Source: Natrinema longum (GTDB taxonomy: Archaea; Halobacteriota; Halobacteria; Halobacteriales; Natrialbaceae). Taken from it: DNA of 64,000 nucleotides. The notes under the pieces are model-generated. The model searched no databases and was not told the origin of the DNA. It was given only the letters and a program-made list of their open reading frames with translations. The position numbers were made by a program, and so were the translations under genes. Shown in pieces: positions 1 to 64,000 of this stretch (positions within the stretch are counted from its first letter, which is position 1; each line of letters opens with the position of its first letter). The DNA lies in the NCBI RefSeq assembly GCF_017352095.1, contig NZ_CP071463.1, positions 434,001-498,000 on the forward strand, in the 5' to 3' direction.

Positions 1-1
1 C

Positions 2-166
2 GTCTACACTGGCGCTGAACCGGGCGTTACCGTCCTCGTCGAACGCCCGCCGGGCGAGCAACTCCCCGACGACTTCGCCGACGACGTTCGCGAGCGCCTG
101 GAGGCGGCGACCGGTGTCGACCTCGAGGTAGTCGTCGAACTGGTCGAGACACAACGCAGCGGGTGA
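2..166 (+). CDS. C-terminal end of an unidentified gene (partial)
   Basis: The window opens inside a rightward reading frame that runs from base 2 to a TGA at 164-166 and encodes the last 54 residues of a protein. The fragment is acidic and reads as a beta strand, a helix (residues about 19-36) and a second strand, with GVTVLVERPPGEQLP and TGVDLEVVVELVE. This layout resembles the small C-terminal domain of AMP-forming ligases such as phenylacetate-CoA ligases, but too little remains to name it. Codon use is typical haloarchaeal third-position GC. Confidence 0.5.
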   Translation, partial: VYTGAEPGVTVLVERPPGEQLPDDFADDVRERLEAATGVDLEVVVELVETQRSG

Positions 167-221
167 GTCGACTCGGATCACACCGCCGGATTCGGTCCCC
201 CAGTGCAGGCGTGGATCGCCA

Positions 222-917
222 TCAGTCCCGTTTTCCGAACGTCCGTGGCGCGCCCTCGGTCGGCGCGGCCCAGTCGACCGCGTTGCGCAGCACCCGCCGA
301 ACGTCCTCGTTCTCGTAGATCGGATACGTCTCGTGGCCCGGTCGGAAGTAGAAGATCCGGCCGTTTCCGCGCCGGTAACAGCAGCCACTGCGGAACACCT
401 CGCCGCCCTCGAACCAGCTGACGAACACCTGCCGGTCGGGTTCGGGGACGTCGAACGGCTCGCCGTACATCTCCGTTTCCGGGAGTTCGATCGACTCCCC
501 GAGTCCGTCGGCGATCGGATGGCCGGGGTCGACGACCCAGAGGCGTTCGGTCTCGCCGTCCTCCCGGTACTGCAGGCTACAGGACGTGCCCATGAGCCGC
601 TTGAAGACCTTCGAGTAGTGGGCCGAGTGAAGGAGGAGTAGGCCCATTCCCTCGAGGACGCGTTCCTGAACCCTGTCGACGACCTCGTCGGTGACCTCGT
701 CGTGGGCCTCGTGGCCCCACCACAGCAACACGTCCGTCGACGCGAGGACGTCCTCGGTGAGGCCGTGCTCGGGGTCGTCGAGCGTCGCGGTCCGGACGGC
801 GTGGTCGTCCTCGAGCGCGTCGGCGAGCGTCTCGTGGATACCGTCCGGATAGACCGCTGCGACGTCGTCGTCCGTCCGTTCGTGTCGGAACTCGTTCCAG
901 ATCGTGACTGCGACCAT
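222..917 (-). CDS. ThuA-like domain protein (trehalose-utilisation family)
   Basis: This 231-aa protein matches the ThuA-like, glutamine-amidotransferase-like fold. It opens with a strand [13 protein letters not shown], has [12 protein letters not shown] near residues 64-75 and [18 protein letters not shown] near 93-110, and ends with [16 protein letters not shown], the His-rich signature of the family. The family is linked to sugar or trehalose metabolism and often sits next to Gfo/Idh/MocA dehydrogenases; here one lies divergently at 1279, so the two may act in the same sugar or polyol pathway (inference). Length is normal for the family. The ATG at 917 is the first in the frame that keeps the opening strand. 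Confidence 0.85.
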
Positions 918-1278
918 GGCGGATCGGTCCGCTCTCCGGGGCCTTATACTGGTGGCAGTAACACGGTTCTACTCCGTCGCGATTCGCACCCCGAACCACC
1001 GTCGGGAGTACCGACGGGACACCGACCCCTCCTGTCAAACGTCGGATCTGTTGCGACGGATCGGAATACGATTTCGGTCAATACATCTGGGGTGTGGTGC
1101 CGTAATAATATAGTAATACGTGAAATACGCAATGGTTGTACAGATTAATCGGTCACAACCCTTATTTCGATCGCTGACCGCCACTCTGTATGGACCGGGA
1201 TCGAGCACGAACGATGTCGAAATGGCTTGTTTCTCACCGCACTTCCATTGTTGCTGAGACGAAATCGGGTGTTTGGAC
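918..1278. other. Divergent intergenic region (ThuA / Gfo-Idh-MocA)
   Basis: These 361 bases separate two divergent genes. No convincing reading frame is present. An AT-rich island at about 1100-1150 (TAATAATATAGTAATAC) offers TATA-like elements, probably for promoters of one or both flanking genes. I see no clear operator dyad. Confidence 0.4.
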
Positions 1279-2403
1279 ATGATCGGGGACGGGATCGGGG
1301 TCGGGATCGTCGGCCTCGGGGGCATGGGTAACCTTCACGCGCGAAGCATGCAGGAACTCGGCGCGACTGTCGCCGCCGGCGTCGACCTTGTTCCGGAGCA
1401 ACGCGACCGGTTCGGCGACGAGTTCGGCGCACGGACCTACGAGACCCACGCGGAACTCGTCGCCGACGAGGCGGTCGACGCCGTCATCGTGACGACGCCA
1501 AACCGGTTCCACGAACCCATCACCATCGCCGCCCTCGAGGCGGGGCTGGACGTTCTCGTCGAGAAGCCCCTCGGACACACGCTGGAAAGCGCCGAGCGGA
1601 TCGCCAAAGCGGCGGCTCGCTCGGCGGGCATCTGTATGGTCGGGTTTCACAATCGCCACGCCGCGTCGATGGCCATGTTCGAGGAACAACACGCCCGCGG
1701 TCGCTTTGGCGATCTGACCCACGTCGAGGCGGACTACGTCCGTCGGCGCGGTGTTCCCGGTCCCGGCTCGTGGTTTACCGATCCCGAACTCGCTGGCGGG
1801 GGCGCGTTGCTCGATATCGGTGTCCACGCGCTCGACCTCGCGCTCTACGCGCTCGATTTCCCCGAGATCGTCGAAGTCAGCGGCGTCGCGCGAACGACCT
1901 TCGGCACGAGCGAGGAGTACGCCGACCCCGAGGGCTTCGGTGACAACTGGGACGCCGAGGCCGAAACCTACGAGGTCGACGACTCCGTCAGCGCCTTCAT
2001 CCGCACCGCCGAAGGCCAGACGATTTCGCTCGAGGCCGCCTGGGCGACCAACCGCGAGGAGAGCATGGACTTCAAAGTTCGTGGGACCAAGGCAGGTGCC
2101 CAGTTCGATATCGGCGACACCGACCTGCGGATTCTCGAAGCCGGGACCGCCGGCTGCGATCACTACGCCGACGTCACTCTGAGCGGCGACAGCTCCATCA
2201 CCGGCTACGGCAAGCAGGACGAACAGTTCCTCGAGACCGTCGCCGCCGGCACGCCGCCGGAGACGAACACGGTCGAGGAAGCGTTGACGGTCCAGCGCGT
2301 GATCGACGCGATCTACCGCTCGAGTGAGACGGGGCGGGCGACGACGCTCGCCGACCCTCGTATCAGTGACGCGGAACTCGAGCAGGCGGCGCGACTCGAG
2401 TAA
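1279..2403 (+). CDS. Gfo/Idh/MocA family NAD(P)-dependent oxidoreductase
   Basis: A 374-aa dehydrogenase of the glucose-fructose oxidoreductase/inositol dehydrogenase family. The N-terminal Rossmann fold shows the dinucleotide motif GIVGLGGMGNLHARSM (about residues 9-24), the TTPNRFH loop and the family signature VLVEKPLGH (EKP at about 95-97). The C-terminal alpha/beta domain carries GGGALLDIGVHALDLALY, the usual substrate-site D-x-x-x-H. The substrate, a sugar or polyol, cannot be read from sequence. An in-frame TTG lies two codons upstream; the ATG at 1279 fits the glycine motif spacing better. It is divergent from the ThuA-like gene, a common pairing in sugar catabolism. Confidence 0.9.
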   Translation: MIGDGIGVGIVGLGGMGNLHARSMQELGATVAAGVDLVPEQRDRFGDEFGARTYETHAELVADEAVDAVIVTTPNRFHEPITIAALEAGLDVLVEKPLGHTLESAERIAKAAARSAGICMVGFHNRHAASMAMFEEQHARGRFGDLTHVEADYVRRRGVPGPGSWFTDPELAGGGALLDIGVHALDLALYALDFPEIVEVSGVARTTFGTSEEYADPEGFGDNWDAEAETYEVDDSVSAFIRTAEGQTISLEAAWATNREESMDFKVRGTKAGAQFDIGDTDLRILEAGTAGCDHYADVTLSGDSSITGYGKQDEQFLETVAAGTPPETNTVEEALTVQRVIDAIYRSSETGRATTLADPRISDAELEQAARLE

Positions 2404-2490
2404 CGAACGAACCCCGTTTTTCCGCCATTCCGTGATCCGAGAGCCACGGCTACTGAGCGGAGAACACTGGAAAACGTCTGTTTCGACCGC

Positions 2491-3222
2491 TTAGAGGACT
2501 TCGTCGAAGTCGTGGTGGCCGTGGATGTCGACGCCCTCGTCGGTGATCTCCGCGAGGAAGACGCCGTTCCCGGAGCCGGTGTCGCGCTCGACGGCGGACT
2601 TGATCCCGCGGGCGGCGACCGTCTTCGCCTCCTCGTTCGACATGTCCGGTTCGTAGGCCTGCTCGAGGTGACCGTAGGCGAGTTGCATCCCGCTGCCGGT
2701 GACGGTGTAGTCGTCTTCCATGACGCCGCCGGCGGGGTCGATGCTGTAGACGTGGCTGCCCTCGTCGTCGACGCCGCCCAGGATGGGATGGATGGCGAAG
2801 AACGGGCCGCCGCGAGCGAAGTTACCGGCCAGCGTCGCCAGCGCGTCGATGCTCATGCCCTCGCCGCGGCGGGCCTCGTAGAGGTTGACCTCGGCGCGCA
2901 GCGTCGAGATGAACGACTGCGCACCGCCGACGCTGCCCACGAGCGTGAGCGCGGCGGTCGGGTGGATCTGCTCGACCTTCTGGACGTTCTTGTTCGAGAC
3001 GAACCGGCCGCCGAGGCTGGCACGCATATCGGTCGCGATGACGACGCCGTCGGCGGTGGAGATGCCGATCGTCGTGGTCCCGGTCTTGTTGACGTTGTCC
3101 AGATCGGCCTGTGTCAGGTCGTTCTGGGGCATCGATCCGACTTCCGGCTCGTAGGGGTTTGGATCGTCGGCCAACTTATCGACTGTCCGAGAGAAATCGG
3201 AGTCGTGGGTGGGCGTACGCAT
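2491..3222 (-). CDS. psmB: Proteasome subunit beta
   Basis: A 243-aa beta subunit of the archaeal 20S proteasome, the threonine protease of the core particle. A propeptide of 48 residues ends at TG; the mature chain starts at Thr49 (TTTIGISTADGVVIATD), whose free N-terminus is the nucleophile. TDMRASLGGRFVSNKNVQKV and the SGSGMQLAYGHLE-like segment YTVTGSGMQLAYG are typical. It assembles with alpha subunits (not in this window) and degrades proteins delivered by PAN-type ATPases. The gene converges with the upstream oxidoreductase across an 87-bp gap. Start ATG at 3222 gives the propeptide length usual in haloarchaea. Confidence 0.97.
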   Translation of the reverse strand: MRTPTHDSDFSRTVDKLADDPNPYEPEVGSMPQNDLTQADLDNVNKTGTTTIGISTADGVVIATDMRASLGGRFVSNKNVQKVEQIHPTAALTLVGSVGGAQSFISTLRAEVNLYEARRGEGMSIDALATLAGNFARGGPFFAIHPILGGVDDEGSHVYSIDPAGGVMEDDYTVTGSGMQLAYGHLEQAYEPDMSNEEAKTVAARGIKSAVERDTGSGNGVFLAEITDEGVDIHGHHDFDEVL

Positions 3223-3375
3223 TGATCGTCATCTACGGCCGGGACGGTATAAAACACCGGCGGTCACCATTCCGGTTTCCGCTTTCGCCGACCTCGAGAG
3301 CGGGGCCGCTGGCGCGGGAGTTCCGTAGCTCGCCGGTCGACGAGCGGGAAAACGAGTCGGGCTCGGTTCGGTCGA

Positions 3376-3546
3376 TCAGTGCGTCGTGGCTTCGTAGGCC
3401 TCCTCGACGTTTTCGAGGATGCGGTGGACCGGCAGGGTGACCCCTGCCTGACGGGCGGCGATCGCGAGTGGCATCGCGACGATGCCGATCACGATACAGA
3501 GTTGGTACAGTGCGAACAGCGTCGCGTGGTACGCGCGGGATATCAT
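3376..3546 (-). CDS. Small single-pass membrane protein (56 aa)
   Basis: A short leftward frame from ATG 3546 to TGA 3376 encodes 56 residues. Residues about 10-31 (LFALYQLCIVIGIVAMPLAI) form one transmembrane helix; a conserved-looking soluble tail follows (VTLPVHRILENVEEAYEATT). Codon use is strongly haloarchaeal, and the strand's third-position GC supports coding better than the longer overlapping frames. A TATA-like ATATATAA lies just upstream on the minus strand near 3575-3582, about 30 nt before the ATG, which suits a leaderless transcript. Function is unknown. Confidence 0.75.
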   Translation of the reverse strand: MISRAYHATLFALYQLCIVIGIVAMPLAIAARQAGVTLPVHRILENVEEAYEATTH

Positions 3547-3850
3547 CAGCGTTCATCCGTGCTCTGGCCGAGGGCATATATAAAAGTTCCTCCTGTGTGA
3601 CTTTCATAACGATCGTTACTGTTCGACCAGGTCGACGCTTGCATGCGGTTCAATTTCACTTGTCTACAAAACAACCGAGGGCGTGCCCGCGTCGATCTAC
3701 GGGTATGTCGGTGAGAATCGATCCGGGGATTTCCCATAAGTTATGGGAATCATCCGATTCACGTGCGCACGCTCGAACCGCGTGTGTCCCGTGGGAACGA
3801 GAGCGCCGACGAACCGCAAAGCAGGAAACCCCCCGGACCGACCAGGTGGT
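3547..3850. other. Intergenic region between small membrane protein and DUF555 gene
   Basis: These 304 bases separate divergent genes. They contain the leftward promoter TATATAAAAG near 3575-3584 and an AT-richer stretch around 3600-3665. No coding frame with haloarchaeal codon bias was seen. Confidence 0.35.
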
Positions 3851-4207
3851 ATGGGCAATTATCTCGTCGCGATGGAAGCGGCATGGCTCGTTCGTGACGT
3901 CGATGCGATCGACGACGCGATCGGCGTCGCCGTCAGCGAAGCCGGGAAGCGACTCAACAGCGAAGACATGGACTACGTCGAGGTCGAGGTCGGCGCGACG
4001 GGCTGTCCGGCCTGCGGGGAGCCGTTCGACTCGGCCTTTATCGCGGCCGACACCGCACTCGTCGGTCTCGCACTCGAGATGGAAGTGTTCAACGCCGACG
4101 GCGAGGAACACGCCTCTCGGATCGCGAAAAGCGAGGTCGGCGGCGCGCTACGCGACGTCCCGCTGTCGGTCGTCGATATCATCGAGACGGAGGCGGAAGA
4201 CGACTAG
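3851..4207 (+). CDS. DUF555 / UPF0212 family protein
   Basis: A 118-aa protein conserved across Euryarchaeota (UPF0212/DUF555). It begins MGNYLVAMEAAWLVRDVD, has the two-cysteine knuckle GCPACGEPFDSAF at about residues 55-67 and a helical C-terminus. The CxxC pair suggests a metal or redox role, but no function is established to my knowledge. The ATG at 3851 matches the family N-terminus; longer frames upstream are unsupported. It ends in an 18-nt perfect palindrome. Confidence 0.85.
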   Translation: MGNYLVAMEAAWLVRDVDAIDDAIGVAVSEAGKRLNSEDMDYVEVEVGATGCPACGEPFDSAFIAADTALVGLALEMEVFNADGEEHASRIAKSEVGGALRDVPLSVVDIIETEAEDD

Positions 4208-4224
4208 CGCGCCTGCAGGCGCGC
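4207..4224 (+). terminator. Perfect 18-nt palindrome at the end of the DUF555 gene
   Basis: GCGCGCCTGCAGGCGCGC is a perfect palindrome starting on the last base of the stop codon. A stable hairpin here probably ends or protects the transcript; no T-run follows, so the terminator role is inference. Confidence 0.4.
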
Positions 4225-4420
4225 CGACGAACTACCACTACCTCCCGAGACGAACGACGGTCCGAGTACGGACGACCGATCGTTCGAGTCAGCGGTCGGG
4301 GATGTGGGGTCGGTTCGTGACGCCATCGCACCGATTACACCCGGACGGTATGGCCGATCGGAACCGGACTGGCAGCGACGAGGAGAAATCCTTTTGCGGA
4401 TCCCCTACACACGTCCGAGC

Positions 4421-4747
4421 ATGAGTAGCAACTGGCCAGTCGATCCCGATGGCGAGGAAGGCAGCGAGGGGATGCGCAAGTTCGACATGCGGATCATCGC
4501 GGACAAGGTCGACGAGGAGGAGGACTTCCCGATGGACCGCGACGAGTTCGTCGAGGAGTACGGCGAGTATCCGATCCGGATCAACTACGAGACGGTCGTC
4601 CCGATGAGCGAAATCTTCGAGTACGTCGAGCCCGCGGAGTTCGAGACGATGCTCGACATGCACAAGGCCGTCGGCGCGGCGATGCGAGCGGGAGACTTCT
4701 GGACGTACCACCCGCAGGGCAAAAACCCCGAGAAGAAACACGCCTAG
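4421..4747 (+). CDS. DUF5785 family protein
   Basis: A 108-aa, very acidic, haloarchaeal-specific protein of the DUF5785 type. It starts MSSNWPVDPDGEEGSEGMRK and contains MDRDEFVEEYGEYPIRINYE and a C-terminal helix ending HPQGKNPEKKHA. No enzyme motif, membrane segment or metal site is visible. The ATG at 4421 is preferred to an upstream in-frame GTG-type extension because the N-terminus then matches the family and a TATA-like stretch (ATCCTTTTGC) lies about 30 nt upstream. Function unknown. Confidence 0.8.
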   Translation: MSSNWPVDPDGEEGSEGMRKFDMRIIADKVDEEEDFPMDRDEFVEEYGEYPIRINYETVVPMSEIFEYVEPAEFETMLDMHKAVGAAMRAGDFWTYHPQGKNPEKKHA

Positions 4748-4820
4748 ACGCCCGTCCGCCTCCATCACGAATCTGGATTGCGTATCGCTTATACGACACC
4801 GTTCGAAAGAGTCCGACACC

Positions 4821-5591
4821 GTGACAAACACGCAAGTAACGCTCGTTCAGATCGACAACTACGGGCCCTGGACCGTAACGCCCGAGCCCCGGCGGGAGGC
4901 CGACCTGCAGACCATGCAGTCCCGGCTGTTCGCGGATATCTCACAGTTCGTCGGTAATCGTGGCGGGTACGTCTTTTTCACTCGCTTCGACAACATGATC
5001 GCCGTCACGAACGGCTGCTCGCTCGAGGACCACGCGCTTCTCCAGGAGTCCGTCGGGAACCGATACCCCGTGACGCTCAGCCTCGGCGTCGCGACCGGCA
5101 CGAGTCCCGTCCAGGCGTTGTCCGACGCGACCAACCGACTGCAGGAAGCCGGCAGCGCACAGGACAAAAACCGTCGCGAGTGTCTCGAGGGCCGGGACAT
5201 CGACGACGACCACCGAACCGACGACGACGTCCAGATCGCACACTTCGACGTGATCAACGCGACCGGCAACTACACCGACGAACTCAACGCCTTCGACACG
5301 TTCATCGAGATCGAGCAGGGATACGCGGAACTCATGCGGCACATGCGCTATTCTCACGATAGCCTCTCGTTTTTCGTCGGCGGGGACAACGTCATCGTCG
5401 TCTGTCCCGAACTGGAAGCAGACGACTACGAGGAGGCGATCACTCACGTCGAAGAGACCGTCGACGTCGGAATGCAGGTCGGCGTCGGCCGCGGCAAAAG
5501 CGCCCACGAAGCCGGCTTCGAGGCGAAACACGCCCTCGAAACCTGTCGAGCGGACGGCACCAGAGTCGAACTCGAGTGGGAAACGGCCTGA
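4821..5591 (+). CDS. gch3: GTP cyclohydrolase III (GTP cyclohydrolase IIa)
   Basis: A 256-aa archaeal enzyme that converts GTP to 2-amino-5-formylamino-6-ribosylamino-pyrimidinone monophosphate, the first step of archaeal riboflavin/F420 (deazaflavin) synthesis. The two halves are repeated domains of the nucleotide-cyclase-like fold: VTLVQIDNYGPWT and VFFTRFDNMIAVT in the first, DVINATGNY and FFVGGDNVIVVCP in the second, with the Asp residues that bind Mg2+. Length fits the family. The start is GTG at 4821, giving VTNTQVTLVQIDNYGPW, the normal N-terminus. A creatininase-family gene at 22023 could supply the next, formamide hydrolase step, but that link is weak. Confidence 0.92.
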   Translation: MTNTQVTLVQIDNYGPWTVTPEPRREADLQTMQSRLFADISQFVGNRGGYVFFTRFDNMIAVTNGCSLEDHALLQESVGNRYPVTLSLGVATGTSPVQALSDATNRLQEAGSAQDKNRRECLEGRDIDDDHRTDDDVQIAHFDVINATGNYTDELNAFDTFIEIEQGYAELMRHMRYSHDSLSFFVGGDNVIVVCPELEADDYEEAITHVEETVDVGMQVGVGRGKSAHEAGFEAKHALETCRADGTRVELEWETA

Positions 5592-5675
5592 AAACGAGAC
5601 GCAGGGAACTTCGCCGCCGCTTCGCTTAAGTGTGACGGGGGTAGCTTTTAGCCCGTCCGTGGGGTTAATTCACAC

Positions 5676-6284
5676 ATGGAATCGGAACTGTCAGTCAGAG
5701 ATGTGCTGACGAGCGATTACGTCGGCGTCAGCGAGTCCGACGCCCTTCGCGGTGTCGTTCGACTCATGCGGGACGAACGGACGAGTTGTGCGCTCGTCGT
5801 CCGTGGCGCGGACCCGGTCGGCATCGTGACCGAGTGGGACGTGCTCGGACTCGTCGCCGACGCCGACGATCCCGACGAGACGACCGTCGGTGACGTGATG
5901 ACGACGCCCGTCATCACGGTGGGTCCCGACCGGTCGCTGACCGACGTCGCCACCACGATGGCCCGCCAGAACATCCGTAACGTCGTCGTCGAAGGCGATG
6001 ACGGCATCGTCGGTCTGGTAACCCAACGCGACGTCATCGCCGCCGCGGGTTCGTTCCAGGCCACGATGACCCCTGCCCGCTCGAGCGAACCACCGATCGA
6101 CCGGACGCAGACGGCAGCCGACCCCGCGGCCGCTCGTGCTCCCGACGAAGCCGGCACCGCAATGCTTCCCAACGGCGGCGACGAGTACACCACCCAGGGG
6201 GTCTGCGAGGCCTGTGGGTCGCTTGCGGATGCGCTCTGGGACGCCAACGGGCAACTGGTCTGTGCGGACTGCCGAACGGTGTGA
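5676..6284 (+). CDS. CBS-pair protein with C-terminal zinc ribbon
   Basis: A 202-aa regulatory protein. Two CBS motifs form one Bateman module: residues about 5-65 (VRDVLTSDYVGVSESDAL to VTEWDVLGLVADAD) and about 72-130 (VGDVMTTPVITVGPDRSL to VTQRDVIAAAG). Such pairs bind adenine nucleotides and sense energy state. A low-complexity linker of about 35 residues leads to a zinc ribbon with two CxxC knuckles, CEACGSLADALWDANGQ then LVCADC. The partner that it regulates is unknown. The ATG at 5676 follows an AT-rich promoter (GGGTTAATTCACAC). Confidence 0.85.
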   Translation: MESELSVRDVLTSDYVGVSESDALRGVVRLMRDERTSCALVVRGADPVGIVTEWDVLGLVADADDPDETTVGDVMTTPVITVGPDRSLTDVATTMARQNIRNVVVEGDDGIVGLVTQRDVIAAAGSFQATMTPARSSEPPIDRTQTAADPAAARAPDEAGTAMLPNGGDEYTTQGVCEACGSLADALWDANGQLVCADCRTV

Positions 6285-6385
6285 CCGCTCCCGGTGACGA
6301 CGACAGCGTGTGCCGTGACACCAGTCACCGAGCCGTATCTCTCCGATAGAAAGACCTTTCGGGTGCCGCGGTGGACAGAGTGGTA

Positions 6386-7606
6386 ATGATCGAGACCCTC
6401 GACGATCTGGCCGTCGACGGGACTACTATCGGCGTTCGCGTCGACATTAATAGTCCGATCGACGACGGCACGCTCGCGGACGACGCCCGACTCCGCGCCC
6501 ACGTCGACACCCTCTCGGAACTGCTCGAACGCGGGGGCCGCGTCGCCGTTCTCGCCCACCAGGGCCGGCCCGGCGGTGACGATTTCGTCTGCCTCGAGCC
6601 CCACGCCGATCGCCTCTCGGAACTGCTCGACCAGCCCGTCGAGTACGTCGATTCGACCTTTACGAGCGCCGCTCGCACGGCCGTCGAGGAGCTTACGAAC
6701 GGCGACTGCGTCGTGCTCGAGAACACGCGCTTCTACAGCGAGGAGTACATGGAATTCGAGCCCGAACGAGCCGCTCGGACCCACCTCGTCGAGGGACTGG
6801 AACCCGTCCTCGACGCGTACGTCAACGACGCCTTCGCCGCCGCCCACCGCTCACAACCCTCGCTCGTCGGACTGCCGACGGTCCTTCCCGGCTACGCCGG
6901 CCGCGTGATGGAATCCGAACTCGATATTCTCGGCTCTATCGAAGCGACCCCCGAACCACGAGTGTACGTTCTCGGTGGCGCGAAAGTATCGGATTCGATC
7001 GACGTCGCCTGGTCCGTCCTGGAGAAGGGGCTGGCCGATCACGTCCTCACCGCAGGCGTCGTCGGCAACGTCTTTCTCATCGCGGACGGCGTCGACCTCG
7101 GCGATGCCAGTTCCGATTTCATCTACGACCAGGGGTACTGGGACGAGATCGACCGTGCCGCAGATTTACTCGACGCCTACGGTGACCGAATCGCGCTTCC
7201 GAGAGACGTTGCCGTCGCTCGCGACGGCAGCCGCCACGAACTCGGTGTCAACGCCTTGCCACCCGGAGACGGCGAGTCCGCGATGGATATCGGCGAGTCG
7301 ACGCTCGACTACTACCGGCGGATCCTCACGGATGCCGAAACGGTGATCCTCAACGGGCCAGCCGGCGTCTTCGAGGACGACCGCTTCCAGAACGGGACCA
7401 AGCAACTCTACGGCGCTGCCACGGAGACCACGACGAGCATCGTCGGCGGTGGCGATACGGCCTCTGCACTGCGCAAACTCGGCGTTACGGGCTTCTCTCA
7501 CGTCAGTACCGGCGGCGGCGCTGCGTTGCGGATGCTCACCGCGGAATCACTTCCAGCCGTCACGGCACTCGAGAATGCCCCCCAGCAACCCGCAACCCAC
7601 GATTGA
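6386..7606 (+). CDS. pgk: Phosphoglycerate kinase
   Basis: A 406-aa phosphoglycerate kinase, which interconverts 1,3-bisphosphoglycerate + ADP and 3-phosphoglycerate + ATP in glycolysis and gluconeogenesis. Motifs: GVRVDINSPIDDG near residue 18 (substrate-binding RxDxN), LAHQGRPGGDD in place of the usual SHLGRP, VLENTRFYSEE, the nucleotide-domain VYVLGGAKVSDSI, LNGPAGVFE, and GGGDTASALRKLG near the C-terminus. An in-frame GTG five codons earlier is possible, but ATG 6386 gives the standard N-terminus MIETLDDL. The end overlaps the following acetyltransferase by 32 nt, so the two are probably co-translated. Confidence 0.95.
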   Translation: MIETLDDLAVDGTTIGVRVDINSPIDDGTLADDARLRAHVDTLSELLERGGRVAVLAHQGRPGGDDFVCLEPHADRLSELLDQPVEYVDSTFTSAARTAVEELTNGDCVVLENTRFYSEEYMEFEPERAARTHLVEGLEPVLDAYVNDAFAAAHRSQPSLVGLPTVLPGYAGRVMESELDILGSIEATPEPRVYVLGGAKVSDSIDVAWSVLEKGLADHVLTAGVVGNVFLIADGVDLGDASSDFIYDQGYWDEIDRAADLLDAYGDRIALPRDVAVARDGSRHELGVNALPPGDGESAMDIGESTLDYYRRILTDAETVILNGPAGVFEDDRFQNGTKQLYGAATETTTSIVGGGDTASALRKLGVTGFSHVSTGGGAALRMLTAESLPAVTALENAPQQPATHD

Positions 7607-8090
7607 GACCGCCACGCGGGACGATATCGACACCGTCGCCGACCTGTGGGTCCGACTCGCTCGCGACCAGCGCCAGCACGAGTCCGCCGTCCGCCCGGAG
7701 GCCAACCGCGAGGCGATGCGGGAGACGCTCGGAGCCTACCTCGTCAACGACGGGCTGCTCGTCGCCCGCCTCGGCGACAGGATCGTCGGGTTCGCCTCCG
7801 TCTCGATCGAACGCGGGACCCTCGAACTCGAGACCACACGCGGCCTCCTCTCGAACATCTACGTCGAACCCGCCGCCCGGGATCGGGGAATCGGCTCCGC
7901 ACTGCTCGAGGCCGCCGAGGAGTCGCTCCTCGAACAGGGGGCCGACGTGATGCTCCTCGAAGTGATGGCCGACAACGGAGGTGCACGGCAGTTTTACCGT
8001 CGGAACGGCTACGACGAGTTCCGGGTGACGATGCGACGCTCGCTCGCGGACCGGGACGAAAACGATACACATTCAAAGGAGGACGGCTAA
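7575..8090 (+). CDS. GNAT family N-acetyltransferase
   Basis: A 171-aa acetyltransferase with the single GNAT fold. Motif A is clear at about residues 97-115: NIYVEPAARDRGIGSALLE, with the R-x-x-G-x-G/A acetyl-CoA loop; motif B follows with LLEVMADNGGARQFYRRNGYDEF. The acceptor substrate is not predictable. The ATG at 7575 lies inside the end of pgk (32-nt overlap), and an N-terminus here gives IETATRDDIDTVADLWVRLA, normal for the family; translational coupling to pgk is likely. tRNA-Thr follows 12 bases later. Confidence 0.85.
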   Translation: MPPSNPQPTIETATRDDIDTVADLWVRLARDQRQHESAVRPEANREAMRETLGAYLVNDGLLVARLGDRIVGFASVSIERGTLELETTRGLLSNIYVEPAARDRGIGSALLEAAEESLLEQGADVMLLEVMADNGGARQFYRRNGYDEFRVTMRRSLADRDENDTHSKEDG

Positions 8091-8102
8091 CCCACGGAGT
8101 GC

Positions 8103-8176
8103 GCCAGGGGAGCATGGGCGGTTCATGCACTCGACTTGTAATCGAGACTTCGTGGGTTCAAATCCCACCCCTGGCT
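8103..8176 (+). tRNA. tRNA-Thr (anticodon TGT)
   Basis: A complete cloverleaf of 74 nt. Acceptor stem GCCAGGG/CCCTGGC (8103-8109 with 8169-8175), D stem GCAT/ATGC, anticodon stem CTCGA/TCGAG with loop CTTGTAA giving anticodon TGT, variable loop ACTTC, T stem GTGGG/CCCAC with TTCAAAT loop. Discriminator T. No intron and no encoded CCA. Confidence 0.96.
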
Positions 8177-8187
8177 TGACGGCGCGA

Positions 8188-8233
8188 ACTCGACTTGTAC
8201 CGAGACTTCGTGGGTTCAAATTCCACTCCTGGA
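8188..8233 (+). repeat. Degenerate duplicate of the tRNA-Thr 3' half
   Basis: Twelve bases after the tRNA, 46 bases repeat its anticodon arm to acceptor 3' end (ACTCGACTTGTA, CGAGACTTCGTGGGTTCAAA, then CCACTCCTGGA) with several mismatches and one missing base in the anticodon stem. There is no 5' half, so it cannot be a tRNA. Duplicated tRNA 3' ends are the usual trace of an integrase attachment site; a simple tandem duplication is the alternative. Confidence 0.8.
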
Positions 8234-8376
8234 TACGGCGGACTGGTAGCGATAGTGAGTACAACAGCCCTGCGCTGGGGTTGGGTACCGTTCCGCCACT
8301 GTCGTGGATGACCCACATCCCGTGACGTTTCCTGATTGACGGCGTTGACCGCGGCGTTTTTGACAACGGCTCGGAT

Positions 8377-8625
8377 TCACCGACGAATCGGCGGGTCTGT
8401 CGTCTCGGGTGGCCCTCTTTCGAGGTGGGCGATCGCGTTCCGCCTGTCGTCGGCTCTGAGCGCATCAACCGCTTCGTAGGGGTCAACATCGTACTTCGCG
8501 AGGCGACTGACCGCGAGCTGCCAGGATCTCGCAGCCAGCCGAGGATTTTCTCTCTGCCGTCGGTACGAAAACTCGGCCAAGGCGACGGCAGTGAGGAAAT
8601 CGTCGTAATTCTGATCGGTGGACAT
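8377..8625 (-). CDS. Small hypothetical protein (82 aa)
   Basis: A leftward frame from ATG 8625 encodes 82 residues, mostly helical and charged: MSTDQNYDDFLTAVALAEFS, then RRQRENPRLAARSWQLAVSR, a DPYEAVDALRADD segment and a proline-rich tail. No known domain is recognised. The frame stays open for another 86 codons upstream, but that part is unlike a haloarchaeal protein and overlaps structured DNA, so the ATG before an AT-rich stretch (AAATAATG region) is preferred. It lies in the gene-poor patch after the tRNA and may be cargo of a former integrated element. Confidence 0.6.
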   Translation of the reverse strand: MSTDQNYDDFLTAVALAEFSYRRQRENPRLAARSWQLAVSRLAKYDVDPYEAVDALRADDRRNAIAHLERGPPETTDPPIRR

Positions 8626-8913
8626 TATTTGTGGTTGTTTTTCGAACGGTCTGACAGTCCGGTTAGCGGACAAAACGCTGACCGGGAGGGGCAGCGTTGG
8701 AGCCCCCTGTCGATGGGTGTTCGACTGGGGAGGGAGATCCGAAATCGAGTGGCAATATGGCGATTGAGTTCCATGGCTCGATTTCGGGTGGCGAGTTCTG
8801 GTGCTGTTCCAGAGTGGATCTGGTGGTGGCTGTGTGGTCGGATCTCCCCTATCCCTCGCCGATAAAACGTCCGGATCATTCACAGATAACTCTACTGGCT
8901 ACACAGTCAGGTA

Positions 8914-8942
8914 CTACCGCTGTTATCAGCTGAAAGCGGTAG
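8914..8942. repeat. Hairpin, 8-bp stem
   Basis: CTACCGCT at 8914-8921 pairs perfectly with AGCGGTAG at 8935-8942 across a 13-nt loop. It is the first of a run of closely spaced hairpins that ends in the dispersed repeat at 9034. Role unknown. Confidence 0.5.
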
Positions 8943-9033
8943 GTGGCACGTGCGGGTCGACGTCGACTGTCCAAACGACCCGTGATACGCCCAGCGGACA
9001 CCGGGTGTGACTGCTGTCGACTCGCTAGTAGTC

Positions 9034-9097
9034 ACTGCGAGTCGATGCACACCTGATCGCACGACAACTGTGCGATCAGTGTGTGAATCGTTGCAGT
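9034..9097 (+). repeat. Dispersed structured repeat, copy 1
   Basis: Core stem CTGATCGCAC (9053-9062) pairs perfectly with GTGCGATCAG (9070-9079) around loop GACAACT. Flanks ACTGCGAGTCGATGCACAC and TGTGTGAATCGTTGCAGT partly pair outside it, making a nested hairpin. Copies 2 and 3 lie at 35333-35416 and 28480-28555. Confidence 0.8.
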
Positions 9098-9231
9098 CGT
9101 TACGATAGAACGATCAACAGAGAGGACGCTACGTTGCCTCCTAACGAGGGTGTCATAGAACTCTTCCCATAGTGTTGATTACATCCACTTCGATGGTGAA
9201 TTGGCCGACAAGTAGGTCTGCGAACTGACCG

Positions 9232-9660
9232 CTATAGCTGCGAATTAAGCAGATGCCGGATTCCGTATTCAATTCCACCGACGATAAGACCGATAATCAG
9301 CAGGAGAAACCAAAATGGACCTATGATGAGGTCAAACAGGGTTGGTGTGAGACCAGCACCGGGCGACTGTGCTGAATCAACCATGGCAGACCACGAGATA
9401 AGAAGCGTCCACCCGTATATGCCAACGGCAATAAGAACGGATGAGATGACATGGTATCGTGCGGAAGTGAATGCCGAAATAGCCCCGAGGAGAAATGACC
9501 CAGCAACTATCCAGAACTGCATTATTATCCCCGGAGCAAGTCCGTCACCATACTCAAAACGTGCTATGTAGATCTGGACGAAGAGCGTGATGGCAGCTAA
9601 GATAAGGCCGATGGTGATTGCAAACCCCAGCGGAAAGTACCACTGGCGAAGCCGATTCAT
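9232..9660 (-). CDS. Four-helix membrane protein, unknown function
   Basis: A 142-aa hydrophobic protein with four predicted transmembrane segments at about residues 10-30, 45-65, 70-92 and 115-135 (for example LGFAITIGLILAAITLFVQI and FDLIIGPFWFLLLIIGLIVG). The gene is clearly more AT-rich than its neighbours and uses AT-ending codons, which suggests recent acquisition. It starts at ATG 9660 and lies in the gene-poor patch behind the tRNA. No family is recognised. Confidence 0.65.
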   Translation of the reverse strand: MNRLRQWYFPLGFAITIGLILAAITLFVQIYIARFEYGDGLAPGIIMQFWIVAGSFLLGAISAFTSARYHVISSVLIAVGIYGWTLLISWSAMVDSAQSPGAGLTPTLFDLIIGPFWFLLLIIGLIVGGIEYGIRHLLNSQL

Positions 9661-9864
9661 GTATGATGCTGTTGAATACGTGTAGTTAATTCTACCCCCT
9701 GTACTTATCGAATTAGGATGCCTGCACAGCGGGTGTGTGAGTCGTTCTATGAATCCCTCTCCTAACGGTAAAACAGTCCGTCCGGGACTGGGATCGTGAA
9801 CCGACCCAATCGGCTACTAGAGAGTACTGCCTCCGTCGTCATCATCCGCGGACTCGCTCGAGAG

Positions 9865-10035
9865 TTACCAGAGTCCGAGTTGATGACCGGTTGCGAGGAC
9901 AGTAAGCAGTAGGATCGCGATCACCACAAGGGCCAACGGTTCCGGAGCAATGTGGCCGTTCAGCAGCGCCGACTGACTCGGGACAGTCGTGGTGTTCCTG
10001 ATGCCGACCCAGCTATCGTCCTCGCTGTTTGCCAT
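9865..10035 (-). CDS. Small membrane-anchored protein (56 aa)
   Basis: From ATG 10035 the frame encodes 56 residues: a polar N-terminus MANSEDDSWVGIRNTTTVP and a C-terminal transmembrane helix PLALVVIAILLLTVLATGHQ. Two upstream in-frame ATGs exist (10059 and nearby), but MANSED is the more natural start and lies behind an AT-rich stretch (TTTTTAATGCG on the minus strand). No family is recognised. Confidence 0.6.
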   Translation of the reverse strand: MANSEDDSWVGIRNTTTVPSQSALLNGHIAPEPLALVVIAILLLTVLATGHQLGLW

Positions 10036-10240
10036 GTGATGGCATGTATATCCACGCATTAAAAACTACCTCTCACAGCAACAGTCGCCTGTTCGAGACC
10101 GTCACGGGACGACGACTGAATAGCGATCCGAGAGAGATGGGCCGCCCGCGACTCTCGCACACGTGTAGTTACCGCGTCCGTTTTTCGGGGAGGAGTCGAT
10201 CGTTTCGAGGCGTTATCTCTCGGCTGCCAGCCGGTATCGG

Positions 10241-10861
10241 TTACGTCGTCTCGGTGCCGCTTGCAAGTCGGGCCTCGCTCGTCAGGGCGTCGACGTGGAC
10301 GTGAACCGGTCCCGAGTCGGTCTCGAGGGGGACGATCCAGGATGCGCTGGTCCGGTGTGGGTCCTCTCGGACGGAGATCTCGCTGTACCCCTCCTGTTCG
10401 GCCGTCTTTCTGGCGATCCGTTCCGCCTCGTCGGCGTCTTCGATCCGGAGATCGTCGGTCAGGCGGACGGTCACGATCGGCACGTCGGCCATGCGAACGA
10501 CCCGTTCCGTGACGCTGCCGACCAGCACGCGGTCGAGTCCGGTCCGGCCCTGTGTGCCCATGACGATCATGTCGATCCCGTGTTCGTCGACGTACGCGAG
10601 GATCTCCTCGTGGGGGACACCCTGTTCGACCGCGGTGACGGCGTCGACGCCCTCCCTCGTCGCCTCGGTCTCGACGCGCTCGACTGCCCGTTCGGCCGCC
10701 GGGATGGCTTCATCGGTCTGGAGCGTCCCGAGGGGTCCTTCGGGAACGATCGACAGCGCATGGATCGTCGCGTCGAACCGATCCGCGATCGTCAACCCGT
10801 GTGTGATCGATTGACGGGTCCCGTCGCTCCCGTCGGTCGGGATGAGGATGTCCTGATACAT
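10241..10861 (-). CDS. Universal stress protein (UspA family) with C-terminal extension
   Basis: A 206-aa protein. Residues 1-145 are a USP domain: MYQDILIPTDGSDGTRQSI at the start, and the ATP-binding signature GTQGRTGLDRVLVGSVTE (G-2X-G-9X-G-S/T) near residue 113. About 60 further residues (from DLRIEDADEAERIARKTAEQ to the end) form an extra alpha/beta stretch not part of the standard 140-150-aa USP. Role: nucleotide-binding stress or energy-status protein; exact partner unknown. ATG 10861 matches the family start; a longer frame to 10927 is unsupported. Confidence 0.88.
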   Translation of the reverse strand: MYQDILIPTDGSDGTRQSITHGLTIADRFDATIHALSIVPEGPLGTLQTDEAIPAAERAVERVETEATREGVDAVTAVEQGVPHEEILAYVDEHGIDMIVMGTQGRTGLDRVLVGSVTERVVRMADVPIVTVRLTDDLRIEDADEAERIARKTAEQEGYSEISVREDPHRTSASWIVPLETDSGPVHVHVDALTSEARLASGTETT

Positions 10862-11003
10862 GACACGATGACATAAGCCGTCTGTCCCTAAATACTCCCT
10901 CCGTGAGGGCTCGCCTTCGAACGCCAAATCGCGTTCTTTTCAATCCGAGTACACATCTTCTCATTATCGGTGGAAAGTGATTCCGGTCGTTCTATCGAAC
11001 GAT

Positions 11004-11037
11004 GTAAATCTTTTTTACGATACGCGCAAACGTATCG
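11004..11037 (+). promoter_or_regulatory. Two nested dyads ahead of the acyl-CoA ligase operon (probable operator)
   Basis: CGATACG (11018-11024) and CGTATCG (11031-11037) form a perfect 7-bp inverted repeat with a 6-nt spacer, 9 nt before the ATG at 11046. GTAAA at 11004-11008 and TTTAC at 11014-11018 form a second dyad over the T-rich core promoter. The position suits a repressor of fatty-acid or acyl-CoA genes, which is inference. Confidence 0.5.
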
Positions 11038-11045
11038 CACGGAGC

Positions 11046-12614
11046 ATGACAAATCTTGTCACTAATCTCGCGGGTGCCGTCGAGGAATACGGCGACAATA
11101 CCGCGATCGGGTTTCAGGGCTCGGAAACGAGCTACGAGGAGTTCTGGGGGCAGACAGGGGCGTTCGCGACTGCGCTCGAGAAACGAGGTCTCGGCGAGGG
11201 CGACCGCGTCGCACTCTATCTGCCGAACGTGCCGCCGTTTCTGATCGCCTTCCACGGAACGCTTCGAGCCGGCGGGGTCGTCGTCCCGATGAACCCGCAG
11301 TACAAATCCCGCGAGATCGGTCATCTGCTGGGGGACAGCGAGGCAAAAGTCGTCGTCGCGCTGGCCGATCTCGTTCCGTTCGTCAACGAGGTCAAAGACG
11401 AGACGGCCGTCGAGCACGTGGTCAGCATCGGCGGCGAGGCCGACGGTGCGAGCACGCTCGAGGAGTTCCTCGAGCCGGGTGATCCCGACGTCGCCGACCG
11501 CGACGACGACGACGTCGCGGTCCAGCCCTACACCTCGGGGACGACCGGGCAGCCAAAGGGCGTTCAGCTCACCCACTCGAACCTCGCGTCGAACGCGAAC
11601 GCGGCGTCGAAGCTCATTCCGGACGGGATTCGGCCGGACGACAAACAGCTCGGCGTGTTGCCGCTGTTCCACATCTACGGGATGACCGTCGTGATGAACA
11701 CGGCGTTGTTCAACGGCGCTGCCTTCTACCCGATGCCCGAATGGGACGCACAGGACGCCGTCTCGCTCGTCGAGGACGAGGCGCTGACGATCGTCCACGG
11801 CGTGCCGGCGATGTACAACGACGTCATCAACCAGCCCAACGCCGAGGAGTTCGATCTCTCGTCGGTGCGGCTCTGTGGCGTCGGAGGATCCGGGATCCCC
11901 GTCGAGGTCCTGCGTCGGTTCGAGGAACTCTACGAGCCGAAAGTCTATGAGGGATACGGACTGACCGAGACCAGTCCGATCACTCACTTCAATAGCCCGC
12001 TGGACGGTCGCCGCGTCGGCAGCGTGGGGAAGACCGTCCCCGGCGTCGACTCCAAGGTCGTCGACGCGGACTTCGAGGAGGTCTCGCCGGTCGAGGAGGG
12101 ACCGATCGACGAGGAAGAGGCCGATCTCCGCGAGATCACCGGCGAGATCGTCGTCGCTGGCCCGAACGTCATGAAAGGCTACTACGGCCTACCCGAGGCC
12201 AACGAGGAGGCCTTCACCGAGGAGGGTGGCCGCCGCTGGTTCCACACCGGCGACATCGGTTACAAGGACGAAGACGGCTTCTTCTACGTCGTCGACCGCG
12301 AGAAGCACATGATCGTCACCGGCGGCTACAACGTCTATCCACGGGAGGTCGAGGAGCTCCTCTTCGAGCACGAGGACGTCGCCGACGCCGCCGTGGCCGG
12401 CATCCCCGACGAACGCCGCGGGGAGACGGTCAAGGCCTTCATCGTTCGCACGCCCGACGGCGACGTCACCGAAGACGAGATCAAAGAGTACTGCCTGACC
12501 AACCTCGCGGAGTACAAACACCCGCGTGAAGTCGAGTTCGTCGACGAACTCCCCCGAACGACGACCGGGAAAGTCCAGAAGTTCAAACTTCGCGAAGCGG
12601 AGGGGGACGCATAA
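11046..12614 (+). CDS. Long-chain-fatty-acid--CoA ligase (AMP-forming)
   Basis: A 522-aa adenylate-forming enzyme that activates a carboxylic acid, probably a fatty acid, to its CoA thioester using ATP. Motifs in order: PYTSGTTGQPKGVQLTHSNL (P-loop, about residues 158-177), YEGYGLTETSPITHF (A5), WFHTGDIGYKDEDGF (A7), VDREKHMIVTGGYNVYPREV (A8) and PRTTTGKVQKFKLRE (A10 lysine) near the end. ATG 11046 gives MTNLVTNLAGAVEEYGDNTA, the normal family start; an in-frame start 23 codons earlier would cover the operator. The stop overlaps the ATG of the enoyl-CoA hydratase by one base, so the two form an operon for acyl-CoA catabolism. Confidence 0.9.
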   Translation: MTNLVTNLAGAVEEYGDNTAIGFQGSETSYEEFWGQTGAFATALEKRGLGEGDRVALYLPNVPPFLIAFHGTLRAGGVVVPMNPQYKSREIGHLLGDSEAKVVVALADLVPFVNEVKDETAVEHVVSIGGEADGASTLEEFLEPGDPDVADRDDDDVAVQPYTSGTTGQPKGVQLTHSNLASNANAASKLIPDGIRPDDKQLGVLPLFHIYGMTVVMNTALFNGAAFYPMPEWDAQDAVSLVEDEALTIVHGVPAMYNDVINQPNAEEFDLSSVRLCGVGGSGIPVEVLRRFEELYEPKVYEGYGLTETSPITHFNSPLDGRRVGSVGKTVPGVDSKVVDADFEEVSPVEEGPIDEEEADLREITGEIVVAGPNVMKGYYGLPEANEEAFTEEGGRRWFHTGDIGYKDEDGFFYVVDREKHMIVTGGYNVYPREVEELLFEHEDVADAAVAGIPDERRGETVKAFIVRTPDGDVTEDEIKEYCLTNLAEYKHPREVEFVDELPRTTTGKVQKFKLREAEGDA

Positions 12615-13414
12615 TGTCGCTCGGCGACGACGTCCTCCTCGAGATCGAAGACGAGGGGGTCGCGACGATCACGCTCAACCAGCCGGACCGCCGCAACCCC
12701 CTCTCGGAGGGGATCAGTGCCGGACTCACCGAGGCCCTCGACGAAATCGAAGGCAGCGACGCCCGCTGCGTGATCGTCGAGGGATCGGGCGGGTCGTTCT
12801 CGGCCGGCGGCGACATCGAGTCGATGGTCGAAGGCATCGAAAACGACGTCCCCGCCGACGAACGGGTCCGGACGCTCGAGCGGTCGACGAACGAACTGAT
12901 GCGGCGGCTCATCGACTTCCCGGTGCCGACGGTCGCGGTCATCGACGGCCCCGCCGTCGGTGCCGGTGCGAACCTGGCGCTGGCCTGTGACATGCAACTC
13001 GCCACCGAGGACGCCGTCTTCGGCTTCGTCTTCCGGCAGGTCGGCCTGAGCGTCGACGCCGGCACCTCCTATCTGCTCCCCCGAGTCGTCGGGGAAAACG
13101 TCGCGAAGGAACTCGTGCTCACGGGCGACATCATCGACGCCGAGCACGCACTGGAGATCGGCCTCGTCAATCACGTCTACGACAGCGACGAGGTCGACGA
13201 GCGTGTCGAGGAGTTCGTCGGACGGATCGTCTCCGGCCCGCCGATCGCGCTGCGTCACGCCAACCGTCTCCTCGGCGAGGGCCTCGAGAAATCCCTCGAG
13301 CAAGCCCTCACCGACGAGGCCACGGCACAGGGGATCGTCTTCGAGACCGAGGATCACGAGGAGGGCGTCAGCGCCTTCTTCGAGGACCGGGATCCCGAGT
13401 ACGAAGGCCGATAG
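12614..13414 (+). CDS. Enoyl-CoA hydratase/isomerase family protein
   Basis: A 266-aa crotonase-fold protein that hydrates or isomerises an enoyl-CoA in beta-oxidation. The first oxyanion-hole segment GSFSAGGDIESM is at about residues 58-69; the second, DGPAVGAGANLALACDMQLA, at about 113-132. The catalytic-Glu position of canonical hydratases is occupied differently (VGLSVDAGTSYLLP), with Asp, a pattern seen in isomerase-type members. Its ATG overlaps the last base of the ligase stop codon (TAATG), so translation is coupled and the products probably act on the same CoA ester. Confidence 0.9.
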   Translation: MSLGDDVLLEIEDEGVATITLNQPDRRNPLSEGISAGLTEALDEIEGSDARCVIVEGSGGSFSAGGDIESMVEGIENDVPADERVRTLERSTNELMRRLIDFPVPTVAVIDGPAVGAGANLALACDMQLATEDAVFGFVFRQVGLSVDAGTSYLLPRVVGENVAKELVLTGDIIDAEHALEIGLVNHVYDSDEVDERVEEFVGRIVSGPPIALRHANRLLGEGLEKSLEQALTDEATAQGIVFETEDHEEGVSAFFEDRDPEYEGR

Positions 13415-13507
13415 GCCGGTCGCCGCCGGTTCCGTCGTGGCTTTGTACTATTTCGTTACGCCCACTCACCGAAATTATTTTTGACCTTCAGGTTGGAGTT
13501 TTTACCT

Positions 13508-13720
13508 ATGTCGCCCTCCCCACTCCGCGACCTGATGCGGTCGCCTGCCGGAATCGCAACCGTTCTCGTCTGGCTGGTGATCAGCGGCTACGGTATCCTC
13601 AGCCCCGGTTCCGTCTTCGTCTTCTCTATCCTCCCGCTCGTCTTCGTCGCCGTACTCGCTCTCCTGTCCCTGTTTTACCGACTGGTGGTCGCCATCGAAC
13701 ACATCGCCTACGACTCGTAG
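13508..13720 (+). CDS. Small two-helix membrane protein (70 aa)
   Basis: A 70-aa protein starting at ATG 13508 (MSPSPLRDLMRSPAGIA). Two hydrophobic segments, about residues 15-33 (TVLVWLVISGYGILS) and 37-60 (VFVFSILPLVFVAVLALLSL), indicate a membrane hairpin. AAATTATTTTTG lies about 30 nt upstream as a TATA region. It ends in a perfect palindrome shared with the converging dCTP deaminase-like gene. Function unknown. Confidence 0.75.
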   Translation: MSPSPLRDLMRSPAGIATVLVWLVISGYGILSPGSVFVFSILPLVFVAVLALLSLFYRLVVAIEHIAYDS

Positions 13721-13721
13721 T

Positions 13722-13739
13722 TGCGTCCCGCGGGACGCA
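13722..13739. terminator. Perfect palindrome between convergent genes
   Basis: TGCGTCCCGCGGGACGCA is an 18-nt perfect palindrome in the 20-nt gap between the small membrane protein and the converging dCTP deaminase-like gene. It probably stops transcription from both sides. Confidence 0.5.
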
Positions 13740-13740
13740 G

Positions 13741-14196
13741 TTACTCGGTCGCCGCTGAATCGATCCCGATAGGAACGAGCGTCGACACCCGCGCGTTCTC
13801 CTTGATCTTGAGCCCCCCGTCGGCGACCGTCAGCGGGATCAGCGGGAGGTGGTCTCGCACCTGCATCGACGGATGCGAGCCGCCACGAGCTAACAGCTCG
13901 TTCCGTGGCTGGAGCTGTACCGGCTCCTCGAGATCCGTCAGGAACTCGTTGTGCTGGAGGACGTACTGGCCGCCCTCGAGGTGCCACCAGCCGTACTCGT
14001 CCTGGGGAGTGTCGAGTTCCGTCGGCACCGGCTCGAGGTCGGCGTCGGTGAGTTCGTCGCCGCCGAAGTCGAGCCGGCCGGGGGCGGCCACCTCGTAGAT
14101 GGCGCTGACCGTCAAGTCGATCCCGTCTTCGGAGACCTGAACCGGTTCGTACACCAGATTGTCGACGTACTCGGTGAGAGGGTGTTCGGTAGACAT
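13741..14196 (-). CDS. dCTP deaminase / dUTPase-like family protein
   Basis: A 151-aa protein whose sequence fits the dCTP deaminase/dUTPase trimeric beta fold as found in haloarchaea. LEGGQYVLQHNEFLTDLEEP and VQLQPRNELLARGGSHPSMQ are the recognisable segments; Arg and Ser of the second correspond to the family's phosphate-binding motif region. It would help to control dUTP/dCTP pools. The C-terminal substrate-lid motif of true dUTPases is not obvious, so the activity remains inferred. ATG 14196 (MSTEHPLTEYVDNLVYEP) is the natural start; the much longer upstream frame is antisense to the methyltransferase. Confidence 0.75.
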   Translation of the reverse strand: MSTEHPLTEYVDNLVYEPVQVSEDGIDLTVSAIYEVAAPGRLDFGGDELTDADLEPVPTELDTPQDEYGWWHLEGGQYVLQHNEFLTDLEEPVQLQPRNELLARGGSHPSMQVRDHLPLIPLTVADGGLKIKENARVSTLVPIGIDSAATE

Positions 14197-14412
14197 GTCG
14201 GGTGATACGATGCTTCCGAGCATCAAAAAGGATACTGTCGGAGGCGTTTCGTGGGTCCGTCTCGACGGCCACGCGGACGGTCGGGCACTGTCTGCAGGAA
14301 CCGCGTTCCTGCGTCTCGTTCCCCGCCGGTTGGAACCGGGAGGCGGCCGGGACGCGTGGCGGAGCCGATCTGCCTCCCGGAACCCTATAGGCTGGGTCCC
14401 GTATGCCATCGT

Positions 14413-15081
14413 ATGACCGACGTTCTCACCGACGAGATCGCTCGCTTCGTTCGCGCGGTCGGGCCGGATCCCGACGAGACGCTGATCGAGATGGACGAGT
14501 ACGCCGCCGCCGAGGGCTTTCCCCACGTCGGTCCCGAGGTCGGCGCGTTCCTCCGATTCGTGGCCCGCCTGAGCGACGCGGAACGGATCTTCGAGTTCGG
14601 ATCGGGGTATGGCTACTCGGCGTACTGGTTTGCCGACGCCCTCCCCGACGACGGCGAGATCGTACTCACCGAGGTCGACGAGGACGAACTCGAGCTCGCT
14701 CGCGAGTACATGGCCGCAGGTGGCTACGACGCCCTCACAGCGTACGAACTCGGCGACGCGATGGAAACGATCGACCGCTACGACGGTCCGTTCGACGTCG
14801 TCCTGATCGATCATCAGAAGGAGCGCTACGCGGATGCCTTCGAGGCCGTCCGATCGAAACTCCCCGTCGGCGGGGTCGTCGTCGCCGACAACGTGATCAC
14901 GGCCAGCGTCGTCGACTTCGACCACTTGCTCGAGTGGGCCGCGGGCGGCTCCCCGACGGCCGTCGACGAGCACACGCAGGGCGTTATCGACTACCTCGAG
15001 ACCGTCCGTGCCGATCCGGCTTTCGAGACGGTCGTCGTCCCCCTCGGCGAAGGAATCGCGGTGAGCTACCGCGTCGAGTAG
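14413..15081 (+). CDS. O-methyltransferase (caffeoyl-CoA O-methyltransferase type)
   Basis: A 222-aa SAM-dependent methyltransferase. Motif I is IFEFGSGYGYSAYWFADALP (about residues 59-78); the acidic residue of motif II lies in IVLTEVDEDELELAREY; FDVVLIDHQKERYADAF is motif IV with the metal-binding Asp, and VGGVVVADNVI completes the family pattern of cation-dependent O-methyltransferases. The acceptor is unknown. ATG 14413 is preferred over upstream starts that read through a non-coding stretch. The 3' end overlaps the converging membrane-protein gene by 16 nt. Confidence 0.88.
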   Translation: MTDVLTDEIARFVRAVGPDPDETLIEMDEYAAAEGFPHVGPEVGAFLRFVARLSDAERIFEFGSGYGYSAYWFADALPDDGEIVLTEVDEDELELAREYMAAGGYDALTAYELGDAMETIDRYDGPFDVVLIDHQKERYADAFEAVRSKLPVGGVVVADNVITASVVDFDHLLEWAAGGSPTAVDEHTQGVIDYLETVRADPAFETVVVPLGEGIAVSYRVE

Positions 15082-15515
15082 TCGGAGGCCTCGCCCTCGA
15101 GGACCTGTTCGTCGGCCCGCGACGGGGACCCGTACTCCCGAAACCAAAGAAAGACCGTCGATCCCGCAGCGGCGAGCAGCGTGGCCCACGTCGCCGCGGA
15201 AACGGCGACGACCGTCGCGGCGGTGGGACCCGGCGCGATCGAGCCGATCGTCTCGACCCCGAGCGCGTGAGTGCCGGCGACCACGAGGAACGCCAGCCAC
15301 AGTCCTAGCGCCGTTCGAGCGAGCGTCTGCCGGCTGACGGACCGTGCGTAGCGAGCGACGCCGTAGACGCCGGCGACGGCGAGCCCGGTCGCTCCCAGTG
15401 TCAGTCCACCCCCGTCGACGGCGACGTTCGCGACGCCGACGACGGCGAAACAGGCGAGCGAGGCGACGAGCGGGAATCGATCCGAACCGCGTATTGTCGG
15501 GATCACGTCGTGCAC
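15066..15515 (-). CDS. Four-helix membrane protein, paralogue A
   Basis: A 149-aa protein with four predicted transmembrane helices at about residues 15-33, 38-53, 66-86 and 98-122, then a short polar tail (REYGSPSRADEQVLEGEAS). The protein at 19252-19701 has the same length, helix spacing and tail pattern, so the two look like paralogues flanking the histidine kinase. Function unknown; a shared membrane partner role with the kinase is speculation. Confidence 0.75.
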   Translation of the reverse strand: MHDVIPTIRGSDRFPLVASLACFAVVGVANVAVDGGGLTLGATGLAVAGVYGVARYARSVSRQTLARTALGLWLAFLVVAGTHALGVETIGSIAPGPTAATVVAVSAATWATLLAAAGSTVFLWFREYGSPSRADEQVLEGEASDYSTR

Positions 15516-15638
15516 CGCTTTGCCGGGTCCAGTGGGCGGTCGGATATATAGCTGTTGGCTGACCGCGAGCGATGCGTCTCGATCGCTCGGTCGCGCTGTC
15601 GATCCAACCGGGTCCGTTCCACCGACGGCCGATCGCGA

Positions 15639-18600
15639 TCAGGAGCCAGTCGCGTCGACGGCCGGGAGCGTCAGCGAGAACGTCGCCCCCTTTCCGGGCG
15701 CGGAGTCGACTCGGATCTCGCCGCCGTGGCGCTCGACGATCCGCTGACAGAGCGCGAGCCCGATCCCCGTTCCGGGGTGTTCCTCGTGGCTATGAAGCCG
15801 CTGAAACACCTGAAAGATTCGCTCCTGATCCTCGGGATCGATACCGATCCCCTCGTCGTGAACGGAGATCTCCCATTCGTCGCGGGTCCGCTCGGCACTG
15901 ACGTGAATCCGCGGTGGTTCCTCGCCGCTGTATTCGATCGCGTTCGACAGCAAGTTCTGGAACACCTGCCGGAGCTGGCTCGAATCACCCACGACGCGGG
16001 GAAGCGAGTCCACCGTTATGTCGGCGTCCTGCTCGGTGATTCGAAACTGCAGGTCCTCGCGGATGTCGTCGAGGACCGCCTCGAGGTCGACCGGCTCGAG
16101 GGGTTCTCCCTGCGTTTCGACCCGGGAATACGCGAGCAGGCCGTCGATCATCTCGCGCATGCGCTCGGCTCCGTCGACGGCGTAGTCGATGAACTCCTGG
16201 CCGTCCTCGTCGAGGTCGGCAGCGTAGCGGTGCTCTATCAGCTGGAGATAGCTCGTGACCATCCGCAGGGGCTCTTGCAGGTCGTGGGAGGCGGCGTATG
16301 CAAACCGCTCGAGGCGCTCGTTCGATTCCTCGAGTTTGCGCTGGTACTCGGTCCGTTCGGTGATGTCCTGGACGACGAGCATTCCGGCGGTGACCTCGTC
16401 ACCGGTCCGGACCGGGAGGGTGTGGGCGCGGAGCTCCCGGTCGTTGTGGGACAGTTCGAAGGACTGTTCCTCCCCGTCGAGGGCGGCCAGAAACCGGGGT
16501 TCGATCGCTTCGACCAGGTCGTCGGGATAGCGCTCGTAGATCGTCTTGCCGATCGCCGTTTCCTCCTCGATACCCATCTCGCCGAACAGCTGGCCGCCGG
16601 CCGCCGTGTACCGCAACTCGTCGTCGAACAGCGCGACGACGCCGTTCGGGAAGTTCTCGGCGAGGGTACGGTAGCGCTGCTCGCTCGCCTCGAGTCTGCG
16701 CTGTCGTTCCCGCCGTTCCGTAATATCGCGGACGACCCCGATTCGCTCGCGTCCGGTCTCCGCGGTCGTCAGCGACGTGACCGTCGCCTCTATCGGGCAC
16801 AGATCGCCGGATTTCGTCTCGATTTCGGTCTCTATCGTCGGCTCGTCGCTCTCGTCGGCGACGATTCGCTTGGCCAGGTCCATGACCGCTTCGTCGGCGA
16901 CGAGCGAGGCGTGGCTCCCGACCAACTCGTCGCGATCGTAGCCGGTGAGATCGGTGTACGCCTCGTTGACCATCGTGAACCGGCCGTTCTCGTCGAGGAC
17001 GTAGATGCCGTCCTCGATCGTTTCGATGATCCGTTCGTACTGCTCGAGTTGGCGTTCCCGACGTTTCCGGTCCGTGATGTCCTGGAAGTACACGGAGAGT
17101 CCCGTCTCGGAGGGATAGGCCCTGATCTCCATCCAGATGTCGAGCGAGTCGGAGTAGCGCTGCCACGAGACGGGCTGTTGTGACTCCATTGCCTCCCGAT
17201 AGCGCTCGATGAGGTCGGATCTCGTTCCGGTCGGGAACGTCTCCCAGACGTTCTCGCCGACGAGTTCCGCCGGGTCACGTCCCAGCAGCTCCCCGGCCCG
17301 TTCGTTGACGTGCGTAAACCGCCACTCGTCGTCGAGGGCGTAGAACGCGTCCGAAACGCGGCCGAGGATCTCGCTCAGTTCGGTCTCGAGTTCGTGCTTG
17401 CGGCGCTCGAGGCGGCGCTCCTGTGTTTTGAGTGCCGTCACGTCCTCGCCCGCGGAGATGACCCGCTCGAGCGAGCCGTCGGGGCCGAAGATGGGAACGG
17501 CGGTGATGGAGAACCACTTCCGCTCTCCCGACGGATCCTCGATCACGACTTCCTCGTCGGAGATCGGTTCCCCGGTTTCCCGCACCCGTGCGGAGGGGCC
17601 GGATTCGGGCCCGATCGGCTCGCCGTCGGCGTCGACGACGGTCAGTTCGGCGAGTAGTTCGGTCTCGCCGAGGGGGTCCCGATCGCCGAGTCCGAGCGCC
17701 GTCTGCGCGTGCCGATTCGCCAGCACCACCTCTCCGTCGGCGTCTTCGACCGAGATCCCGACCGGCGCAGTCCGGAGGAGCGTTTCGGTCTGGGCCCGCT
17801 CGCGTTCGAGGGACCGCTCCTGACTGATTCGATCGAAGGTCACTTCCAGGCTCGAGGCGACGATCTTGGCCAGCGAGAGATCGCCGTTGTCGAACGCGTT
17901 GCGTTCTTCCGAGCCGATGATGACGACGCCGTGGTCCCCGATCGGAAGGCAGAGTTCGCTGCGGATCGGTGTGTCGGGATTGTAGACGTCCGCATCCGTC
18001 CTGACGTCGTCGTAGCTCGACGGTTCGCCGGTATCGAAGACGCGCCAGGCGATCCCCTCACCTTCCGCGAACGTCGGCACCTCGTCGAACAGCGCCACGG
18101 CCGGTTCGGACTGGGCAACCGGCTCGAGTGTCTCCGACTCCGGGTCGTAGAGGAAGACGCCGTTGATCTCGAGCCCGAGGATGTCGAGGAGATGGCAGGA
18201 GACCTGCTCCGCTGCGGCCTCGCGCGTGCTGGCGGCGAGCCACTCGCGAACCGACTCGTTCAGCCGACGGAGCTGGTATACGCGCCGGTGTTGCTCGGTC
18301 ACGTCGTAGTAGAGTTCGACCCGGCCCCCTTCGTATGGGCCGGATTCGATCGGTTTGCTCCGGTGTTCGACCCAGCGTTCCTCGCGATCGTCGCTGGGCG
18401 TGATACGGCACTCGAATCGTTCCGTGTCGCTGTTGTCGTCGTACGCCGTGGTGAGGATATCGATGAATCGATCGGGATCGTCAACCCGGTTACGGATCGT
18501 CTCGTTGACAACGGCCATCTTGTCTCGCCCGACCACGGCCGTCGAGTCGATCCCGAAGTACCGTTCGGTAGCCTCGTTGATCCACGCGATCTCGAACGCC

Positions 18601-19133
18601 TCGTCGAGGACGAACACGCCCACGTCGGCTTCCTCGAGCACAGCGGTGATCGACTCCAACGACGGGTCCGCCTCCGGTGTCGCTTCCACTGCCGGGTCGG
18701 CCCGGTCGGCCGTTTCGGTCGGATCGACTGCCGACTCCTGGGCACGCTCCGAGGGGTCGCGTTCGCGGACAGTTCCGATCGCACCCCGGCGGCCGTCGGG
18801 GCCCGGCACCGTCTCGAGGCGCAGTTCACAGGGTATTTGGGTGCCTCGAGCCGTCCGAATCGTCCCGTCGCTGGCGGTGCGACCGGTTTCGTCGCCGGCC
18901 TCGATGACTCGCTCGTCGACCAGCATCGAGACGTGCTCGCCGCGAAGCGCGTCGCGTGTGTAGCCGGTCAACTCGAGGAGGGTGTCATCGACCGCGACGA
19001 TCCGATCGTCCGCATCCAGCTGGAAGACGCCGTCCGGAACCGTCTCGACGAGCGTCCGGTACCACTGGAGTGGCGCTCGTTCGTCACCGTCGTTCCAGGG
19101 TACTCGATCGGTCGGTTCCACCCGTTCGGTCAT
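15639..19133 (-). CDS. Multi-PAS/GAF sensor histidine kinase (1164 aa)
   Basis: A large soluble sensor kinase. Reading from the N-terminus: PAS (about 25-140, VPDGVFQLDADDRIVAVDD), a linker, PAS (about 165-280, VGVFVLDEAFEIAWINEA), GAF (about 330-470), then four more PAS domains (about 480-950, for example FYALDDEWRFTHVNERAGEL and DGIYVLDENGRFTMVNEAYT), HisKA with phospho-acceptor His in YAASHDLQEPLRMV (about 970), and HATPase_c with N box QVFQNLLSNAIEYS and G boxes DEGIGIDPEDQERIF and GTGIGLALCQRIV. No transmembrane helix is visible, so it senses cytoplasmic signals such as redox state or small ligands. No response regulator is adjacent. ATG 19133 (MTERVEPTDRVPW) is the sensible start. Confidence 0.93.
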   Translation of the reverse strand: MTERVEPTDRVPWNDGDERAPLQWYRTLVETVPDGVFQLDADDRIVAVDDTLLELTGYTRDALRGEHVSMLVDERVIEAGDETGRTASDGTIRTARGTQIPCELRLETVPGPDGRRGAIGTVRERDPSERAQESAVDPTETADRADPAVEATPEADPSLESITAVLEEADVGVFVLDEAFEIAWINEATERYFGIDSTAVVGRDKMAVVNETIRNRVDDPDRFIDILTTAYDDNSDTERFECRITPSDDREERWVEHRSKPIESGPYEGGRVELYYDVTEQHRRVYQLRRLNESVREWLAASTREAAAEQVSCHLLDILGLEINGVFLYDPESETLEPVAQSEPAVALFDEVPTFAEGEGIAWRVFDTGEPSSYDDVRTDADVYNPDTPIRSELCLPIGDHGVVIIGSEERNAFDNGDLSLAKIVASSLEVTFDRISQERSLERERAQTETLLRTAPVGISVEDADGEVVLANRHAQTALGLGDRDPLGETELLAELTVVDADGEPIGPESGPSARVRETGEPISDEEVVIEDPSGERKWFSITAVPIFGPDGSLERVISAGEDVTALKTQERRLERRKHELETELSEILGRVSDAFYALDDEWRFTHVNERAGELLGRDPAELVGENVWETFPTGTRSDLIERYREAMESQQPVSWQRYSDSLDIWMEIRAYPSETGLSVYFQDITDRKRRERQLEQYERIIETIEDGIYVLDENGRFTMVNEAYTDLTGYDRDELVGSHASLVADEAVMDLAKRIVADESDEPTIETEIETKSGDLCPIEATVTSLTTAETGRERIGVVRDITERRERQRRLEASEQRYRTLAENFPNGVVALFDDELRYTAAGGQLFGEMGIEEETAIGKTIYERYPDDLVEAIEPRFLAALDGEEQSFELSHNDRELRAHTLPVRTGDEVTAGMLVVQDITERTEYQRKLEESNERLERFAYAASHDLQEPLRMVTSYLQLIEHRYAADLDEDGQEFIDYAVDGAERMREMIDGLLAYSRVETQGEPLEPVDLEAVLDDIREDLQFRITEQDADITVDSLPRVVGDSSQLRQVFQNLLSNAIEYSGEEPPRIHVSAERTRDEWEISVHDEGIGIDPEDQERIFQVFQRLHSHEEHPGTGIGLALCQRIVERHGGEIRVDSAPGKGATFSLTLPAVDATGS

Positions 19134-19251
19134 TAGACAAGGAAAGCCGTTCGAACGGATAAGTCCAGCGCCCATCGCCGTCTCGAGGGTGCGTCGGGAG
19201 GGCGGCCGGAGCACGGCTTCGAAAACGAGGATCGCCTTCGCTCGCGCCCGG

Positions 19252-19701
19252 TTAGTCGTCGCCGTCGACGAGAACGCGCTCTTCGGGCGTCGGCCGACCC
19301 GGATGGAGTCCGTAGCAGGCGACACAGTAGAGGACCGTCGTCGAGACCGCACAGAGGACCGTCGCCCCTGCCAGCGACTCGAGGACGAGACCGACGATCG
19401 GGCCCGCGAAGGCCTCGCCGACCGCCGCCGCCGCGTCGCTTTCGGGGGCCGTCGCCAGCGCGTAGGGAACGAACGTAGCGAACGCGAGCAGCCACCATCG
19501 TGTCGCGGTGTGGCGGAGCCGTGCTCGCCCGTACGCTCGCGTCGTGCTCGTGACCCCGGCGACGCCGAGCGCGATCAGAAAGAGGGCTGGAAGCGTTCGG
19601 ATCGACGTCTCAAAGCCGGTATTAACGGCGACGCCGGCGGCGACGGTCGCGAGGGAGCCGGCGAGGAGCGGAATCGAGGGACTGGGCCCTGTACGAGGCA
19701 T
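19252..19701 (-). CDS. Four-helix membrane protein, paralogue B
   Basis: A 149-aa protein with four hydrophobic segments (about residues 12-28, 38-52, 70-88 and 105-130) and a polar tail GRPTPEERVLVDGDD. It matches the protein at 15066-15515 in length, helix spacing and tail (P-x-x-E-x-VL), suggesting duplication around the kinase. ATG 19701 (MPRTGPSPSIPLLAG) is chosen; the longer frame to 19953 is antisense to the next gene. Confidence 0.75.
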   Translation of the reverse strand: MPRTGPSPSIPLLAGSLATVAAGVAVNTGFETSIRTLPALFLIALGVAGVTSTTRAYGRARLRHTATRWWLLAFATFVPYALATAPESDAAAAVGEAFAGPIVGLVLESLAGATVLCAVSTTVLYCVACYGLHPGRPTPEERVLVDGDD

Positions 19702-19841
19702 TCTGTACAGTGGTAGTAACGGATTGTACAAAACTCTCGCGAACCGTCGGCGCGGGAGGTCGTTCGCATCGACGGCGGCTCGAGAACGCCGCCACAACAA
19801 AGGACGTATTACCGGTGCCCGCAAGTCGGAGGTGAGAACGA

Positions 19842-20375
19842 ATGCCGGAACACGATCGAACCGACTCCGTGACGACCCTCCGACGACGCGCCGCGGCCGC
19901 GGCCGATCGAGCAACCACTGCCATCTCGCGAGTCCCCGGCATCGGAGCCACACGGTCCCTGTACCGGGTCTGGCAGCGACACGTGCGGGAGCGCCCGGAT
20001 CAGTATCAGGCGTCGATCACCTTTCCGACGGCACCGACACGGCCGACGGTCGCCGAGATCCACGACTGGATCGAGGACCTCGAGTACGCGTTCGAGGGAC
20101 GCCTCGACGTCTATGCACGTCGCGGGAGCGTCGCGGTCGAGACGGATCGCGTTTCCGCCGAGCTGTTCGACGAGGACGAGTTCGTCGAGATCTGTGAACG
20201 AATCGAGGACGGCTACGACGGCTCACACTCGATCGCACACCTGAAAAAGTGGCGACGGAACGACGGGCGGCTCGTGCGAGCCCACGTGATCGTCCCGGTC
20301 AAACCGCTGTTTCCGCGCGACGAGACCGACGAGCCGGACGCGGACCGAGCCGCGGCCGGAATCGAAGTCAACTGA
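19842..20375 (+). CDS. Conserved haloarchaeal hypothetical protein (177 aa)
   Basis: A 177-aa acidic protein, no membrane segment. The N-terminal 50 residues are basic and helical (TTLRRRAAAAADRATTAISR); the middle has VAEIHDWIEDLEYAFEGRLD and the C-terminal third contains HVIVPVKPLFPRDETDEPDA. No catalytic motif is recognised. It starts at ATG 19842 and converges with the channel gene over a strong hairpin. Confidence 0.7.
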   Translation: MPEHDRTDSVTTLRRRAAAAADRATTAISRVPGIGATRSLYRVWQRHVRERPDQYQASITFPTAPTRPTVAEIHDWIEDLEYAFEGRLDVYARRGSVAVETDRVSAELFDEDEFVEICERIEDGYDGSHSIAHLKKWRRNDGRLVRAHVIVPVKPLFPRDETDEPDADRAAAGIEVN

Positions 20376-20445
20376 TCGCCACGTCGCGTCGGTCTTGCCC
20401 TCGACCGGTCGTCACTCTGCTCGGACGGCCTCCCGTCCGTCAGTG

Positions 20446-20479
20446 CCGGTGGGACCGCGCTGTCCTGCGGTCCCACCGG
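20446..20479. terminator. 13-bp perfect hairpin between convergent genes
   Basis: CCGGTGGGACCGC (20446-20458) pairs perfectly with GCGGTCCCACCGG (20467-20479) around an 8-nt loop, midway between two convergent stop codons. A bidirectional terminator is the likely role. Confidence 0.6.
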
Positions 20480-20501
20480 GAGATCGGGACAGCAAACCGT
20501 C

Positions 20502-21293
20502 TCAGTCGTCGTCGGTCGGACCGGACCCCGAGCCGCGTTCCCGGTCGGAACGCTGCCGTTGACCGCCGCTCGAGCGGCCGCTGGAGCTCTCCTCGTCCGG
20601 CTTGACGCTACTCGTTCGCCCCATCCAGGTATCGATGTTGTTGGCGACGTAGTCCTTGCCGCCCCAGCCGAACGCGATGCCCGCACCGATCGCGAGGGCC
20701 GCGCCGATCCCCCACGCGAGCGCTCGCGCGAAGACGTAGAGGATACCCACGTCGATCCCCATCGTGTCGAGACCGATGACGACCGCCGTGAAGTAGAGGA
20801 ACATCCGCGTTCCGGTCGCGAACCAGCTGGCGTATGCCGTCTGGGTCGCGGCCCGGGTCCGTTCGATGGCATCACCGATGAAGTCGGCGACGACGAAGCC
20901 GAGGGTGATGACGAGCAGCCCCGCGATGAACGCCGGTAGGTACGAGACCGCCGTCGAGATCCACTCCGATAGCGTCGGTATCGCGAGCGCGTTCGCAGCT
21001 GCGAGGAACGCGAGCGCGTAGACGAACCACTTCGCGAGTTTGCCGAACGCGCTCGAGACCGCCTGTTCCGTTCCGCCGAGGATGCGTCCGAGCGGCGTCT
21101 CGAGGACCATGCGGTCGAGTTCGATGCCGTCGGCGATTCGTCCCACGACGCGGGCAGCCAGCCGGCCGATGACCCAGCCGATGAAGAGGATCACCACTGC
21201 GCCGATTATCCGCGGGAGGAACGTGAGTAGCTCCGCGATCGGGTCCTGTAGCCAGTCGGGAACCTGTGCTTGTGCGGGGTACGGTGGTACCAT
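20502..21293 (-). CDS. Mechanosensitive-channel-like membrane protein (TM-helix repeat)
   Basis: A 263-aa membrane protein of the conserved TM-helix (CmpX/MscS-like N-terminal) type. It begins with an amphipathic segment PDWLQDPIAELLTFLPRIIG, then TM helices at about 25-47 (GAVVILFIGWVIGRLAARVV), 80-100, 115-140 and 160-205. The repeated pattern AARVVGRIADGIELDRM and VADFIGDAIERTRAATQTAY marks the two-fold repeat. The C-terminus is a Ser/Arg-rich cytoplasmic tail. There is no MscS beta domain, so it may modulate or form a small channel; activity is inferred. Confidence 0.8.
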   Translation of the reverse strand: MVPPYPAQAQVPDWLQDPIAELLTFLPRIIGAVVILFIGWVIGRLAARVVGRIADGIELDRMVLETPLGRILGGTEQAVSSAFGKLAKWFVYALAFLAAANALAIPTLSEWISTAVSYLPAFIAGLLVITLGFVVADFIGDAIERTRAATQTAYASWFATGTRMFLYFTAVVIGLDTMGIDVGILYVFARALAWGIGAALAIGAGIAFGWGGKDYVANNIDTWMGRTSSVKPDEESSSGRSSGGQRQRSDRERGSGSGPTDDD

Positions 21294-22022
21294 GTACGAC
21301 TTCGGTTGTCGGCCGCCGTCCTTTGTAATTGAGTGCCTATCAATCGATCATGAAACCAACCAATCGAGACCGATGACGGTCCCGGAATTGAAGTGTCCGT
21401 TACCGCGAATTGTGCGAAGACCGTACCGTGAGCGATCGATACGGATTCTCGACGCGACGACGAACCCGTTCCGGATCGATCGCGGGACGACCCTCGAGCG
21501 GGCGTGCGATAAACGCGTTTTGTGACCCACCACGGTGTCACGACGGAAACGGCGCTACCGCACGCGCGGTTCGGAACCGTCACCGGTCGACCGAACGTGT
21601 CCAGTTTCACTCATTGGTGCCGGCGGTGCCGGATCGAATCCCAGTCGAGATTGCGGTCCCGATTTCGATCGATTCCGGTTCGAAACGGCGGCGACCGTCG
21701 GCTGAGCGGCCGTCCTCCGAGTCGGCTGCCATTCGATGAACGCGGGTATCGATCGTCCGTTCGAGTGCCGATTATCGGACGCGCATCGATTTATTGGTAC
21801 GAGAGGTTCCGCTCTTCGAAAAATCGCGGCGAGTAGTCGAGCGCGTTTCGTCGGATGCGTCGCATTCGGTAATGCGGTATTACCACCGACCGTCCGTCAG
21901 CGACTCCGTTCGCCGCCGGTTCGGGGATTTCGGTCGCTGCTCGAGTGGTCCGTCGTGTCCGCCGATCCGGCGGTTCGTCCGTGGTCACTACGCTATTGGT
22001 GTTGCGCATACGAGGGACTGAC
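21294..22022. other. Intergenic region of 729 bases without a recognisable gene
   Basis: This is the longest gene-free stretch. Several frames are open but show mixed, non-haloarchaeal composition (Arg/Ser/Pro rich shadows). It holds AT-richer patches at about 21320-21360 and 21790-21830 that may be promoters. I see no tRNA, repeat or dyad of note. A decayed gene is possible. Confidence 0.4.
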
Positions 22023-22793
22023 ATGTATCTCGGTGACGAAGCATGGCCGGACCTCGAGACGTACTTCGATTCGGAATCGCTCGCGCTCGTGCCGCTCGGA
22101 TCGACGGAACAACACGGTCCCCATCTGCCCGAGGCGACCGATCACCTGATCGCGGAGGCGTTCGCGCGCGAGGTCGCCGATCGAACGGGCTATCTCTGCA
22201 CGCCGACGGTGAACATCGGCGTCAGTGGACACCACCGGCAGTTCCACGGGACGATGTGGGTCGAACCGCCGGCGTTCCGATCGTACATGGAGTCGCTGAC
22301 CCGAAACCTCACCGCTCACGGAATCGATCGGGTCATCTACGTGAACGCTCACGGCGGTAACGTCCCACATCTGCGGGAGGTCGGGGCACGGCTCCGGCAA
22401 GACGAGGTCGCATACGCGATCGAGTGGATGTGGGACGAGTCGATTCCGGACCTCGTCGACGAACTATTCGAGCAAAACGGGCCCCACGGCGGCCCGAAAG
22501 AGACCTCGATGATCCAGTTCCTCGAGCCGACGCTGGTCCACGACGACCGCCTGCAGGACGCCAGAGACGAGGGTGTTCCGAGCGTCGACGACGCCGAGAC
22601 GGTCAAACACGGCTCGCGGACGTTCTACGATGCGGCGGACAACACCGACAACGGCGTTCTGGGCGACCAGACCGACGCGTCCGCCCAGAAGGGCAGGGAC
22701 CTCTTCGAAGCCGCGAGCGACCAGCTCGTCGCGCTCTGTGAGTGGCTCGACGCCCAGCCGTTCGAGGACCTGCTCCCGAGAGACCACGTGTGA
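22023..22793 (+). CDS. Creatininase family protein
   Basis: A 256-aa metal-dependent amidohydrolase of the creatininase family. The metal site is plain: LGSTEQHGPHLPEATD near residue 25 (Glu, His and Asp ligands), GHHRQFHGTMWVEP, and VIYVNAHGGNVPHLREV near residue 105. A late Glu (GPKETSMIQFLEP) completes the set. Archaeal members include the formamide hydrolase ArfB, which acts right after GTP cyclohydrolase III, but haloarchaea encode several paralogues, so the substrate is open. ATG 22023 (MYLGDEAWPDLE) is the normal start. Confidence 0.85.
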   Translation: MYLGDEAWPDLETYFDSESLALVPLGSTEQHGPHLPEATDHLIAEAFAREVADRTGYLCTPTVNIGVSGHHRQFHGTMWVEPPAFRSYMESLTRNLTAHGIDRVIYVNAHGGNVPHLREVGARLRQDEVAYAIEWMWDESIPDLVDELFEQNGPHGGPKETSMIQFLEPTLVHDDRLQDARDEGVPSVDDAETVKHGSRTFYDAADNTDNGVLGDQTDASAQKGRDLFEAASDQLVALCEWLDAQPFEDLLPRDHV

Positions 22794-22822
22794 GACGGAC
22801 GACTGTCAGTCAGTACCGACCC

Positions 22823-22850
22823 AGGCGCGCCCCACTGTGGGCGTGCGCCG
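22823..22850 (+). terminator. Hairpin after creatininase gene
   Basis: GGCGCGCCCCAC and GTGGGCGTGCGCC form an imperfect stem about 30 nt after the stop codon. No T-run follows. Probable transcript end or stabiliser. Confidence 0.35.
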
Positions 22851-23011
22851 GGACCCAGTGACAGCAGCCCGTCCGAGCCGCTGCCCTGCTGCTCAGTTCG
22901 AGTCGCTGCCGACTCGAGATGCCCGCCGCCGATCCCCTCGAGAGCGTCGCTCGACGATGTCCGCAGCGGCGGGTGGTCTCGTCACCGATCATATCGAGTG
23001 TCGAACGACAT

Positions 23012-23046
23012 AATAATCCTTAATAGCGAACTGCCCCTGGGTTATT
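23012..23046 (+). promoter_or_regulatory. Dyad ahead of nikR (possible autoregulatory operator)
   Basis: AATAATCC (23012-23019) and GGGTTATT (23039-23046) are inverted repeats (7 of 8) separated by 19 nt, ending two bases before the nikR start codon. The long spacer resembles the two-half-site layout used by NikR tetramers. TTAATA inside could serve as TATA. Autoregulation is inference. Confidence 0.45.
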
Positions 23047-23048
23047 AC

Positions 23049-23474
23049 ATGGCAGTCGTCAGCGTCTCGATGCCGGACGAACTCCTGGATCGACTCGACC
23101 AATTCGCCGAGGAACACGGCTACACCGGGCGGAGCGAAGTCGTCAGGGAGGCCTCGCGGAACCTGCTCGGGGAGTTCGAGGACACCCGACTCGAGGACCG
23201 GGACCTGATGGGGATCGTCACGGTGTTGTTCGATTACGAGACCACGAGCGTCGAAGAACGGATGATGCACCTGCGTCACGAACACGAGTCCCTCGTCGCC
23301 TCGAACTTCCACAGCCACGTCGGCGATCACTACTGCATGGAACTGTTCGTCCTCGAGGGCGAACTCGAGGATATCTCGGCGTTCGTCGGGAAGATCCGGG
23401 CGACCAGGGACGCACTGACCGTCGACTACTCCGTGATCCCGGTCGATAGCTTCGATCCGCTCGCGCAGGGCTAG
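23049..23474 (+). CDS. nikR: Nickel-responsive transcriptional regulator NikR
   Basis: A 141-aa NikR. The N-terminal ribbon-helix-helix DNA-binding domain is [20 protein letters not shown] with [12 protein letters not shown]; the C-terminal ACT-like domain carries the nickel site. His in [10 protein letters not shown], the pair in [11 protein letters not shown] and its Cys have the H-x10-H-x-H-x5-C spacing known for E. coli NikR (H76, H87, H89, C95). With nickel bound it represses nickel-uptake genes; none is nearby, so its targets lie elsewhere. The start is ATG 23049; an upstream frame to 22998 would run over the dyad. Confidence 0.93.
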
Positions 23475-23597
23475 TCCCGGTTTTCCGGACGCACTCGGGG
23501 CAGTCCTGCCGTCTCGTGGTAGCTATCGCGGCCGGCCGCATTGAACGAATCGAAACGGAACGCGTAGTTTTACTGTTGTCCCGGCGAATGGAGACGT

Positions 23598-23975
23598 ATG
23601 TCCTACCGGAAGGTAAACTACGAAGACGTCGAGGAGGTCTCGAGCGCAATGCACTTCCTCAGTGACCCACTCGAGACCGAACAGGTGGGCGTGACGGTCG
23701 CACGCTGTGACCCCGGCTGGAACAGCAAACCACACGACCACACCGACAACGATCACGAGGAGATCTACGTCCTCATCGAGGGAGCAGCGACGGTCGTCGT
23801 CGACGACGAACCGGTCGAGATGGAGGCGGGCGATGCGCTGTGGATTCCGCCGTCGTCGACGCGCCAGATCCGCAACGACGACCAGGAGAGCGCGTTCGTC
23901 CTCGTGAGCGCGCCGAGCATCGCCGACGACGACGGCGACGACGGGGAGTGGTCGCTCTCGGGCTTTGCCGGCTAA
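23598..23975 (+). CDS. Cupin domain protein
   Basis: A 125-aa single-domain cupin. Motif 1 is KPHDHTDNDHEEIYVLIEG (about residues 44-62), giving the His/His/Glu metal ligands; motif 2 is GDALWIPPSSTRQIRN with a Thr-Arg where the last His usually sits, so metal binding may be altered. An acidic tail follows (DDDGDDGEW). Substrate unknown. Confidence 0.85.
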   Translation: MSYRKVNYEDVEEVSSAMHFLSDPLETEQVGVTVARCDPGWNSKPHDHTDNDHEEIYVLIEGAATVVVDDEPVEMEAGDALWIPPSSTRQIRNDDQESAFVLVSAPSIADDDGDDGEWSLSGFAG

Positions 23976-24141
23976 CCGAGCGTCCGGACGGTTCCTCGAG
24001 GGCCCGCGCCGACCGAAGGCCGTCCGGCAAATCGGCGGGACGGTTTTGGTCGTCGGCGTGGTCGCCGGCAGCAGGTGAGAGTCCATCTACTCGAAACACC
24101 ACGCAGCCATCTCGGTCGTCGTCACAGCGGTTCTGACCGCG

Positions 24142-24555
24142 TTGGTCCCGCCGATCGCTCCGTTGGGCTATTCGGTCCCGGCTGGGATCGTCGTCGCCTA
24201 CGGCACCGCGGTCGGCGTCCTCGTCGATCTCGATCACTTCCTCATCGCCCGGTTCAAAACCGGGAACTGGAGCGCCGTTCGATTCTGTCTGTCTCACCCA
24301 CGAACGGCGATCGTCGACCAGTCCGAGATCTTCGACCCCGGCGACGTCGGCGTCCTCTCTCGACTCCTGAGTCACGTGGTGGTCGGTGGCCTCGTGGTAC
24401 CGGCACTCGCTCTCGTCAGCGCACCCCTCGCGATCGTGACCGGCGCGGTGCTCTATGCCCACTTGCTTGCCGATCTGGTCTGGGACATTGCCCTGCTCGA
24501 GGACCACGCGAACGAAGCCGCCTCGATGGACGATCTCGTTCGAACACTTCGATAA
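24142..24555 (+). CDS. Multi-pass membrane protein; N-terminus uncertain or frame-broken
   Basis: From TTG 24142 the frame gives 137 residues with helices at about 8-30, 75-95 and 97-115, and the motif GVLVDLDHFLIARFKTGNW, reminiscent of metal-dependent membrane hydrolases (LexA-binding/YdjM-like) with D-x-D-H. The frame stays open upstream to 24079 and encodes SIYSKHHAAISVVVTAVLTA, which looks like the true first helix, but no ATG or GTG is in frame and a TGA stands at 24076. A GTG at 24075 is one base out of phase. Confidence 0.65.
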   Translation: MVPPIAPLGYSVPAGIVVAYGTAVGVLVDLDHFLIARFKTGNWSAVRFCLSHPRTAIVDQSEIFDPGDVGVLSRLLSHVVVGGLVVPALALVSAPLAIVTGAVLYAHLLADLVWDIALLEDHANEAASMDDLVRTLR

Positions 24556-24651
24556 CGGTGGGGGGCTACGGGCGGGAGTCGAGCAGATACCGGACCGGGA
24601 GTTGCAATATTCGCCCCCGGCTATTTGGACGGTCGAACCATCACGCATGAT

Positions 24652-25803
24652 ATGGAACTGCTCGACGACAGCATCGTCCCGGAGCACGCACACGACGTGA
24701 AAGCCGAGGCTCGCGAGTTCGCACGCGAACACATCCAACCGAACGCCCAGGAGTACTTCCAGTCGGGCGAGTATCCCGAGGAGATCCTCGAGGCGGGACG
24801 GGAAGCGAACCTCGTGGCACAGGACATTCCCGAGGAGTGGGGTGGCCGGGGCCTGGATCTCGCGCAGTTGCTCGCGATGACCGAAGAGTTCTACCGGGCC
24901 GACGCGGGGATCGCGCTGACGCTCCAGCTGGCGAGTTTCGGCTGTGAGATCACGTACGAACACGGCTCCGAGGAACAGTGTGAGAGGTACATCCGACCCG
25001 TCGCCGAGGGCGACCAGCGGTCCGGGCTCGCGGTCTCCGAACCCGACACCGGCAGCGACCTCGCGGGGATGCAGACCACGGCCGACAAAGACGGCGACGA
25101 GTACGTCATCAACGGGGAAAAGTACTGGATCGGCAACGGCGTCGAGGCCGACTGGATAACGCTCTACGCGCGGACCGGGAACGACGAGGACAACCGCTAC
25201 GGCAACCACTCGATGTTCATCGTCCCGACGGATACGGACGGCTACGAGGCCGAGCATATCCCCGAAAAGATGGCGATGCGCGCCTCGAAGCAGGCCCACA
25301 TCGAGTTCGACGACTGCCGCGTTCCCGAAGAGAACCTGATCGGCTCGGAGGGAGACGGCTTCATGCTCCTCGCGGACTTCTTCAACCACGGTCGCGTCGC
25401 CGTCGCCGGCCACGGGCTCGGTATCGCCGCGGCCGCTATCGAAGAGGCCTGGGAGTTCACCCACGATCGAGAGGAGTTCGGGCGGACGATCAGCGACTTC
25501 CAGAGCGTCCAACACGGCCTCGCTGACATGCTCGTCGAGTTCGAGAGCGCCCGGACGCTCACGTGGCGTGCCCGCGAGAAGGTGGCCAACGAGGACAACG
25601 CGGGCTACTGGGCCGCGATGGCGAAGACGAAGGCAACCGAGACGGCAGTCGACGTCGCCGAACAGGGCATGCAGTTCCACGGCGGCCGTTCGGTATTGGA
25701 CGAGCGTCGGATCGCCCGCGTCTATCGGGACGCGCGGATCCCGGTTATCTACGAGGGGGCGAACGAAATCCAGCGCAACCTGATCTACGGGCAAGCGCCC
25801 TGA
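24652..25803 (+). CDS. Acyl-CoA dehydrogenase
   Basis: A 383-aa FAD-dependent acyl-CoA dehydrogenase that introduces the alpha-beta double bond in acyl-CoA catabolism. SGLAVSEPDTGSDLAGMQTT is the first family signature (about residues 123-142), KYWIGNG follows the flavin contact region, and QFHGGRSVLDERRIARVYRD with PVIYEGANEIQRNLI near the C-terminus contains the catalytic Glu (YEGANE). ATG 24652 is preferred to an in-frame upstream start at 24625 because CAATATTCG/CTATTTGG TATA-like sequence lies about 30 nt before. It could serve the acyl-CoA ligase/hydratase operon at 11 kb. Confidence 0.92.
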   Translation: MELLDDSIVPEHAHDVKAEAREFAREHIQPNAQEYFQSGEYPEEILEAGREANLVAQDIPEEWGGRGLDLAQLLAMTEEFYRADAGIALTLQLASFGCEITYEHGSEEQCERYIRPVAEGDQRSGLAVSEPDTGSDLAGMQTTADKDGDEYVINGEKYWIGNGVEADWITLYARTGNDEDNRYGNHSMFIVPTDTDGYEAEHIPEKMAMRASKQAHIEFDDCRVPEENLIGSEGDGFMLLADFFNHGRVAVAGHGLGIAAAAIEEAWEFTHDREEFGRTISDFQSVQHGLADMLVEFESARTLTWRAREKVANEDNAGYWAAMAKTKATETAVDVAEQGMQFHGGRSVLDERRIARVYRDARIPVIYEGANEIQRNLIYGQAP

Positions 25804-26033
25804 GTCGACTCGGCTCGTCTCCCCCGGCGGAATACGTCCGGTCACACGACTCCCAGTCCGCCGAACCGTCATCGCACCGTTTTTCTCGTCGGTCAGTGCG
25901 TGGTCGAAAGAACAATCCCGTTGGGTATCCACTATGCTGGCACGTTCGCTCCCGTCGTGATTGATATGTCTAGAGCCAATATTCGGAGGTCGAAACCGAG
26001 AATTCAGATGTCTGTAACCGGAACGCAACCAGT

Positions 26034-26801
26034 ATGAGCCGGCCGCGCGTGCTCTGTGTCAGTAGCAATCGCTCGACGCGGGCGTCGCTTACGCTATCGC
26101 TTACGGACGCCCCAGTCGACGTCGTCATCGCCCAGCGATCCACAGAGGCGGCCGACCGACTCGAGCGGGAGGAGATCGACGCGGTCGTCATCGATGCGAG
26201 CACCGTCGCAAACGTCCCGGGACTCGTCGATACCGTCGACTCGGAAGCCCCCGAAACGCCGACGTTCGTCCACTGGGACGGGGACGGCGACGACAGTGTC
26301 GTTTTGAGCGACGTGCTCGCTCGCGCGGCCGACGATTCGGCAACGCGGCTGGCGAATACGATCACCGACCGTCTCGCGACCGAAACGAACACGCAAATAC
26401 CGATCGAGACCGGCCCGAACGCCGACGGTTCCCACAAAGATGCCGAGAGCGCACATGCCGTCCGGGACCTCCCTGCGGACCTGATGGGACTGGTCAGCCG
26501 CGTTCGGTGCCGACTGGTCGATGCCACCTCACCCCGTACCGTCGAACGGACGCTCCGCGAAGAACTGACGGGTCACGATTCGATCACGTTCGCCTGGCTC
26601 GGGGAGTACGATCGCGGTGAACGAGCGGTCATTCCGTGGCTCTCCGACCACGACAGGGCCGAGTGGCCGCTCCAGAACTCGTTCAGTATCGGCGACGGCG
26701 ACCACCTGCTGCTCGAGCGAGCCATCCGAACCCGAACCCTCCAGATCCAACAGTACGCCGAGAACTTCGTCGCCGGAGAGTCCTGGCATCCGGCGGTCTA
26801 G
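26034..26801 (+). pseudogene. Truncated Bat-like sensor/regulator (HTH lost)
   Basis: A 255-aa open frame resembling the N-terminal part of bacterio-opsin-activator-like regulators: residues 1-115 are a receiver-like fold (VLCVSSNRSTRASLTLSLTD, DAVVIDASTVANVPG), and about 150-240 form a GAF-like segment (SITFAWLGEYDRGERAVIPW). The protein stops without the expected C-terminal HTH_10 domain. Its last 14 residues, from about base 26760, are merely antisense to the receiver gene on the other strand, so the gene has been cut by a deletion that joined two convergent genes. Confidence 0.7.
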
Positions 26802-26954
26802 CAGGACGACCTCGACGGAGTCCGCCATCTTCTCGAGCGCTTCCTCCCCGTCGTAGGCCGTCTCGACGACCCACTCACCCTGAAGCCACGCGGCGAACAG
26901 ATCCGCGAGCCGAGCTTCGTCGTCGACGACGAGCACTTCCGGCCCGTCACTCAT
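26760..26954 (-). pseudogene. Truncated response regulator (HalX type)
   Basis: From ATG 26954 the first 65 residues are a clean receiver domain: MSDGPEVLVVDDEARLADLF with the acidic pair, and VVLLDRRMPGLSGDEVL with the phospho-accepting Asp and the LxDRRMPxxSG signature seen in HalX regulators. After DEVL (about 26760) the frame continues to 26529 only as antisense of the neighbouring gene, and beta4, beta5 and the HalX domain are missing. Phosphorylation could not signal normally. Confidence 0.75.
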
Positions 26955-27247
26955 TTGGTAACCCCTCCGTTCCTTTCATCGATTACAGCCACGCGTCACC
27001 AATGGTACCTCTGCGTGATAAATCTCGCCCCAGCTATCAATTTTCGGATAGCTGATACTCTCAAAAACGCCCGACTGCTCGGTTGTTTGTCCAATTACCG
27101 TGGCGAACGTCAGCTGGTCACATCGATCACGCGACGACTCTCGAGCCCGGTCGGCGGTCTCTCGGAGCCGTGAGACGATGCAGGCGGCGCTGACAGCTCG
27201 GGGGCAGCGTCTGGCCACCGGTTTCGGGTGCGGGTGGTCACTGTCGA

Positions 27248-28318
27248 TCAGCGACTACTGGAACGATCGAGCAGATCCGAGTAGTCGGCGATGACCCCGT
27301 CGACGCCGGCCGCCGCGAGCTGGTGGGCCTGCTCGCTCGTCTCGACGGTCCAGACGTTCACGTCGCGGCCCTCCTCGTGGGCGAGGGTAACCGGATCGAC
27401 GTCCGCCACGTCCGACGCGTCGACGAACGACGTCCCCTGAATCATCCCTATCGGCGGATGAATCGCCTCCGCGTCGTACGTCCGGGCGATCTCGAGCCCG
27501 TCCGTGATCGAGTCTCCAACCAGCGGTGCGATCGGGTACGTCGACGCCTCGCGGCTCGTCGCGAGTGCCGCCTCGTAAAACGACGAGAGGAGGATCTCGT
27601 TCTCGTAGTCGTCGCCGATCTCGAGGACGCGTTCGACGAACGGCCGCCAGATCTCTTTCTGGCCGTCCAGTTCGCTACTGGAGAGTTTCTCGCCGAACCG
27701 CAGGTCCGAACTGCCGGGATTCTTCAACTCGACGTTCACGCCGACGCTCGATGGGATCGCGTCCAGCACCGCCGTGAGAAGCGGGACCGTCTCGCCGCTG
27801 TCGAGTACCTCCGCGCTGGTCACGGTTTCAGTGTCGGTCTCCCAGACGATCCCGCTCGCATCGGTCAGACCGTCACCACCGCGCTCGGATAGCCCGTCGT
27901 CGTGGAAGACCACCACGTCGTCGTCGGCCGTCGGCACGACGTCGATTTCGACGAAATCGGCCTGCCGGGCGGTCGCTCCGTCGCCGTTCGCGGCCGCTTC
28001 GACGGCCGCGATCGTGTTCTCGGGGTTCTCTCCGGCGAACCCGCGGTGTGCGATGAGCGTCGGGTCGCTCTCCCGCGATGGCTCCCCCGTTTCGCGGTCG
28101 TCGTCGGTCGCCCCGCCCAGCCCGTCGGTGAGCCTGAGCCCGCTCGCCACCGTGAGTCCCGCTGCGCCGATCAGGACCCCTCGCCGACGACCCGTCGCCG
28201 TCGCCCCGTCTCGCTCCCCAGTTCGGATCGGTGGGGCTGTTCGATCGTCGACGCTGTTCGTCCGATTCGGAATCGACGTTCCACGCGACGGTCGCTCCGC
28301 AGTGGCGCGTTCGAGCAT
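27248..28318 (-). CDS. Glycerophosphodiester phosphodiesterase, probably Tat-exported
   Basis: A 356-aa GDPD. After an N-terminal region with a twin-arginine signal (TGRRRGVLIGAAGLTVASGL, about residues 41-60), the catalytic TIM barrel begins with LIAHRGFAGENPENTIAAVE (HRG...ENT motif), FVEIDVVPTADDDVVVFHDD (the E-x-D and H-D metal/catalytic set), VGVNVELKN, and ends VNVWTVETSEQAHQLAAAGV and GVIADYSDLL. It would cleave glycerophosphodiesters outside the cell to glycerol-3-phosphate. ATG 28318 is used; 28345 is an alternative. Copy 3 of the dispersed repeat lies upstream. Confidence 0.88.
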   Translation of the reverse strand: MLERATAERPSRGTSIPNRTNSVDDRTAPPIRTGERDGATATGRRRGVLIGAAGLTVASGLRLTDGLGGATDDDRETGEPSRESDPTLIAHRGFAGENPENTIAAVEAAANGDGATARQADFVEIDVVPTADDDVVVFHDDGLSERGGDGLTDASGIVWETDTETVTSAEVLDSGETVPLLTAVLDAIPSSVGVNVELKNPGSSDLRFGEKLSSSELDGQKEIWRPFVERVLEIGDDYENEILLSSFYEAALATSREASTYPIAPLVGDSITDGLEIARTYDAEAIHPPIGMIQGTSFVDASDVADVDPVTLAHEEGRDVNVWTVETSEQAHQLAAAGVDGVIADYSDLLDRSSSR

Positions 28319-28479
28319 GACCGATCGTGGCTGCGTCTCGAACATAGCCGCTGCTATGAGGGCTCCAGAGCGGTATGTAGTCGCGGCTCCGGACGACGGG
28401 GCCCGGCGCATGCCACTGGACGAAGCACAATCGACCCGGGGCCGGATAGCGGTCGCTCGGAATCGACGGCCAGCGACGA

Positions 28480-28555
28480 AAACTAACGACCGCAACCAGT
28501 CACAGACTGATCGCACACCTGTCGTGCGATCCGGTCTGCACTGCCTCGCAGTGGC
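28480..28555 (-). repeat. Dispersed structured repeat, copy 3
   Basis: Read leftward, this copy aligns over about 76 nt with copy 1: CACTGCGAG, then GGATCGCACGACA, GTGTGCGATCAG, and a tail TTGCGGTCGTTA. The core stem (28508-28516 with 28524-28531) and flanking AGAC/GTCT pairs are kept although bases differ from copy 1. It starts 45 nt after the citE-like stop codon, in that gene's sense direction. Confidence 0.75.
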
Positions 28556-28600
28556 TCCTCTCGCTCACGACCGGATGCCCGACGGCGTGCCTCGAGGCCC

Positions 28601-29644
28601 TCAGCGGTAGGACAGCTCGAGTTCGCGGGCCCGCGTCAGCAGCTCGTCCTCGTAGTAGTCCTCGGTCTGTGCGGGTCGCATGTCGTCGATCGCACGGACC
28701 TGCTGGACGGTGTTCCGGAAGTTCTTGAAGGTGGCTTCGTCGACCATCTGGCCGTCGATGGTGACCGCGCCGGTCCCCTCGCGTTTGGCCTCGTTGAAGC
28801 GCTCGATCTTGTGGACGTCGCGCTCGAGTTCGTCGGGCGTGGGCATGTGGACGGTGTTGGCCTGGATCGTCTGCTTGGGGTACAGCGACCAGGAGCCGTC
28901 GAGGCCGAGTTTGGCTTCGTGTTCGACCTGGTCGGCGTACTCGTCGGCGTTGTAGTAAGTCAGCCCGGCGCGTTCCTTGAAGAGGTCGTCGAAGGGGCCG
29001 CCGATGGAGAGCAGGCCGCCGGCGCTGGCCTCGTTCGAGAGGGCCTCGAGGAGGCCGTCCCAGCGTGGCATGCCCTCGCCCAGATCGCGGCCGCCGAGTT
29101 CGGCCGCGTAGTCGACGGGACCGAAGACGAGCGCGGTGAGTCGGGAGTCCTCGCCGAACCTGGCGATTTCGCGCAGGTCCGAGCGGGCGCGCCCGGTCTC
29201 GACGATGATCGAGAGACCGATCGAGCCGTCGTCGTAGCCGTGTTCGGCTTCCGCTTCGGCGACGACCTCGGCGGCGCGTTGGACGTCCTCGAGGCGGCCG
29301 ACCTTGGGGACGACGACGCCGTCGATCTCGTCACCGATCTCGGCGACGAGTCGGTCGATCTGGTCGCGGCCCTTCTCGCAGTACTCCTCGTCCTCGTAGC
29401 TCCACTCGACGCGGGGCCAGATCTCGCCGGGGAAATCGTACTGGGGGACCTTCTCGATGGTGTTCTCCAGCCCCTCGGCTTTCATGTCCGGTGCCGTCCC
29501 GTCTTCCATGTCGGGGACGAGCCAGTCGGGGGCCTGGAAGCCTTCCGCCTCGAGCGCGGAGGTGAGATACTTCGCCGAGTCGTCTTTCGGAACGGCGGCC
29601 GGTGCGGTCTGGAACGTACGGCAGAGTCGAATGTCGTCAGTCAT
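28601..29644 (-). CDS. Beta-methylmalyl-CoA lyase (CitE/HpcH-HpaI family)
   Basis: A 347-aa aldolase of the CitE/malyl-CoA lyase family. In the methylaspartate cycle it splits beta-methylmalyl-CoA into propionyl-CoA and glyoxylate. DWLVPDMEDGTAPDMKAEGL (about residues 39-58), WPRVEW with the CoA-site Arg, VVPKVGRLEDV and LSIIVETGRARSDL (metal-binding Glu) are typical barrel motifs. The assignment to this reaction rests on its place as last gene of the mutase/ammonia-lyase/hydratase operon. There is a 54-nt gap to the hydratase gene. ATG 29644 gives MTDDIRLCRTFQTAP. Confidence 0.9.
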   Translation of the reverse strand: MTDDIRLCRTFQTAPAAVPKDDSAKYLTSALEAEGFQAPDWLVPDMEDGTAPDMKAEGLENTIEKVPQYDFPGEIWPRVEWSYEDEEYCEKGRDQIDRLVAEIGDEIDGVVVPKVGRLEDVQRAAEVVAEAEAEHGYDDGSIGLSIIVETGRARSDLREIARFGEDSRLTALVFGPVDYAAELGGRDLGEGMPRWDGLLEALSNEASAGGLLSIGGPFDDLFKERAGLTYYNADEYADQVEHEAKLGLDGSWSLYPKQTIQANTVHMPTPDELERDVHKIERFNEAKREGTGAVTIDGQMVDEATFKNFRNTVQQVRAIDDMRPAQTEDYYEDELLTRARELELSYR

Positions 29645-29698
29645 GTGTATGTATCGGAGTGCGTATCTGTCTGCGTTCGTTTATGATGTTCGATCGTG

Positions 29699-30760
29699 TC
29701 AGTTAGAACGCTTTCGAATCTCGGCGGTTCGTGTTCCCGAGTAGACGGGTTCGTCGTCCTGATTGAACGCGATGTGTTCGAACGTCACCGTCCCCGCCTC
29801 GTCGCTCGAGGCGTCGTCCTCGGCCTCGATGACGCGCGTGAAGGCGTAGACGGTGTCGCCGACGGCGACGAACGTGTGGAACGATTCGTCGTCGAAGCCG
29901 ACCTCGCGCCAGGTCTGTTCGTCCGAGCGGGCGTGGCCAAGCGCCGTCGATCGGGTCACGTCCCCGTAGGTGACGATGTTGCCCGACGGCGAGTCGCTCA
30001 TCACGTCGACGTTGTGGTGTTGCTTGGCCGTGTTCAGCGTCGCCAACGGGAGCGAGGCGACGGTCACGTCGTCCTGCGTGCGGCCGCGCTCGTGGCGGTA
30101 GGCGACGGCAGCGTTCTCGTCGTCGGCTTGCTCGAGCGCGGCGACGAAGTCCTCGTAGTAGCCGCCCTCGGGCGCGATGAACTCCTCGGGGAGGTCGGGT
30201 TCGTCCTCGTCCTCGGCGGCCGCTGTGCCGCTTCCGTCGGTCGCGACGGGGTCGCGACGCGGGATCATGTTCGTCCGCTCGTAGGAGCAGAGCACGTCGC
30301 CGGTCTCGGCGTCCGTGCCGCGGGTTCGCCAGGAGACGATGCCGTACTCGGGTCGGGAACTCGAGGTCGCACAGTTGACGACCTCGCTCTCGACGTGGAG
30401 TTCGGTGCCCGCGTAGACGGGCGATTCGGGGAACCGCACGTCGGTCCGTCCGAGGAAGTAGCCGCCCTTCTCGCTGAGATCCTCGACGGTGATGCCCAGC
30501 GTCGCCGCGGTCAGATAGTCCGGGTGGATCGGCGGTTCGTCGAACCCGCGGTCCTCGGCGGCGTCGGTCCGCCAGTAGGCGGGGTCGTGGTTCAACGTCT
30601 GGCCCATCCACTGTTCGTTGCCCCAGCGGGTGAGGGTGAGCCCGGGATCGTGCTCGATCACATCGCCCTCCTCGAAGTCCTCGAAGCAGTTGCCCTTCTC
30701 TTTCGTCTCGACTTCCTCGAGTGCCTGTGCGAACGTGTCCGGATCGGTCCAGTCAGTCAT
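29699..30760 (-). CDS. mch: Mesaconyl-CoA hydratase (MaoC double-hotdog)
   Basis: A 353-aa hydratase with two MaoC/hotdog halves. The first holds GNEQWMGQTLNHDPAYWRTD and PPIHPDYLTAATLGI; the second contains ATLNTAKQHHNVDVMSDSPS and GNIVTYGDVTRSTALGHARS. It hydrates mesaconyl-CoA to beta-methylmalyl-CoA in the methylaspartate cycle. Its start overlaps the end of the ammonia-lyase gene by 8 nt, so the two are translationally coupled. The long insertion PRRDPVATDGSGTAAAEDED between the halves is acidic, as expected for a halophile. Confidence 0.92.
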   Translation of the reverse strand: MTDWTDPDTFAQALEEVETKEKGNCFEDFEEGDVIEHDPGLTLTRWGNEQWMGQTLNHDPAYWRTDAAEDRGFDEPPIHPDYLTAATLGITVEDLSEKGGYFLGRTDVRFPESPVYAGTELHVESEVVNCATSSSRPEYGIVSWRTRGTDAETGDVLCSYERTNMIPRRDPVATDGSGTAAAEDEDEPDLPEEFIAPEGGYYEDFVAALEQADDENAAVAYRHERGRTQDDVTVASLPLATLNTAKQHHNVDVMSDSPSGNIVTYGDVTRSTALGHARSDEQTWREVGFDDESFHTFVAVGDTVYAFTRVIEAEDDASSDEAGTVTFEHIAFNQDDEPVYSGTRTAEIRKRSN

Positions 30761-32027
30761 CTGCAGTCACCTCGTCGGTCTGTTGCTGTCGGTCCCGCTT
30801 GCGGCGGGCGATCGTGCGTCGCATCTCGTTTTCGACGATCATGTACCCCTCGTCGAAGCCCATCCCGGGCTTTGCGAGCACCTGCGCGGCGTTGGTCGCG
30901 AGCGCGACGTGAGCGCAGGCGCGTGCGGAGGTTTCCGTCTCGTTGCAGGTGCCACCGAGATAGGCGCGGGTGTCGGTTCCCTCGCAGTAGCGGACCGCCT
31001 GTCCGCTGCGGTGGATGCCGCCCAGATCGGGCGTTTTGACCTGCACGAGGTCGGCCGCGCCGGCGTCGACGAACGCCTGCACGTCCTCGAAGGTGTTACA
31101 CCACTCGTCGGCGACGATGTCGACGCCGACGTTGGCCTCGGCGAGCCCCTCGCGGAGCTCGACCATCGCGTCGATCTGGTCGGCGCGGTCGCCGACGTCC
31201 ATCGGCCCCTCGATCTGGATCGGGTAGGGCGCGGCGGCTTCTTCCAGCGCGGCGAAGTAGTCGACGACCTCCTCGCGGTCGTAGGGCGCACCGAAGATCT
31301 CCCCGATCATGCCGTAGACGTCGATGTGGAAGCGGGGCTCGTAGCTTTCCGGGCCCAGTTCCTGGGAGCGTTCGACGAGCCACTCCACGTACTCGAGGAG
31401 GGTCTCGCCGTTTTCGCCGATCTTCTCGACGCTGTTGATCAGCGCGTGGGGCAGGACGGGAACGCCCTTGACGAACATCTTTTCCGTGTTGTTGTAGCGG
31501 TCGTCGCCCGATTGGCCGAAGACCGGAACCGGCTCCGTCGCAGGCTCGGTGCCGAGCGCGTCGGCCATCACGTCCGTCTTCGTGGTGGTTTCGGCCTCGG
31601 CCGCGGCGGCCAGTAGCGCCTGCGAGACGCCGTAGCGGATCGCCGTGTGGAGTCGGTCTCCCTCGACTTCCATCTCCTCGAGCAGTTCGGCGTTGTCGAG
31701 GAAGTCGGTCGCGTCCCGACCCTCGAGTTCGTCGGCGACGGGGCCCTCGATGACGGGGGCGTACGCCTCGGCCTGGAAGAGCGGGTCGCGCCCGCCGGCA
31801 CCGGAGTACTGGACCGCGGCACAGTCGCCCCGCACGACGGTGCCGTCGGCGAGTTCGATATCGACGATGATCGACTCGCCGGCCTGTCGAATCTCGTCGA
31901 AGCCGTCGGTGACGGGCTCGCCCTCGTAGGTGAAGCCGTCGTGTTCGGCACCTTGCTTGATCGCGCGCTGGTCGTCGAAGAAGAACCCGGAGTAGCCGGG
32001 CGTGGCGTGTATTCCTGTAATCTCCAT
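30753..32027 (-). CDS. mal: Methylaspartate ammonia-lyase
   Basis: A 424-aa enolase-superfamily enzyme that removes ammonia from (2S,3S)-3-methylaspartate to give mesaconate. The start MEITGIHATPGYSGFFFDDQ and AIKQGAEHDGFTYEGEPVT match the capping domain; VQVKTPDLGGIHRSGQAVRY carries the catalytic Lys on the seventh strand, and FHIDVYGMIGEIF and IQIEGPMDVGDR the metal-binding acidic residues. Stop overlaps mch; its ATG is next to the stop of the mutase E gene (positions 32027/32028), a tight operon. Confidence 0.95.
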   Translation of the reverse strand: MEITGIHATPGYSGFFFDDQRAIKQGAEHDGFTYEGEPVTDGFDEIRQAGESIIVDIELADGTVVRGDCAAVQYSGAGGRDPLFQAEAYAPVIEGPVADELEGRDATDFLDNAELLEEMEVEGDRLHTAIRYGVSQALLAAAAEAETTTKTDVMADALGTEPATEPVPVFGQSGDDRYNNTEKMFVKGVPVLPHALINSVEKIGENGETLLEYVEWLVERSQELGPESYEPRFHIDVYGMIGEIFGAPYDREEVVDYFAALEEAAAPYPIQIEGPMDVGDRADQIDAMVELREGLAEANVGVDIVADEWCNTFEDVQAFVDAGAADLVQVKTPDLGGIHRSGQAVRYCEGTDTRAYLGGTCNETETSARACAHVALATNAAQVLAKPGMGFDEGYMIVENEMRRTIARRKRDRQQQTDEVTADD

Positions 32028-33461
32028 TTAGACGTCACCCTGGGGTCGGCCGATGAGTTTTCCGTCGCTGATCGCGTCGACGTCGTCCGCGACCATCCGG
32101 AACGACTGATCGCGGCCCTCGGTGTCCGCACGTTGGGACAGTCGGGCTCTGTGAATCTCCTTGATGTCGTCGTCCATCGCGAGGTCGGCCCACTCGAAGA
32201 TGCGGACGCGACCGTCGTCGTCCCGTGCGGGAAGGACGGCACCCCGTGCGCTGTCGCTGGGTGCGAAGGGCACGTCGAGTGCGCCGGAGTCGAAGGCCTT
32301 GAGCGTCCCCTGAACGACGTCGCCGTCGCCGTGCTCGAAGATGGTGTCCATCAGACAGCGGGTCTCGCGCTCGATGAGGTCCTGTTCCTCCTCGATGCCG
32401 TCGATGTCGATCTTTTGCTCGATCGCCATGTCGATGACCTGCCGGGTCGTGCGCAGGCCAGCCGAGTTGGCCTCCTTGGTCGGAACCCCCTGGAACTCCT
32501 GGGGCGACTTGGTGATGACCTTGTCCGGCTGGGCGATGGCGGCGGTCATGCCGCCGAGGCTGATGACGCCGTTGGCGCGGGCCTCGTCCGGCGGGAAGCC
32601 GCCCATCCACTCGTGGAAGACCGTCGTGACGACGACCTCGTCGGGGAGGTACTCGTTGCCCAACTTCTTGAGGGCGTTCAGGGCGGCGACGTCTTGCACG
32701 ACGTTGCCGACCTGCCCGTAGCCGAGGGTGATCGAGCGCACGCCCTGCGTGGCGGCGAGTTTGCCCTCGACCAGCATGACCGCGATCGCGATCGACGGCG
32801 GGACCAGGGTCCCCGTCAGTGGGCCGAAGGGTTCGCGGTTGATCCGCACGCCCCGTTCGGTGTAGGCCCCCGCGAGTCGATCGACGAACTGCCACTTCTC
32901 GATCGTTTCCTCTAACCCGTGGCGTTTCGTGTACGGAATGTTGTAGGAGATGGGGCCGCCCTCGAAGCTCTGGAAGCCGCCGGCGAAGGTGATCGCCGCG
33001 AGCAGCCGGGCGTCGGGCGTGCCGTGACGGACCTCGATCGGCGCGTCGACCGCGTCGATCAGTTCGCGGCAGCCGTCGACACCGTGGTTGACGGCCGGGA
33101 AGCCGTTGAGGGTGTCGTCGCCCGTCTCGAGGGCCTTGTCGAGCCCCTGCTGGGCCTTCTCGTACTCGTTGTCGCGCGTGTACGAGTCGATCGTGGTCGG
33201 CAGGAGATCGGCCTGTCCCTCTTCGAGAAGGTACTGGAGGAGTTCGATCTGGTCGTCGAGCCGGGGAACGCCGGCTCGTGGCTGGAGGAGGGGCTTGTCG
33301 GCCGACTCGAGGACGTCCGCGAATCGCTTGTGGTCGGGAAGCGACTCGTGGTATTCGATCGCGTCCTCGAAGTCGACGTCTGCACCCGTCGGCCAGTTCG
33401 ACCGGATCTCTTCGTCGATACGCCGTAGCTCGTCGGATGGAATGCGTTCGTCTCGTATCAT
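32028..33461 (-). CDS. glmE: Glutamate (methylaspartate) mutase, subunit E
   Basis: A 477-aa TIM-barrel subunit of coenzyme-B12-dependent glutamate mutase, which rearranges L-glutamate to (2S,3S)-3-methylaspartate. VRHGTPDARLLAAITFAGGF (substrate Arg region), FEGGPISYNIPYTKR and PFGPLTGTLVPPSIAIA are recognisable, and VVVTTVFHEWMGGFPPDEAR contains the conserved late motif. It works as a heterotetramer with subunit S encoded 8 nt upstream. Length is near the bacterial subunit. ATG 33461 gives MIRDERIPSDELRRIDEEIR, the usual N-terminus. Confidence 0.95.
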   Translation of the reverse strand: MIRDERIPSDELRRIDEEIRSNWPTGADVDFEDAIEYHESLPDHKRFADVLESADKPLLQPRAGVPRLDDQIELLQYLLEEGQADLLPTTIDSYTRDNEYEKAQQGLDKALETGDDTLNGFPAVNHGVDGCRELIDAVDAPIEVRHGTPDARLLAAITFAGGFQSFEGGPISYNIPYTKRHGLEETIEKWQFVDRLAGAYTERGVRINREPFGPLTGTLVPPSIAIAVMLVEGKLAATQGVRSITLGYGQVGNVVQDVAALNALKKLGNEYLPDEVVVTTVFHEWMGGFPPDEARANGVISLGGMTAAIAQPDKVITKSPQEFQGVPTKEANSAGLRTTRQVIDMAIEQKIDIDGIEEEQDLIERETRCLMDTIFEHGDGDVVQGTLKAFDSGALDVPFAPSDSARGAVLPARDDDGRVRIFEWADLAMDDDIKEIHRARLSQRADTEGRDQSFRMVADDVDAISDGKLIGRPQGDV

Positions 33462-33469
33462 CTGGGCAT

Positions 33470-33910
33470 CTACGAAGTGATAGTCGCCCGTTCCGACTCC
33501 GTCGGTGAGATCTGGAGATCCTCGCGGAGCGCGGCAATCGCGTCCTCAGGGTCGGTTTCGGAATCGAAGACGCGGTCGAAGCCGAGCTCCCGGAAGGTAC
33601 GGCGGGTCTGCTCGAACTCGTCTTGACCGACGGCGAGGTTGCCGCCGATGTACGTGACCGCGTCGACGTCCGCGTCCTCGAGGACGCCGTGGAATCCCTG
33701 GCAGTCCTGCTCGGCGTGGCCGTAGAGCGAGGAGACCAGTACAGCCTCCGCGTCGTGGGTTACCGCTGCCTCGGCGAACTCCTCCTGGGAGGTCTGAACG
33801 CCGAGATTCACGACATCGAAGCCGGCTGCACTGAAGGCTTGCTCTAAGATTGTGATGCCAACGACGTGGGCATCGGAGCCGATCACGCCGAGGACGACCG
33901 TTTGGGACAT
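33470..33910 (-). CDS. glmS: Glutamate (methylaspartate) mutase, subunit S
   Basis: A 146-aa cobalamin-binding subunit. VVLGVIGSDAHVVGITILEQ contains the DxHxxG motif whose His replaces the lower axial base of B12; VSSLYGHAEQDCQG and YIGGNLAVGQDEF (the GG loop) complete the Rossmann-like B12 fold. First gene of the leftward methylaspartate operon. Two starts are possible; ATG 33910 is chosen because GTATAAAC at 33937-33944 (TTTATAC on the coding strand) lies about 30 nt before it, fitting a leaderless mRNA. Confidence 0.93.
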   Translation of the reverse strand: MSQTVVLGVIGSDAHVVGITILEQAFSAAGFDVVNLGVQTSQEEFAEAAVTHDAEAVLVSSLYGHAEQDCQGFHGVLEDADVDAVTYIGGNLAVGQDEFEQTRRTFRELGFDRVFDSETDPEDAIAALREDLQISPTESERATITS

Positions 33911-34088
33911 CGTATCCGAAACCATGAGCGACCCCCGTATAAACCTAATGATCTTCCATGATAATACTCATTAAATATCCTTTCACCATCTCAATGTCGA
34001 ATGATCACACGACCATTGGTACGCAGAGACAACTACATGATCGATGGTAAGGGTTTTGGTAGTGGTTTCGGAAGGGTGGTATACACAC
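33911..34088. promoter_or_regulatory. Divergent promoter region of the methylaspartate cluster
   Basis: This 178-bp AT-rich segment holds the glmS TATA box at 33937-33944 (minus strand) and a further TTAAATAT at about 33973-33980. Rightward, GGTAAGGG and GTATACAC precede the mct ATG at 34089. Shared regulation of both arms from here is likely. Confidence 0.55.
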
Positions 34089-35258
34089 ATGGGAGCGCTC
34101 TCGAACCTTCGCGTTGTGGATCTGACCCAGGTGCTCGCTGGGCCGTACTGCACGATGTTACTCGCGGATCTCGGTGCGGACGTCGTCAAGATCGAACGGC
34201 CGGGTGGCGACATGATCCGATCGAACCCCCCGTTCGTCGACGATTCCGAGGAGGAGGCCTACGGCGGCTACTTCCAGAGCGTCAACCGGGGCAAGCGCAG
34301 TCTCGAACTGAACCTCGGGGACGAGGCGGACCGCGAGGACTTCCTCTCGCTCGTCGAGGAGGCCGACGTCGTCGTCGAGAACTACCGCTCGGGGACGATG
34401 GAGAAGTACGATCTGGGCTACGAGACCTTGAAAGAGTACAACGAGGACATCATCTACTCCTCGATTCGGGGCTTTGGCGACCCGCGGACCGGTGAAACGG
34501 AGCGGCAGGGCCAGCCCTCCTTCGACCTCATCGCGCAGGCGCTGGGCGGCGTCATGGAAACCACCGGCCAGCCCGACGGCCCGCCGACCAAGACCGGGCC
34601 CGGCGTCGGCGACCTCTTCACCGCGACGCTGAACTGCATCGGGATCCTCGCCGCCGTGAACCACCGCGAACAGACCGGCGAGGGCCAGTACGTCGACACC
34701 GCCATGTACGACTCGATGCTCAGTTTCACCGAACGCGCCATCTACCAGCAGTCGTACACGGGCGAGGCCCCAACCCGGCGGGGCAACTCCCACCCGACGC
34801 TGTTCCCCTACAACGCCTTCGAGACCGCCGACGGCTACGCCGTCATCGCCGCGTTCAACAACAACCACTGGGCCGAACTCTGTGACGTGATGGGGCGAGA
34901 CGACCTCGCCGAGGAGTACCCCACGACCGCCGAGCGCCTCGAGCACCGCGATCACCTCCGCGGCGAGATTTCGGAGTGGGCCATCGAGCAGACCAACGAC
35001 GAACTCGTCGGCCAGCTCGAGGGACTGGTCCCCGCCGCGCCGGTCCAGACCACCGAAGAGATCTTCGAAGACGATCACGTCCACGCGCGAGACATGCTGG
35101 TGCCGGTCGAACAGCCCGGGGCCGACGCGGACGTCGAGATCGCGGGCACCCCGATCAAGATGAGCGAGACCAACCCCCGGCCCCGCGGTCGCGCGCCGCT
35201 GCTCGACGAGCACCGCGAGGAGCTACTGGGCGAGGAGTCCGAAGCGGCCGACGACTGA
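34089..35258 (+). CDS. mct: Mesaconate CoA-transferase (CaiB/BaiF family)
   Basis: A 389-aa class III CoA-transferase that makes mesaconyl-CoA, probably using succinyl-CoA as donor, in the methylaspartate cycle. MGALSNLRVVDLTQVLAGPY and ADLGADVVKIERPGGDMIRS are the N-terminal CoA-binding signature; NRGKRSLELNL follows; VDTAMYDSMLSF carries the conserved catalytic Asp. The specific substrate is inferred from its divergent position beside the mutase operon. ATG 34089 is used because longer upstream readings lack the family start. Confidence 0.92.
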   Translation: MGALSNLRVVDLTQVLAGPYCTMLLADLGADVVKIERPGGDMIRSNPPFVDDSEEEAYGGYFQSVNRGKRSLELNLGDEADREDFLSLVEEADVVVENYRSGTMEKYDLGYETLKEYNEDIIYSSIRGFGDPRTGETERQGQPSFDLIAQALGGVMETTGQPDGPPTKTGPGVGDLFTATLNCIGILAAVNHREQTGEGQYVDTAMYDSMLSFTERAIYQQSYTGEAPTRRGNSHPTLFPYNAFETADGYAVIAAFNNNHWAELCDVMGRDDLAEEYPTTAERLEHRDHLRGEISEWAIEQTNDELVGQLEGLVPAAPVQTTEEIFEDDHVHARDMLVPVEQPGADADVEIAGTPIKMSETNPRPRGRAPLLDEHREELLGEESEAADD

Positions 35259-35332
35259 GCGGCGGAATATCGATTCGTTTCCGGCCGAACTGTCCGTTCG
35301 AAGAACGACACCGGCTTCGAGTCGAGAACAGC

Positions 35333-35416
35333 TATCGTCGCAACTGAAAGTCATTGTACACCTGATCGCACGACAGCGTTGCGATCAGTGTGTGAATCGT
35401 TTCAGTTGCGACGATA
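35333..35416 (+). repeat. Dispersed structured repeat, copy 2: 84-nt nested palindrome
   Basis: TATCGTCGCAACTGAAA (35333-35349) pairs perfectly with TTTCAGTTGCGACGATA (35400-35416); inside, CTGATCGCA (35362-35370) pairs with TGCGATCAG (35380-35388). The core is nearly identical to copy 1. The right arm contains the HEPN stop codon (35402-35404, minus strand), and the left end lies 74 nt after the mct stop. Confidence 0.85.
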
Positions 35417-35916
35417 ACAGACGCACGCACCGCCTTCTCGGATCCGATTGCTGACGTGGTCGTGTATTTCGCGAGCGAGTACTCGCATCGCGTCAGCCTG
35501 TGCTTTCGTCGGTCGTCTCCCACCGTAGTCGCTGTCCGTCCGGTTCTCCGTGTACAACCCCTCGAGTTTGTCCGTGGTCGGGCGCGAGAGAAGTGCGAGC
35601 TCCGATGCGCGATCGTAGCAGTACGCGTGATCGTGGAAGTCTCGCAATTCATCCCCGCCTTCCGCGAGTGCGTACGCCTCTATCGATCGCTCGATGGCTC
35701 CGAAACAGAGTTCGATAGTCGCGGTATAGTACCCGTCCTCGTCGATTCGTTCGACGGCGCGAAGGAGCGAACAACCCTTCGTGAGTTGGGCTTTCCAATC
35801 GTCGTCCGTGTCGATCGCTTCCTCGTACGCCGGGATCCCGTGTCCGGCCTCGTTGAACGCGTCGACGGCGGTCTCAAGCGCGTCCGTGATCGCGTTCGGA
35901 TCGGATCCTCACTCAT
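35402..35916 (-). pseudogene. HEPN-domain toxin gene, frame-broken by a 5-nt duplication
   Basis: ATG 35916 overlaps the end of the nucleotidyltransferase gene by 8 nt. After five codons (MSEDP) the 5-nt unit ATCCG is repeated (GATCCGATCCG), throwing the frame. In the other frame a coherent HEPN protein follows to TGA 35402: NAITDALETAVDAFNEAGHG, LTKGCSLLRAVERID, then RSIEAYALAEGGDELRDFHD and the late HEPN helix. Removing 5 nt gives exactly 170 codons (169 aa). Because of the shift, the HEPN frame is now continuous with the upstream gene except for that gene's own TGA. Confidence 0.8.
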
Positions 35917-36601
35917 CGGTGCCCCCCCGGAGGATCATGTTTCGAACGGTTCCAAACGCCTCGGTCTCGTAGAGCGCGATTCCATCTCGGACGATTTCTC
36001 GAAGTTCAGGGAGATAGTTCGGAACTGCCGGCAGCGCTTCGACATCGATCTCGTACGCGTACCGACCAGTGTCGAACGATTCGTCCTCGAGGTGCCGACG
36101 GACTCGATTCGCTTCCCGCTGGTTTTCCATTCGGTCGTCTTCGACCAGTACCCAGAGATCGATGTCGCTTCGTCGATCGGCCTCACCGCGGGCGACGCTC
36201 CCGTACAGGACGATCGCAACAACGCCGTCCAGTTCGTCCCCGAGCGTCTCGACAGCCGTCCGTACGGGATCGTGGAACTCCGATTGCGGGATTCGGAAAT
36301 ACGGATCGTCCGGAACGGACAGCCGTTCCCGGTTGATCCGTACCAGACGCTTCCGACCCCGTCGTTCCGTGACGACGAGGTCGTTGCTCGAGAGGACGTC
36401 GACCGCCTTGGTAACCGCCGGTCTCGAGCGATCGACCGCGGTCGCGAGGTCCGTCATCGAGAATTCGGAATCGTGATTTCGGCTTAAGAGTGTCAGAACG
36501 TCGTCGATAACCGCGGTTCTGAATAATCGTCGGTCATCGACCGGGATATCCACGGTTATACTCGTTCGGTTCGCCGATGATCCGTTCGACTCCGTTTTCA
36601 T
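35909..36601 (-). CDS. MNT-type nucleotidyltransferase with N-terminal winged helix (antitoxin)
   Basis: A 230-aa protein. Residues about 28-95 form a winged-helix domain (VLTLLSRNHDSEFSMTDLAT and RPAVTKAVDVLSSNDLVVTE), and residues about 112-215 a minimal nucleotidyltransferase: LYGSVARGEADRRSDIDLWV gives the GS-x-D-x-D active site. With the HEPN gene downstream it forms an MNT-HEPN (type VII) toxin-antitoxin module, in which MNT modifies and silences the HEPN RNase. The added DNA-binding domain suggests autoregulation. It is divergent from the restriction-modification gene. Confidence 0.85.
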   Translation of the reverse strand: MKTESNGSSANRTSITVDIPVDDRRLFRTAVIDDVLTLLSRNHDSEFSMTDLATAVDRSRPAVTKAVDVLSSNDLVVTERRGRKRLVRINRERLSVPDDPYFRIPQSEFHDPVRTAVETLGDELDGVVAIVLYGSVARGEADRRSDIDLWVLVEDDRMENQREANRVRRHLEDESFDTGRYAYEIDVEALPAVPNYLPELREIVRDGIALYETEAFGTVRNMILRGGTDE

Positions 36602-36788
36602 TGTAAGCGTTATCTTACGCTATCTACTTAAAGTTTATATCAGGAGCGGGAACTACTGATATACCATCGACTCCCCAGACTGCAGACGTCCGGTATCGAT
36701 TCGCCGCCCACTTCGTCGTCCGCAACCGCCATCTCGAGCGACCCCAGCGACCGGTGGTTTCTTCAGGTGACAATTCAAGAGGACAGCC
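36602..36788. promoter_or_regulatory. Divergent promoter region, MNT gene / restriction-modification gene
   Basis: An AT-rich core at 36605-36645 contains AAGCGTTATCTTACGCT, an imperfect dyad, and AAAGTTTATATC, which can be read as TATA in either direction. The dyad is placed where the winged helix of the MNT protein could bind; that is inference. Confidence 0.4.
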
Positions 36789-39700
36789 ATGAGTCAGGCG
36801 ACGCTGTCGGATCGCCCGTACACGAATTCGAATCTCTTCTCCGGGTACTATCTCGACGAGCGGATTCAGGACCGCGAGGAGTGGGACTGCGACGCAGCCG
36901 CGAGCGAGGCTCTCGAGGAACTGCAGGCGCTGTACGACCTCGAGTCGAAGCTGGTCGACGGCTACAAGGAGGATCCGCTGATCGACAACTGGATCGACGA
37001 GGTACTCGAGATCCTGGGCTTTGGAACCAACGTCGAGACGACGCTGCCCGACGGCGGGGGGTACGTCGACGTGCTCCTGTTCGAGGACACCGCGGCGCGC
37101 CGGGACGCGGCCGAGGTCTACCTGAGCAGCGAAGAGACGGCGGACCTGTTCGATCGGGGTGTCGGACTGGTCGAAGCCAAACAGTGGGACGCCGACTTCA
37201 CGACCCGATTCAGCGACCAGCGGCCGTATCGCAACGCCTCCCACCAGATCAAACACTACCTCGAGCGGACGCCCGAGGGGATTCAGTGGGGCGTGTTGAC
37301 CAACGGCCGCAAGTGGCGACTCTACGGGACGAAAGACTACGAGACCCAGACCTACTACGAGATCGATCTGCCGGAACTCCTCGAGCGCGGGGATCTCGAG
37401 GCGTTCAAGTACTTCTACACGTTCTTCCGGCCGGCCGCGTTCCGGGAGTCGGGTGGGACGACCTACCTCGATTCGGTTCGCTCGGAGAGCGAGACGGTCG
37501 CACAGGAACTCGGGGAGGACTTACAGGACAACGTCTTCACGGCGCTGCGGGTGTTGGGACGGGGGTTCGTCGAGACGAACGATCTCGCGATCGATCCCGA
37601 CGACGACGACGGGCTCGGGGAGCTCAAAGAGCAGTCGCTCGTGCTCCTCTATCGGTTGATGTTCGTCCTCTATGCCGAATCGCGGGGCCTGATCCATCCG
37701 GAGGGCGGGGACGCGGTCGCGGAGTACGAGGAGAACTTCAGCCTGGACGAGTTGCGCCTCGAGATCCACGAGGAGATCGGCGAGGTCGACGACGGGTTCG
37801 ACGACGCCTACAGCGAGCACTCGACGACGATGTGGAGCCGGCTCGAGGACCTGTTCCGGCTGATCGACGGGGGTGAGGAATCGCTGGGGATCCCGCCGTA
37901 CAACGGCGGGCTGTTCAACCGTGAGACCCACGACTTCCTGGCCGAACACGAGGTCAGCAATCGGTATCTCGCGGAGGTCATCTATCGGATTTCGACGACG
38001 GAAAACGACGAGGGCCGCTACGTGCTGGCCGACTACGCCGACCTCGATACGCGCCATCTGGGCAGCGTCTACGAAGGGCTGTTAGAGCACCAGTTCCGGA
38101 TCGCGCCCGAGGACTACGCCGCGGTCGCGGCAGACGGCGGGCAGGTCTGGAAACCCGCCACGGAGGTGTCGGTGGCGGAGGCGGTCGAAACCGTCGACGA
38201 GGGCGGGCTCTACGTCGTCAACGACGAGGGCGAGCGGAAGGCCACGGGGGCCTACTACACGCCGGACTACGTCGTGACCTACATCGTCGAGGAGACGGTC
38301 GGGCCGCTGGTCGCGGAGATCAAAGCCGATCTCACCGAGCAGGGCTTCGAGCCGGGGACCCACGAGTATCTCGGGGCCTTCTACCGGCGGGTCACCGACC
38401 TGAAGATCCTCGATCCGGCGATGGGCAGTGGCCACTTCCTCACGCGGGCGACGGAGTATCTGGCCCAGCAGGTCATGGAGGAGGTGCGCGAACTCGAGGA
38501 GGCGACGGCCTTCGACGAACAGCGGGTGCGCCGGGACGTGGCCAAGGAGTGTATCTACGGCGTCGACTTGAACGGGATGGCAGTCGAACTCGCGAAGCTC
38601 TCGATGTGGCTCGAGACGCTGGCGGCCGATCAGCCACTGGCCTTCCTCGATCACCACCTCAAGGCGGGCAACTCGCTGGTCGGCTCGGACGTGACGGCGG
38701 TGCTCTCGAGCGAGACCGCGGACGACGGCGGCCAGTTGACCCTCGAGCAGGCGCTGGCCCGCGTTCGCCAGGACACCTTGGAGCACGTCATGGACCGGAT
38801 GCAGGAGTTGCTCGAGATCGACAACGAGTCCCTCGAGGACGTCAAGTCGATGGAGGAGATTTACGACGAGGTGCGGGCCGACGCGTTCTATCAGCGCCTC
38901 TTCGAGGTGACGAACGTCCATACCGCCGAGCAGTTCGATCTGGACGTGCCCGAGGGGGCCTACGAGCGGCTGGCGCGAGCGATCGACGACGACGAGGCGT
39001 GGGCGGCGGTGCAGGGCGAGGACTGGTTCCAGACGGCCCAGGCGATGAGTGGTGACGAGGCGTTCTTCCACTGGGAGTTGGAGTATCCCGAGGTGTTCTT
39101 CGATGACGATGGAGAGAAGCGGGAGGGGGCAGGGTTTGATGCCGTAATCGGGAACCCCCCATACGTGAAAATACAGGAACTACGGCAAGCGGTTCCCGAG
39201 CAAGCGAATTACCTTACTAACTCGTATCAGTCTGCAACTGGGAATTTCGATCTCTACGTATGCTTTACCGAAAAGGGGCATCGATTGCTAAGTGACGATA
39301 GCGAGTTCGGCTATATCGAACCTCACAAATTCTTCCAAGGGAATTTCGGTGAAGGTCTGAGGGAATACATCTCGGAAAATACCGCACTCAAGAAGATTGT
39401 CTCATTTGGTGATTCACAGGTATTCGAAGCGGCTACGATCTACACGTGTTTGTTGTTCCTCTCTAAATCGCCTCAAGAGGAGTTCGAATATACGGAAGTT
39501 GACACGGAAGTACTAGAAGGCTCTGATAATATTGAGTTAAACACAATCAAAGCCGACTACGGCGCTGACTCGTGGGCATTCAATTCTGCAAAGGTCGCTA
39601 GTGTCCTCGAAACAGTCTCTGGCGCAGGTCCAGAACTACAAGAAGTCAGCGAAAAAGTATTTCAGGGGATTGCGACCAGTGCAGACGCTGTCTACATTTT

Positions 39701-41096
39701 AGAACCAGTAAGTGAACCGAATGATGGTGAGATTGCTGTCAAGAATCAAGAAACCGATGAGACACATGTACTGGAAACAGGACTTCTAAAACCAATGCTC
39801 AAAGGGAATGACTCCGACCGTTATCGTCGGGTCGATCCCCGTTTGAAAGTTATTTTTCCGTACGAGATTTCAGAGAATCAGTCCGAAGCGGAGTTCGTCT
39901 CAAAACAACGGCTAGAACAAGAGTATCCGAAAACATACGAGTATCTTTGCAGCCACGAAGAAACACTACGTGAAAGAGAGAGCGGGAAGATGGACCATGA
40001 CCAGTGGTGGGATTACGTCTATCCGAAGAATCTACTGGACTACGAAAGAGAGTACATAATCACGCCGCGACTCGGCAATCAGCCAGAGTTTACGTTGAAA
40101 CCATCTGGCATATATCACAACACCGACATAGAAGGAATACCGCTCGAGGAAGACTGTAACCTGGATCCGAAGTATGTCCTCGCGTTATTGAATAGTAACG
40201 TCTTCTGGTTTTTCATGGTTAACACCGGATCCACCTTTAGGGGAGGATACTATACGTTTAGAAGTGAGTATCTCTATCCCTTCTCGATTGCTGGCGGAAA
40301 CAAGGATATCAGTGTTGATGGAACAATCTCCGACGAAATCAAAGAATCACACACTGAATACCTAGAGGGAGCTATAGATAGCAATCAAATCCTTCAAACC
40401 TTGTTTTCCGAAGGTGCTAATTTCGCTGTTCAACATGAGTTGCTCTGCTATCTATCTGAGAGGATTATGTCCTATAATAACAATCTAGATTCATTAACGC
40501 TAGATCCCCTCGAGTATCTCGCGAACTATTCGGAAGGTCCGACACTTGATGACGCTGGCTTCTATCAGCCACCAAAGACTGCGCCAACTGACTCTATTCT
40601 CTACGAAACCACGGGAGAACGTGATAATCTCCGTATTGGTCGTGTTGAGATACAACGGCCGAGCGATGATACTGTCGTTGTTACCGCTACCGCTCGTTAC
40701 AAGCCTGACGATGAGTCAGATTATGAGACTGATCGGTGGGGCTATACTGAAACTGATCCTATCGAAGCGTTCCGTCTAACTGATCTCGACGAACTTGAGG
40801 CCAGTCTCATCGAAGTGTTTGTCCCTGTTGCCGTAGAAGAAGCTGATGGTTTCGCGAACTTCCGAGAGACTGCAACGAAAACTAATTCACCCGCAGATCG
40901 GCTGAAAGCACTGATTCTTCCTGCTATAGACAGTGTGGACGACGAGTTGGGTCACTACCTCGAGACGACGGCTCGAGCCGAAGAACTCGAGGCCAAGATC
41001 GAGAAGACGGACGAGTTGATCGACGAAATCGTGTACGAACTGTACGGGCTGACCGAGGAGGAAATCGAGATCGTCGAGGAAGCGGTCGGCGACTGA
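36789..41096 (+). CDS. Type IIG restriction-modification enzyme (Eco57I-like), 1435 aa
   Basis: A single polypeptide with nuclease, adenine methyltransferase and recognition parts. The N-terminal nuclease shows YVDVLLFEDTA and GVGLVEAKQWDADF (D...ExK, about residues 93-137). The methylase has ATGAYYTPDYVVTYIVEETV (about 480-500), motif I ILDPAMGSGHFLTRATEYLA (about 538) and catalytic motif IV VIGNPPYVKIQEL (about 783-795). Residues about 800-1375 form the target recognition part with TaqI-like features; a helical tail (ELEAKIEKTDELIDEIVYEL) ends it. DNA up to the NPPY motif and the last 170 bases are GC-rich; 39.15-40.92 kb is strikingly AT-rich. It may be an active defence enzyme. Confidence 0.93.
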   Translation: MSQATLSDRPYTNSNLFSGYYLDERIQDREEWDCDAAASEALEELQALYDLESKLVDGYKEDPLIDNWIDEVLEILGFGTNVETTLPDGGGYVDVLLFEDTAARRDAAEVYLSSEETADLFDRGVGLVEAKQWDADFTTRFSDQRPYRNASHQIKHYLERTPEGIQWGVLTNGRKWRLYGTKDYETQTYYEIDLPELLERGDLEAFKYFYTFFRPAAFRESGGTTYLDSVRSESETVAQELGEDLQDNVFTALRVLGRGFVETNDLAIDPDDDDGLGELKEQSLVLLYRLMFVLYAESRGLIHPEGGDAVAEYEENFSLDELRLEIHEEIGEVDDGFDDAYSEHSTTMWSRLEDLFRLIDGGEESLGIPPYNGGLFNRETHDFLAEHEVSNRYLAEVIYRISTTENDEGRYVLADYADLDTRHLGSVYEGLLEHQFRIAPEDYAAVAADGGQVWKPATEVSVAEAVETVDEGGLYVVNDEGERKATGAYYTPDYVVTYIVEETVGPLVAEIKADLTEQGFEPGTHEYLGAFYRRVTDLKILDPAMGSGHFLTRATEYLAQQVMEEVRELEEATAFDEQRVRRDVAKECIYGVDLNGMAVELAKLSMWLETLAADQPLAFLDHHLKAGNSLVGSDVTAVLSSETADDGGQLTLEQALARVRQDTLEHVMDRMQELLEIDNESLEDVKSMEEIYDEVRADAFYQRLFEVTNVHTAEQFDLDVPEGAYERLARAIDDDEAWAAVQGEDWFQTAQAMSGDEAFFHWELEYPEVFFDDDGEKREGAGFDAVIGNPPYVKIQELRQAVPEQANYLTNSYQSATGNFDLYVCFTEKGHRLLSDDSEFGYIEPHKFFQGNFGEGLREYISENTALKKIVSFGDSQVFEAATIYTCLLFLSKSPQEEFEYTEVDTEVLEGSDNIELNTIKADYGADSWAFNSAKVASVLETVSGAGPELQEVSEKVFQGIATSADAVYILEPVSEPNDGEIAVKNQETDETHVLETGLLKPMLKGNDSDRYRRVDPRLKVIFPYEISENQSEAEFVSKQRLEQEYPKTYEYLCSHEETLRERESGKMDHDQWWDYVYPKNLLDYEREYIITPRLGNQPEFTLKPSGIYHNTDIEGIPLEEDCNLDPKYVLALLNSNVFWFFMVNTGSTFRGGYYTFRSEYLYPFSIAGGNKDISVDGTISDEIKESHTEYLEGAIDSNQILQTLFSEGANFAVQHELLCYLSERIMSYNNNLDSLTLDPLEYLANYSEGPTLDDAGFYQPPKTAPTDSILYETTGERDNLRIGRVEIQRPSDDTVVVTATARYKPDDESDYETDRWGYTETDPIEAFRLTDLDELEASLIEVFVPVAVEEADGFANFRETATKTNSPADRLKALILPAIDSVDDELGHYLETTARAEELEAKIEKTDELIDEIVYELYGLTEEEIEIVEEAVGD

Positions 41097-41118
41097 ACTG
41101 CGCGCCACGTGGCCGGGA

Positions 41119-41152
41119 GCGTGTCGCCGCGCGGGATCGCGCGGCGGCACGC
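41119..41152 (+). terminator. Strong hairpin after the restriction-modification gene
   Basis: GCGTGTCGCCGCGCG (41119-41133) pairs with CGCGCGGCGGCACGC (41138-41152), 14 of 15 bp, around a GGAT loop, 23 nt after the stop codon. Probable terminator; no T-run. Confidence 0.5.
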
Positions 41153-41381
41153 GACTCGGGGAAGGGCAGGCCTGCGGTCCTCCTGGCGGTCTTTCACTGT
41201 CGTAGTGCCGTGGGAAGGACACGTCTCTCTCGAGGTTCTAGCGTCCAAAAATACGCTCGAGACCCGTTTGCGAACCGGCCGGCCGACGGGTGCTGTCGAC
41301 GGTAGGGTGGTGTGTCAGGTGGTTCGACTCGACGCGTCGACCGGCCGGCTGACCGCCGGGGCTCGAGCCCCGCGGTCGCAC

Positions 41382-41639
41382 TTAGCGCTCGCGGTTTATC
41401 AGTCCCGGCGAAACGAGACAGCCACACGGACTCGCGGTGGCTCGATTGGGACCGGTCGCGGAGACGATGGCGACGGGCGTGCCACAACGCGGGCAATCGG
41501 GGAGGTACTGCGAGCCGTGGTCGTCGGGCTCGCTCGTATCGCGGTCGACATCGCTCGAGCCGGACTCGACGTTGCTCGAGCCGGACTCGGCAGTACTCGA
41601 GCCAGGGTCGACATCGCTCGAGTCAGGATCGCTACACAT
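41382..41639 (-). CDS. Small zinc-ribbon protein with Ser/Asp-rich N-terminus
   Basis: An 85-aa frame from ATG 41639 (an ATG three codons earlier is possible). The first 40 residues are Ser/Gly/Asp repeats (SSDVDPGSSTAESGSSNVES), encoded by CTCGAG-rich repeats. The C-terminal half, LPDCPRCGTPVAIVSATGPN followed by PCGCLV, supplies a CxxC plus CxC pair, a plausible zinc ribbon. Function unknown. Confidence 0.6.
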   Translation of the reverse strand: MCSDPDSSDVDPGSSTAESGSSNVESGSSDVDRDTSEPDDHGSQYLPDCPRCGTPVAIVSATGPNRATASPCGCLVSPGLINRER

Positions 41640-42066
41640 CGGACTCACCGCTCGCGACTGTGGCTGGCGCTGGGGCTCGTTCCGTCGGGCGATTCGGGTG
41701 CCGTGCGGGACGTTTATATCCCGGTAGAATGAACGTAATCATGCTTGCAAATCCCCGGTGAGGGATTTGGAAGCAAGTCTCGGGTGTGCACCCACCCGGG
41801 GCGTTTTCATCTAGCCCCCTTTTCTGGAGACTGCTTCCAGTTTAGGCGTTGACCTATTGTGACTTATATCTACTGCAAAGTGGCTGGAAAAGAGTCGGGG
41901 CCGAGCTATCTCGACCGCCAGACACCGGCTCGAGACCCTCCCGTTCCGGACTCGAGACACCCTCGAGAACCCCTCGAGAAGCCCGAAACCCCGCACTCGG
42001 GCCGGCGTCTCGATCGACGACGGGGACGACGGCCTCGAGTCGGCCACCACGACCGACGGCCGCCAT
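41640..42066. other. Intergenic region with a candidate small RNA
   Basis: No gene is credible here. It contains a TATA box (TTTATATC at 41713-41720), the two-hairpin RNA candidate at 41742-41808, then an AT-rich patch (41850-41880) and a CTCGAGA-rich stretch before the stop of the next leftward gene. Confidence 0.5.
41742..41808 (+). ncRNA. Candidate two-hairpin non-coding RNA
   Basis: TTTATATC lies about 25 nt before the predicted start. Hairpin 1: CTTGC (41744-41748) with GCAAG (41773-41777), then AAATCCC (41749-41755) with GGGATTT (41762-41768) around CGGTGA, leaving a GGAA bulge. Hairpin 2: CTCGGGTG (41779-41786) with CACCCGGG (41793-41800) around TGCACC. GCGTTTTC follows as a terminator-like T-run. 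No known RNA family is recognised. Confidence 0.5.
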
Positions 42067-42846
42067 CTACTGGGTGACGAGCTGGTAGAAGGAAACCGAG
42101 TAGACCAGCAGGAACGCGGAGACGACGCTGCTGATGACCGTCGCGACCGCTCCCGCGGCGATCAGCCCGCCCGTCGAGAGGACGGGCAGTCCCAGCTCCG
42201 CGGCCTCGGGCGTGGCCAGCATCGACAGGCTCCCGACGAAGAGGCCGACCAGGCTGCCGCCGACGACCGCCACGAGCATGTACCCGATCGTCGCCAGGAG
42301 GTTCGACCGGACGACGCGGTAACTCCGCTTGAGGCCGTCGATCGCCGTCTCCCCCTCGAGGACGATCGCCTGCCCGTAAAACTGGAGGAAGAAGAGGAAC
42401 ACGAGGTAGACGAGCGCGACGATGGCGGCGACCCCGCCCAGCACGACCACCGGGAGCGCCCCCAACTCCGCGATGCCGACCAACAACGCCCCGAACCCGA
42501 CGAAAAAGAAGATCATGCCGAGGATCATGTTCACCACGAGGAGCAACAGATACGCGATCAGGATCTGGACGTAGTGTGCCTTCCCGGTGGCGACGAACGT
42601 CCCCAGCGAACTGCGCCCCTCGAGTGCCTCGTCGGCCATGCCGATCATCCCGCCCTGGAAGAACGGCGCGACGACCAGGCTGAGGAGTGACGCGCCAAGC
42701 GAGAGCACCGAGGCCAACAGCGGTCTCGACGACTGGAGGAGCAACTGGGGGAGCTGGAACGCCAACAACACGAGCGCGGGAACCACGAGTACGGGCGTCC
42801 GGACGAGCGCGCCCGGCGACCGCCGAAGGGCCTGAACAACTGCCAT
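42067..42846 (-). CDS. Polytopic membrane protein (DUF7847-like)
   Basis: A 259-aa membrane protein with about six helices: around residues 17-35, 45-65, 90-122 (AYLLLLVVNMILGMIFFFVG), 128-160, 185-208 and 225-252. The segment IVLEGETAIDGLKRSYRVVR is the loop typical of the haloarchaeal DUF7847/glycerophosphoryl-diester-phosphodiesterase-membrane-domain-like family. Likely integral membrane protein of unknown role. ATG 42846 lies behind an AT-rich promoter (TATATGTATAGC on the minus strand). Confidence 0.75.
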   Translation of the reverse strand: MAVVQALRRSPGALVRTPVLVVPALVLLAFQLPQLLLQSSRPLLASVLSLGASLLSLVVAPFFQGGMIGMADEALEGRSSLGTFVATGKAHYVQILIAYLLLLVVNMILGMIFFFVGFGALLVGIAELGALPVVVLGGVAAIVALVYLVFLFFLQFYGQAIVLEGETAIDGLKRSYRVVRSNLLATIGYMLVAVVGGSLVGLFVGSLSMLATPEAAELGLPVLSTGGLIAAGAVATVISSVVSAFLLVYSVSFYQLVTQ

Positions 42847-43099
42847 ACCCCGATATTTCAACCAGCTATACATATAGGTGTGGGAACGACTCGAGGGACG
42901 CGGGATCGGAACCGACGACGCGACGGACGGTCGGAGACCCCGCGACCCGAACCGACCCCCGTGCTCGAGGCCCGAACGCGGGATCGACGAGCGGTCGAAC
43001 GGGCAGCGGAGACCGACCAAAGCGGCGGGCCAGCCGGGCGTTGCCGTCCCAAATCTTCATATCAGTGTGTGTTGTGCCCCCACAGGGGTGTGTTATCAC

Positions 43100-43450
43100 A
43101 TGCCATCAACTGACGCGGTACTGGAGCATCACCTGTCGACGTTCGGCGAGCAGGACCTGGCGGGCGTCATGGAGGACTACACCGAGGAGTCGGTGGTCGT
43201 GACCAACATGGGGACCTTCGAGGGACTCGACGAGATCGAGGGGCTCTTCGAGGACCTCTTCGCCGAGTTCTCACAGGAGGGGGCCACGATCGACATGCAA
43301 CAGGAGACCGTCGAAGACGAGTTCGCCTACATCGTCTGGCAGGCCGAAACGCCCGAGAACGTCTACGAGTTCGCCACGGACACGTTCTACATCCCGGACG
43401 ACGAGATCCTGTTCCAGAGCTTCGCCGGGAAGCGCTCCCCGAAGGACTGA
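43100..43450 (+). CDS. NTF2-like / SnoaL-like domain protein
   Basis: A 116-aa protein of the NTF2-like cone fold: HHLSTFGEQDLAGVMEDYTE, SVVVTNMGTFEGLDEIEGLF and WQAETPENVYEFATDTFYIP with QSFAGKRSPKD at the end. Members bind small hydrophobic molecules or act as polyketide-cyclase-like enzymes; no substrate can be named. ATG 43100 gives MPSTDAVLEHHLS, the normal start. Confidence 0.85.
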   Translation: MPSTDAVLEHHLSTFGEQDLAGVMEDYTEESVVVTNMGTFEGLDEIEGLFEDLFAEFSQEGATIDMQQETVEDEFAYIVWQAETPENVYEFATDTFYIPDDEILFQSFAGKRSPKD

Positions 43451-43821
43451 CGCGACGGGCCGGGATCACCCCCCTCGTCGTCCCGTCTTCGACGGGCCGT
43501 GAGCACCGGCGGTCCGAGGTGCCGATCGGACGTGAGACGGACTCCTGCCGATCGGTGCCGGCCCAGCCGCGGCCCGCCATGGGGGTGTGCCGGGACATCG
43601 GGGCAGCGGATCGTCCGAACCCACGCCCGCTCGAGTCCCCGACCGAGCGCTCGGCTCGCGGAAACGGACGCGTCGCGGTCGATTCGACACACGTCCCGGA
43701 CCCGGCCTCGAGGGGCCACAGGAGTGCAGCCGTCCCCGTCCTGTCGTTGCCGATGACTGTCCGGCTCGAGGGAGTGATGGGGGATCCTGAACGAAAATTG
43801 AAGTAGTGATCGACCCCTGGT
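43451..43821. other. Intergenic region of 371 bases, no gene seen
   Basis: Frames on both strands are open but Arg/Pro/Ser rich shadows without family resemblance. The last 30 bases (GAAAATTGAAGTAGTGATC) look like a promoter for the small zinc-ribbon gene at 43822. Confidence 0.4.
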
Positions 43822-43983
43822 ATGGATGGGGTGATCACCTTGCGCGACCACAACCGCGTTGTGGCCGTGTGCGCCAGCTGTGACTCGGTATACGCAGCGA
43901 AGGAACTCTTGGACGGCCGTATCCGCCCCATCGGAACGACGGCCTGTTCCTGTGGGTCGACGGAGTTCCAAGCGCTCGGGTGA
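43822..43983 (+). CDS. Zinc-ribbon microprotein (53 aa)
   Basis: A 53-residue protein from ATG 43822: MDGVITLRDHNRVVAVCASC, DSVYAAKELLDGRIRP, then TACSCGSTEF. The pairs CASC and CSC suggest a small zinc ribbon of the kind common in haloarchaea. An AT-rich promoter lies upstream and a strong terminator downstream, so it is probably a real single-gene transcript. Function unknown. Confidence 0.75.
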   Translation: MDGVITLRDHNRVVAVCASCDSVYAAKELLDGRIRPIGTTACSCGSTEFQALG

Positions 43984-44001
43984 ATCGTCCCGCTTGCAAG
44001 T

Positions 44002-44042
44002 ACGGGCCGTCGGTCGCGGTCGACTCACCGACGGCCCGTTTT
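44002..44042 (+). terminator. Intrinsic terminator-like hairpin with T-run
   Basis: ACGGGCCGTCGGT (44002-44014) pairs perfectly with ACCGACGGCCCGT (44027-44039), loop 12 nt, followed by TTTT. It lies 19 nt after the zinc-ribbon microprotein stop. Confidence 0.75.
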
Positions 44043-44113
44043 CGACTGCAGTACACGGGCGTAGCGTCGTAAATAAGGAAATAGTATATTACGCCACGAT
44101 GCGTACTGTTCTC

Positions 44114-44482
44114 ATGGGATATACTGTCATTGACGCGACGGCCGTCGAACCGAGGGACGGCCTGTCGGGCGACCACTACTATCTCGACGATGCGGTCGAT
44201 CTGGATCGGCTTTCCATCCAACTCGTCGAGGCCGACCCCGGCGAGTCGTTCGCGCCGTATCACTCGCATCGGGAGAGCGAAGAGGTGTTTTACGTACTGG
44301 ACGGCCACCTGCACGTCGAGACGCCCGACGAGGAGTACGTCGTCGCCGCCGGGGAGTGGTTCGCCGTCGAACCGGGCCACCCGCTCCGGCCGTTCAACCC
44401 CGCCGATGCCGAGGACACCGTTCGTGCCCTGCTGTTGAACGCCAAACGCGACGACTTCGATCCGTACGAGCCGGATCGCTGA
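44114..44482 (+). CDS. Cupin domain protein
   Basis: A 122-aa cupin. Motif 1, YHSHRESEEVFYVLDGHLHV (about residues 42-61), gives two His and Glu ligands; motif 2, AGEWFAVEPGHPLRPFNPAD, the last His. Likely a metal-binding dioxygenase/isomerase-type or sensor protein; substrate unknown. Two starts are possible: 44099 (MRTVL) and 44114. TAGTATAT at about 44082-44089 lies 25-30 nt before 44114, so the leaderless start at 44114 (MGYTVIDATAVEPR) is preferred. Confidence 0.85.
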   Translation: MGYTVIDATAVEPRDGLSGDHYYLDDAVDLDRLSIQLVEADPGESFAPYHSHRESEEVFYVLDGHLHVETPDEEYVVAAGEWFAVEPGHPLRPFNPADAEDTVRALLLNAKRDDFDPYEPDR

Positions 44483-44650
44483 GGCCGGTGACCCGAGGGA
44501 AGCGACGCCGGAAGTGCAGTCGCGAGCCGCGAGTCCCCCGACCGCGAGCGCTGAGAAGCGGCCCCGGTGGTCCGTCGGTTCGTCGAACGGACCGACCCGC
44601 CACGGCGACGACCGAAACCCAATTCATCCCGCGAGCGCCACTAGTCACCT

Positions 44651-45397
44651 GTGAGAGAACTCGTCTTCGCCCTCGAGTACGATCCCGGAACGAACCCGGT
44701 CGCGGACACCCTCGAGTCGCATCCGGAGACGACGGTTCGGTCGCTGTCGTGTCACGTCACGCCCGAGAGCCTCTGGCGGGTCGACCACGCGACCGGGTCC
44801 GCGGCGGGGATCGAAGCCCTCGAAGACGCCTACCGGGAGCCGACGTTCTGTGCGGACTGTCTGGTTCGGGACAACTGCGGAGCCGACTGCGAAACGCAGG
44901 TCCTCGATCGCGGCAGCGACGAACTCGTCGTCTACACCTACTGGGATCGGACGGACGTCTGTACGTCGGTCCCCCACCTCGCCCTCGAGCGCTTGGGCGA
45001 GGGGCTGTTGTTCGAGACCTACCGGGAGGGGCGGCGCTACCGCTGGCGGATCGTCCTCGGGAGCGACGCACCGGTCCACGAGTTTTTCGACGCGCTCGGC
45101 GACGAGGTCGGCGAGTGTACCGGCATGGAGATGCTGCGGCTGACCGACCTCGATCCGGACCGCGACCGACTCGAGGCCGAGGACACGCTCCCGGCCGAAC
45201 AGCGGGACGCACTGCGGGCCGCCGTCGAACACGGCTACTACGAGACGCCCCGGCGGATCGACCTCTCCGAACTCGCGGCCGAACTCGACGTGCCGCGGTC
45301 GACGCTCTCCTACCGGCTCCGCCGGGCCGAAGCGAGCCTCGCGACGACGTTCGTCGACGAGGACGACTCGCTCGAGACGCTCGCAGCGGGCCACTGA
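44651..45397 (+). CDS. Bat-type HTH regulator with cysteine metal-sensing segment
   Basis: A 248-aa transcription regulator. The C-terminal HTH_10 domain (about 185-245) is clear: LPAEQRDALRAAVEHGYYET then ELAAELDVPRSTLSYRLRRA. Near residues 67-82 the sequence FCADCLVRDNCGADCETQ packs four cysteines, a plausible metal site. It stands 85 nt upstream of a P1B-type metal ATPase gene in the same direction, so it probably senses a heavy metal and controls the exporter (inference; similar pairs are known in Halobacterium). Start is GTG 44651. Confidence 0.85.
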   Translation: MRELVFALEYDPGTNPVADTLESHPETTVRSLSCHVTPESLWRVDHATGSAAGIEALEDAYREPTFCADCLVRDNCGADCETQVLDRGSDELVVYTYWDRTDVCTSVPHLALERLGEGLLFETYREGRRYRWRIVLGSDAPVHEFFDALGDEVGECTGMEMLRLTDLDPDRDRLEAEDTLPAEQRDALRAAVEHGYYETPRRIDLSELAAELDVPRSTLSYRLRRAEASLATTFVDEDDSLETLAAGH

Positions 45398-45482
45398 CCG
45401 GGTCCGATTTCCTCGTGCGACGAAGGGGGAGTTGGCGCACGCCGAATAACCGGTATAGGGAACGAGTGAGTAGGGACAGGTA

Positions 45483-48062
45483 ATGAGTGACGCTTCACCA
45501 CCGACACCGCCGGAGTCGGACGCCGACGACGCGGGCTCGAGTCGGACCCTCGAGCTTCGCGTCCCCGACATGGACTGTCCGTCCTGTGCCGGGAAGGTAA
45601 CGAACAGCGTCGAGCGACTCGAGGGGATCGACGACCTCGACGCGAGAGTGACAAGCGGTCGGCTCGTCGTCGACTACGATCCGACGCGAACGAGCGACGA
45701 AGAGATCCGCGAGCGGGTTCGAGCGGCCGGCTACGAGATCGTCGCCACGGACACGGAGCTGACGGTCTCCGTCCCCGGCATGGACTGTGCCTCGTGTGCG
45801 ACCAAGGTCGAAAACGCCCTCGAGGACGTCGACGGGATCGGGACGATCGAGACCCGACCCACCGCCGGCCGCGTGACGGTGACGGTCGACGAGACGGTCG
45901 ATCCAGAGCGGGTCGTCGACGCGATCGGGGCCGCGGGCTACGACGCGACGCCGATCGGGGAGACCGGCGACGGGATCGGCGACGAGCAACCCGTCTGGCG
46001 GAGTCGGCGAGCCGTCATTACGGGCGTCGGTGCCGTCCTCGTGGCAGTCGGGATGGCCCTCGAGTTCGTCTTCACCGGGGCCGACCCGACCCTCTTTACC
46101 GTCGTCGGCCGGAGCTACGACCTCTCCTCGCTGCTCTTTATCCTCACCGCGGCCGTCGCCGGCGTGCCGATCTTCCGGAACGGCTACTACTCCGTCCGCA
46201 ATCGGAGCCTCGATATCGACTTCCTGATGAGCGTCGGCATCGTCGCCGCGGTCGGAGCCCACCACCCCTTCGAGGGGGCCACGTTGGCCGTCCTCTTCAG
46301 CGTCGCCGAACTCCTCGAGCAGTACTCGATGGACCGGGCACGGGACTCCCTGCGGGAGCTGATGGATCTCTCGCCGGACACGGCCACCGTCAAGCGTGCG
46401 GACGGCTCCGAGGAGACGATCCCGGCGGCGGAGCTGGCGATCGGCGACGTCGTCACGGTTCGGCCGGGCGAGAAGATTCCCGCCGACGGCACCGTCCTCG
46501 AGGGCGAGAGCGCGGTCGATCAGTCGCCGATCACCGGCGAGAGCGTCCCCGTCGACAGGAGCGAGGGCGACGAGGTCTTCGCCGGGACCATCGCCGAGTC
46601 GGGCTATCTCGAGGTCGAGGTCGAGCAGGCGGCCGAGGACTCGACGATCGCCCGGATCGTCCGGCTGGTCGAGGACGCCGAGCGCGAAGGGACGAAACGC
46701 GAGCAGTTCGTCGACCGCTTCGCGAGCGTCTACACGCCGATCGTCGTCGTCCTCGCGATCGCGGTCGCCGCCGGCCCACCGCTGCTCGTGGACGCGTCGT
46801 GGAACACGTGGTTCCTGCGCGGGCTGACCCTTCTGGTCATCGCCTGCCCCTGTGCGTTCGTCATCTCGACGCCGGTCAGCGTCGTCTCCGGGATCACGAG
46901 CGCCGCCCGTAACGGCGTGCTGATCAAAGGGGGTCGCCACCTCGAGGCGGTCGCCGAGAGCGACACCCTCGCGGTCGACAAGACGGGGACCCTCACGACG
47001 GGCGATCTGTCGGTGACCGACGTCATCCCGCTGGAAGGGGCCGACGAAGAGGACGTCCTCCGGCGTGCGAGCGCGGCCGAGCGTCGGAGCGAGCACCCCC
47101 TCGGGCGGGCGATCGTCGGCTACGCCGAGGAACGGGGGATCGACCCGAACGAGCCGGACGTCTCGGCGTTCGAAGCGCTGACCGGGAAGGGAGTGCGCAC
47201 CGACATCGACGGGGAGACCCACTACGTCGGGAAACCCGCTCTCTTCGAGGGGCTTGCGGACCTCGAGCACACGCACGCGACGACCGACGGCGGGACGGTC
47301 ATCGAGTCGGCCGACGCCCGACCGGACTGCGAGCGCGAAGGCTGTCTCGACGTGGCGAGCGATGTCGTCCCGACGCTCGAGGCCGAGGGCAAGACCGTGA
47401 TCGTCGTCGGCACCGAGGACGGCCCGCTGGGGGTCATCGGCGTCGCGGACCGGGTCCGGCCCGAAGCCGAGTGGGCCGTCTCGCGGCTGCAGGAACGAGG
47501 GATCCGCGTCGTGATGCTCACCGGCGACAACGAGGGGACCGCCCGCGCGATCGCCGAGCAGGTCGGGATCGACGAGTACCACGCCGAGTTGCTCCCCGAC
47601 GAGAAACTCGAGTGGATCGAGCGACTCGACGGCGACCGCGACGGCGATGGGGACGGGAGCCGCGTCGCGATGATCGGCGACGGGATCAACGACGCGCCGG
47701 CCCTCGCGACGGCGGGCGTCGGCATCGCGATGGGCGCGGCGGGGACCGATACGGCCCTCGAGACGGCCGACGTCGCGCTGATGAGCGACGACCTCACGCG
47801 ACTGCCCTACCTCTATGAACTCTCGACGAGCGCCAACGGCGTCATCCGACAGAACATCTGGGCGAGCCTCGCGGTGAAAGCCGTCCTCGCGGCGGGCGCA
47901 CCGTTTGGCATCGTGACGGTCATCCACGCGGTCGTCATCGGCGACATGGGGATGAGCCTCGGCGTGACGGGCAACGCGATGCGACTGGCGAACGTCGAAC
48001 CGGAGCTTCCGGCGGCTCTGGCCGACGGCGACGGGGACGCGATCGAACCCGGCGACGAGTGA
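45483..48062 (+). CDS. Heavy-metal-translocating P1B-type ATPase (Zn/Cd/Pb type by motif)
   Basis: An 859-aa metal exporter. Two N-terminal heavy-metal-associated domains carry MDCPSCAGK (about residue 32) and MDCASCATK (about 101). TM helices follow; the actuator has ITGES; the metal-channel motif is CPCAFVISTPVS, then DKTGTLTTGD with the phosphorylated Asp, SEHPLG, and GDGINDAPALA. The ISTPVS continuation, a Lys in AVKAVLAAG and DMGMSLGV in the last helices match the P1B-2 (Zn/Cd/Pb) pattern better than the copper pattern (CPCALGLATP). An insert with HTHATTDGG and CEREGC may bind metal. Confidence 0.9.
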   Translation: MSDASPPTPPESDADDAGSSRTLELRVPDMDCPSCAGKVTNSVERLEGIDDLDARVTSGRLVVDYDPTRTSDEEIRERVRAAGYEIVATDTELTVSVPGMDCASCATKVENALEDVDGIGTIETRPTAGRVTVTVDETVDPERVVDAIGAAGYDATPIGETGDGIGDEQPVWRSRRAVITGVGAVLVAVGMALEFVFTGADPTLFTVVGRSYDLSSLLFILTAAVAGVPIFRNGYYSVRNRSLDIDFLMSVGIVAAVGAHHPFEGATLAVLFSVAELLEQYSMDRARDSLRELMDLSPDTATVKRADGSEETIPAAELAIGDVVTVRPGEKIPADGTVLEGESAVDQSPITGESVPVDRSEGDEVFAGTIAESGYLEVEVEQAAEDSTIARIVRLVEDAEREGTKREQFVDRFASVYTPIVVVLAIAVAAGPPLLVDASWNTWFLRGLTLLVIACPCAFVISTPVSVVSGITSAARNGVLIKGGRHLEAVAESDTLAVDKTGTLTTGDLSVTDVIPLEGADEEDVLRRASAAERRSEHPLGRAIVGYAEERGIDPNEPDVSAFEALTGKGVRTDIDGETHYVGKPALFEGLADLEHTHATTDGGTVIESADARPDCEREGCLDVASDVVPTLEAEGKTVIVVGTEDGPLGVIGVADRVRPEAEWAVSRLQERGIRVVMLTGDNEGTARAIAEQVGIDEYHAELLPDEKLEWIERLDGDRDGDGDGSRVAMIGDGINDAPALATAGVGIAMGAAGTDTALETADVALMSDDLTRLPYLYELSTSANGVIRQNIWASLAVKAVLAAGAPFGIVTVIHAVVIGDMGMSLGVTGNAMRLANVEPELPAALADGDGDAIEPGDE

Positions 48063-48090
48063 CGATCGAAACCCGGTCTCGATCGACTCG

Positions 48091-48115
48091 AGCGCCGGGA
48101 CTGATGCCCGGCGCT
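48091..48115 (+). terminator. Hairpin after the metal ATPase gene
   Basis: AGCGCCGGG (48091-48099) pairs perfectly with CCCGGCGCT (48107-48115). It starts 28 nt after the stop codon. Probable transcript end. Confidence 0.45.
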
Positions 48116-48251
48116 GGAGACCCCACGGGCGTCATCGCTCGGTTCACGCGCCCCCGTGGCACCGACTGGAGGAGGAGTACGGGCACAGAACCGACCGGAC
48201 TCGGCAGCATATCCCCGAAACGCTTTCTGTGACCTGCCTCGTAGCGCAGCT

Positions 48252-48473
48252 ATGTCGACGACCGTCGAAACGCCCGATGCGGACGAGGAGTGTGCCTACT
48301 GTGGGTCGCGTCTCTTCGACCACGATCCGATCTGCGTCCGTGATTGTACCGACGACTGTGGCTCGCCCACGTACTTCTGTCACTACGCCTGTCTCTGGGC
48401 GTACGTGGATGCAAACGACCTGACGACGGGCGATGCGTGCACCTGGTCGCCCGACGAAAGCGGTCGGTGTTGA
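48252..48473 (+). CDS. Cysteine-rich small protein (73 aa)
   Basis: A 73-aa protein with ten or so cysteines: ECAYCGSRLFDHDPICVRDC, TDDCGSPTYFCHYACLWAYV, and final SGRC. The CxxC plus C-x3-C/H pattern resembles FCS/DUF7576-like zinc fingers of haloarchaea. It follows the metal ATPase by 190 bases and may be unrelated, or may bind the same metal (speculation). ATG 48252. Confidence 0.75.
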   Translation: MSTTVETPDADEECAYCGSRLFDHDPICVRDCTDDCGSPTYFCHYACLWAYVDANDLTTGDACTWSPDESGRC

Positions 48474-48665
48474 GCGAGAGTCAGTGGTGGATCGGTCGGA
48501 TACGTCCCGGCCGATTCGACGCGATCGGTCGTCGGCGTCGAGACGTGGCTCGGTCGTTACTACTCGTCGTTGCTCCTCGTTTGGCGTCTCCGAAATTCCG
48601 GGCAGCCACTGCGGAACGGAGCCTCGAGCAACGACCGCCCTCCCTCGATCGGGCAGCCACTGTCG

Positions 48666-49505
48666 TCAGCGTCGGACTGCCAGCACGACCAGATCGGAGA
48701 ACGGCGTCTCCGCTTTCCCGCTCCCACCAGCATGGGCCGACAACTCGCCGAGCGTGAACCGGTGGATCGCCTCGTCGTCGTGGGTCAACTTCTCGAGGAC
48801 CAGCGCCTCGAGGTCGGGATCGGCACCCGACTCGAGCAGGAACGCCGCGATGTCGCCGGGCATCCGGTCGTAGGGTCGCGGGAGCACGAGCAGGTGGCGC
48901 TCGCCCACCGCGGCGGCGAGCCTGTCCAGGTCCGACTCGAGGTCGCCGCTTTTGTGCAGCGTGACGAACTCGGTGTCCTCCATGGGCGTCCGGGCGCGGC
49001 TGGCGGCCATCTGGAGCGACGAGATGCCGGGGACGACGCGGACGGGTCTCGGATCGGCCTCCCGATTCCTCGCCTCCCGCTCGACGGCAGCCTGGACCTT
49101 GCCGACGAACTGGTAGCCCGAGTGGTTGGGATCGCCCATCGCGACCGCGGTTCCCGACTCGCCGGCGGCGACGCGCTCGGCGAACTCCTCGAGTGCTTCG
49201 GCTTCGTCCCTGTAGCCACAGGTCAGCAGGTCGGCGTCGGTCAGGTCCTCGATGAACTCCACGACAGTCGTGAAACCGACGACGACGTCGGCCTCGCGGA
49301 TCGCCCGCTCGCCGCGAGGGGTGAGATACTCCTGATTGCCGGGGCCGACGCCGACGACGTAGACGGGGTCGCCGGCTTCGGCGGTTTCACCGCCTTCGCC
49401 TCGCTGCCCCTCTGGCGCAGCGCCCTCGTCGAGATCGGGCTCTGCAGCGTCCGCGGCGAACGTCGCCGGATCCGGTCCCGCGTCGAGGTCGTACTCGTCG
49501 CTCAT
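48666..49505 (-). CDS. cbiE: Cobalt-precorrin-7 (C5)-methyltransferase
   Basis: A 279-aa tetrapyrrole methylase. After an acidic N-terminal extension of about 45 residues, YVVGVGPGNQEYLTPRGERA begins the domain; ADVVVGFTTVVEF, AMGDPNHSGYQFVGKV and VVPGISSLQMAASRARTP follow, the last diagnostic of CbiE-type enzymes. It methylates C5 of the corrin ring in B12 synthesis. The ATG overlaps the stop of cbiC by 4 nt (ATGA). Another corrin methylase identity cannot be fully excluded. Confidence 0.82.
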   Translation of the reverse strand: MSDEYDLDAGPDPATFAADAAEPDLDEGAAPEGQRGEGGETAEAGDPVYVVGVGPGNQEYLTPRGERAIREADVVVGFTTVVEFIEDLTDADLLTCGYRDEAEALEEFAERVAAGESGTAVAMGDPNHSGYQFVGKVQAAVEREARNREADPRPVRVVPGISSLQMAASRARTPMEDTEFVTLHKSGDLESDLDRLAAAVGERHLLVLPRPYDRMPGDIAAFLLESGADPDLEALVLEKLTHDDEAIHRFTLGELSAHAGGSGKAETPFSDLVVLAVRR

Positions 49506-50248
49506 CGGTTCCGGCCGTCCGCAGCCCGCGTCTCGGCGTCGAGCTCGAGGTCGATCTCGTCGGTTCGTGCGTCCGTGGCGACGTGGATCAGTTCGTTCGT
49601 CAGAGCCGCGGCGAGGCCGCTGCCGCCCCGGCGGCCGCGGTGGGTGATCGCGGGCACGCCGTACTCCTCGCTGACCTCGCGGATGCGCCCGCGGCTCTCC
49701 TCGGCCTTGACGAAGCCGACCGGGTTCGCGACGACGACCGCCGGGCGGGTCCCCTGCTCAATGCAGTCCGCCAGCGCCAGCGCGGCCGTCGGCGCGTTCC
49801 CGATCGTGACGATCGCGTCCTCGAAGGCGTCCTCTTTGTCGAGTTCGAGCATCGCCGCAGCGGTTCGGGTCATCCCGGTCTCGGCGGCGAGTTCCTTCCC
49901 GTGGCCGATAGCTTTCGAGACCTCACAGTCGTGGCCCCGGCCCGTGACGCCGGCTTTCACCATCGTGATGTCGGTAAAGATGTCGGCCTCGTCGAGCACG
50001 GCCCGTGCACCGGCACGGACCGGTGCGTCCTCGTCGGCACCGAGGTCGTCGCTCCCCGTGAACTCGATGAGATGCTGGAACTCGATGTCGCCCATCGAGT
50101 GGACCGATTTCTGGCGCACGCGGTCGGCCAGCGTCTCGTCGGGCGTGAACTGCCTGACGATGTCCATGCTCGTCTCCGCGATGTCCATCGCGTTCTGTGT
50201 CGTTGCTCCCAGATCGGCGTACTCCTCCTCGAAGTCCTGATCAGTCAT
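49502..50248 (-). CDS. cbiC: Cobalt-precorrin-8 methylmutase
   Basis: A 248-aa methylmutase that moves the C11 methyl to C12 giving cobyrinate. RQKSVHSMGDIEFQHLIEFT near residue 45 holds the catalytic His; DITMVKAGVTGRGHDCEVSK, TRTAAAMLEL and VVVANPVGFVKAEESR are standard. The tail of 25 acidic residues is halophile-like. It lies between cobN and cbiE in one leftward cluster, 69 nt after cobN. Confidence 0.92.
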   Translation of the reverse strand: MTDQDFEEEYADLGATTQNAMDIAETSMDIVRQFTPDETLADRVRQKSVHSMGDIEFQHLIEFTGSDDLGADEDAPVRAGARAVLDEADIFTDITMVKAGVTGRGHDCEVSKAIGHGKELAAETGMTRTAAAMLELDKEDAFEDAIVTIGNAPTAALALADCIEQGTRPAVVVANPVGFVKAEESRGRIREVSEEYGVPAITHRGRRGGSGLAAALTNELIHVATDARTDEIDLELDAETRAADGRNR

Positions 50249-50317
50249 CGGGTATCACTCGCTCGGTCGCGGCTATCGGCTGTCAGCCGAACCTGTTCGG
50301 TCGCCGGTTCGATTCCG

Positions 50318-53300
50318 TCAGTCATCGGTCGTTGCCCCCACGGCCTCGTTGGTCGTCCGCGCCTCGAGGTCGCCCTCCACCGCGAGGTTGAGATCGCGCA
50401 GTCGATCGACCGCCTCGTCGTCGGCGTCCCACAGGTCGCGCTCGATGGCCTCGAGTAGGGTGTCCGTGATGGACTCGAGCGCCCACGGGTTCACGTCGCG
50501 CATCCAGTCCTGTCGGTCGTCGTCGAATGCGAACTTCTCGGCGACTTCCTCCCAGAGCGTATCCGAGACGACGCCGGTAGTCGCGTCCCAGCCCAGCGTC
50601 ACGTCGACCGTCGTCGAGAGGTCGCCCGCGCCCTTGTAGCCGTGTTCTTCCATGGACTCGAGCCAGTCGGGATTGAGCACGCGCGAGCGCATCGCCTTGC
50701 GGACCTTCTCCTCGTTGGTGTAGACATCGACGTTGTCGGGATCTGAGGAGTCGCCGACGTAGGAAGCCGGTTCCGCGCCCGAAATCTCGCTCACGGCGGA
50801 GATGAAGCCGCCGTGGAAGGCGTACCAGTCCGAGGAGTCGAACTCGTCTTGCTCCATCGTGTCCTCGATCTTGACCGTCGCGTCGACGCTCGAGAGGCGA
50901 CGCTCGAAAGCGTCGTGAGCGTCGGACACCCGACCGCGAGAGCCCATCGCATACCCGCCCCACTGGACGTACACCTCGGCCAGATCGGAGCGGTCGTCCC
51001 AGTTGCCCTCGTCGACGGCCTTGTTGGTCCCGGCACCGTAGCCGCCGGGTCGGGTCGTGAAGACGCGGTGTTTCGCGGCCTTTCGAGCGGCCGACTCGTC
51101 GAGATCCTCTTTGGCCTCGAGTTCGGCCTGCTCTTCCTCGATGTGTTTCTTCACGTAGTTCATTTCGTGCGGTTCGTCGAGGTCGACGACGGCGTCCACG
51201 GCGTCGTGGATGACGCCCGCCGCGGCCGGGAACGCGTCGCGGAACAGTCCCGAGACGCGCGTCGTCACGTCGATTCGGGGTCTGTCGAGTTCCTCGAGCG
51301 GGATCGGCTCGACGTCGTCGATGCGGCCGGCGTCCGTCCACTGCGGTTCGACGCCCATCATCGCGAGCACCTGGGCGATGGTCTCGCCGCGGGTGCGGAC
51401 GGTCGGCGTCCCCCAGGCGACCACGCCGATCTCCTCGGGGTACTCGTCGGTTTCGTTGTGGTGGCGCTCTAAGACGCCCTCGGCGACCTCGCTGCCGACC
51501 TGCCAGGCGGCCTTCGCCGGCACTTTGCGCGGGTCGAGCGTGTAGAAGTTCCGCGCGGTCGGCAGCAGGTCGACGCCGCCCCGTGTCGGCGCGCCGGAGC
51601 CACCCGGCGGCACGTACTCGCCCGAGAGGGCGTCGGCGGTCCTGGGAATCTCGTCTTCGGCTCCCTGCACGCGGGGCTGGGCTTCCTCGCAGATGTACGC
51701 CAGCGCCTCCCGCAGGTCGTTGTGCGCGCCGGACTTCGCGCGCCCGTCGCCGATCGTCTCGAGGTCGACGATCAGGAGGTTGACGTTCACTTCGTCGTCA
51801 GGGCCGGCCTCACGCTCCGAGACCGGGATGTCGAAGTCGTGTTCCGCGAGCGTCTCGATCAGGTCGACGCTGGTCTCGTAGACCTCGTCGGCGGCCTCGG
51901 CGTAGGTCATCCCGAGGGCGTCGTCGTACTCGCCGGGCGCGTTCAACATTTTCTCGTAGTCGACGCCCAGCGCGCCGGCGACGCTCTCGCGCAGGCTCGG
52001 CGCGCCGGGGTTCTCGAGTCGGGTCAGCGCGACCAGATACTCCGTGAGGCGCTCGCCCTCCGGCGGCTCGGACATGGTGTGGAGTCCGAGCCGGATCTGG
52101 GTCGTCTTGATGTCCGTGAGGTACTCGTGGATCCGTTCGACGAGTTCGTCGACGTCGATCTCGTCTCCCGTCACCTCGCCCTCGGCGAGACTCGAACCCG
52201 CCTCGTCGGGCCCGCGAACGTCGGCTTTCTCGTCGATCGTCCCCGTGATGCCGAGTTCGACGGCGAGGTCGAGTTCCTCGACTTTCTCACGCATGAGGGT
52301 CTCGAGGTGGTCGCCGTCGTCGGCGCGGGCGTCTTCCATTCCGGCCTCGCGGTACTGGTTTGCCAGTTCCTCGAGTTCCGATAACTCGTCGTACGTCCCG
52401 GCGTTTCGCATGACGGGCGTCAGATAGTCGACGATCGCCGCGTAGGAACGGCGCTTGGCCTGCGTCCCTTCACCCGGGTTATTGACGATGTACGGGTAGA
52501 CGTTCGGGACGTCGTCCACCAGCTGATCGGGCGCGCTCTCGCCGTCGAGCCCGACGGTCTTGCCGGGGAGCCACTCGAGGCTGCCGTGGGTTCCCAGATG
52601 GACCACTGCATCGGTCTCGAACGTATTTCGAAGCCAGCCGTAGAAGGCGTAGTAGTCGTGTGGCGGCTGGAGGTTCGAGTCGTGGTAGACCTTCGAGGGG
52701 TCCATGCCGAACCCACGGGGCGGCTGGACGGTGACGAGCACGTTCCCGAACTCGACGCCCGGAATCGCGAACGGGCGGTCCGGTGGGTCGCCCCACTCTT
52801 CGACGATGTTCTCCTGAAACCGCTCGTCGGCCTCCGAGAACCACGCTTCGTACGTCTCCGGCGAGACCACGTCGACCGAGAGATCGCGCACGTCCTCCGG
52901 CGCGACCCACCGGTCCTCGAGCGTGAGCTGTGCGGTCAATTTCTCCACCAGCGTCTGGCCGTCGTCGGGCATCTCGTCGCCGAGATCGTACCCTCGAGCG
53001 TCGAGTTCCGCGAGCAGATTGACCGTCGACTCCGGCGAATCGAGGCCGAACGCGGTCCCGATCCCGTCGTCGCTGGGCGGGTAGTTGTGGAGGACCACGG
53101 CGACCTGCTTCTCCTCGTTGGGTGTGTGTCGGAGTTCTGCCCAGTTGACCGCCAGTCGGGTCGCGTGGTCGATCCGATCCTCGATGGGGAAGTGGTGTTT
53201 CGGCGCGGAGCCGATACCGGCCTCGTCGTCGGTGCGTTCCTTCCCCGAGATGGGGTGGGTAATCACGTTCCCGTCGAACTCCGGCAGCGCGACCGAGAGG

Positions 53301-54208
53301 GCGAGTTCGAAGCCCATCACGCCCGTGTCACTGGATTCGTAGCGCGAGCGCGAGCGCATCGTGGTGACCGTCTGCAGGACGGGCACGCCGAGCCGGTCGA
53401 GGAAGACGTCCTCCGCACTGCTGCCTTCGTCGTCGGCGCTACGGCCGCGCTCGTCCATCGAGAGAGAGAACATAAACGAGGAGAGCACGGCGTCGACGAC
53501 GGACTGGCCATCATCATCGATGAGCCAGTTGTCGGTCACCCACTCGGCGTCTTCCTGTTCGTCCGTATCGGTGGCCGGGTTACAGAAGATCGGCAGGGCG
53601 TTGGCACCCTGCTCCTCGAGCGCCCGGACCTGCGCGTCGACGTAGCGGGTGTTCTCGTGCGTCCAGTGCGATTCGTAGAACCAGACTGCGACCGTCGGCT
53701 TGTCGGGGTCGTGAGTTTCGAGGAGTTCCGCGTACTCGATTCCCGGATGGTCGGGGTGGTAGACGCCCTCCGTGGGGAGTTCCGTCGGATCGTCGTACTC
53801 CACGTCCCGACCCTCGTACTCGGCGGCGAGGAATCGACACAGGTTCTCGACGTTGATCGTCCCGCCCTTCTCGAGGTAGTCGTAGACGCGATCTCGATGA
53901 CCGTCCGAGACCGTCGTGTCCTCGAACGCGAAGGCGTCCCCGGTCGCCTTCACGATCAGCGGGACGCCCGCCTCCGCGAGGGCACCCGTCGCGTAGTCGT
54001 AGCCTGGCATGCTGTCTTCGGCCCCGTGCAGCCAGAAAATCGCTGCCGCGGCGTCGTGCAATTCCTCGACGAACTCCTCGACGTCGGCCTCGTCTTCGAG
54101 GTCGCTCTCCGAGCGGACCTCGAGTTCGACGTCCTCGAGACGCCCGGCGGCCCGGCCGATCGAGCCGAGTTCGTTCTCCGTCGCGGTATATATCCCGATC
54201 GTTGTCAT
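50318..54208 (-). CDS. cobN: Cobaltochelatase subunit CobN
   Basis: A 1296-aa large subunit of the ATP-dependent cobalt chelatase (H-subunit-like). MTTIGIYTATENELGSIGRA starts it; VAVWFYESHWTHENTRYVDA, GVEFGNVLVTVQPPRGFGMD, HLGTHGSLEWLPGKTVGLDG (a highly conserved signature), VYPYIVNNPGEGTQAKRRSY and PGGYGAGTNKAVDEGNWDD are all present. It inserts cobalt into the corrin together with the ChlI/ChlD-type fusion encoded divergently 34 bp away. Length and motif order are complete, so it is probably functional. ATG 54208; longer reading is antisense. Confidence 0.95.
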   Translation of the reverse strand: MTTIGIYTATENELGSIGRAAGRLEDVELEVRSESDLEDEADVEEFVEELHDAAAAIFWLHGAEDSMPGYDYATGALAEAGVPLIVKATGDAFAFEDTTVSDGHRDRVYDYLEKGGTINVENLCRFLAAEYEGRDVEYDDPTELPTEGVYHPDHPGIEYAELLETHDPDKPTVAVWFYESHWTHENTRYVDAQVRALEEQGANALPIFCNPATDTDEQEDAEWVTDNWLIDDDGQSVVDAVLSSFMFSLSMDERGRSADDEGSSAEDVFLDRLGVPVLQTVTTMRSRSRYESSDTGVMGFELALSVALPEFDGNVITHPISGKERTDDEAGIGSAPKHHFPIEDRIDHATRLAVNWAELRHTPNEEKQVAVVLHNYPPSDDGIGTAFGLDSPESTVNLLAELDARGYDLGDEMPDDGQTLVEKLTAQLTLEDRWVAPEDVRDLSVDVVSPETYEAWFSEADERFQENIVEEWGDPPDRPFAIPGVEFGNVLVTVQPPRGFGMDPSKVYHDSNLQPPHDYYAFYGWLRNTFETDAVVHLGTHGSLEWLPGKTVGLDGESAPDQLVDDVPNVYPYIVNNPGEGTQAKRRSYAAIVDYLTPVMRNAGTYDELSELEELANQYREAGMEDARADDGDHLETLMREKVEELDLAVELGITGTIDEKADVRGPDEAGSSLAEGEVTGDEIDVDELVERIHEYLTDIKTTQIRLGLHTMSEPPEGERLTEYLVALTRLENPGAPSLRESVAGALGVDYEKMLNAPGEYDDALGMTYAEAADEVYETSVDLIETLAEHDFDIPVSEREAGPDDEVNVNLLIVDLETIGDGRAKSGAHNDLREALAYICEEAQPRVQGAEDEIPRTADALSGEYVPPGGSGAPTRGGVDLLPTARNFYTLDPRKVPAKAAWQVGSEVAEGVLERHHNETDEYPEEIGVVAWGTPTVRTRGETIAQVLAMMGVEPQWTDAGRIDDVEPIPLEELDRPRIDVTTRVSGLFRDAFPAAAGVIHDAVDAVVDLDEPHEMNYVKKHIEEEQAELEAKEDLDESAARKAAKHRVFTTRPGGYGAGTNKAVDEGNWDDRSDLAEVYVQWGGYAMGSRGRVSDAHDAFERRLSSVDATVKIEDTMEQDEFDSSDWYAFHGGFISAVSEISGAEPASYVGDSSDPDNVDVYTNEEKVRKAMRSRVLNPDWLESMEEHGYKGAGDLSTTVDVTLGWDATTGVVSDTLWEEVAEKFAFDDDRQDWMRDVNPWALESITDTLLEAIERDLWDADDEAVDRLRDLNLAVEGDLEARTTNEAVGATTDD

Positions 54209-54242
54209 CGCGTTTTTAAACCTCTGTTGTATTAGCTCAAGT
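54209..54242. promoter_or_regulatory. 34-bp divergent promoter of cobN and the ChlI/ChlD fusion
   Basis: Only 34 bp separate two start codons. GTTTTTAAACC at about 54211-54221 is a palindromic TATA-like core about 25 nt before ATG 54243; for cobN the TATA must lie inside the opposing gene. Both transcripts are probably leaderless and mutually exclusive or co-regulated. Confidence 0.5.
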
Positions 54243-56444
54243 ATGGTTGCAAACGCCGGGGGCAAAAAGCTGTCGTCACTCCCCTTTCCGGCGATCGTGG
54301 GACAGGACGAGCTGAAACGCGTGTTGCTCACCGTCGCGGCCAACGACGGCCTCGACGGGGCCCTGATCGTCGGCGAGAAAGGGACCGCGAAGTCGACCGC
54401 CGTCCGGGCGCTCGTCGATCTCCTGCCAGAGCAGCGGGCCGTCGCCGACTGCCCCTACGGCTGTTCGCCCGACGATCCGACCCACCAGTGTGCGGGCTGT
54501 CGCGACCGCGACTCCGAGGAGTTGCCGATCGAGACGCGACCCGTCCCCCTCGTGACCCTGCCGCTGGGTGCGACTCGAGACCGGGTCGTCGGCACCCTCT
54601 CCGTCGAGGACGCGCTGGCCGGCGAGGCCGACTTCGATCCCGGACTGCTGGCTCGCGCGAATCGCGGCATCCTCTACGTCGACGAGGTCAACCTGCTCGA
54701 CGATCACCTCGTGGACGTCGTCCTCGATGCAGCCGCCAGCGGCGTCAACACCGTCGAGCGTGACGGGATCAGCGTCTCCCACCCCGCGGAGTTCACCCTG
54801 ATCGGGACGATGAACCCCGAGGAGGGCGATCTGCGTCCCCAACTGCGGGACCGCTTCGCCCTCCAGGCGACCGTCGAGGGCTGTCGCGAGGTCGACGACC
54901 GCGTCGAGATCATCGATCGGGCCCTCGAGGTCGACGGCGGGAGTGAAACGGACGCCACGACGGACTATACCGACGAGATCGAGCGGCTCCGCAACGACCT
55001 GGCCGCGGCACGCGACCGCCTCTCGAGCGTCGACCTCCCGACCGATTTCAAGGCCGAAATCGCCCAGCTCTGTCTCGAGGCCGGCGTCGACGGCCACCGC
55101 GGCGACGTCGCGACCGCTCGAACCGCCATGACCCTGGCCGCACTCGAGGGGCGAGAGACCGTCATCGAGTCCGACGTGTACGAGGCGGCGACCTACGCGC
55201 TCCCACACCGCCTGCGGAGCACGCCCTTCGAAGACGAACCCGATCTCGACGACCTGCTCGAGGATCGGTTCGACGACGGGGCACCCGACGAGGAGGATGG
55301 GGACGGGACCGAGAGCGACGCGGACGACGGTGACGGCGACGAAGCCGGCGACGAATCCGATCCCGAACCCGGGGACGGTGACGGACGCGGTGATCGCGGC
55401 GAGGGAAACGGAGACGAGGGCCCCGACGACAGTGCGGACGGTGACGGGGCGGGCGACGAGTCCGACGGCGACTCCGAACCCGAGCAGCGACCGCAGGACG
55501 GCGACGAACCGGCCTCGCCGAATCGGTCACCCGCCGATACCGGTGGGGAGGGGTCGGACGACGACTCGAGCGAGCAGGAGTCGGACGCGGACGAGTCGCC
55601 AGCGGACGGCGAGGACGAAACCGGCCAGCCGCTGGTCCCCGGCCAGCAACGGGCCGGCGTGGGCGACGCACGGGCCCCGGACCTCGAGACGCCGACCACC
55701 GAGCGCACCGAGAACGCGGCAGCGACGGGAACCCGGGCGAGTACGACACCGAGTACGGACAACCGGGGCGCTCGGGTCCGCACCGAACCCGCCTCCGGCG
55801 ACGGTGCGATCGACGCCGCGGCGTCGGTCCGGTCGGCAGCGAGCCGGGGCGAGTCTCGAGTCGCGGAACAGGATCTCCGACAGTCCGTTCGGACCGGCGA
55901 GACCGCGGTGACGATCGTCTTCGCCGTCGACGCCAGCGCCTCGATGCGCCCGGCGATGCGGACCGCGAAAGGCGTGGTCCTCGAACTCCTGCGGGACAGC
56001 TACGAACACCGCGATCAGGTCGCCTTCGTCGCCTTCGCCGGCGACGACGCCGACGTCTTGCTTCCGCCGACCGACAGCGTCTCGCTGGCGGCTCGACACC
56101 TCAAGGACCTTCCCTCGGGCGATCGGACGCCGCTGCCGGCCGGCCTCGAGACCTCTCGACGGGTCCTCGAGCGTGCCGACACCGACGCCTCGGTCGTCGT
56201 CCTCGTCACCGACGGGCGGGCCAACGTCGCCGACGGGAGCCCGACCGAAGCGACGCGAACCGCGGCACGAGCGCTCGCCACGAGCGATACTCGCGTGATC
56301 GTCGTCGACGCCGGCGACGACTCCCGGGCCGGCCTCTCGGAACTGGTCGCCGGCGAGACCGACGGCGAACTGGTCGACCTCGCCTCGTTGTCGGTCGAAA
56401 CGGTTCGGGCCGCCGCCGAGAGCGCGGCCGACGACGGCCAGTAG
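54243..56444 (+). CDS. ChlI-ChlD fusion: AAA+ ATPase with VWA domain (chelatase subunit)
   Basis: A 733-aa fused chelatase subunit. The N-terminal AAA+ module has Walker A VGEKGTAKST (about residues 43-52), a Cys cluster CPYGCSPDDPTHQCAGC, Walker B GILYVDEVNLLDDHLVD and sensor GTMNPEEGDLRPQLRDRF. A very acidic Asp/Glu/Gly linker of about 130 residues (about 340-470) follows, then a VWA domain with the MIDAS motif VFAVDASASMRP (about 560) and VTDGRANVADGS. With CobN it forms the cobalt chelatase for B12. An upstream in-frame start would invade cobN; ATG 54243 fits the TATA. Confidence 0.9.
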   Translation: MVANAGGKKLSSLPFPAIVGQDELKRVLLTVAANDGLDGALIVGEKGTAKSTAVRALVDLLPEQRAVADCPYGCSPDDPTHQCAGCRDRDSEELPIETRPVPLVTLPLGATRDRVVGTLSVEDALAGEADFDPGLLARANRGILYVDEVNLLDDHLVDVVLDAAASGVNTVERDGISVSHPAEFTLIGTMNPEEGDLRPQLRDRFALQATVEGCREVDDRVEIIDRALEVDGGSETDATTDYTDEIERLRNDLAAARDRLSSVDLPTDFKAEIAQLCLEAGVDGHRGDVATARTAMTLAALEGRETVIESDVYEAATYALPHRLRSTPFEDEPDLDDLLEDRFDDGAPDEEDGDGTESDADDGDGDEAGDESDPEPGDGDGRGDRGEGNGDEGPDDSADGDGAGDESDGDSEPEQRPQDGDEPASPNRSPADTGGEGSDDDSSEQESDADESPADGEDETGQPLVPGQQRAGVGDARAPDLETPTTERTENAAATGTRASTTPSTDNRGARVRTEPASGDGAIDAAASVRSAASRGESRVAEQDLRQSVRTGETAVTIVFAVDASASMRPAMRTAKGVVLELLRDSYEHRDQVAFVAFAGDDADVLLPPTDSVSLAARHLKDLPSGDRTPLPAGLETSRRVLERADTDASVVVLVTDGRANVADGSPTEATRTAARALATSDTRVIVVDAGDDSRAGLSELVAGETDGELVDLASLSVETVRAAAESAADDGQ

Positions 56445-56521
56445 TCGGTCGCTCGAGCGCTCGTTACAGGTCCGTCAGCCGCAACCCGTCATTGTAAGAG
56501 CGATCGGCCCCTAGTCGTCGT

Positions 56522-57346
56522 ATGGCAGAACTCGAACTCGAGGACGGGACCATCTGGTACGAGACGAACGGCGACGGCCCACCGCTGGTGTTCGTCCACG
56601 GCGGCTGGATGGACGGCACGGCCTGGGAACCCCAGGTCGAGCACTTCGCCGACGACTATCGGGTCGTCACGCTCGACGTTCGGGGCCACGGAGCAACCGG
56701 TCGAACGGAGCCCAGCCAGTACTCGATCGGGCTCTTTACCGACGACCTCGAGGCGCTGTGTTCGGAACTCGCGATCGACCGGCCGATCCTCTGTGGGCTC
56801 TCGCTTGGATCGATGGTCGTCCAGGAGTATCTGGATCGGCATCCCGACGGCGCGGCGGGCGCGATTCTCGGCGGCGCAGTGCGGTCGATGCCCCCGATCG
56901 AGCTGCCGACGGACGTGAAGTCGTTCTGGTCGCCGCTTCCGGCGCTGTCCGCGTCGCTGTCGCTATCGGGAACCGAAGTCACGTTCCGATCGATGCTGTA
57001 TTCCATTCAGGCGACGACCGGACAGCGGTGGCTGTCGGTCGATCCCGAGATCAGGGCCGACGCGATCGAGGAGGTCGGCGACATCTCGACCGCCGAGTTT
57101 CGGAAGATCTTCGACGCCCTCTATCGGTACGATCCGCCCGCACTGACCGGCATCGAAACGCCGACGCTCGTGGTCCACGGCGAGCAGGAAGCCCCGCTCG
57201 TCAAACGACAGGGACAACAGATCGTCTCGGCGGTCGCCGACGGCGACCAACTGGAACTCGATAATTCGGGACACCTCGTCAATCGGGACCGCCCTCGTGC
57301 GTTCAACGCGGTGACGAGTGACTTTCTCGCGGGGCTCCCGGCGTAG
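56522..57346 (+). CDS. Alpha/beta hydrolase
   Basis: A 274-aa alpha/beta-hydrolase fold protein. PLVFVHGGWMDGTAWEPQVE has the oxyanion HGG; LCGLSLGSMVVQEYL has the nucleophile Ser in G-x-S-x-G (about residue 94); PTLVVHGEQEAPLVKR supplies the acid region and LDNSGHLVNRDRP the catalytic His (about 252). Substrate unknown: esterase, lactonase or haloperoxidase-like. Confidence 0.88.
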   Translation: MAELELEDGTIWYETNGDGPPLVFVHGGWMDGTAWEPQVEHFADDYRVVTLDVRGHGATGRTEPSQYSIGLFTDDLEALCSELAIDRPILCGLSLGSMVVQEYLDRHPDGAAGAILGGAVRSMPPIELPTDVKSFWSPLPALSASLSLSGTEVTFRSMLYSIQATTGQRWLSVDPEIRADAIEEVGDISTAEFRKIFDALYRYDPPALTGIETPTLVVHGEQEAPLVKRQGQQIVSAVADGDQLELDNSGHLVNRDRPRAFNAVTSDFLAGLPA

Positions 57347-57710
57347 GCCACGCATCCGCGGACGGCACCAGCGCCGTCCCGATCGGTATCGATCGATCAC
57401 GCGCCCTGCCCGATGTTCCCTCGAAGAACGCAGTAGAACCCGGCCGCCTTCCATCCGTTCGATCACCCAGCTGTCTCCCGTCCGTTCGACCTCCGCGGCT
57501 GCTCTCCCACGGCTACGACCGGGCACGGACCAGCATCGCCGGGAAGCGAAACTGTTCGACGTGGAGCGATCGGAGGCGCAGGGAACCGGTCAGCGGTCGG
57601 GAGAGTACCCCCCAATCACCAATATACTTTGGCGACACGACAAAGGCAGCGACCGTGCTAGTTCTATTCGGAATCGCGCCTCCCGCCGAACGGGACCTTC
57701 CCACACACCT
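57347..57710. other. Intergenic region upstream of the MaoC gene
   Basis: No credible gene in 364 bases. CACCAATATACTTTGG near 57617-57632 looks like a promoter element. The end (CCCACACACCT) leads directly to ATG 57711. Confidence 0.4.
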
Positions 57711-58367
57711 ATGAGTAGTCAATGTCCGGACGCCGACGCCGACACCTCCCTTCCAGCGGCCGAGCAGTGGTCCAGCATCTCGAAACACGTCGTCAATAGC
57801 TACGTCGAGGCCAACAACGCGCTCCTCGCCGCGATGGGGTTCAGCCCCTCGGTTGGAGACGCGTCCGCTCCCCACCTGGAGGTCGACTCGACGACGCCGA
57901 CGCCGGCTGTGGAGATCGCGTTCGGCGACGAAACCTGGGTTATGGAGCGCTCGGCGGATGACTACGACTCGCTCGGGGTCGGCGATTACGTCCGCTTTCG
58001 GAAACCGATCACGGACGCCGACGTCACCGCCTTCGCACAGGTCTCCGGCGACACCAACCGGCTTCACCTCGAGTCCGAGTTCGCCGACGCCACCCGGTTC
58101 GAGGGGCGGATCGCCCACGGGACGCTCGTCGCGGGAACGATCAGCGCCGCGCTCGCACGGTTCCCCGGCGTAACGGTCTATCTCTCCCAGGACCTCGAGT
58201 TCGCGGCCCCGGTGCGAATTGGCGAGTACGTCACCGCCGAGTGCGAAATCGTCGAGAGCCTCGGCGGGGATCAGTACCGGTTACAGACGATCGTCAGCGA
58301 CGAGGACGGCGAGACGGTCATCGATGGCGAGGCCGTCGTCATGATCGACGAGTTACCCGCCGAATGA
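57711..58367 (+). CDS. phaJ: MaoC family (R)-specific enoyl-CoA hydratase
   Basis: A 218-aa hydratase. The MaoC hotdog half lies at about residues 85-210: FRKPITDADVTAFAQVSGDT, NRLHLESEFADATRFEGRIA and HGTLVAGTISAALARFPG, with the catalytic Asp/His pair (SGDTNRLH). About 70 N-terminal residues (EQWSSISKHVVNSYVEANNA) form a helical region seen in haloarchaeal PhaJ-like proteins. It likely makes (R)-3-hydroxyacyl-CoA for polyhydroxyalkanoate synthesis; no PHA synthase is in the window, so the gene name is tentative. Confidence 0.82.
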   Translation: MSSQCPDADADTSLPAAEQWSSISKHVVNSYVEANNALLAAMGFSPSVGDASAPHLEVDSTTPTPAVEIAFGDETWVMERSADDYDSLGVGDYVRFRKPITDADVTAFAQVSGDTNRLHLESEFADATRFEGRIAHGTLVAGTISAALARFPGVTVYLSQDLEFAAPVRIGEYVTAECEIVESLGGDQYRLQTIVSDEDGETVIDGEAVVMIDELPAE

Positions 58368-58599
58368 CGGTCGAGTAGTCGGACTGCCCCACACCGCGAG
58401 GGACCACTGTACGGCGATCGGCACGGTCGGATCAGAGACGTGCAGGGAGCAGTGACGACGAGGGCAGCCCACTTACTCGTGTCCCACGGAGTCCCGAGCC
58501 GCCGACCCGGTCGCTGCCCCTGGTGGGATAGCTGGCAGCCCCACCGCTCGTCCCGAATACACCACTGTTAATACCCCCTGGCCCAGATGCAGTCCGAGA

Positions 58600-58923
58600 A
58601 TGACCGATCGGCCGCCATCCCCGCCGACACCGACAGCAGGACCCGCAATCGCCGATACCACCATCGAGGGGCGCATCGTCGCAACGACCTCCCAACTGGC
58701 CGCGTCGATCGAAGAATCGCTGGGGTGTCGCCTCGACGAATCCGTCTTCGAGACGCTCTTGCTCGAGTTGGATCGCCACGGCTACGTCGAGTGGGTCTCC
58801 ATCACCGGGACCGGCGACTACGTCTGGGACCTCTCCGACGCGTCCGACCGAATCGGTGACGCCATCGCACGGGCGGTCGTCGCTCGACTCGAGTCGTGGC
58901 TCGAGGGCAACGCAGCCGAGTGA
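58600..58923 (+). CDS. Small haloarchaeal protein, possible winged helix (107 aa)
   Basis: A 107-aa protein with a Pro/Thr-rich start (MTDRPPSPPTPTAGPAIADT) and a compact helical part TIEGRIVATTSQLAASIEES, DESVFETLLLELDRHGYVEW, then SDRIGDAIARAVVARLESWL. The spacing resembles a winged helix-turn-helix, but no domain is certain. ATG 58600. Confidence 0.7.
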   Translation: MTDRPPSPPTPTAGPAIADTTIEGRIVATTSQLAASIEESLGCRLDESVFETLLLELDRHGYVEWVSITGTGDYVWDLSDASDRIGDAIARAVVARLESWLEGNAAE

Positions 58924-59033
58924 TCTCACAGTGCGGTCGAACTGTCCGTGACTCCACCGCGACGCGAGCGACCCGGACCCCGTCTCGAGCGCAACGTATT
59001 TGTCACCGGGGCGACATCGACATCGGACGAACG

Positions 59034-60395
59034 ATGGCGGTACTAGACGAGCTTTCGGGCTTCGAATTCGAGGACGTGATGGAGGACGTGTTTCGAAACC
59101 TTGGCTACGAAGACGTTCGCCAGGCGTCGCGAACGGCCGACGAGGGACGGGACATCACCATGGTGGAAGTCGTCGACGGAACCCGGCGGGGGATCGTCGT
59201 CGAGTGTAAGCACACCGAGACCGTCGGTCGGCCCGTCGTCCAGAAACTCCACTCCGCGATCGCGACGTTCGACCACGATGGCCCGAAACGCGGCATGGTC
59301 GTCACGACCGGACGCTTCACCGGTCCGGCTCGAGAGTACGCCGAGCGACTCGACCGGACCGACGACCCCTATCCGATCCAGCTCGTCGACGGGCGGGACC
59401 TCCGCGAGATCGCCGACGAAGTCGGCCTCGATCTCTACAACGGCCGCATCGAGATCCTCTGTGACGAGACGTTCCGACCGTTCGATCCCGCTCGCGGGAT
59501 CGACGCTCCCGTCCGCGAGGCGTTTCGCGACGTCGAGAACGTCGCTCCCGACGAGCTTCCGGATCCTCACGTTCAGGCGACGTTCGAGCCGGTCGTCGTC
59601 ATCAGCGCACGGACGAACGCCGTCTTCGAGACGTCGGTCGGCGTGATCCATCGCCTCGACGAGACGACCACGTTCGTCGTCCACGCGGGGCGGACCCGAC
59701 CGCGAATCCTAGACGACGACGTCGGCCGGCTCGTCACCGACAACCTGCGACGAACGATCGAACTTGAGGAGACAGCGCTCGAGGAGGTGTTCGACACGGT
59801 CGAGGTAGATCGGTTCGGCCAGACCGAAACGGAATACAAGTCCTGGGCCGTCGATCGACTCCGGGATCGTCACACGACGACCGTGACCTACACCGGCGAC
59901 AACAACGTGACCTACGAGAAGACCTGCGAGCCGCGCCAGTCGGACGTCTCCGTCCAGTCGATCACCCCCATCTATCTGCCCGAGGTTCGACAGACGACAC
60001 GGTTGCAGCAGTACTCCTACGCGTACGAGTATTACGCTGCCGGCCCCTCCCGGCTCCCCATCGAGGACGGCATCCATCGCTGCGTCCACTGTGACGCGGA
60101 CTCGGCCGCGTCATTGACCTACTGTGACAACTGTGGCAGCATCAACTGCGAGGCCCACATCCGGACCGAACGCCTCGAGGGCGAGCCGGTCTGTACCGGC
60201 TGTGCGGTCACCGAGCGGTTCGCGCTCGCGACCAAGTACTTCTACGACGAGGCGAACCTCGAGGCGTTCCGCGAGGAGTACGAGGTCATGCCCCTCCACC
60301 GGAAGGCGATGGAGAACGTGCCACTCGCCGCGGGGGCCGTCGTGTCGGTGCTCCTCGTCGTTCTCGTGGGGCTCGTCGCGACGGGCGTGCTCTGA
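59034..60395 (+). CDS. Mrr-type restriction endonuclease with zinc fingers and C-terminal TM
   Basis: A 453-aa protein. The N-terminal PD-(D/E)XK nuclease shows FEDVMEDVFRNLGYEDVRQA, DEGRDITMVE and GIVVECKHTETVGRPVVQKL (Asp, E-x-K, Gln of Mrr), about residues 10-75. A central beta-rich region (about 170-330) is unassigned. Cysteine pairs follow: CVHCDADSAASLTYCDNCGS and CTGC (about 345-390). The final 20 residues LAAGAVVSVLLVVLVGLVAT form one TM helix. A membrane-tethered modification-dependent nuclease is inferred. ATG 59034; a long upstream frame is unsupported. Confidence 0.82.
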   Translation: MAVLDELSGFEFEDVMEDVFRNLGYEDVRQASRTADEGRDITMVEVVDGTRRGIVVECKHTETVGRPVVQKLHSAIATFDHDGPKRGMVVTTGRFTGPAREYAERLDRTDDPYPIQLVDGRDLREIADEVGLDLYNGRIEILCDETFRPFDPARGIDAPVREAFRDVENVAPDELPDPHVQATFEPVVVISARTNAVFETSVGVIHRLDETTTFVVHAGRTRPRILDDDVGRLVTDNLRRTIELEETALEEVFDTVEVDRFGQTETEYKSWAVDRLRDRHTTTVTYTGDNNVTYEKTCEPRQSDVSVQSITPIYLPEVRQTTRLQQYSYAYEYYAAGPSRLPIEDGIHRCVHCDADSAASLTYCDNCGSINCEAHIRTERLEGEPVCTGCAVTERFALATKYFYDEANLEAFREEYEVMPLHRKAMENVPLAAGAVVSVLLVVLVGLVATGVL

Positions 60396-60430
60396 GAAAA
60401 CCCTGCCCGTTTGCTCCTCCCCGAGCGCGA

Positions 60431-61369
60431 GTGCGTCCTGTAACCGACTGTCGGGATCCACCGACCGAAGTACTACGCCACCGTACAGGAGTTCCTCGAA
60501 GATGGCGGTGCCACGAGATACAGTTATACGCTGAACAGGCGCAATACGGCGACGAGTGGGAACTCCACCTCGTCTGTAAAAAGGAGATCCCCGTGGAAGA
60601 CGCACCGGGCGACAACACGGCGGGGATCGACCTCGGAATCAGCAACTACCTTGCCATCAACTACGAGGATGGCCCCTCGGAGCTGTATCCAGGGAACACG
60701 TTGAAAGAGGACAAGCACTACTTCACCCGCGAGGAGTACCAAACCGAAGGCGAGAACGGGCCGTCAAAACGTGCGCGGACGGCTCGGCAGAAACTCTCCC
60801 GACGCAAAGACCATTTCCTCCACACCCTCTCGAAACACATCGTTCAGCGGTGTGTCGAAGAAGGTGTAAGAGAGATTGCGGTTGGCGACCTCAGCGACAT
60901 CCGTGAGGATGAGAACGGTGACTCGCGGAACTGGGTTGGGTCGGGGAACAAGAAACTCCACGGGTGGGAGTTCGACCGCTTCGCTCGTCTGCTTGAGTAC
61001 AAGGCCGAAGAACACGGCATTCTCGTTGACCGTGTAGACGAGGAGAACACGAGCAAGACGTGTTCGTCTTGTGGGCAGATTCGTGATAGCAACCGCGTGG
61101 AGCGGGGTTTGTACGTCTGTTCGTCGTGCGAGACGACGATGAACGCGGACGTGAACGGTGCGGTGAACATTCGGAGAAAGATAACTCAGAATCCCCCGAC
61201 GGGTGATATGAGTAACGGCTGGTTGGCACAGCCCGGAGTCTTCCTGTTCGACCGCGAGAGCGGGTCGTTCAACACGAGAGGCAGGGGGTCTGCAAACCCT
61301 AATATCCCAACGCTTGGGATTCCTCCGGCTTTAGCCGGAGGAGGATGTCAATCAGCGGAGTGTCTCTGA
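60431..61369 (+). pseudogene. tnpB: N-terminally truncated TnpB (IS200/IS605, IS1341 type)
   Basis: A 312-aa open frame. From about residue 30 it is a TnpB: WELHLVCKKEIPV, RuvC motif I GIDLGISNYLAINYEDG, motif II REIAVGDLSDIRED, zinc finger CSSCGQ with CSSC, and motif III NADVNGAVNIRRKI. The catalytic Asp, Glu and Asp remain. The N-terminal wedge/REC-like region of about 130-150 residues is missing and replaced by unrelated sequence, while another frame upstream holds RPKYYATVQEFLEDGGATRY-like remnants. It is probably dead as a nuclease. The C-terminus reads into the element's right-end hairpins. Confidence 0.8.
60480..61350 (+). mobile_element. Remnant IS200/IS605-family element (right end present)
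   Basis: The right end shows CCCAA-cgc-TTGGG (61306-61318) and CCTCCGGCT-tt-AGCCGGAGG (61322-61341), the subterminal hairpins typical of haloarchaeal IS1341-type elements, ending near GGATGTCA (61350). No left-end hairpin or tnpA was found; the left border is estimated. Confidence 0.65.
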
Positions 61370-61427
61370 CAGTATCGGGACGGTTCGACCAGTTCTGTTA
61401 CAGGGACGGCACGGACGACTCACGATA

Positions 61428-61760
61428 TCACGGCTCGTCGTGTTCGATGTTCTGGCCCCAGTAGCCCGGGTGTTTCCGAACGACGAGGTCGTCCTCGATC
61501 GAGAGTTGACACGCTAACCGGAGCCCGGAGTCGGGACTGTGGGGCGGGAATCTGAGGCGACGGCGCTCTTTCTTTGTGGGATCGGCGGCCTCGCCCGCGA
61601 CGATTTCGACGGCACACGTTCCGCAGATCCCGTTGCCGTGACAGTTCGTATACTGTGCTTTCCCGTTGTGCGGGGTGAGCCCTGCATCGAGGAGTGTTCG
61701 ACGGAGGTCGTCCCCGGTGTTGGCCTCGAGCGTTTCACCCTCGAATTCGATTGTGGGCAT
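61428..61760 (-). CDS. 2Fe-2S ferredoxin
   Basis: A 110-aa plant/adrenodoxin-like ferredoxin. The cluster ligands are in TNCHGNGICGTCAVEI (C-x5-C-x2-C, about residues 39-47) with the fourth Cys in GLRLACQLSIEDD (about 83). It starts MPTIEFEGETLEANTGDDLR (ATG 61760; an in-frame start nine codons earlier is less likely). It transfers electrons in the cytoplasm; partner unknown. It lacks the acidic N-terminal insertion of the main halophilic ferredoxin. Confidence 0.92.
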   Translation of the reverse strand: MPTIEFEGETLEANTGDDLRRTLLDAGLTPHNGKAQYTNCHGNGICGTCAVEIVAGEAADPTKKERRRLRFPPHSPDSGLRLACQLSIEDDLVVRKHPGYWGQNIEHDEP

Positions 61761-61911
61761 GTGAAACGCTGCCACTCCCACGCACAAATACGTTTGACCG
61801 ACCCTTCCACTCTATTCAACAGGGCACACGGAATCACATCTGTGACGAACTACCCAGGCCGAGAAATCACGTGTGGCATTTATTATGATCGATGATGTAA
61901 AATACCCCGTC

Positions 61912-62241
61912 ATGTCTGACCCAACCGATAGCGAACGCCTCAGAGAGCACGGGGTCGAGTTCGGCCCCCTCGCCCACCAGCTCGATCAACACGAGTATCC
62001 GACGACGTGCGAAGAACTGGTCGAGGCATACGGGAGTGCGATCCTCCGGTTCCAAGACGGCGAACAGACGCTCGAGGAGGTGCTGAATCCGGTGCGTGAA
62101 GAGCAGTTCGATTCGCCTGCGGAGGCCCGTACAGCCATCTTCAGCAACGTCTCCGAAGGTGCCATCGGACGGAAGGGCTACAGCGATCGCACGCCGCCAG
62201 CGCTCGGTGAGCAAACCGAGGAACCGGACGAATCGTTCTGA
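61912..62241 (+). CDS. DUF5789 family protein
   Basis: A 109-aa protein with the DUF5789 pattern: GVEFGPLAHQLDQHEYPTTC, EELVEAYGSAILRFQDGEQT, LEEVLNPV and a C-terminal EGAIGRKGYSDRTPPALGE. The GRKGYSDR end is characteristic of this haloarchaeal family. Function unknown. ATG 61912 (MSDPTDSERLREHG) preferred over an in-frame ATG at 61873. Confidence 0.85.
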   Translation: MSDPTDSERLREHGVEFGPLAHQLDQHEYPTTCEELVEAYGSAILRFQDGEQTLEEVLNPVREEQFDSPAEARTAIFSNVSEGAIGRKGYSDRTPPALGEQTEEPDESF

Positions 62242-62672
62242 GCCCTCCTGAAAGACCATTCCCGAGATTCACCACGGCGAGCCTGAAAGACCCGGGAAGC
62301 ACCCTGATTTGGAATCGCTTCTCCAGTGTCTGCAGAAAACTGGCTGCCGATCGATGCGTGCACTCCCCGTCTTGACCAGTTTGGATGATCGCGAATCCCG
62401 GTGACGCCCACTCGAGCATCGAACCAAAGCCCCGGTGCTTCGTTCAGTCGAAGGCAGACCCGCCATGGTCGTCGGTCACGTCCGCTCTCGGCCCATCGAT
62501 GTAATCCTGAACCGCTCGAGCGATCTCCCATTGATTCGCTGGCACGGTGGTGGCGATCACCGCGGGACCGAGCAAGCGAAGATCTCGATCGCTTCCATTT
62601 TTTAGCAGAACGGTGGTGGAGAGATACCCTTTGGATAAGGGAGGAGGTAAGGGGGACGCTAGTGGCAGTGTA
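62242..62672. other. Intergenic region of 431 bases, no gene seen
   Basis: Frames here lack coding bias. The composition is mixed and slightly AT-richer than flanking genes from 62590 on. I see no tRNA, clear repeat or terminator. Confidence 0.4.
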
Positions 62673-63200
62673 CTATTGGTCGGCTGGTTCAGCGAGTTCT
62701 AGATAGAGATTCACGGTAACGCTTTGTTCGCTTGGAGCGGTCACTTGGCTGGTGTAATCAAGTGAAAAGAGGTACTCGCCTTTGTCAAGCGTGCGTGTGA
62801 GGGTTGTTTTGGTAACTCCCGTTCGGCTATATTCGGAGACGATGGGAACATCGCGGGCACCGGCCGCGTAGGCGTCATAGGCCTCCCGCTCAAAGACGAG
62901 GCAATCAACCTCCGTGTCGCCTTCGACTTCAACGTCGTAGTGCAAGACCTCGCCACTCGCCTCTGGCGAGTTCGTGAGCGCAGTGGCCGAGAATTGACCG
63001 GGACGAAGCGTGTAGGTGCCTTCCCTGCTATGATCTCGGAACGCCCTACGAGAGTCGTTCGGATAGCGGTCGGCGCGATCAGGAACCCCGTCGCCGTCCG
63101 TGTCAGACTCTGTGGTCGTTGGCGAGGACTGGCGAGTTCCTACACACCCACTCCCGATTCCCACCAGAACAACCACGAATGCCCGTCGAGACTGCTTCAT
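62673..63200 (-). CDS. Secreted lipoprotein with Ca-binding-like repeat
   Basis: A 175-aa protein with a signal peptide MKQSRRAFVVVLVGIGSGCV ending in a lipobox (GSGC, Cys19) and a possible twin-arginine-like SRR. The stretch DTDGDGVPDRADRYPND is a thrombospondin type 3 / EF-hand-like calcium-binding repeat. The remainder (about 65-170) is beta-rich: TYTLRPGQFSATAL, EVDCLVFEREAYDAY. Likely anchored to the outer face of the membrane. The gene is less GC-rich than neighbours. Confidence 0.8.
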   Translation of the reverse strand: MKQSRRAFVVVLVGIGSGCVGTRQSSPTTTESDTDGDGVPDRADRYPNDSRRAFRDHSREGTYTLRPGQFSATALTNSPEASGEVLHYDVEVEGDTEVDCLVFEREAYDAYAAGARDVPIVSEYSRTGVTKTTLTRTLDKGEYLFSLDYTSQVTAPSEQSVTVNLYLELAEPADQ

Positions 63201-63403
63201 ACCTATGCAGCCAGACTCACGGTGAAAAAGGTCATCCCTCTCGGAGATCAAATAGGAACGACATTCTAAGTAGGTGATCTGCTGATACTACTTCACTTCT
63301 ACTGGCGGGTGGACCCCCTCTCAGTAGCGACCCGTAGTTACCGCACATGCGTACCTACCGTACGGCTATCTCACTTGCCGGAATCTCGAATAGATGGATA
63401 GAG

Positions 63404-63658
63404 TCAGTCGGTGATGACCCCGATTTCAGTCTCAACCTCGAACGTTACTGCTCGAGTCGAGAGCGTCTCGGCGATCTCCCGACGCTGTTCGAGTGTAAGG
63501 TCGTCGCGCTCGAGGACCTGGCGGATAGCCTGGACGAACTTCCGCACGTCGTCGCAGGCACTGACGACTGCCTTCGTCTTGTTACAATCGTAGCAGTCAG
63601 CTGCGCGTTCGATCGCATCCCGTCGATACGCGTAGTCGCCGTCGGTTCTGATTCGCAT
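63404..63658 (-). CDS. Small hypothetical protein (84 aa)
   Basis: An 84-aa protein from ATG 63658: MRIRTDGDYAYRRDAIERAA, then CYDCNKTKAVVSACDDVRKF, a long helix AIRQVLERDDLTLEQRREIA and a strand VTFEVETEIGVITD. A CxxC plus single Cys is present. The layout is like small haloarchaeal DUF7692-type proteins; identification is tentative. Confidence 0.7.
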   Translation of the reverse strand: MRIRTDGDYAYRRDAIERAADCYDCNKTKAVVSACDDVRKFVQAIRQVLERDDLTLEQRREIAETLSTRAVTFEVETEIGVITD

Positions 63659-64000
63659 GCTCGTACACACGACCACCGAAATCCTAGTTTTTTCGACTCA
63701 CTGAACGGCCCATTTCGGCCCACAATCGGTGAGTCCTATCGAATAGCGGATGAGAACACGGACTCGAGCGACGGCTCAACTCGAGATATGCACACGGCGA
63801 GTCGCGACTCGTGTACATATTCAGGAATCGGATTCTGTCGACGTACAACCCCGAGTGGTTGTTTTGGAAACGAGTTCCAGAGATTCTATTCAAACGTTCA
63901 CAGTGAGAATTCTTCGATTAATATGTATGCAAAATACTGTGATCAAAAATCTGAAGAGTGCTACTATGTCGACGGTTGCACGATCGTCTCGACTGGCCCA
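63659..64000. other. Terminal region without a recognised gene
   Basis: The last 342 bases are AT-rich for this genome, especially 63880-63960 (GATTAATATGTATGCAAAAT). No complete gene is visible; promoters for genes beyond the window are possible. Confidence 0.35.

Follow-up and report, generated by a model that had tools for sequence, protein, structure and literature searches.

An abundant 86-bp palindromic repeat of haloarchaea is very probably an IS630-type MITE

The window, a stretch of 64,000 nucleotides from the Natrinema longum genome (contig NZ_CP071463.1, positions 434,001 to 498,000), contains three copies of a palindromic repeat. Copy 1 lies at 9023-9108 on the plus strand (covariance-model match G000:C1:443023-443108, 85.2 bits, E 6e-17) and is an older copy with decayed ends, CGCTAG...CGATAG. 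Copy 3, at 28478-28563 on the minus strand (G000:C1:462478-462563, 68.1 bits, E 1e-12), is also older, and another genome of the same species (G108) has its ortholog at the identical site and in the identical orientation. Copy 2, at 35332-35417 on the plus strand (G000:C1:469332-469417, 106.2 bits, E 4e-22), is near intact with 17 of 18 outer pairs, and a diverged ortholog occupies the same site in N. mahii (G004). The initial annotation had placed hairpins with a shared core at these three positions, and both the positions and the core were borne out, as the window has three matches to GATCGCACGACANNNNTGCGATCAG and 100 shuffles of it have none. For copy 2 (GCGTTGCGATC) the core is as it had been described but the right inner arm, TGCGATC, is one base shorter, and the limits proposed for the repeat were too narrow, the conserved unit being 86 bp long with sharp edges.

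The covariance model was built from aligned copies, and the alignment of 46 copies gives the unit CTATAGTAGCAACTGAAAGTCATTGCACACCTGATCGCACGACAGCGTTGCGATCAGTGTGTAAATCGTTTCAGTTGCTACTATAG, which is bounded by CTATAGTAGC...GCTACTATAG. The sequence on either side of the unit (before base 1 and after base 86) is close to random, with no conserved flank. The unit is organised as an outer stem of 18 bp and an inner stem of 13 bp, with an internal loop that carries conserved mismatches and a near-invariant terminal loop. The 18-bp outer arms are terminal inverted repeats that pair at up to 18/18 positions; in copy 2, pair counts place them at 35332..35349 and 35400..35417 on the plus strand, while column conservation and pair counts define the inner hairpin with its CGACA loop at 35357..35392 on the same strand. 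The inner stem is 90% paired, compared with 79% for the outer stem. Alone, the consensus folds at -51.5 kcal/mol, and the hairpin is very stable in both orientations. RNAalifold returned no pairs from the 46-copy alignment, probably because decayed copies, which column conservation shows to be many, disrupt the alignment columns. The consensus is non-coding, with all six frames interrupted by stop codons, and the copies are mostly intergenic, some of them at or just behind stop codons.

The repeat is abundant in its host and widespread beyond it. In the N. longum genome (one contig, 3.59 Mb) the core has 24+26 matches with at most three mismatches, and the reversed pattern has none. A covariance-model search found 75 distinct places in the same genome at E<=7e-8, together with matches in other haloarchaea, so that the family goes well beyond three chance matches and, as described below, does show covariation. 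Matches were present in 37/61 relatives, and in 104/293 sampled genomes from 35/87 genera of the order; named hosts include Natrinema, Natronorubrum, Natrialba, Natronococcus, Haloarcula and Halomicrobium. The viral and phage collections searched held no copies, and Rfam gave no family match, reporting only a tRNA in the window.

To establish how the repeat arrives at its sites, we compared filled and empty sites in relatives, covering part of the sites prepared for this purpose. Sites that carry the element in one genome lack it in others, and occupancy differs even between genomes of the same species. At one locus N. altunense has the element and four species without it have CTAG (L156). Where the empty site is ATAG the copy starts with A (L145), and where it is CTAT the copy terminates in T (L180). 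G108 has empty sites reading CTAC (L008, where the copy ends in C), CTAT (L014) and CTAG (L015). At L005 the ancestral site must have been GTAG and apparently supplied the upstream gene with its TAG stop codon; relatives carry TGA, TAA or TAG there. Given that the outer bases of filled sites match the empty sites, it is TA that is duplicated on insertion, and the outermost positions of the 86-bp unit come from the target. This overturned a reading of the flanks as lacking a target duplication, since both TA copies fall within the conserved 86-bp unit; no duplication longer than TA was found in the flanks. The unit is thus a core of about 80 bp (TAGTAGC...GCTACTA) flanked by two copies of TA, and the usual target is CTAG. 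By analogy with the empty and filled sites of other copies, the two TA of copy 2 are inferred to lie at 35333..35334 and 35415..35416 on the plus strand. The implied target is CTAG in 36/61 intact copies, against a background of 1.7% across the NTAN sites of this DNA. Judged from these sequences, the TA duplication, mostly within CTAG, is a signature of IS630/Tc1-mariner transposition. IS630 itself reportedly prefers CTAG, in work attributed to Tenzen and Ohtsubo in 1991 and cited in PMC2170065.

Some sites have features of their own. Head-to-tail pairs of copies share or abut at CTATAG in the N. longum genome (L038 1470-1635, genome positions 3039532-3039697) and in another genome (G007:C5, C48 and C49); such pairs would arise if a copy used the CTATAG end of another as its TA target. 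At L014 a copy (1469-1554) separates an ATG, 2 bases beyond it, from a TATA-like box (CTATATAC). G108 and other relatives have no element there, and the copy probably converts a leaderless gene to one with a hairpin leader.

A candidate source of the transposition activity is found in haloarchaeal IS630 elements, which we located through PF13358. These are 1055-1059 bp long, encode a two-ORF transposase (NF033545 and PF13358 matches), and have CTATAGTAG ends and a TA/CTAG target as in the 86-bp element. They terminate in CTATAGTA(G), mostly with C...G flanks, and ends of this type occur in 47/125 genomes of the family. The terminal 8-9 bases are identical to those of the 86-bp element, and up to 24/31 terminal bases agree at the closer end; past the terminal 9 bases the end consensuses agree at only 10-12/22 positions. 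An attempt to map the asymmetric internal loop one-to-one onto the two IS ends was abandoned, as identities of 21, 20, 18 and 18/31 gave no clear left or right assignment. The N. longum genome has no PF13358 (DDE_3) transposase, a gene that relatives do carry, no protein match and no lone element ends, every MITE-type end found lying in a short element, and no autonomous element with exactly matching ends was found in this genome and 1.9 Mb of loci. Since no IS630 transposase was found in the host, the element is a MITE of the non-autonomous kind and is presumably moved by a transposase acting in trans. TAGTAGCAACTGAAAGTC is the end sequence by which its parent would be recognised among the haloarchaeal IS630 elements.

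A sibling element of about 112 bp (L336 2347-2459) has near-identical ends (TAGTAGTCGTTGAAA) and a different core, which indicates that the ends are what is conserved. A 114-bp match at 1130277-1130390 of the N. longum genome is probably the same sibling. The numbers of IS and short elements do not track each other: with at least 53 matches to the IS630 transposase, one genome of the same genus (G023) yet has, like G006 and G022, only 2-5 copies of the 86-bp element, compared with tens in most relatives.

The ends may also carry other DNA. In the N. longum genome a 2.2-kb unit (L409, G000:C1:2782923-2785155) consists of two direct copies (L013 and L012) and a 2.06-kb stretch between them with ORFs of 285, 154 and 106 aa, none of which has a Pfam match. 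The 285-aa product has a Tat-like start, the 154-aa product is lipoprotein-like, and the third is the 106-aa product. In G108 the outer flanks of this unit join at a single CTAG, meaning that the site is empty and the unit strain-specific. This arrangement suggests a composite insertion and that the ends of the element can carry cargo. Separately, at the L005-orthologous site of G014 there is a 937-bp insertion (L255 380-1316) that starts with GTATAGTAG. Its product, 234 aa long, combines a Tat-like start with a C terminus rich in cysteine and may resemble a microhalocin precursor.

These data allow us to propose that the hairpins are very probably copies of an 86-bp MITE of the IS630/Tc1-mariner type, a parasitic mini-transposon. 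The initial annotation had left three options, of which the non-autonomous mobile repeat is upheld by the TA duplication, the empty sites and the related IS630 ends, and the RNA element and the protein-bound palindrome are not. In the proposed mechanism, a transposase of an IS630-family IS whose CTATAGTAG ends match would excise the MITE and paste it at TA; the transposase may come from other replicons that carry it from time to time, or may have been lost from the host genome. The element would have no host function, and its palindromic shape would come from terminal inverted repeats brought together around a short core. Template switching during replication would then copy mutations from arm to arm, producing apparent compensatory changes, and would sometimes flip the middle.

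A MITE-derived element could instead have been adopted by the host as DNA, as a site for a nucleoid protein or gyrase or as a terminator, as has been proposed for REP/BIME. The mostly intergenic location, with some copies at or behind stop codons, would fit such a role, as would a hairpin that is very stable in both orientations and better paired in its inner than in its outer stem. However, many copies are decayed and sites turn over between genomes of the same species, and an intergenic bias is expected anyway if genes contain little CTAG or if insertions into coding sequence are purged. We therefore regard adoption by the host as quite unlikely.

Given the paired changes in the stems, we also considered selection on a transcript. 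Compensatory changes, noticed at first in the three copies of the window, hold across the family: double changes occur at 19/31 pairs compared with 11.6 in column shuffles, 0/500 shuffles were as high, and all slid controls were lower. In 13 orthologous copy pairs, 8 base pairs had both bases replaced so as to give a different Watson-Crick pair, where about 1.25 would be expected if the sides changed independently. L029 and its G108 ortholog, for instance, differ by A-T to C-G at pair 8/79, in flanks that are 97.7% identical. A structured RNA (a riboregulator, or a 3'-end or processing element) with a stem kept by selection would account for these coupled changes, for paired changes above all shuffles, for the strong fold of the consensus and for the near-invariant loop. 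Selection on one strand should, however, leave an excess of G-U, and on the proposed strand G-T mismatches are as common as A-C mismatches (121 vs 117 in total; outer 72:71, inner 49:46), so that neither strand is favoured as an RNA with wobble pairs. Moreover, copies invert in place, site occupancy varies within species, Rfam has no match, and insertion of the unit duplicates TA. That the family works as an RNA element is in our judgement very improbable.

The step from paired changes to selection on structure likewise lacks support, given the parity of G-T and A-C, the confinement of all 8 coupled changes at orthologous sites to the outer arms, and the inverted copies. L005 is inverted in place between the N. 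longum genome and G108, and both versions have the private variant GTCAGTG. In two further copies (L131/G005 and L208/G001) the element faces the other way from its ortholog in another species. Of the three cases of reversed orientation, two could instead reflect separate insertions into one and the same target. Template switching between the arms of inverted repeats homogenises the arms and inverts the spacer (PMC8604942), and yields compensatory changes (PMC8794818). Arm homogenisation, spacer inversion and compensatory double changes are alike here, but those studies describe the process in yeast genes and rRNA genes, whereas for an archaeal transposable element we infer it. Such switching from arm to arm would explain both the coupled outer-arm changes and the in-place flips; conversion between dispersed copies could be a partial alternative source of the coupled changes.

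A palindrome related to IS200/IS605, either a REP/REPIN moved by a Y1 transposase or a haloarchaeal PATE of the type known in Haloquadratum (PMC3119063), would share the hairpin with conserved internal mismatches, the intergenic location and the high copy number, but is scarcely tenable and a RAYT/IS200 origin was rejected, as Y1_Tnp (PF01797) has 0 matches in the N. longum genome and in the high-copy genomes G001, G004, G008, G014, G021 and G027, and PATEs lack the terminal inverted repeats and target duplication that are both present in the 86-bp element.

One observation speaks against the hairpin being a pure by-product of transposition, namely the CGACA inner loop, whose near-invariance a by-product would not require. 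It is conceivable, though unlikely, that selection by the host or the transposase maintains the inner hairpin as a flipping DNA structure, and that composite units move host genes by means of a transposase acting only in trans, in a genome that itself lacks it.

As an IS630-type MITE, the element has known counterparts. The closest is RUP with IS630-Spn1 of pneumococcus (PMC2229807), an intergenic repeat of about 100 bp in about 100 copies that has IS630-like inverted repeats, a TA target and a transposase acting in trans, as for the haloarchaeal MITE. The likeness drawn here is one of features, and the haloarchaeal element differs in its domain of life, its 86-bp length, its long near-perfect palindrome, its CTAG preference and the absence of the partner IS from the N. 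longum genome. Correia/NEMIS and ERIC/IRU are likewise short, intergenic, high-copy elements with TA-ended inverted repeats and long hairpins, in other hosts and of other sizes (ERIC 127 bp); no related IS has been reported for them (PMC2229807), whereas the haloarchaeal MITE has one. Among haloarchaea, Haloquadratum walsbyi has SMR-A, SMR-B and MITEs of 80-110 bp with inverted repeats and up to 54 copies, and some of its MITEs are mobile with no intact transposase in the genome, as in N. longum (PMC3119063). SMRs reportedly make no target duplication, and SMR-A is reported to target PATE/IS605 palindromes (PMC3119063). By their published description, not by sequence, they are set apart from the present element, which duplicates TA, prefers CTAG and has random flanks and IS630-like ends. 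IS630 and ISY100 (Tc1/mariner/IS630 family; PMC2170065) share the TA target and its duplication, but are autonomous and have only their ends in common with the MITE. A literature search limited to open-licence papers found no description of the repeat. The family is thus newly characterised and unnamed, although its kind, the IS630-type MITE, is already known, and we claim membership of no named MITE family.

Together these data characterise an abundant and widespread haloarchaeal repeat family and link it to IS630 chemistry; its main interest lies in the breadth of the family, the composite unit and the lesson on covariation. It offers a worked case in which strong covariation and coupled changes probably arise from copying between arms at the DNA level and not from selection on RNA. 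Covariation can mimic RNA selection and alone proves no RNA, which calls for caution in covariation-based RNA discovery. With its in-place flips and strain-level empty sites, the family is also a convenient natural test of template switching in archaea.

Follow-up and report, generated by a model that had tools for sequence, protein, structure and literature searches.

Introduction

Plasmids supply the textbook example of antisense regulation that works via a coupled leader peptide, and the CopA RNA of R1 reportedly acts by inhibiting translation of its leader peptide. A loop decides compatibility in the I-complex plasmids (PMC10724649), and the ColE1 sense-antisense pair RNAI/RNAII meets by its loops, with a loop change giving orthogonality (PMC9458437). 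Among archaea, sRNA162 of Methanosarcina mazei is antisense to the long 5′ UTR of the opposite gene MM2442 (184 nt, with a 65-nt overlap; PMC3510493), and in Haloferax four small proteins with CPxCG motifs are down-regulated by sRNA132 (PMC6560208 and PMC11241148). Haloferax promoters have a TATA box TTWT and a BRE CGAAA, and 72% of coding transcripts are leaderless (PMC4983044). As far as the partly available texts go, the literature searched yielded no example on an archaeal chromosome of antisense regulation based on such a peptide.

Here, we describe a conserved element in a 64,000-nt window of the Natrinema longum genome (contig NZ_CP071463.1, positions 434,001–498,000); all coordinates are those of the window. 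We give about even odds to control of a coupled two-ORF mRNA by antisense RNA at this site.

Results

A two-hairpin segment with its own TATA-like box

A sequence-only reading of the window had proposed a candidate free-standing small RNA at 41742–41808, with a TATA box upstream, two stems separated by one base and a T run after the second stem. Each of these parts is present where it was placed, the single base between the stems being A41776. The features of the + strand are as follows.

41706–41723, either strand: inverted repeat CGGGAC..TATCCCG around the TATA box, possibly a minus-strand mRNA hairpin or a protein site.
41713–41720, + strand: TATA-like box TTTATATC (TATA1), proposed promoter of a + strand antisense RNA with an expected start at about 41741.
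41742–41775, + strand: hairpin 1 of the + RNA, from its fold and from two-sided and one-sided changes.
41777–41802, + strand: hairpin 2 of the + RNA, with a near-invariant stem, from pairing across copies.
41787–41792, either strand: loop of hairpin 2, TGCACC here, hypervariable among paralogs; proposed sense-antisense recognition site.
41804–41807, + strand: T run TTTT, possible 3′ end of the + RNA.

As a + strand RNA, the 67 nt fold at -37.7 kcal/mol, which none of 200 dinucleotide shuffles equalled (z = -5.3). The same reading had seen no gene on this strand, no tRNA and no familiar RNA family; our search likewise returned no gene-like + strand ORF, and at the hairpin site a tRNA scan was negative and no Rfam family reached its gathering score. 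The best sub-threshold Rfam match there, the enterovirus cloverleaf (21.6 bits where the cutoff is 46), was taken as chance, and the sole above-threshold feature in the window was a tRNA at 8103–8176. Rfam, tRNA and bacterial promoter scans thus yielded no identity for the segment.

The opposite strand carries a putative coupled two-ORF operon

The minus strand has the following features.

41382–41639, minus strand: zinc-ribbon protein gene (85 aa, CPRCG...PCGC), from its ORF pattern and alignment.
41632–41742, minus strand: uORF or leader peptide MITFILPGYKRPARHPNRPTERAPAPATVASGESDV, with its stop near the zinc-ORF start and a conserved K10.
41743–41841, minus strand: proposed structured mRNA leader, with an outer stem (41768–41781 with 41826–41838), a hairpin at 41798–41818 and hairpin 2; alternatively hairpin 1.
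41863–41876, minus strand: GCAGTAGATATAAG block, proposed promoter of the minus-strand mRNA with an expected start at about 41841; conserved in a 151-copy alignment.

A CPxCG...PCGC zinc-ribbon ORF lies opposite the element at constant geometry in 145 of 151 copies; the remaining six lack it by pattern, three of them holding a degenerate version. This genome has exactly five loci for such proteins, and they are its five elements. Among 21 aligned proteins, C49, C52 and PCGC are invariant (21/21). CPxCG is one of the family's two Cys-pair knuckles, and the members of the family, putatively zinc binding, are acidic and Cys-rich. Pfam, NCBIfam and PADLOC models gave nothing above cutoff on the members scanned, and no defence family.

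The uORF (MITFILPGYKRPAR...) is unannotated, and its ATG borders hairpin 1 at 41742. It was analysed in 128 of 134 representatives, leaving out three without an ATG and three without the zinc motif. Its N terminus follows the consensus M-I-x-[YLF]-I-L-P-G-Y-K-[RH]-P-A-R, with K10 in 128/128, and its length ranges from 28 to 123 codons. No more than 8 nt separate the uORF stop from a zinc-ORF start codon in 125 of the 128 copies; in L125 and L136, the zinc-ORF start is well past the stop. Relative to the uORF, the zinc ORF is in frame +1 in 74 copies, in +2 in 54 and never in 0; zero frame-0 stops is true by construction, and the evidence is that the first stop coincides with the zinc start. 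This coincidence, kept despite variable uORF length and a frame of +1 or +2, is the geometry of translational coupling. In a second set of copies, whose stretches reach just 400 nt, 15 of 65 showed a zinc ORF.

Because the uORF begins beside hairpin 1 on the opposite strand and is coupled to the zinc ORF, the hairpins would be complementary to a structured 5′ leader on a two-ORF mRNA. The free-standing small RNA survives in part. Conservation in 151 copies, + strand wobbles in hairpin 1 and synonymous constraint under the box favour a structured + RNA that has a T-first TATA-like box and a T run of its own, but the site is not intergenic: a multicopy uORF/zinc-ribbon operon has its putative 5′ leader on the other strand.

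Family and distribution of the element

The element spans about 190 bp. The stretch 41690–41880 occurs five times in this genome, the other four copies being 77–79% identical. Matches were found in 42 of 100 genomes searched, including this one and all within one family; at most 8 places per genome were scored, and the copy sets derived from this search are partial. The first set holds at least 151 distinct copies, and the second adds 57 from three genomes, covering every listed place in G037 and G175 and all but one listed place, at a contig end, in G049. The exact hairpin-2 pattern was present in 64 of 121 genomes of the same family, at up to 28 per genome, with all controls at zero.

Natrinema ejinorense is the closest named genome with the protein adjacent to the hairpins (85% identity), and the genome of N. 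ejinorense JCM 13890 in the set searched has four copies of the element. Eight records are plasmid copies, on large plasmids of Natrinema, Natribaculum, Halomontanus, Halopiger and Halostagnicola, and there were zero matches among 50,697 phage records. The order box-hairpin-hairpin-TTTT recurs with different sequence in two other families (L233 and L236; profile E 2e-4 and 6e-5).

Two promoter-like blocks flank the segment

Per-base conservation of the TTTATATC box is 0.92–1.0 (151 copies). The uORF codons beneath it are nearly only GGA, TAT, AAA, CGT, CCC and GCA, with synonymous sites almost invariant, and on the aligned copies this constraint is beyond that of coding. TATA1 overlaps uORF codons and could also reflect coding or RNA-hairpin constraint.

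The mRNA must begin before the uORF, and the GCAGTAGATATAAG block is the sole conserved AT-rich block upstream, so that the structured segment would lie between two promoters that face each other. The two are similarly spaced, the GCAGTAGATATAAG block lying about 26 nt before the outer stem and TATA1 about 26 nt before hairpin 1, and at up to one mismatch GCAGTAGATATAAG occurs in this genome only at its five elements. Its minus direction is inferred from the need of the operon for a promoter: the block reads GATATAAG on the minus strand, which is not T-first, and CTTATATC on the + strand. T-first hexamers prevail upstream of genes in this genome (TTTAT 13 versus 2 reversed, CTTAT 9 versus 2; the statistics are weak), and a genome-derived promoter matrix, too weak with hexamer asymmetry alone, was rejected as a direction test. 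A + strand gene downstream of 41863–41876 had no consistent start in the 108 of 134 copies with the block matched. Given the share of leaderless transcripts in Haloferax, a 200-nt leader ahead of the zinc ORF would be unusual.

Pairing evidence points to both strands

Register shifts hamper column-based covariation in hairpin 1, and per-copy folds and tree-based counts were therefore used. On the tree, hairpin 1 has 32 two-sided changes versus 4–20 in slid controls, and its one-sided changes number 77 for the + strand versus 14 for the minus strand (slid controls summed, 171 versus 128). Wobbles per copy are richer on the + strand in 78 of 134 copies, richer on the minus strand in 5 and tied in 51. 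Across 47 diverse copies, hairpin 2 read as a + RNA is paired in 99.1% of cells; the pair 41778–41801 is U-G in 92, U-A in 33 and C-G in 8, with zero broken. Its strand bias of 21 versus 3 is within the range of slid controls. At least three T follow hairpin 2 in 125 of 134 representatives. In 100 of 134 copies, a control stretch nearby likewise has its better fold on the + strand.

The outer stem has 30 one-sided changes for the minus strand versus 13 for the + strand, and 41767–41840 folds better on the minus strand in 91 of 134 copies. The outer-stem and hairpin-1 folds each form in single copies, with weak covariation for the outer stem, and they are mutually exclusive because the arms 41768–41774 pair with either side. 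The inverted repeat at TATA1 shows paired changes, for example to CGAGAC..GTCTCG (L005 and L034), with four two-sided events on the tree, and the pairs of this hairpin are kept better on the minus strand (31/49 versus 12/25). On balance, RNA would be made from both strands.

The hairpin-2 loop varies from copy to copy

The loop of hairpin 2 is 6–7 nt long and takes 121 forms in the 200 copies found with the hairpin-2 pattern, on a stem that is nearly frozen. This copy-specific loop, visible by comparison only, is in our alignments the most telling feature of the element. The five copies of this genome have five different loops. Among pairs with at least 85% flank identity, which are non-independent, the loop was identical in 0 of 58 within genomes versus 16 of 89 between genomes. 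At 95% identity or more, mean divergence was 0.024 in the flank and 0.60 in the loop for pairs within a genome (n = 3), versus 0.030 and 0.22 between genomes (n = 18). Two copies (L293 and L296) have one difference in a core of about 180 nt outside the loop and differ at 3 of 6 loop bases; two others, 1.1 kb apart (L257 and L258), match at every base of the 95 nt leading up to hairpin 2 and agree at none of the 6 loop positions.

Regardless of flank identity, no loop was shared by any of 379 within-genome pairs in the first set of 151 copies, and 2 of 689 shared one in the second set, both with diverged flanks. The idea that a same loop marks orthologs with diverged flanks was dropped, since identity between genomes (8/1391) versus within genomes (2/689) was near chance; of the comparisons between and within genomes, only the contrast among close relatives holds. 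Loop inversion had no support (6 versus 3.5 expected). A U-turn motif (YUNR) was enriched in the loop over letter shuffles and not clearly over column shuffles (p 0.06). Loops with a Y-T start number 44, those with an A-R end 37 and those with both 6, which would fit a U-turn-like start on just one strand.

A loop that differs among co-resident copies while the remainder is constant is suited to antisense RNAs that each make first contact with their own target through the loop. A single DNA change would alter both partners together and free a copy from the antisense RNAs of its sisters.

Discussion

A proposed model of antisense control

The minus-strand mRNA would start at about 41841 with a structured leader of about 100 nt, followed by the uORF, whose end overlaps the start of the zinc gene, so that translation of the zinc ORF would depend on that of the uORF. 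The promoter at 41713–41720 would yield a + RNA of about 67–100 nt complementary to the mRNA leader, and the two may make first contact at the hairpin-2 loop. Pairing would lock or degrade the leader and block translation of the uORF, and hence of the zinc protein; with a paralog-specific loop, each antisense RNA would silence mainly its own mRNA. The structure, conservation, uORF, coupling geometry and loop diversity are observed; we infer both transcripts and their start sites, the pairing, the direction of regulation and the protein function.

Among described systems, copA/copT-tap-repA of R1 and RNAI/stem-loop I of the I-complex come closest, with an antisense RNA (putative here) opposite a structured leader, a coupled leader peptide and a specificity loop. 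The leader ORF of our element likewise stops at the start of the main ORF (125/128 copies), and loops differ within one cell (0/58 close pairs identical). Unlike those replicons, which we compared in organization, the element is archaeal, mostly chromosomal and present in up to 28 copies per genome. Its main ORF encodes an 85-aa zinc-ribbon protein, here on a 3.59-Mb archaeal chromosome, and not a replication initiator; it would therefore work like such a replicon without being one. RNAI/RNAII of ColE1 resemble the proposed pair in their loop-loop contact and in a loop that sets orthogonality.

The + RNA shares with sRNA162 an archaeal host and a position antisense to a 5′ UTR, but sRNA162 has a single locus and a second, trans target, and the available part of PMC3510493 does not describe uORF coupling or a loop family. 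The zinc-ribbon family resembles the haloarchaeal C(P)XCG zinc-finger micro-proteins in small size and CPxCG motifs; it differs in its second knuckle, PCGC, and HVO_2753_ZBP gave weak matches to 2 of 21 members, the best at E 0.023. ColE1 RNAII also differs from the element, being a replication primer and not an mRNA.

Other explanations for the site

The main rival to antisense control, and in our judgment a less likely one, is a switch in the leader of the minus-strand mRNA alone (a riboswitch, a protein-bound leader or a leader-peptide attenuator), in which the outer stem would alternate with hairpin 1 beside the uORF start and the + strand TATA-like box would be coding sequence and an RNA hairpin. 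The operon demands a minus-strand mRNA, the arms 41768–41774 make the two folds mutually exclusive, and the minus strand is favoured by the outer stem (30:13), by the fold of 41767–41840 (91/134) and by the better-kept pairs around TATA1 (31/49 versus 12/25). However, the hairpin-1 wobbles lean 77:14 toward the + strand, and a loop differing in every close paralog would be unexpected for a ligand-binding aptamer. Alternatively, the + RNA could act in trans on other mRNAs through its copy-specific loop, the zinc operon opposite being an accident of promoter sharing; multiple copies, a loop that might serve as a seed, the TATA-like box and the T run would all suit such a stand-alone small RNA, but with the operon on the opposite strand in 145 of 151 copies at constant geometry we regard it as improbable.

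The small coupled ORFs, the putative antisense RNA and the many paralogs with distinct loops also recall a type I toxin-antitoxin pair, with the zinc protein or uORF peptide as toxin and the + RNA as antitoxin. We give this little credence: the usual type I toxin is a hydrophobic membrane peptide, whereas the zinc protein is acidic and Cys-rich and lacks the character of a small hydrophobic toxin. Least probable is a small non-autonomous transposon that carries promoters and an ORF by chance. The copies are dispersed and many per genome, and near-identical ones stop abruptly at unrelated flanks, but the coupled uORF and the promoter-like blocks are conserved and no terminal inverted repeat was noticed in the aligned copies. 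In an empty-site comparison, flanks were too diverged, with short weak matches only beyond this genome and a same-species relative.

Changing partners of the leader and uORF

In the two other families (L233 and L236), the uORF peptide retains G8 and P12. In one of them (L233:1465–1665, minus strand; MWYGSMQTEVHSGHKSPEPTEESPTCPQCG...), the uORF peptide and the zinc ribbon form a single in-frame fusion, which suggests that they are functionally linked; in the other (L236), the uORF overlaps by ATGA another ORF, which we take to resemble a winged-helix regulator by sequence inspection. In genomes G037 and G175 (L241–L288), the uORF, mostly ...RQKGLAR..., often overlaps by ATGA a different Cys-rich small protein (CYRC...CCEHC...MNLSEFS); in this genus, it is mostly that protein, in place of the PCGC zinc ribbon, which follows the leader and uORF. 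Among 56 analysed copies of the second set, 29 have an ATG or GTG start within the overlap window. An ORF is inserted ahead of the zinc ORF in genomes G161 and G191; the inserted ORF of L212 and L214 has about 75 aa. It thus looks as if the leader, the antisense region and the uORF move together as one unit, with partner ORFs changing behind them.

A wider picture, which we hold tentatively and at somewhat less than even chance, is that of haloarchaeal genomes with up to 28 paralogous micro-protein operons, in which every operon would possess a dedicated antisense RNA and leader peptide keyed by the loop, and a duplicate would escape silencing through a new loop. Such a system would be the cellular equivalent of plasmid incompatibility, and its control cassette could be carried to different small genes in different lineages. 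If so, the elements would provide natural RNA pairs that are orthogonal to one another within one cell, offer a test bed for the evolution of antisense specificity after gene duplication and give a regulatory context to many unannotated haloarchaeal micro-proteins; the function of abundant haloarchaeal antisense transcription would become testable at a defined site.

Beside three plasmid copies (L237, L238 and L240), both the uORF and the zinc ORF are absent from the adjoining entries of gene tables that are incomplete, and beside another (L239), a 68-aa hypothetical protein adjoins the element. In the window, the downstream neighbour of the operon is a convergent 1435-aa ORF on the + strand (36789–41096), which from inspection of its sequence we presume to resemble a BREX PglX or type IIG-like methylase.
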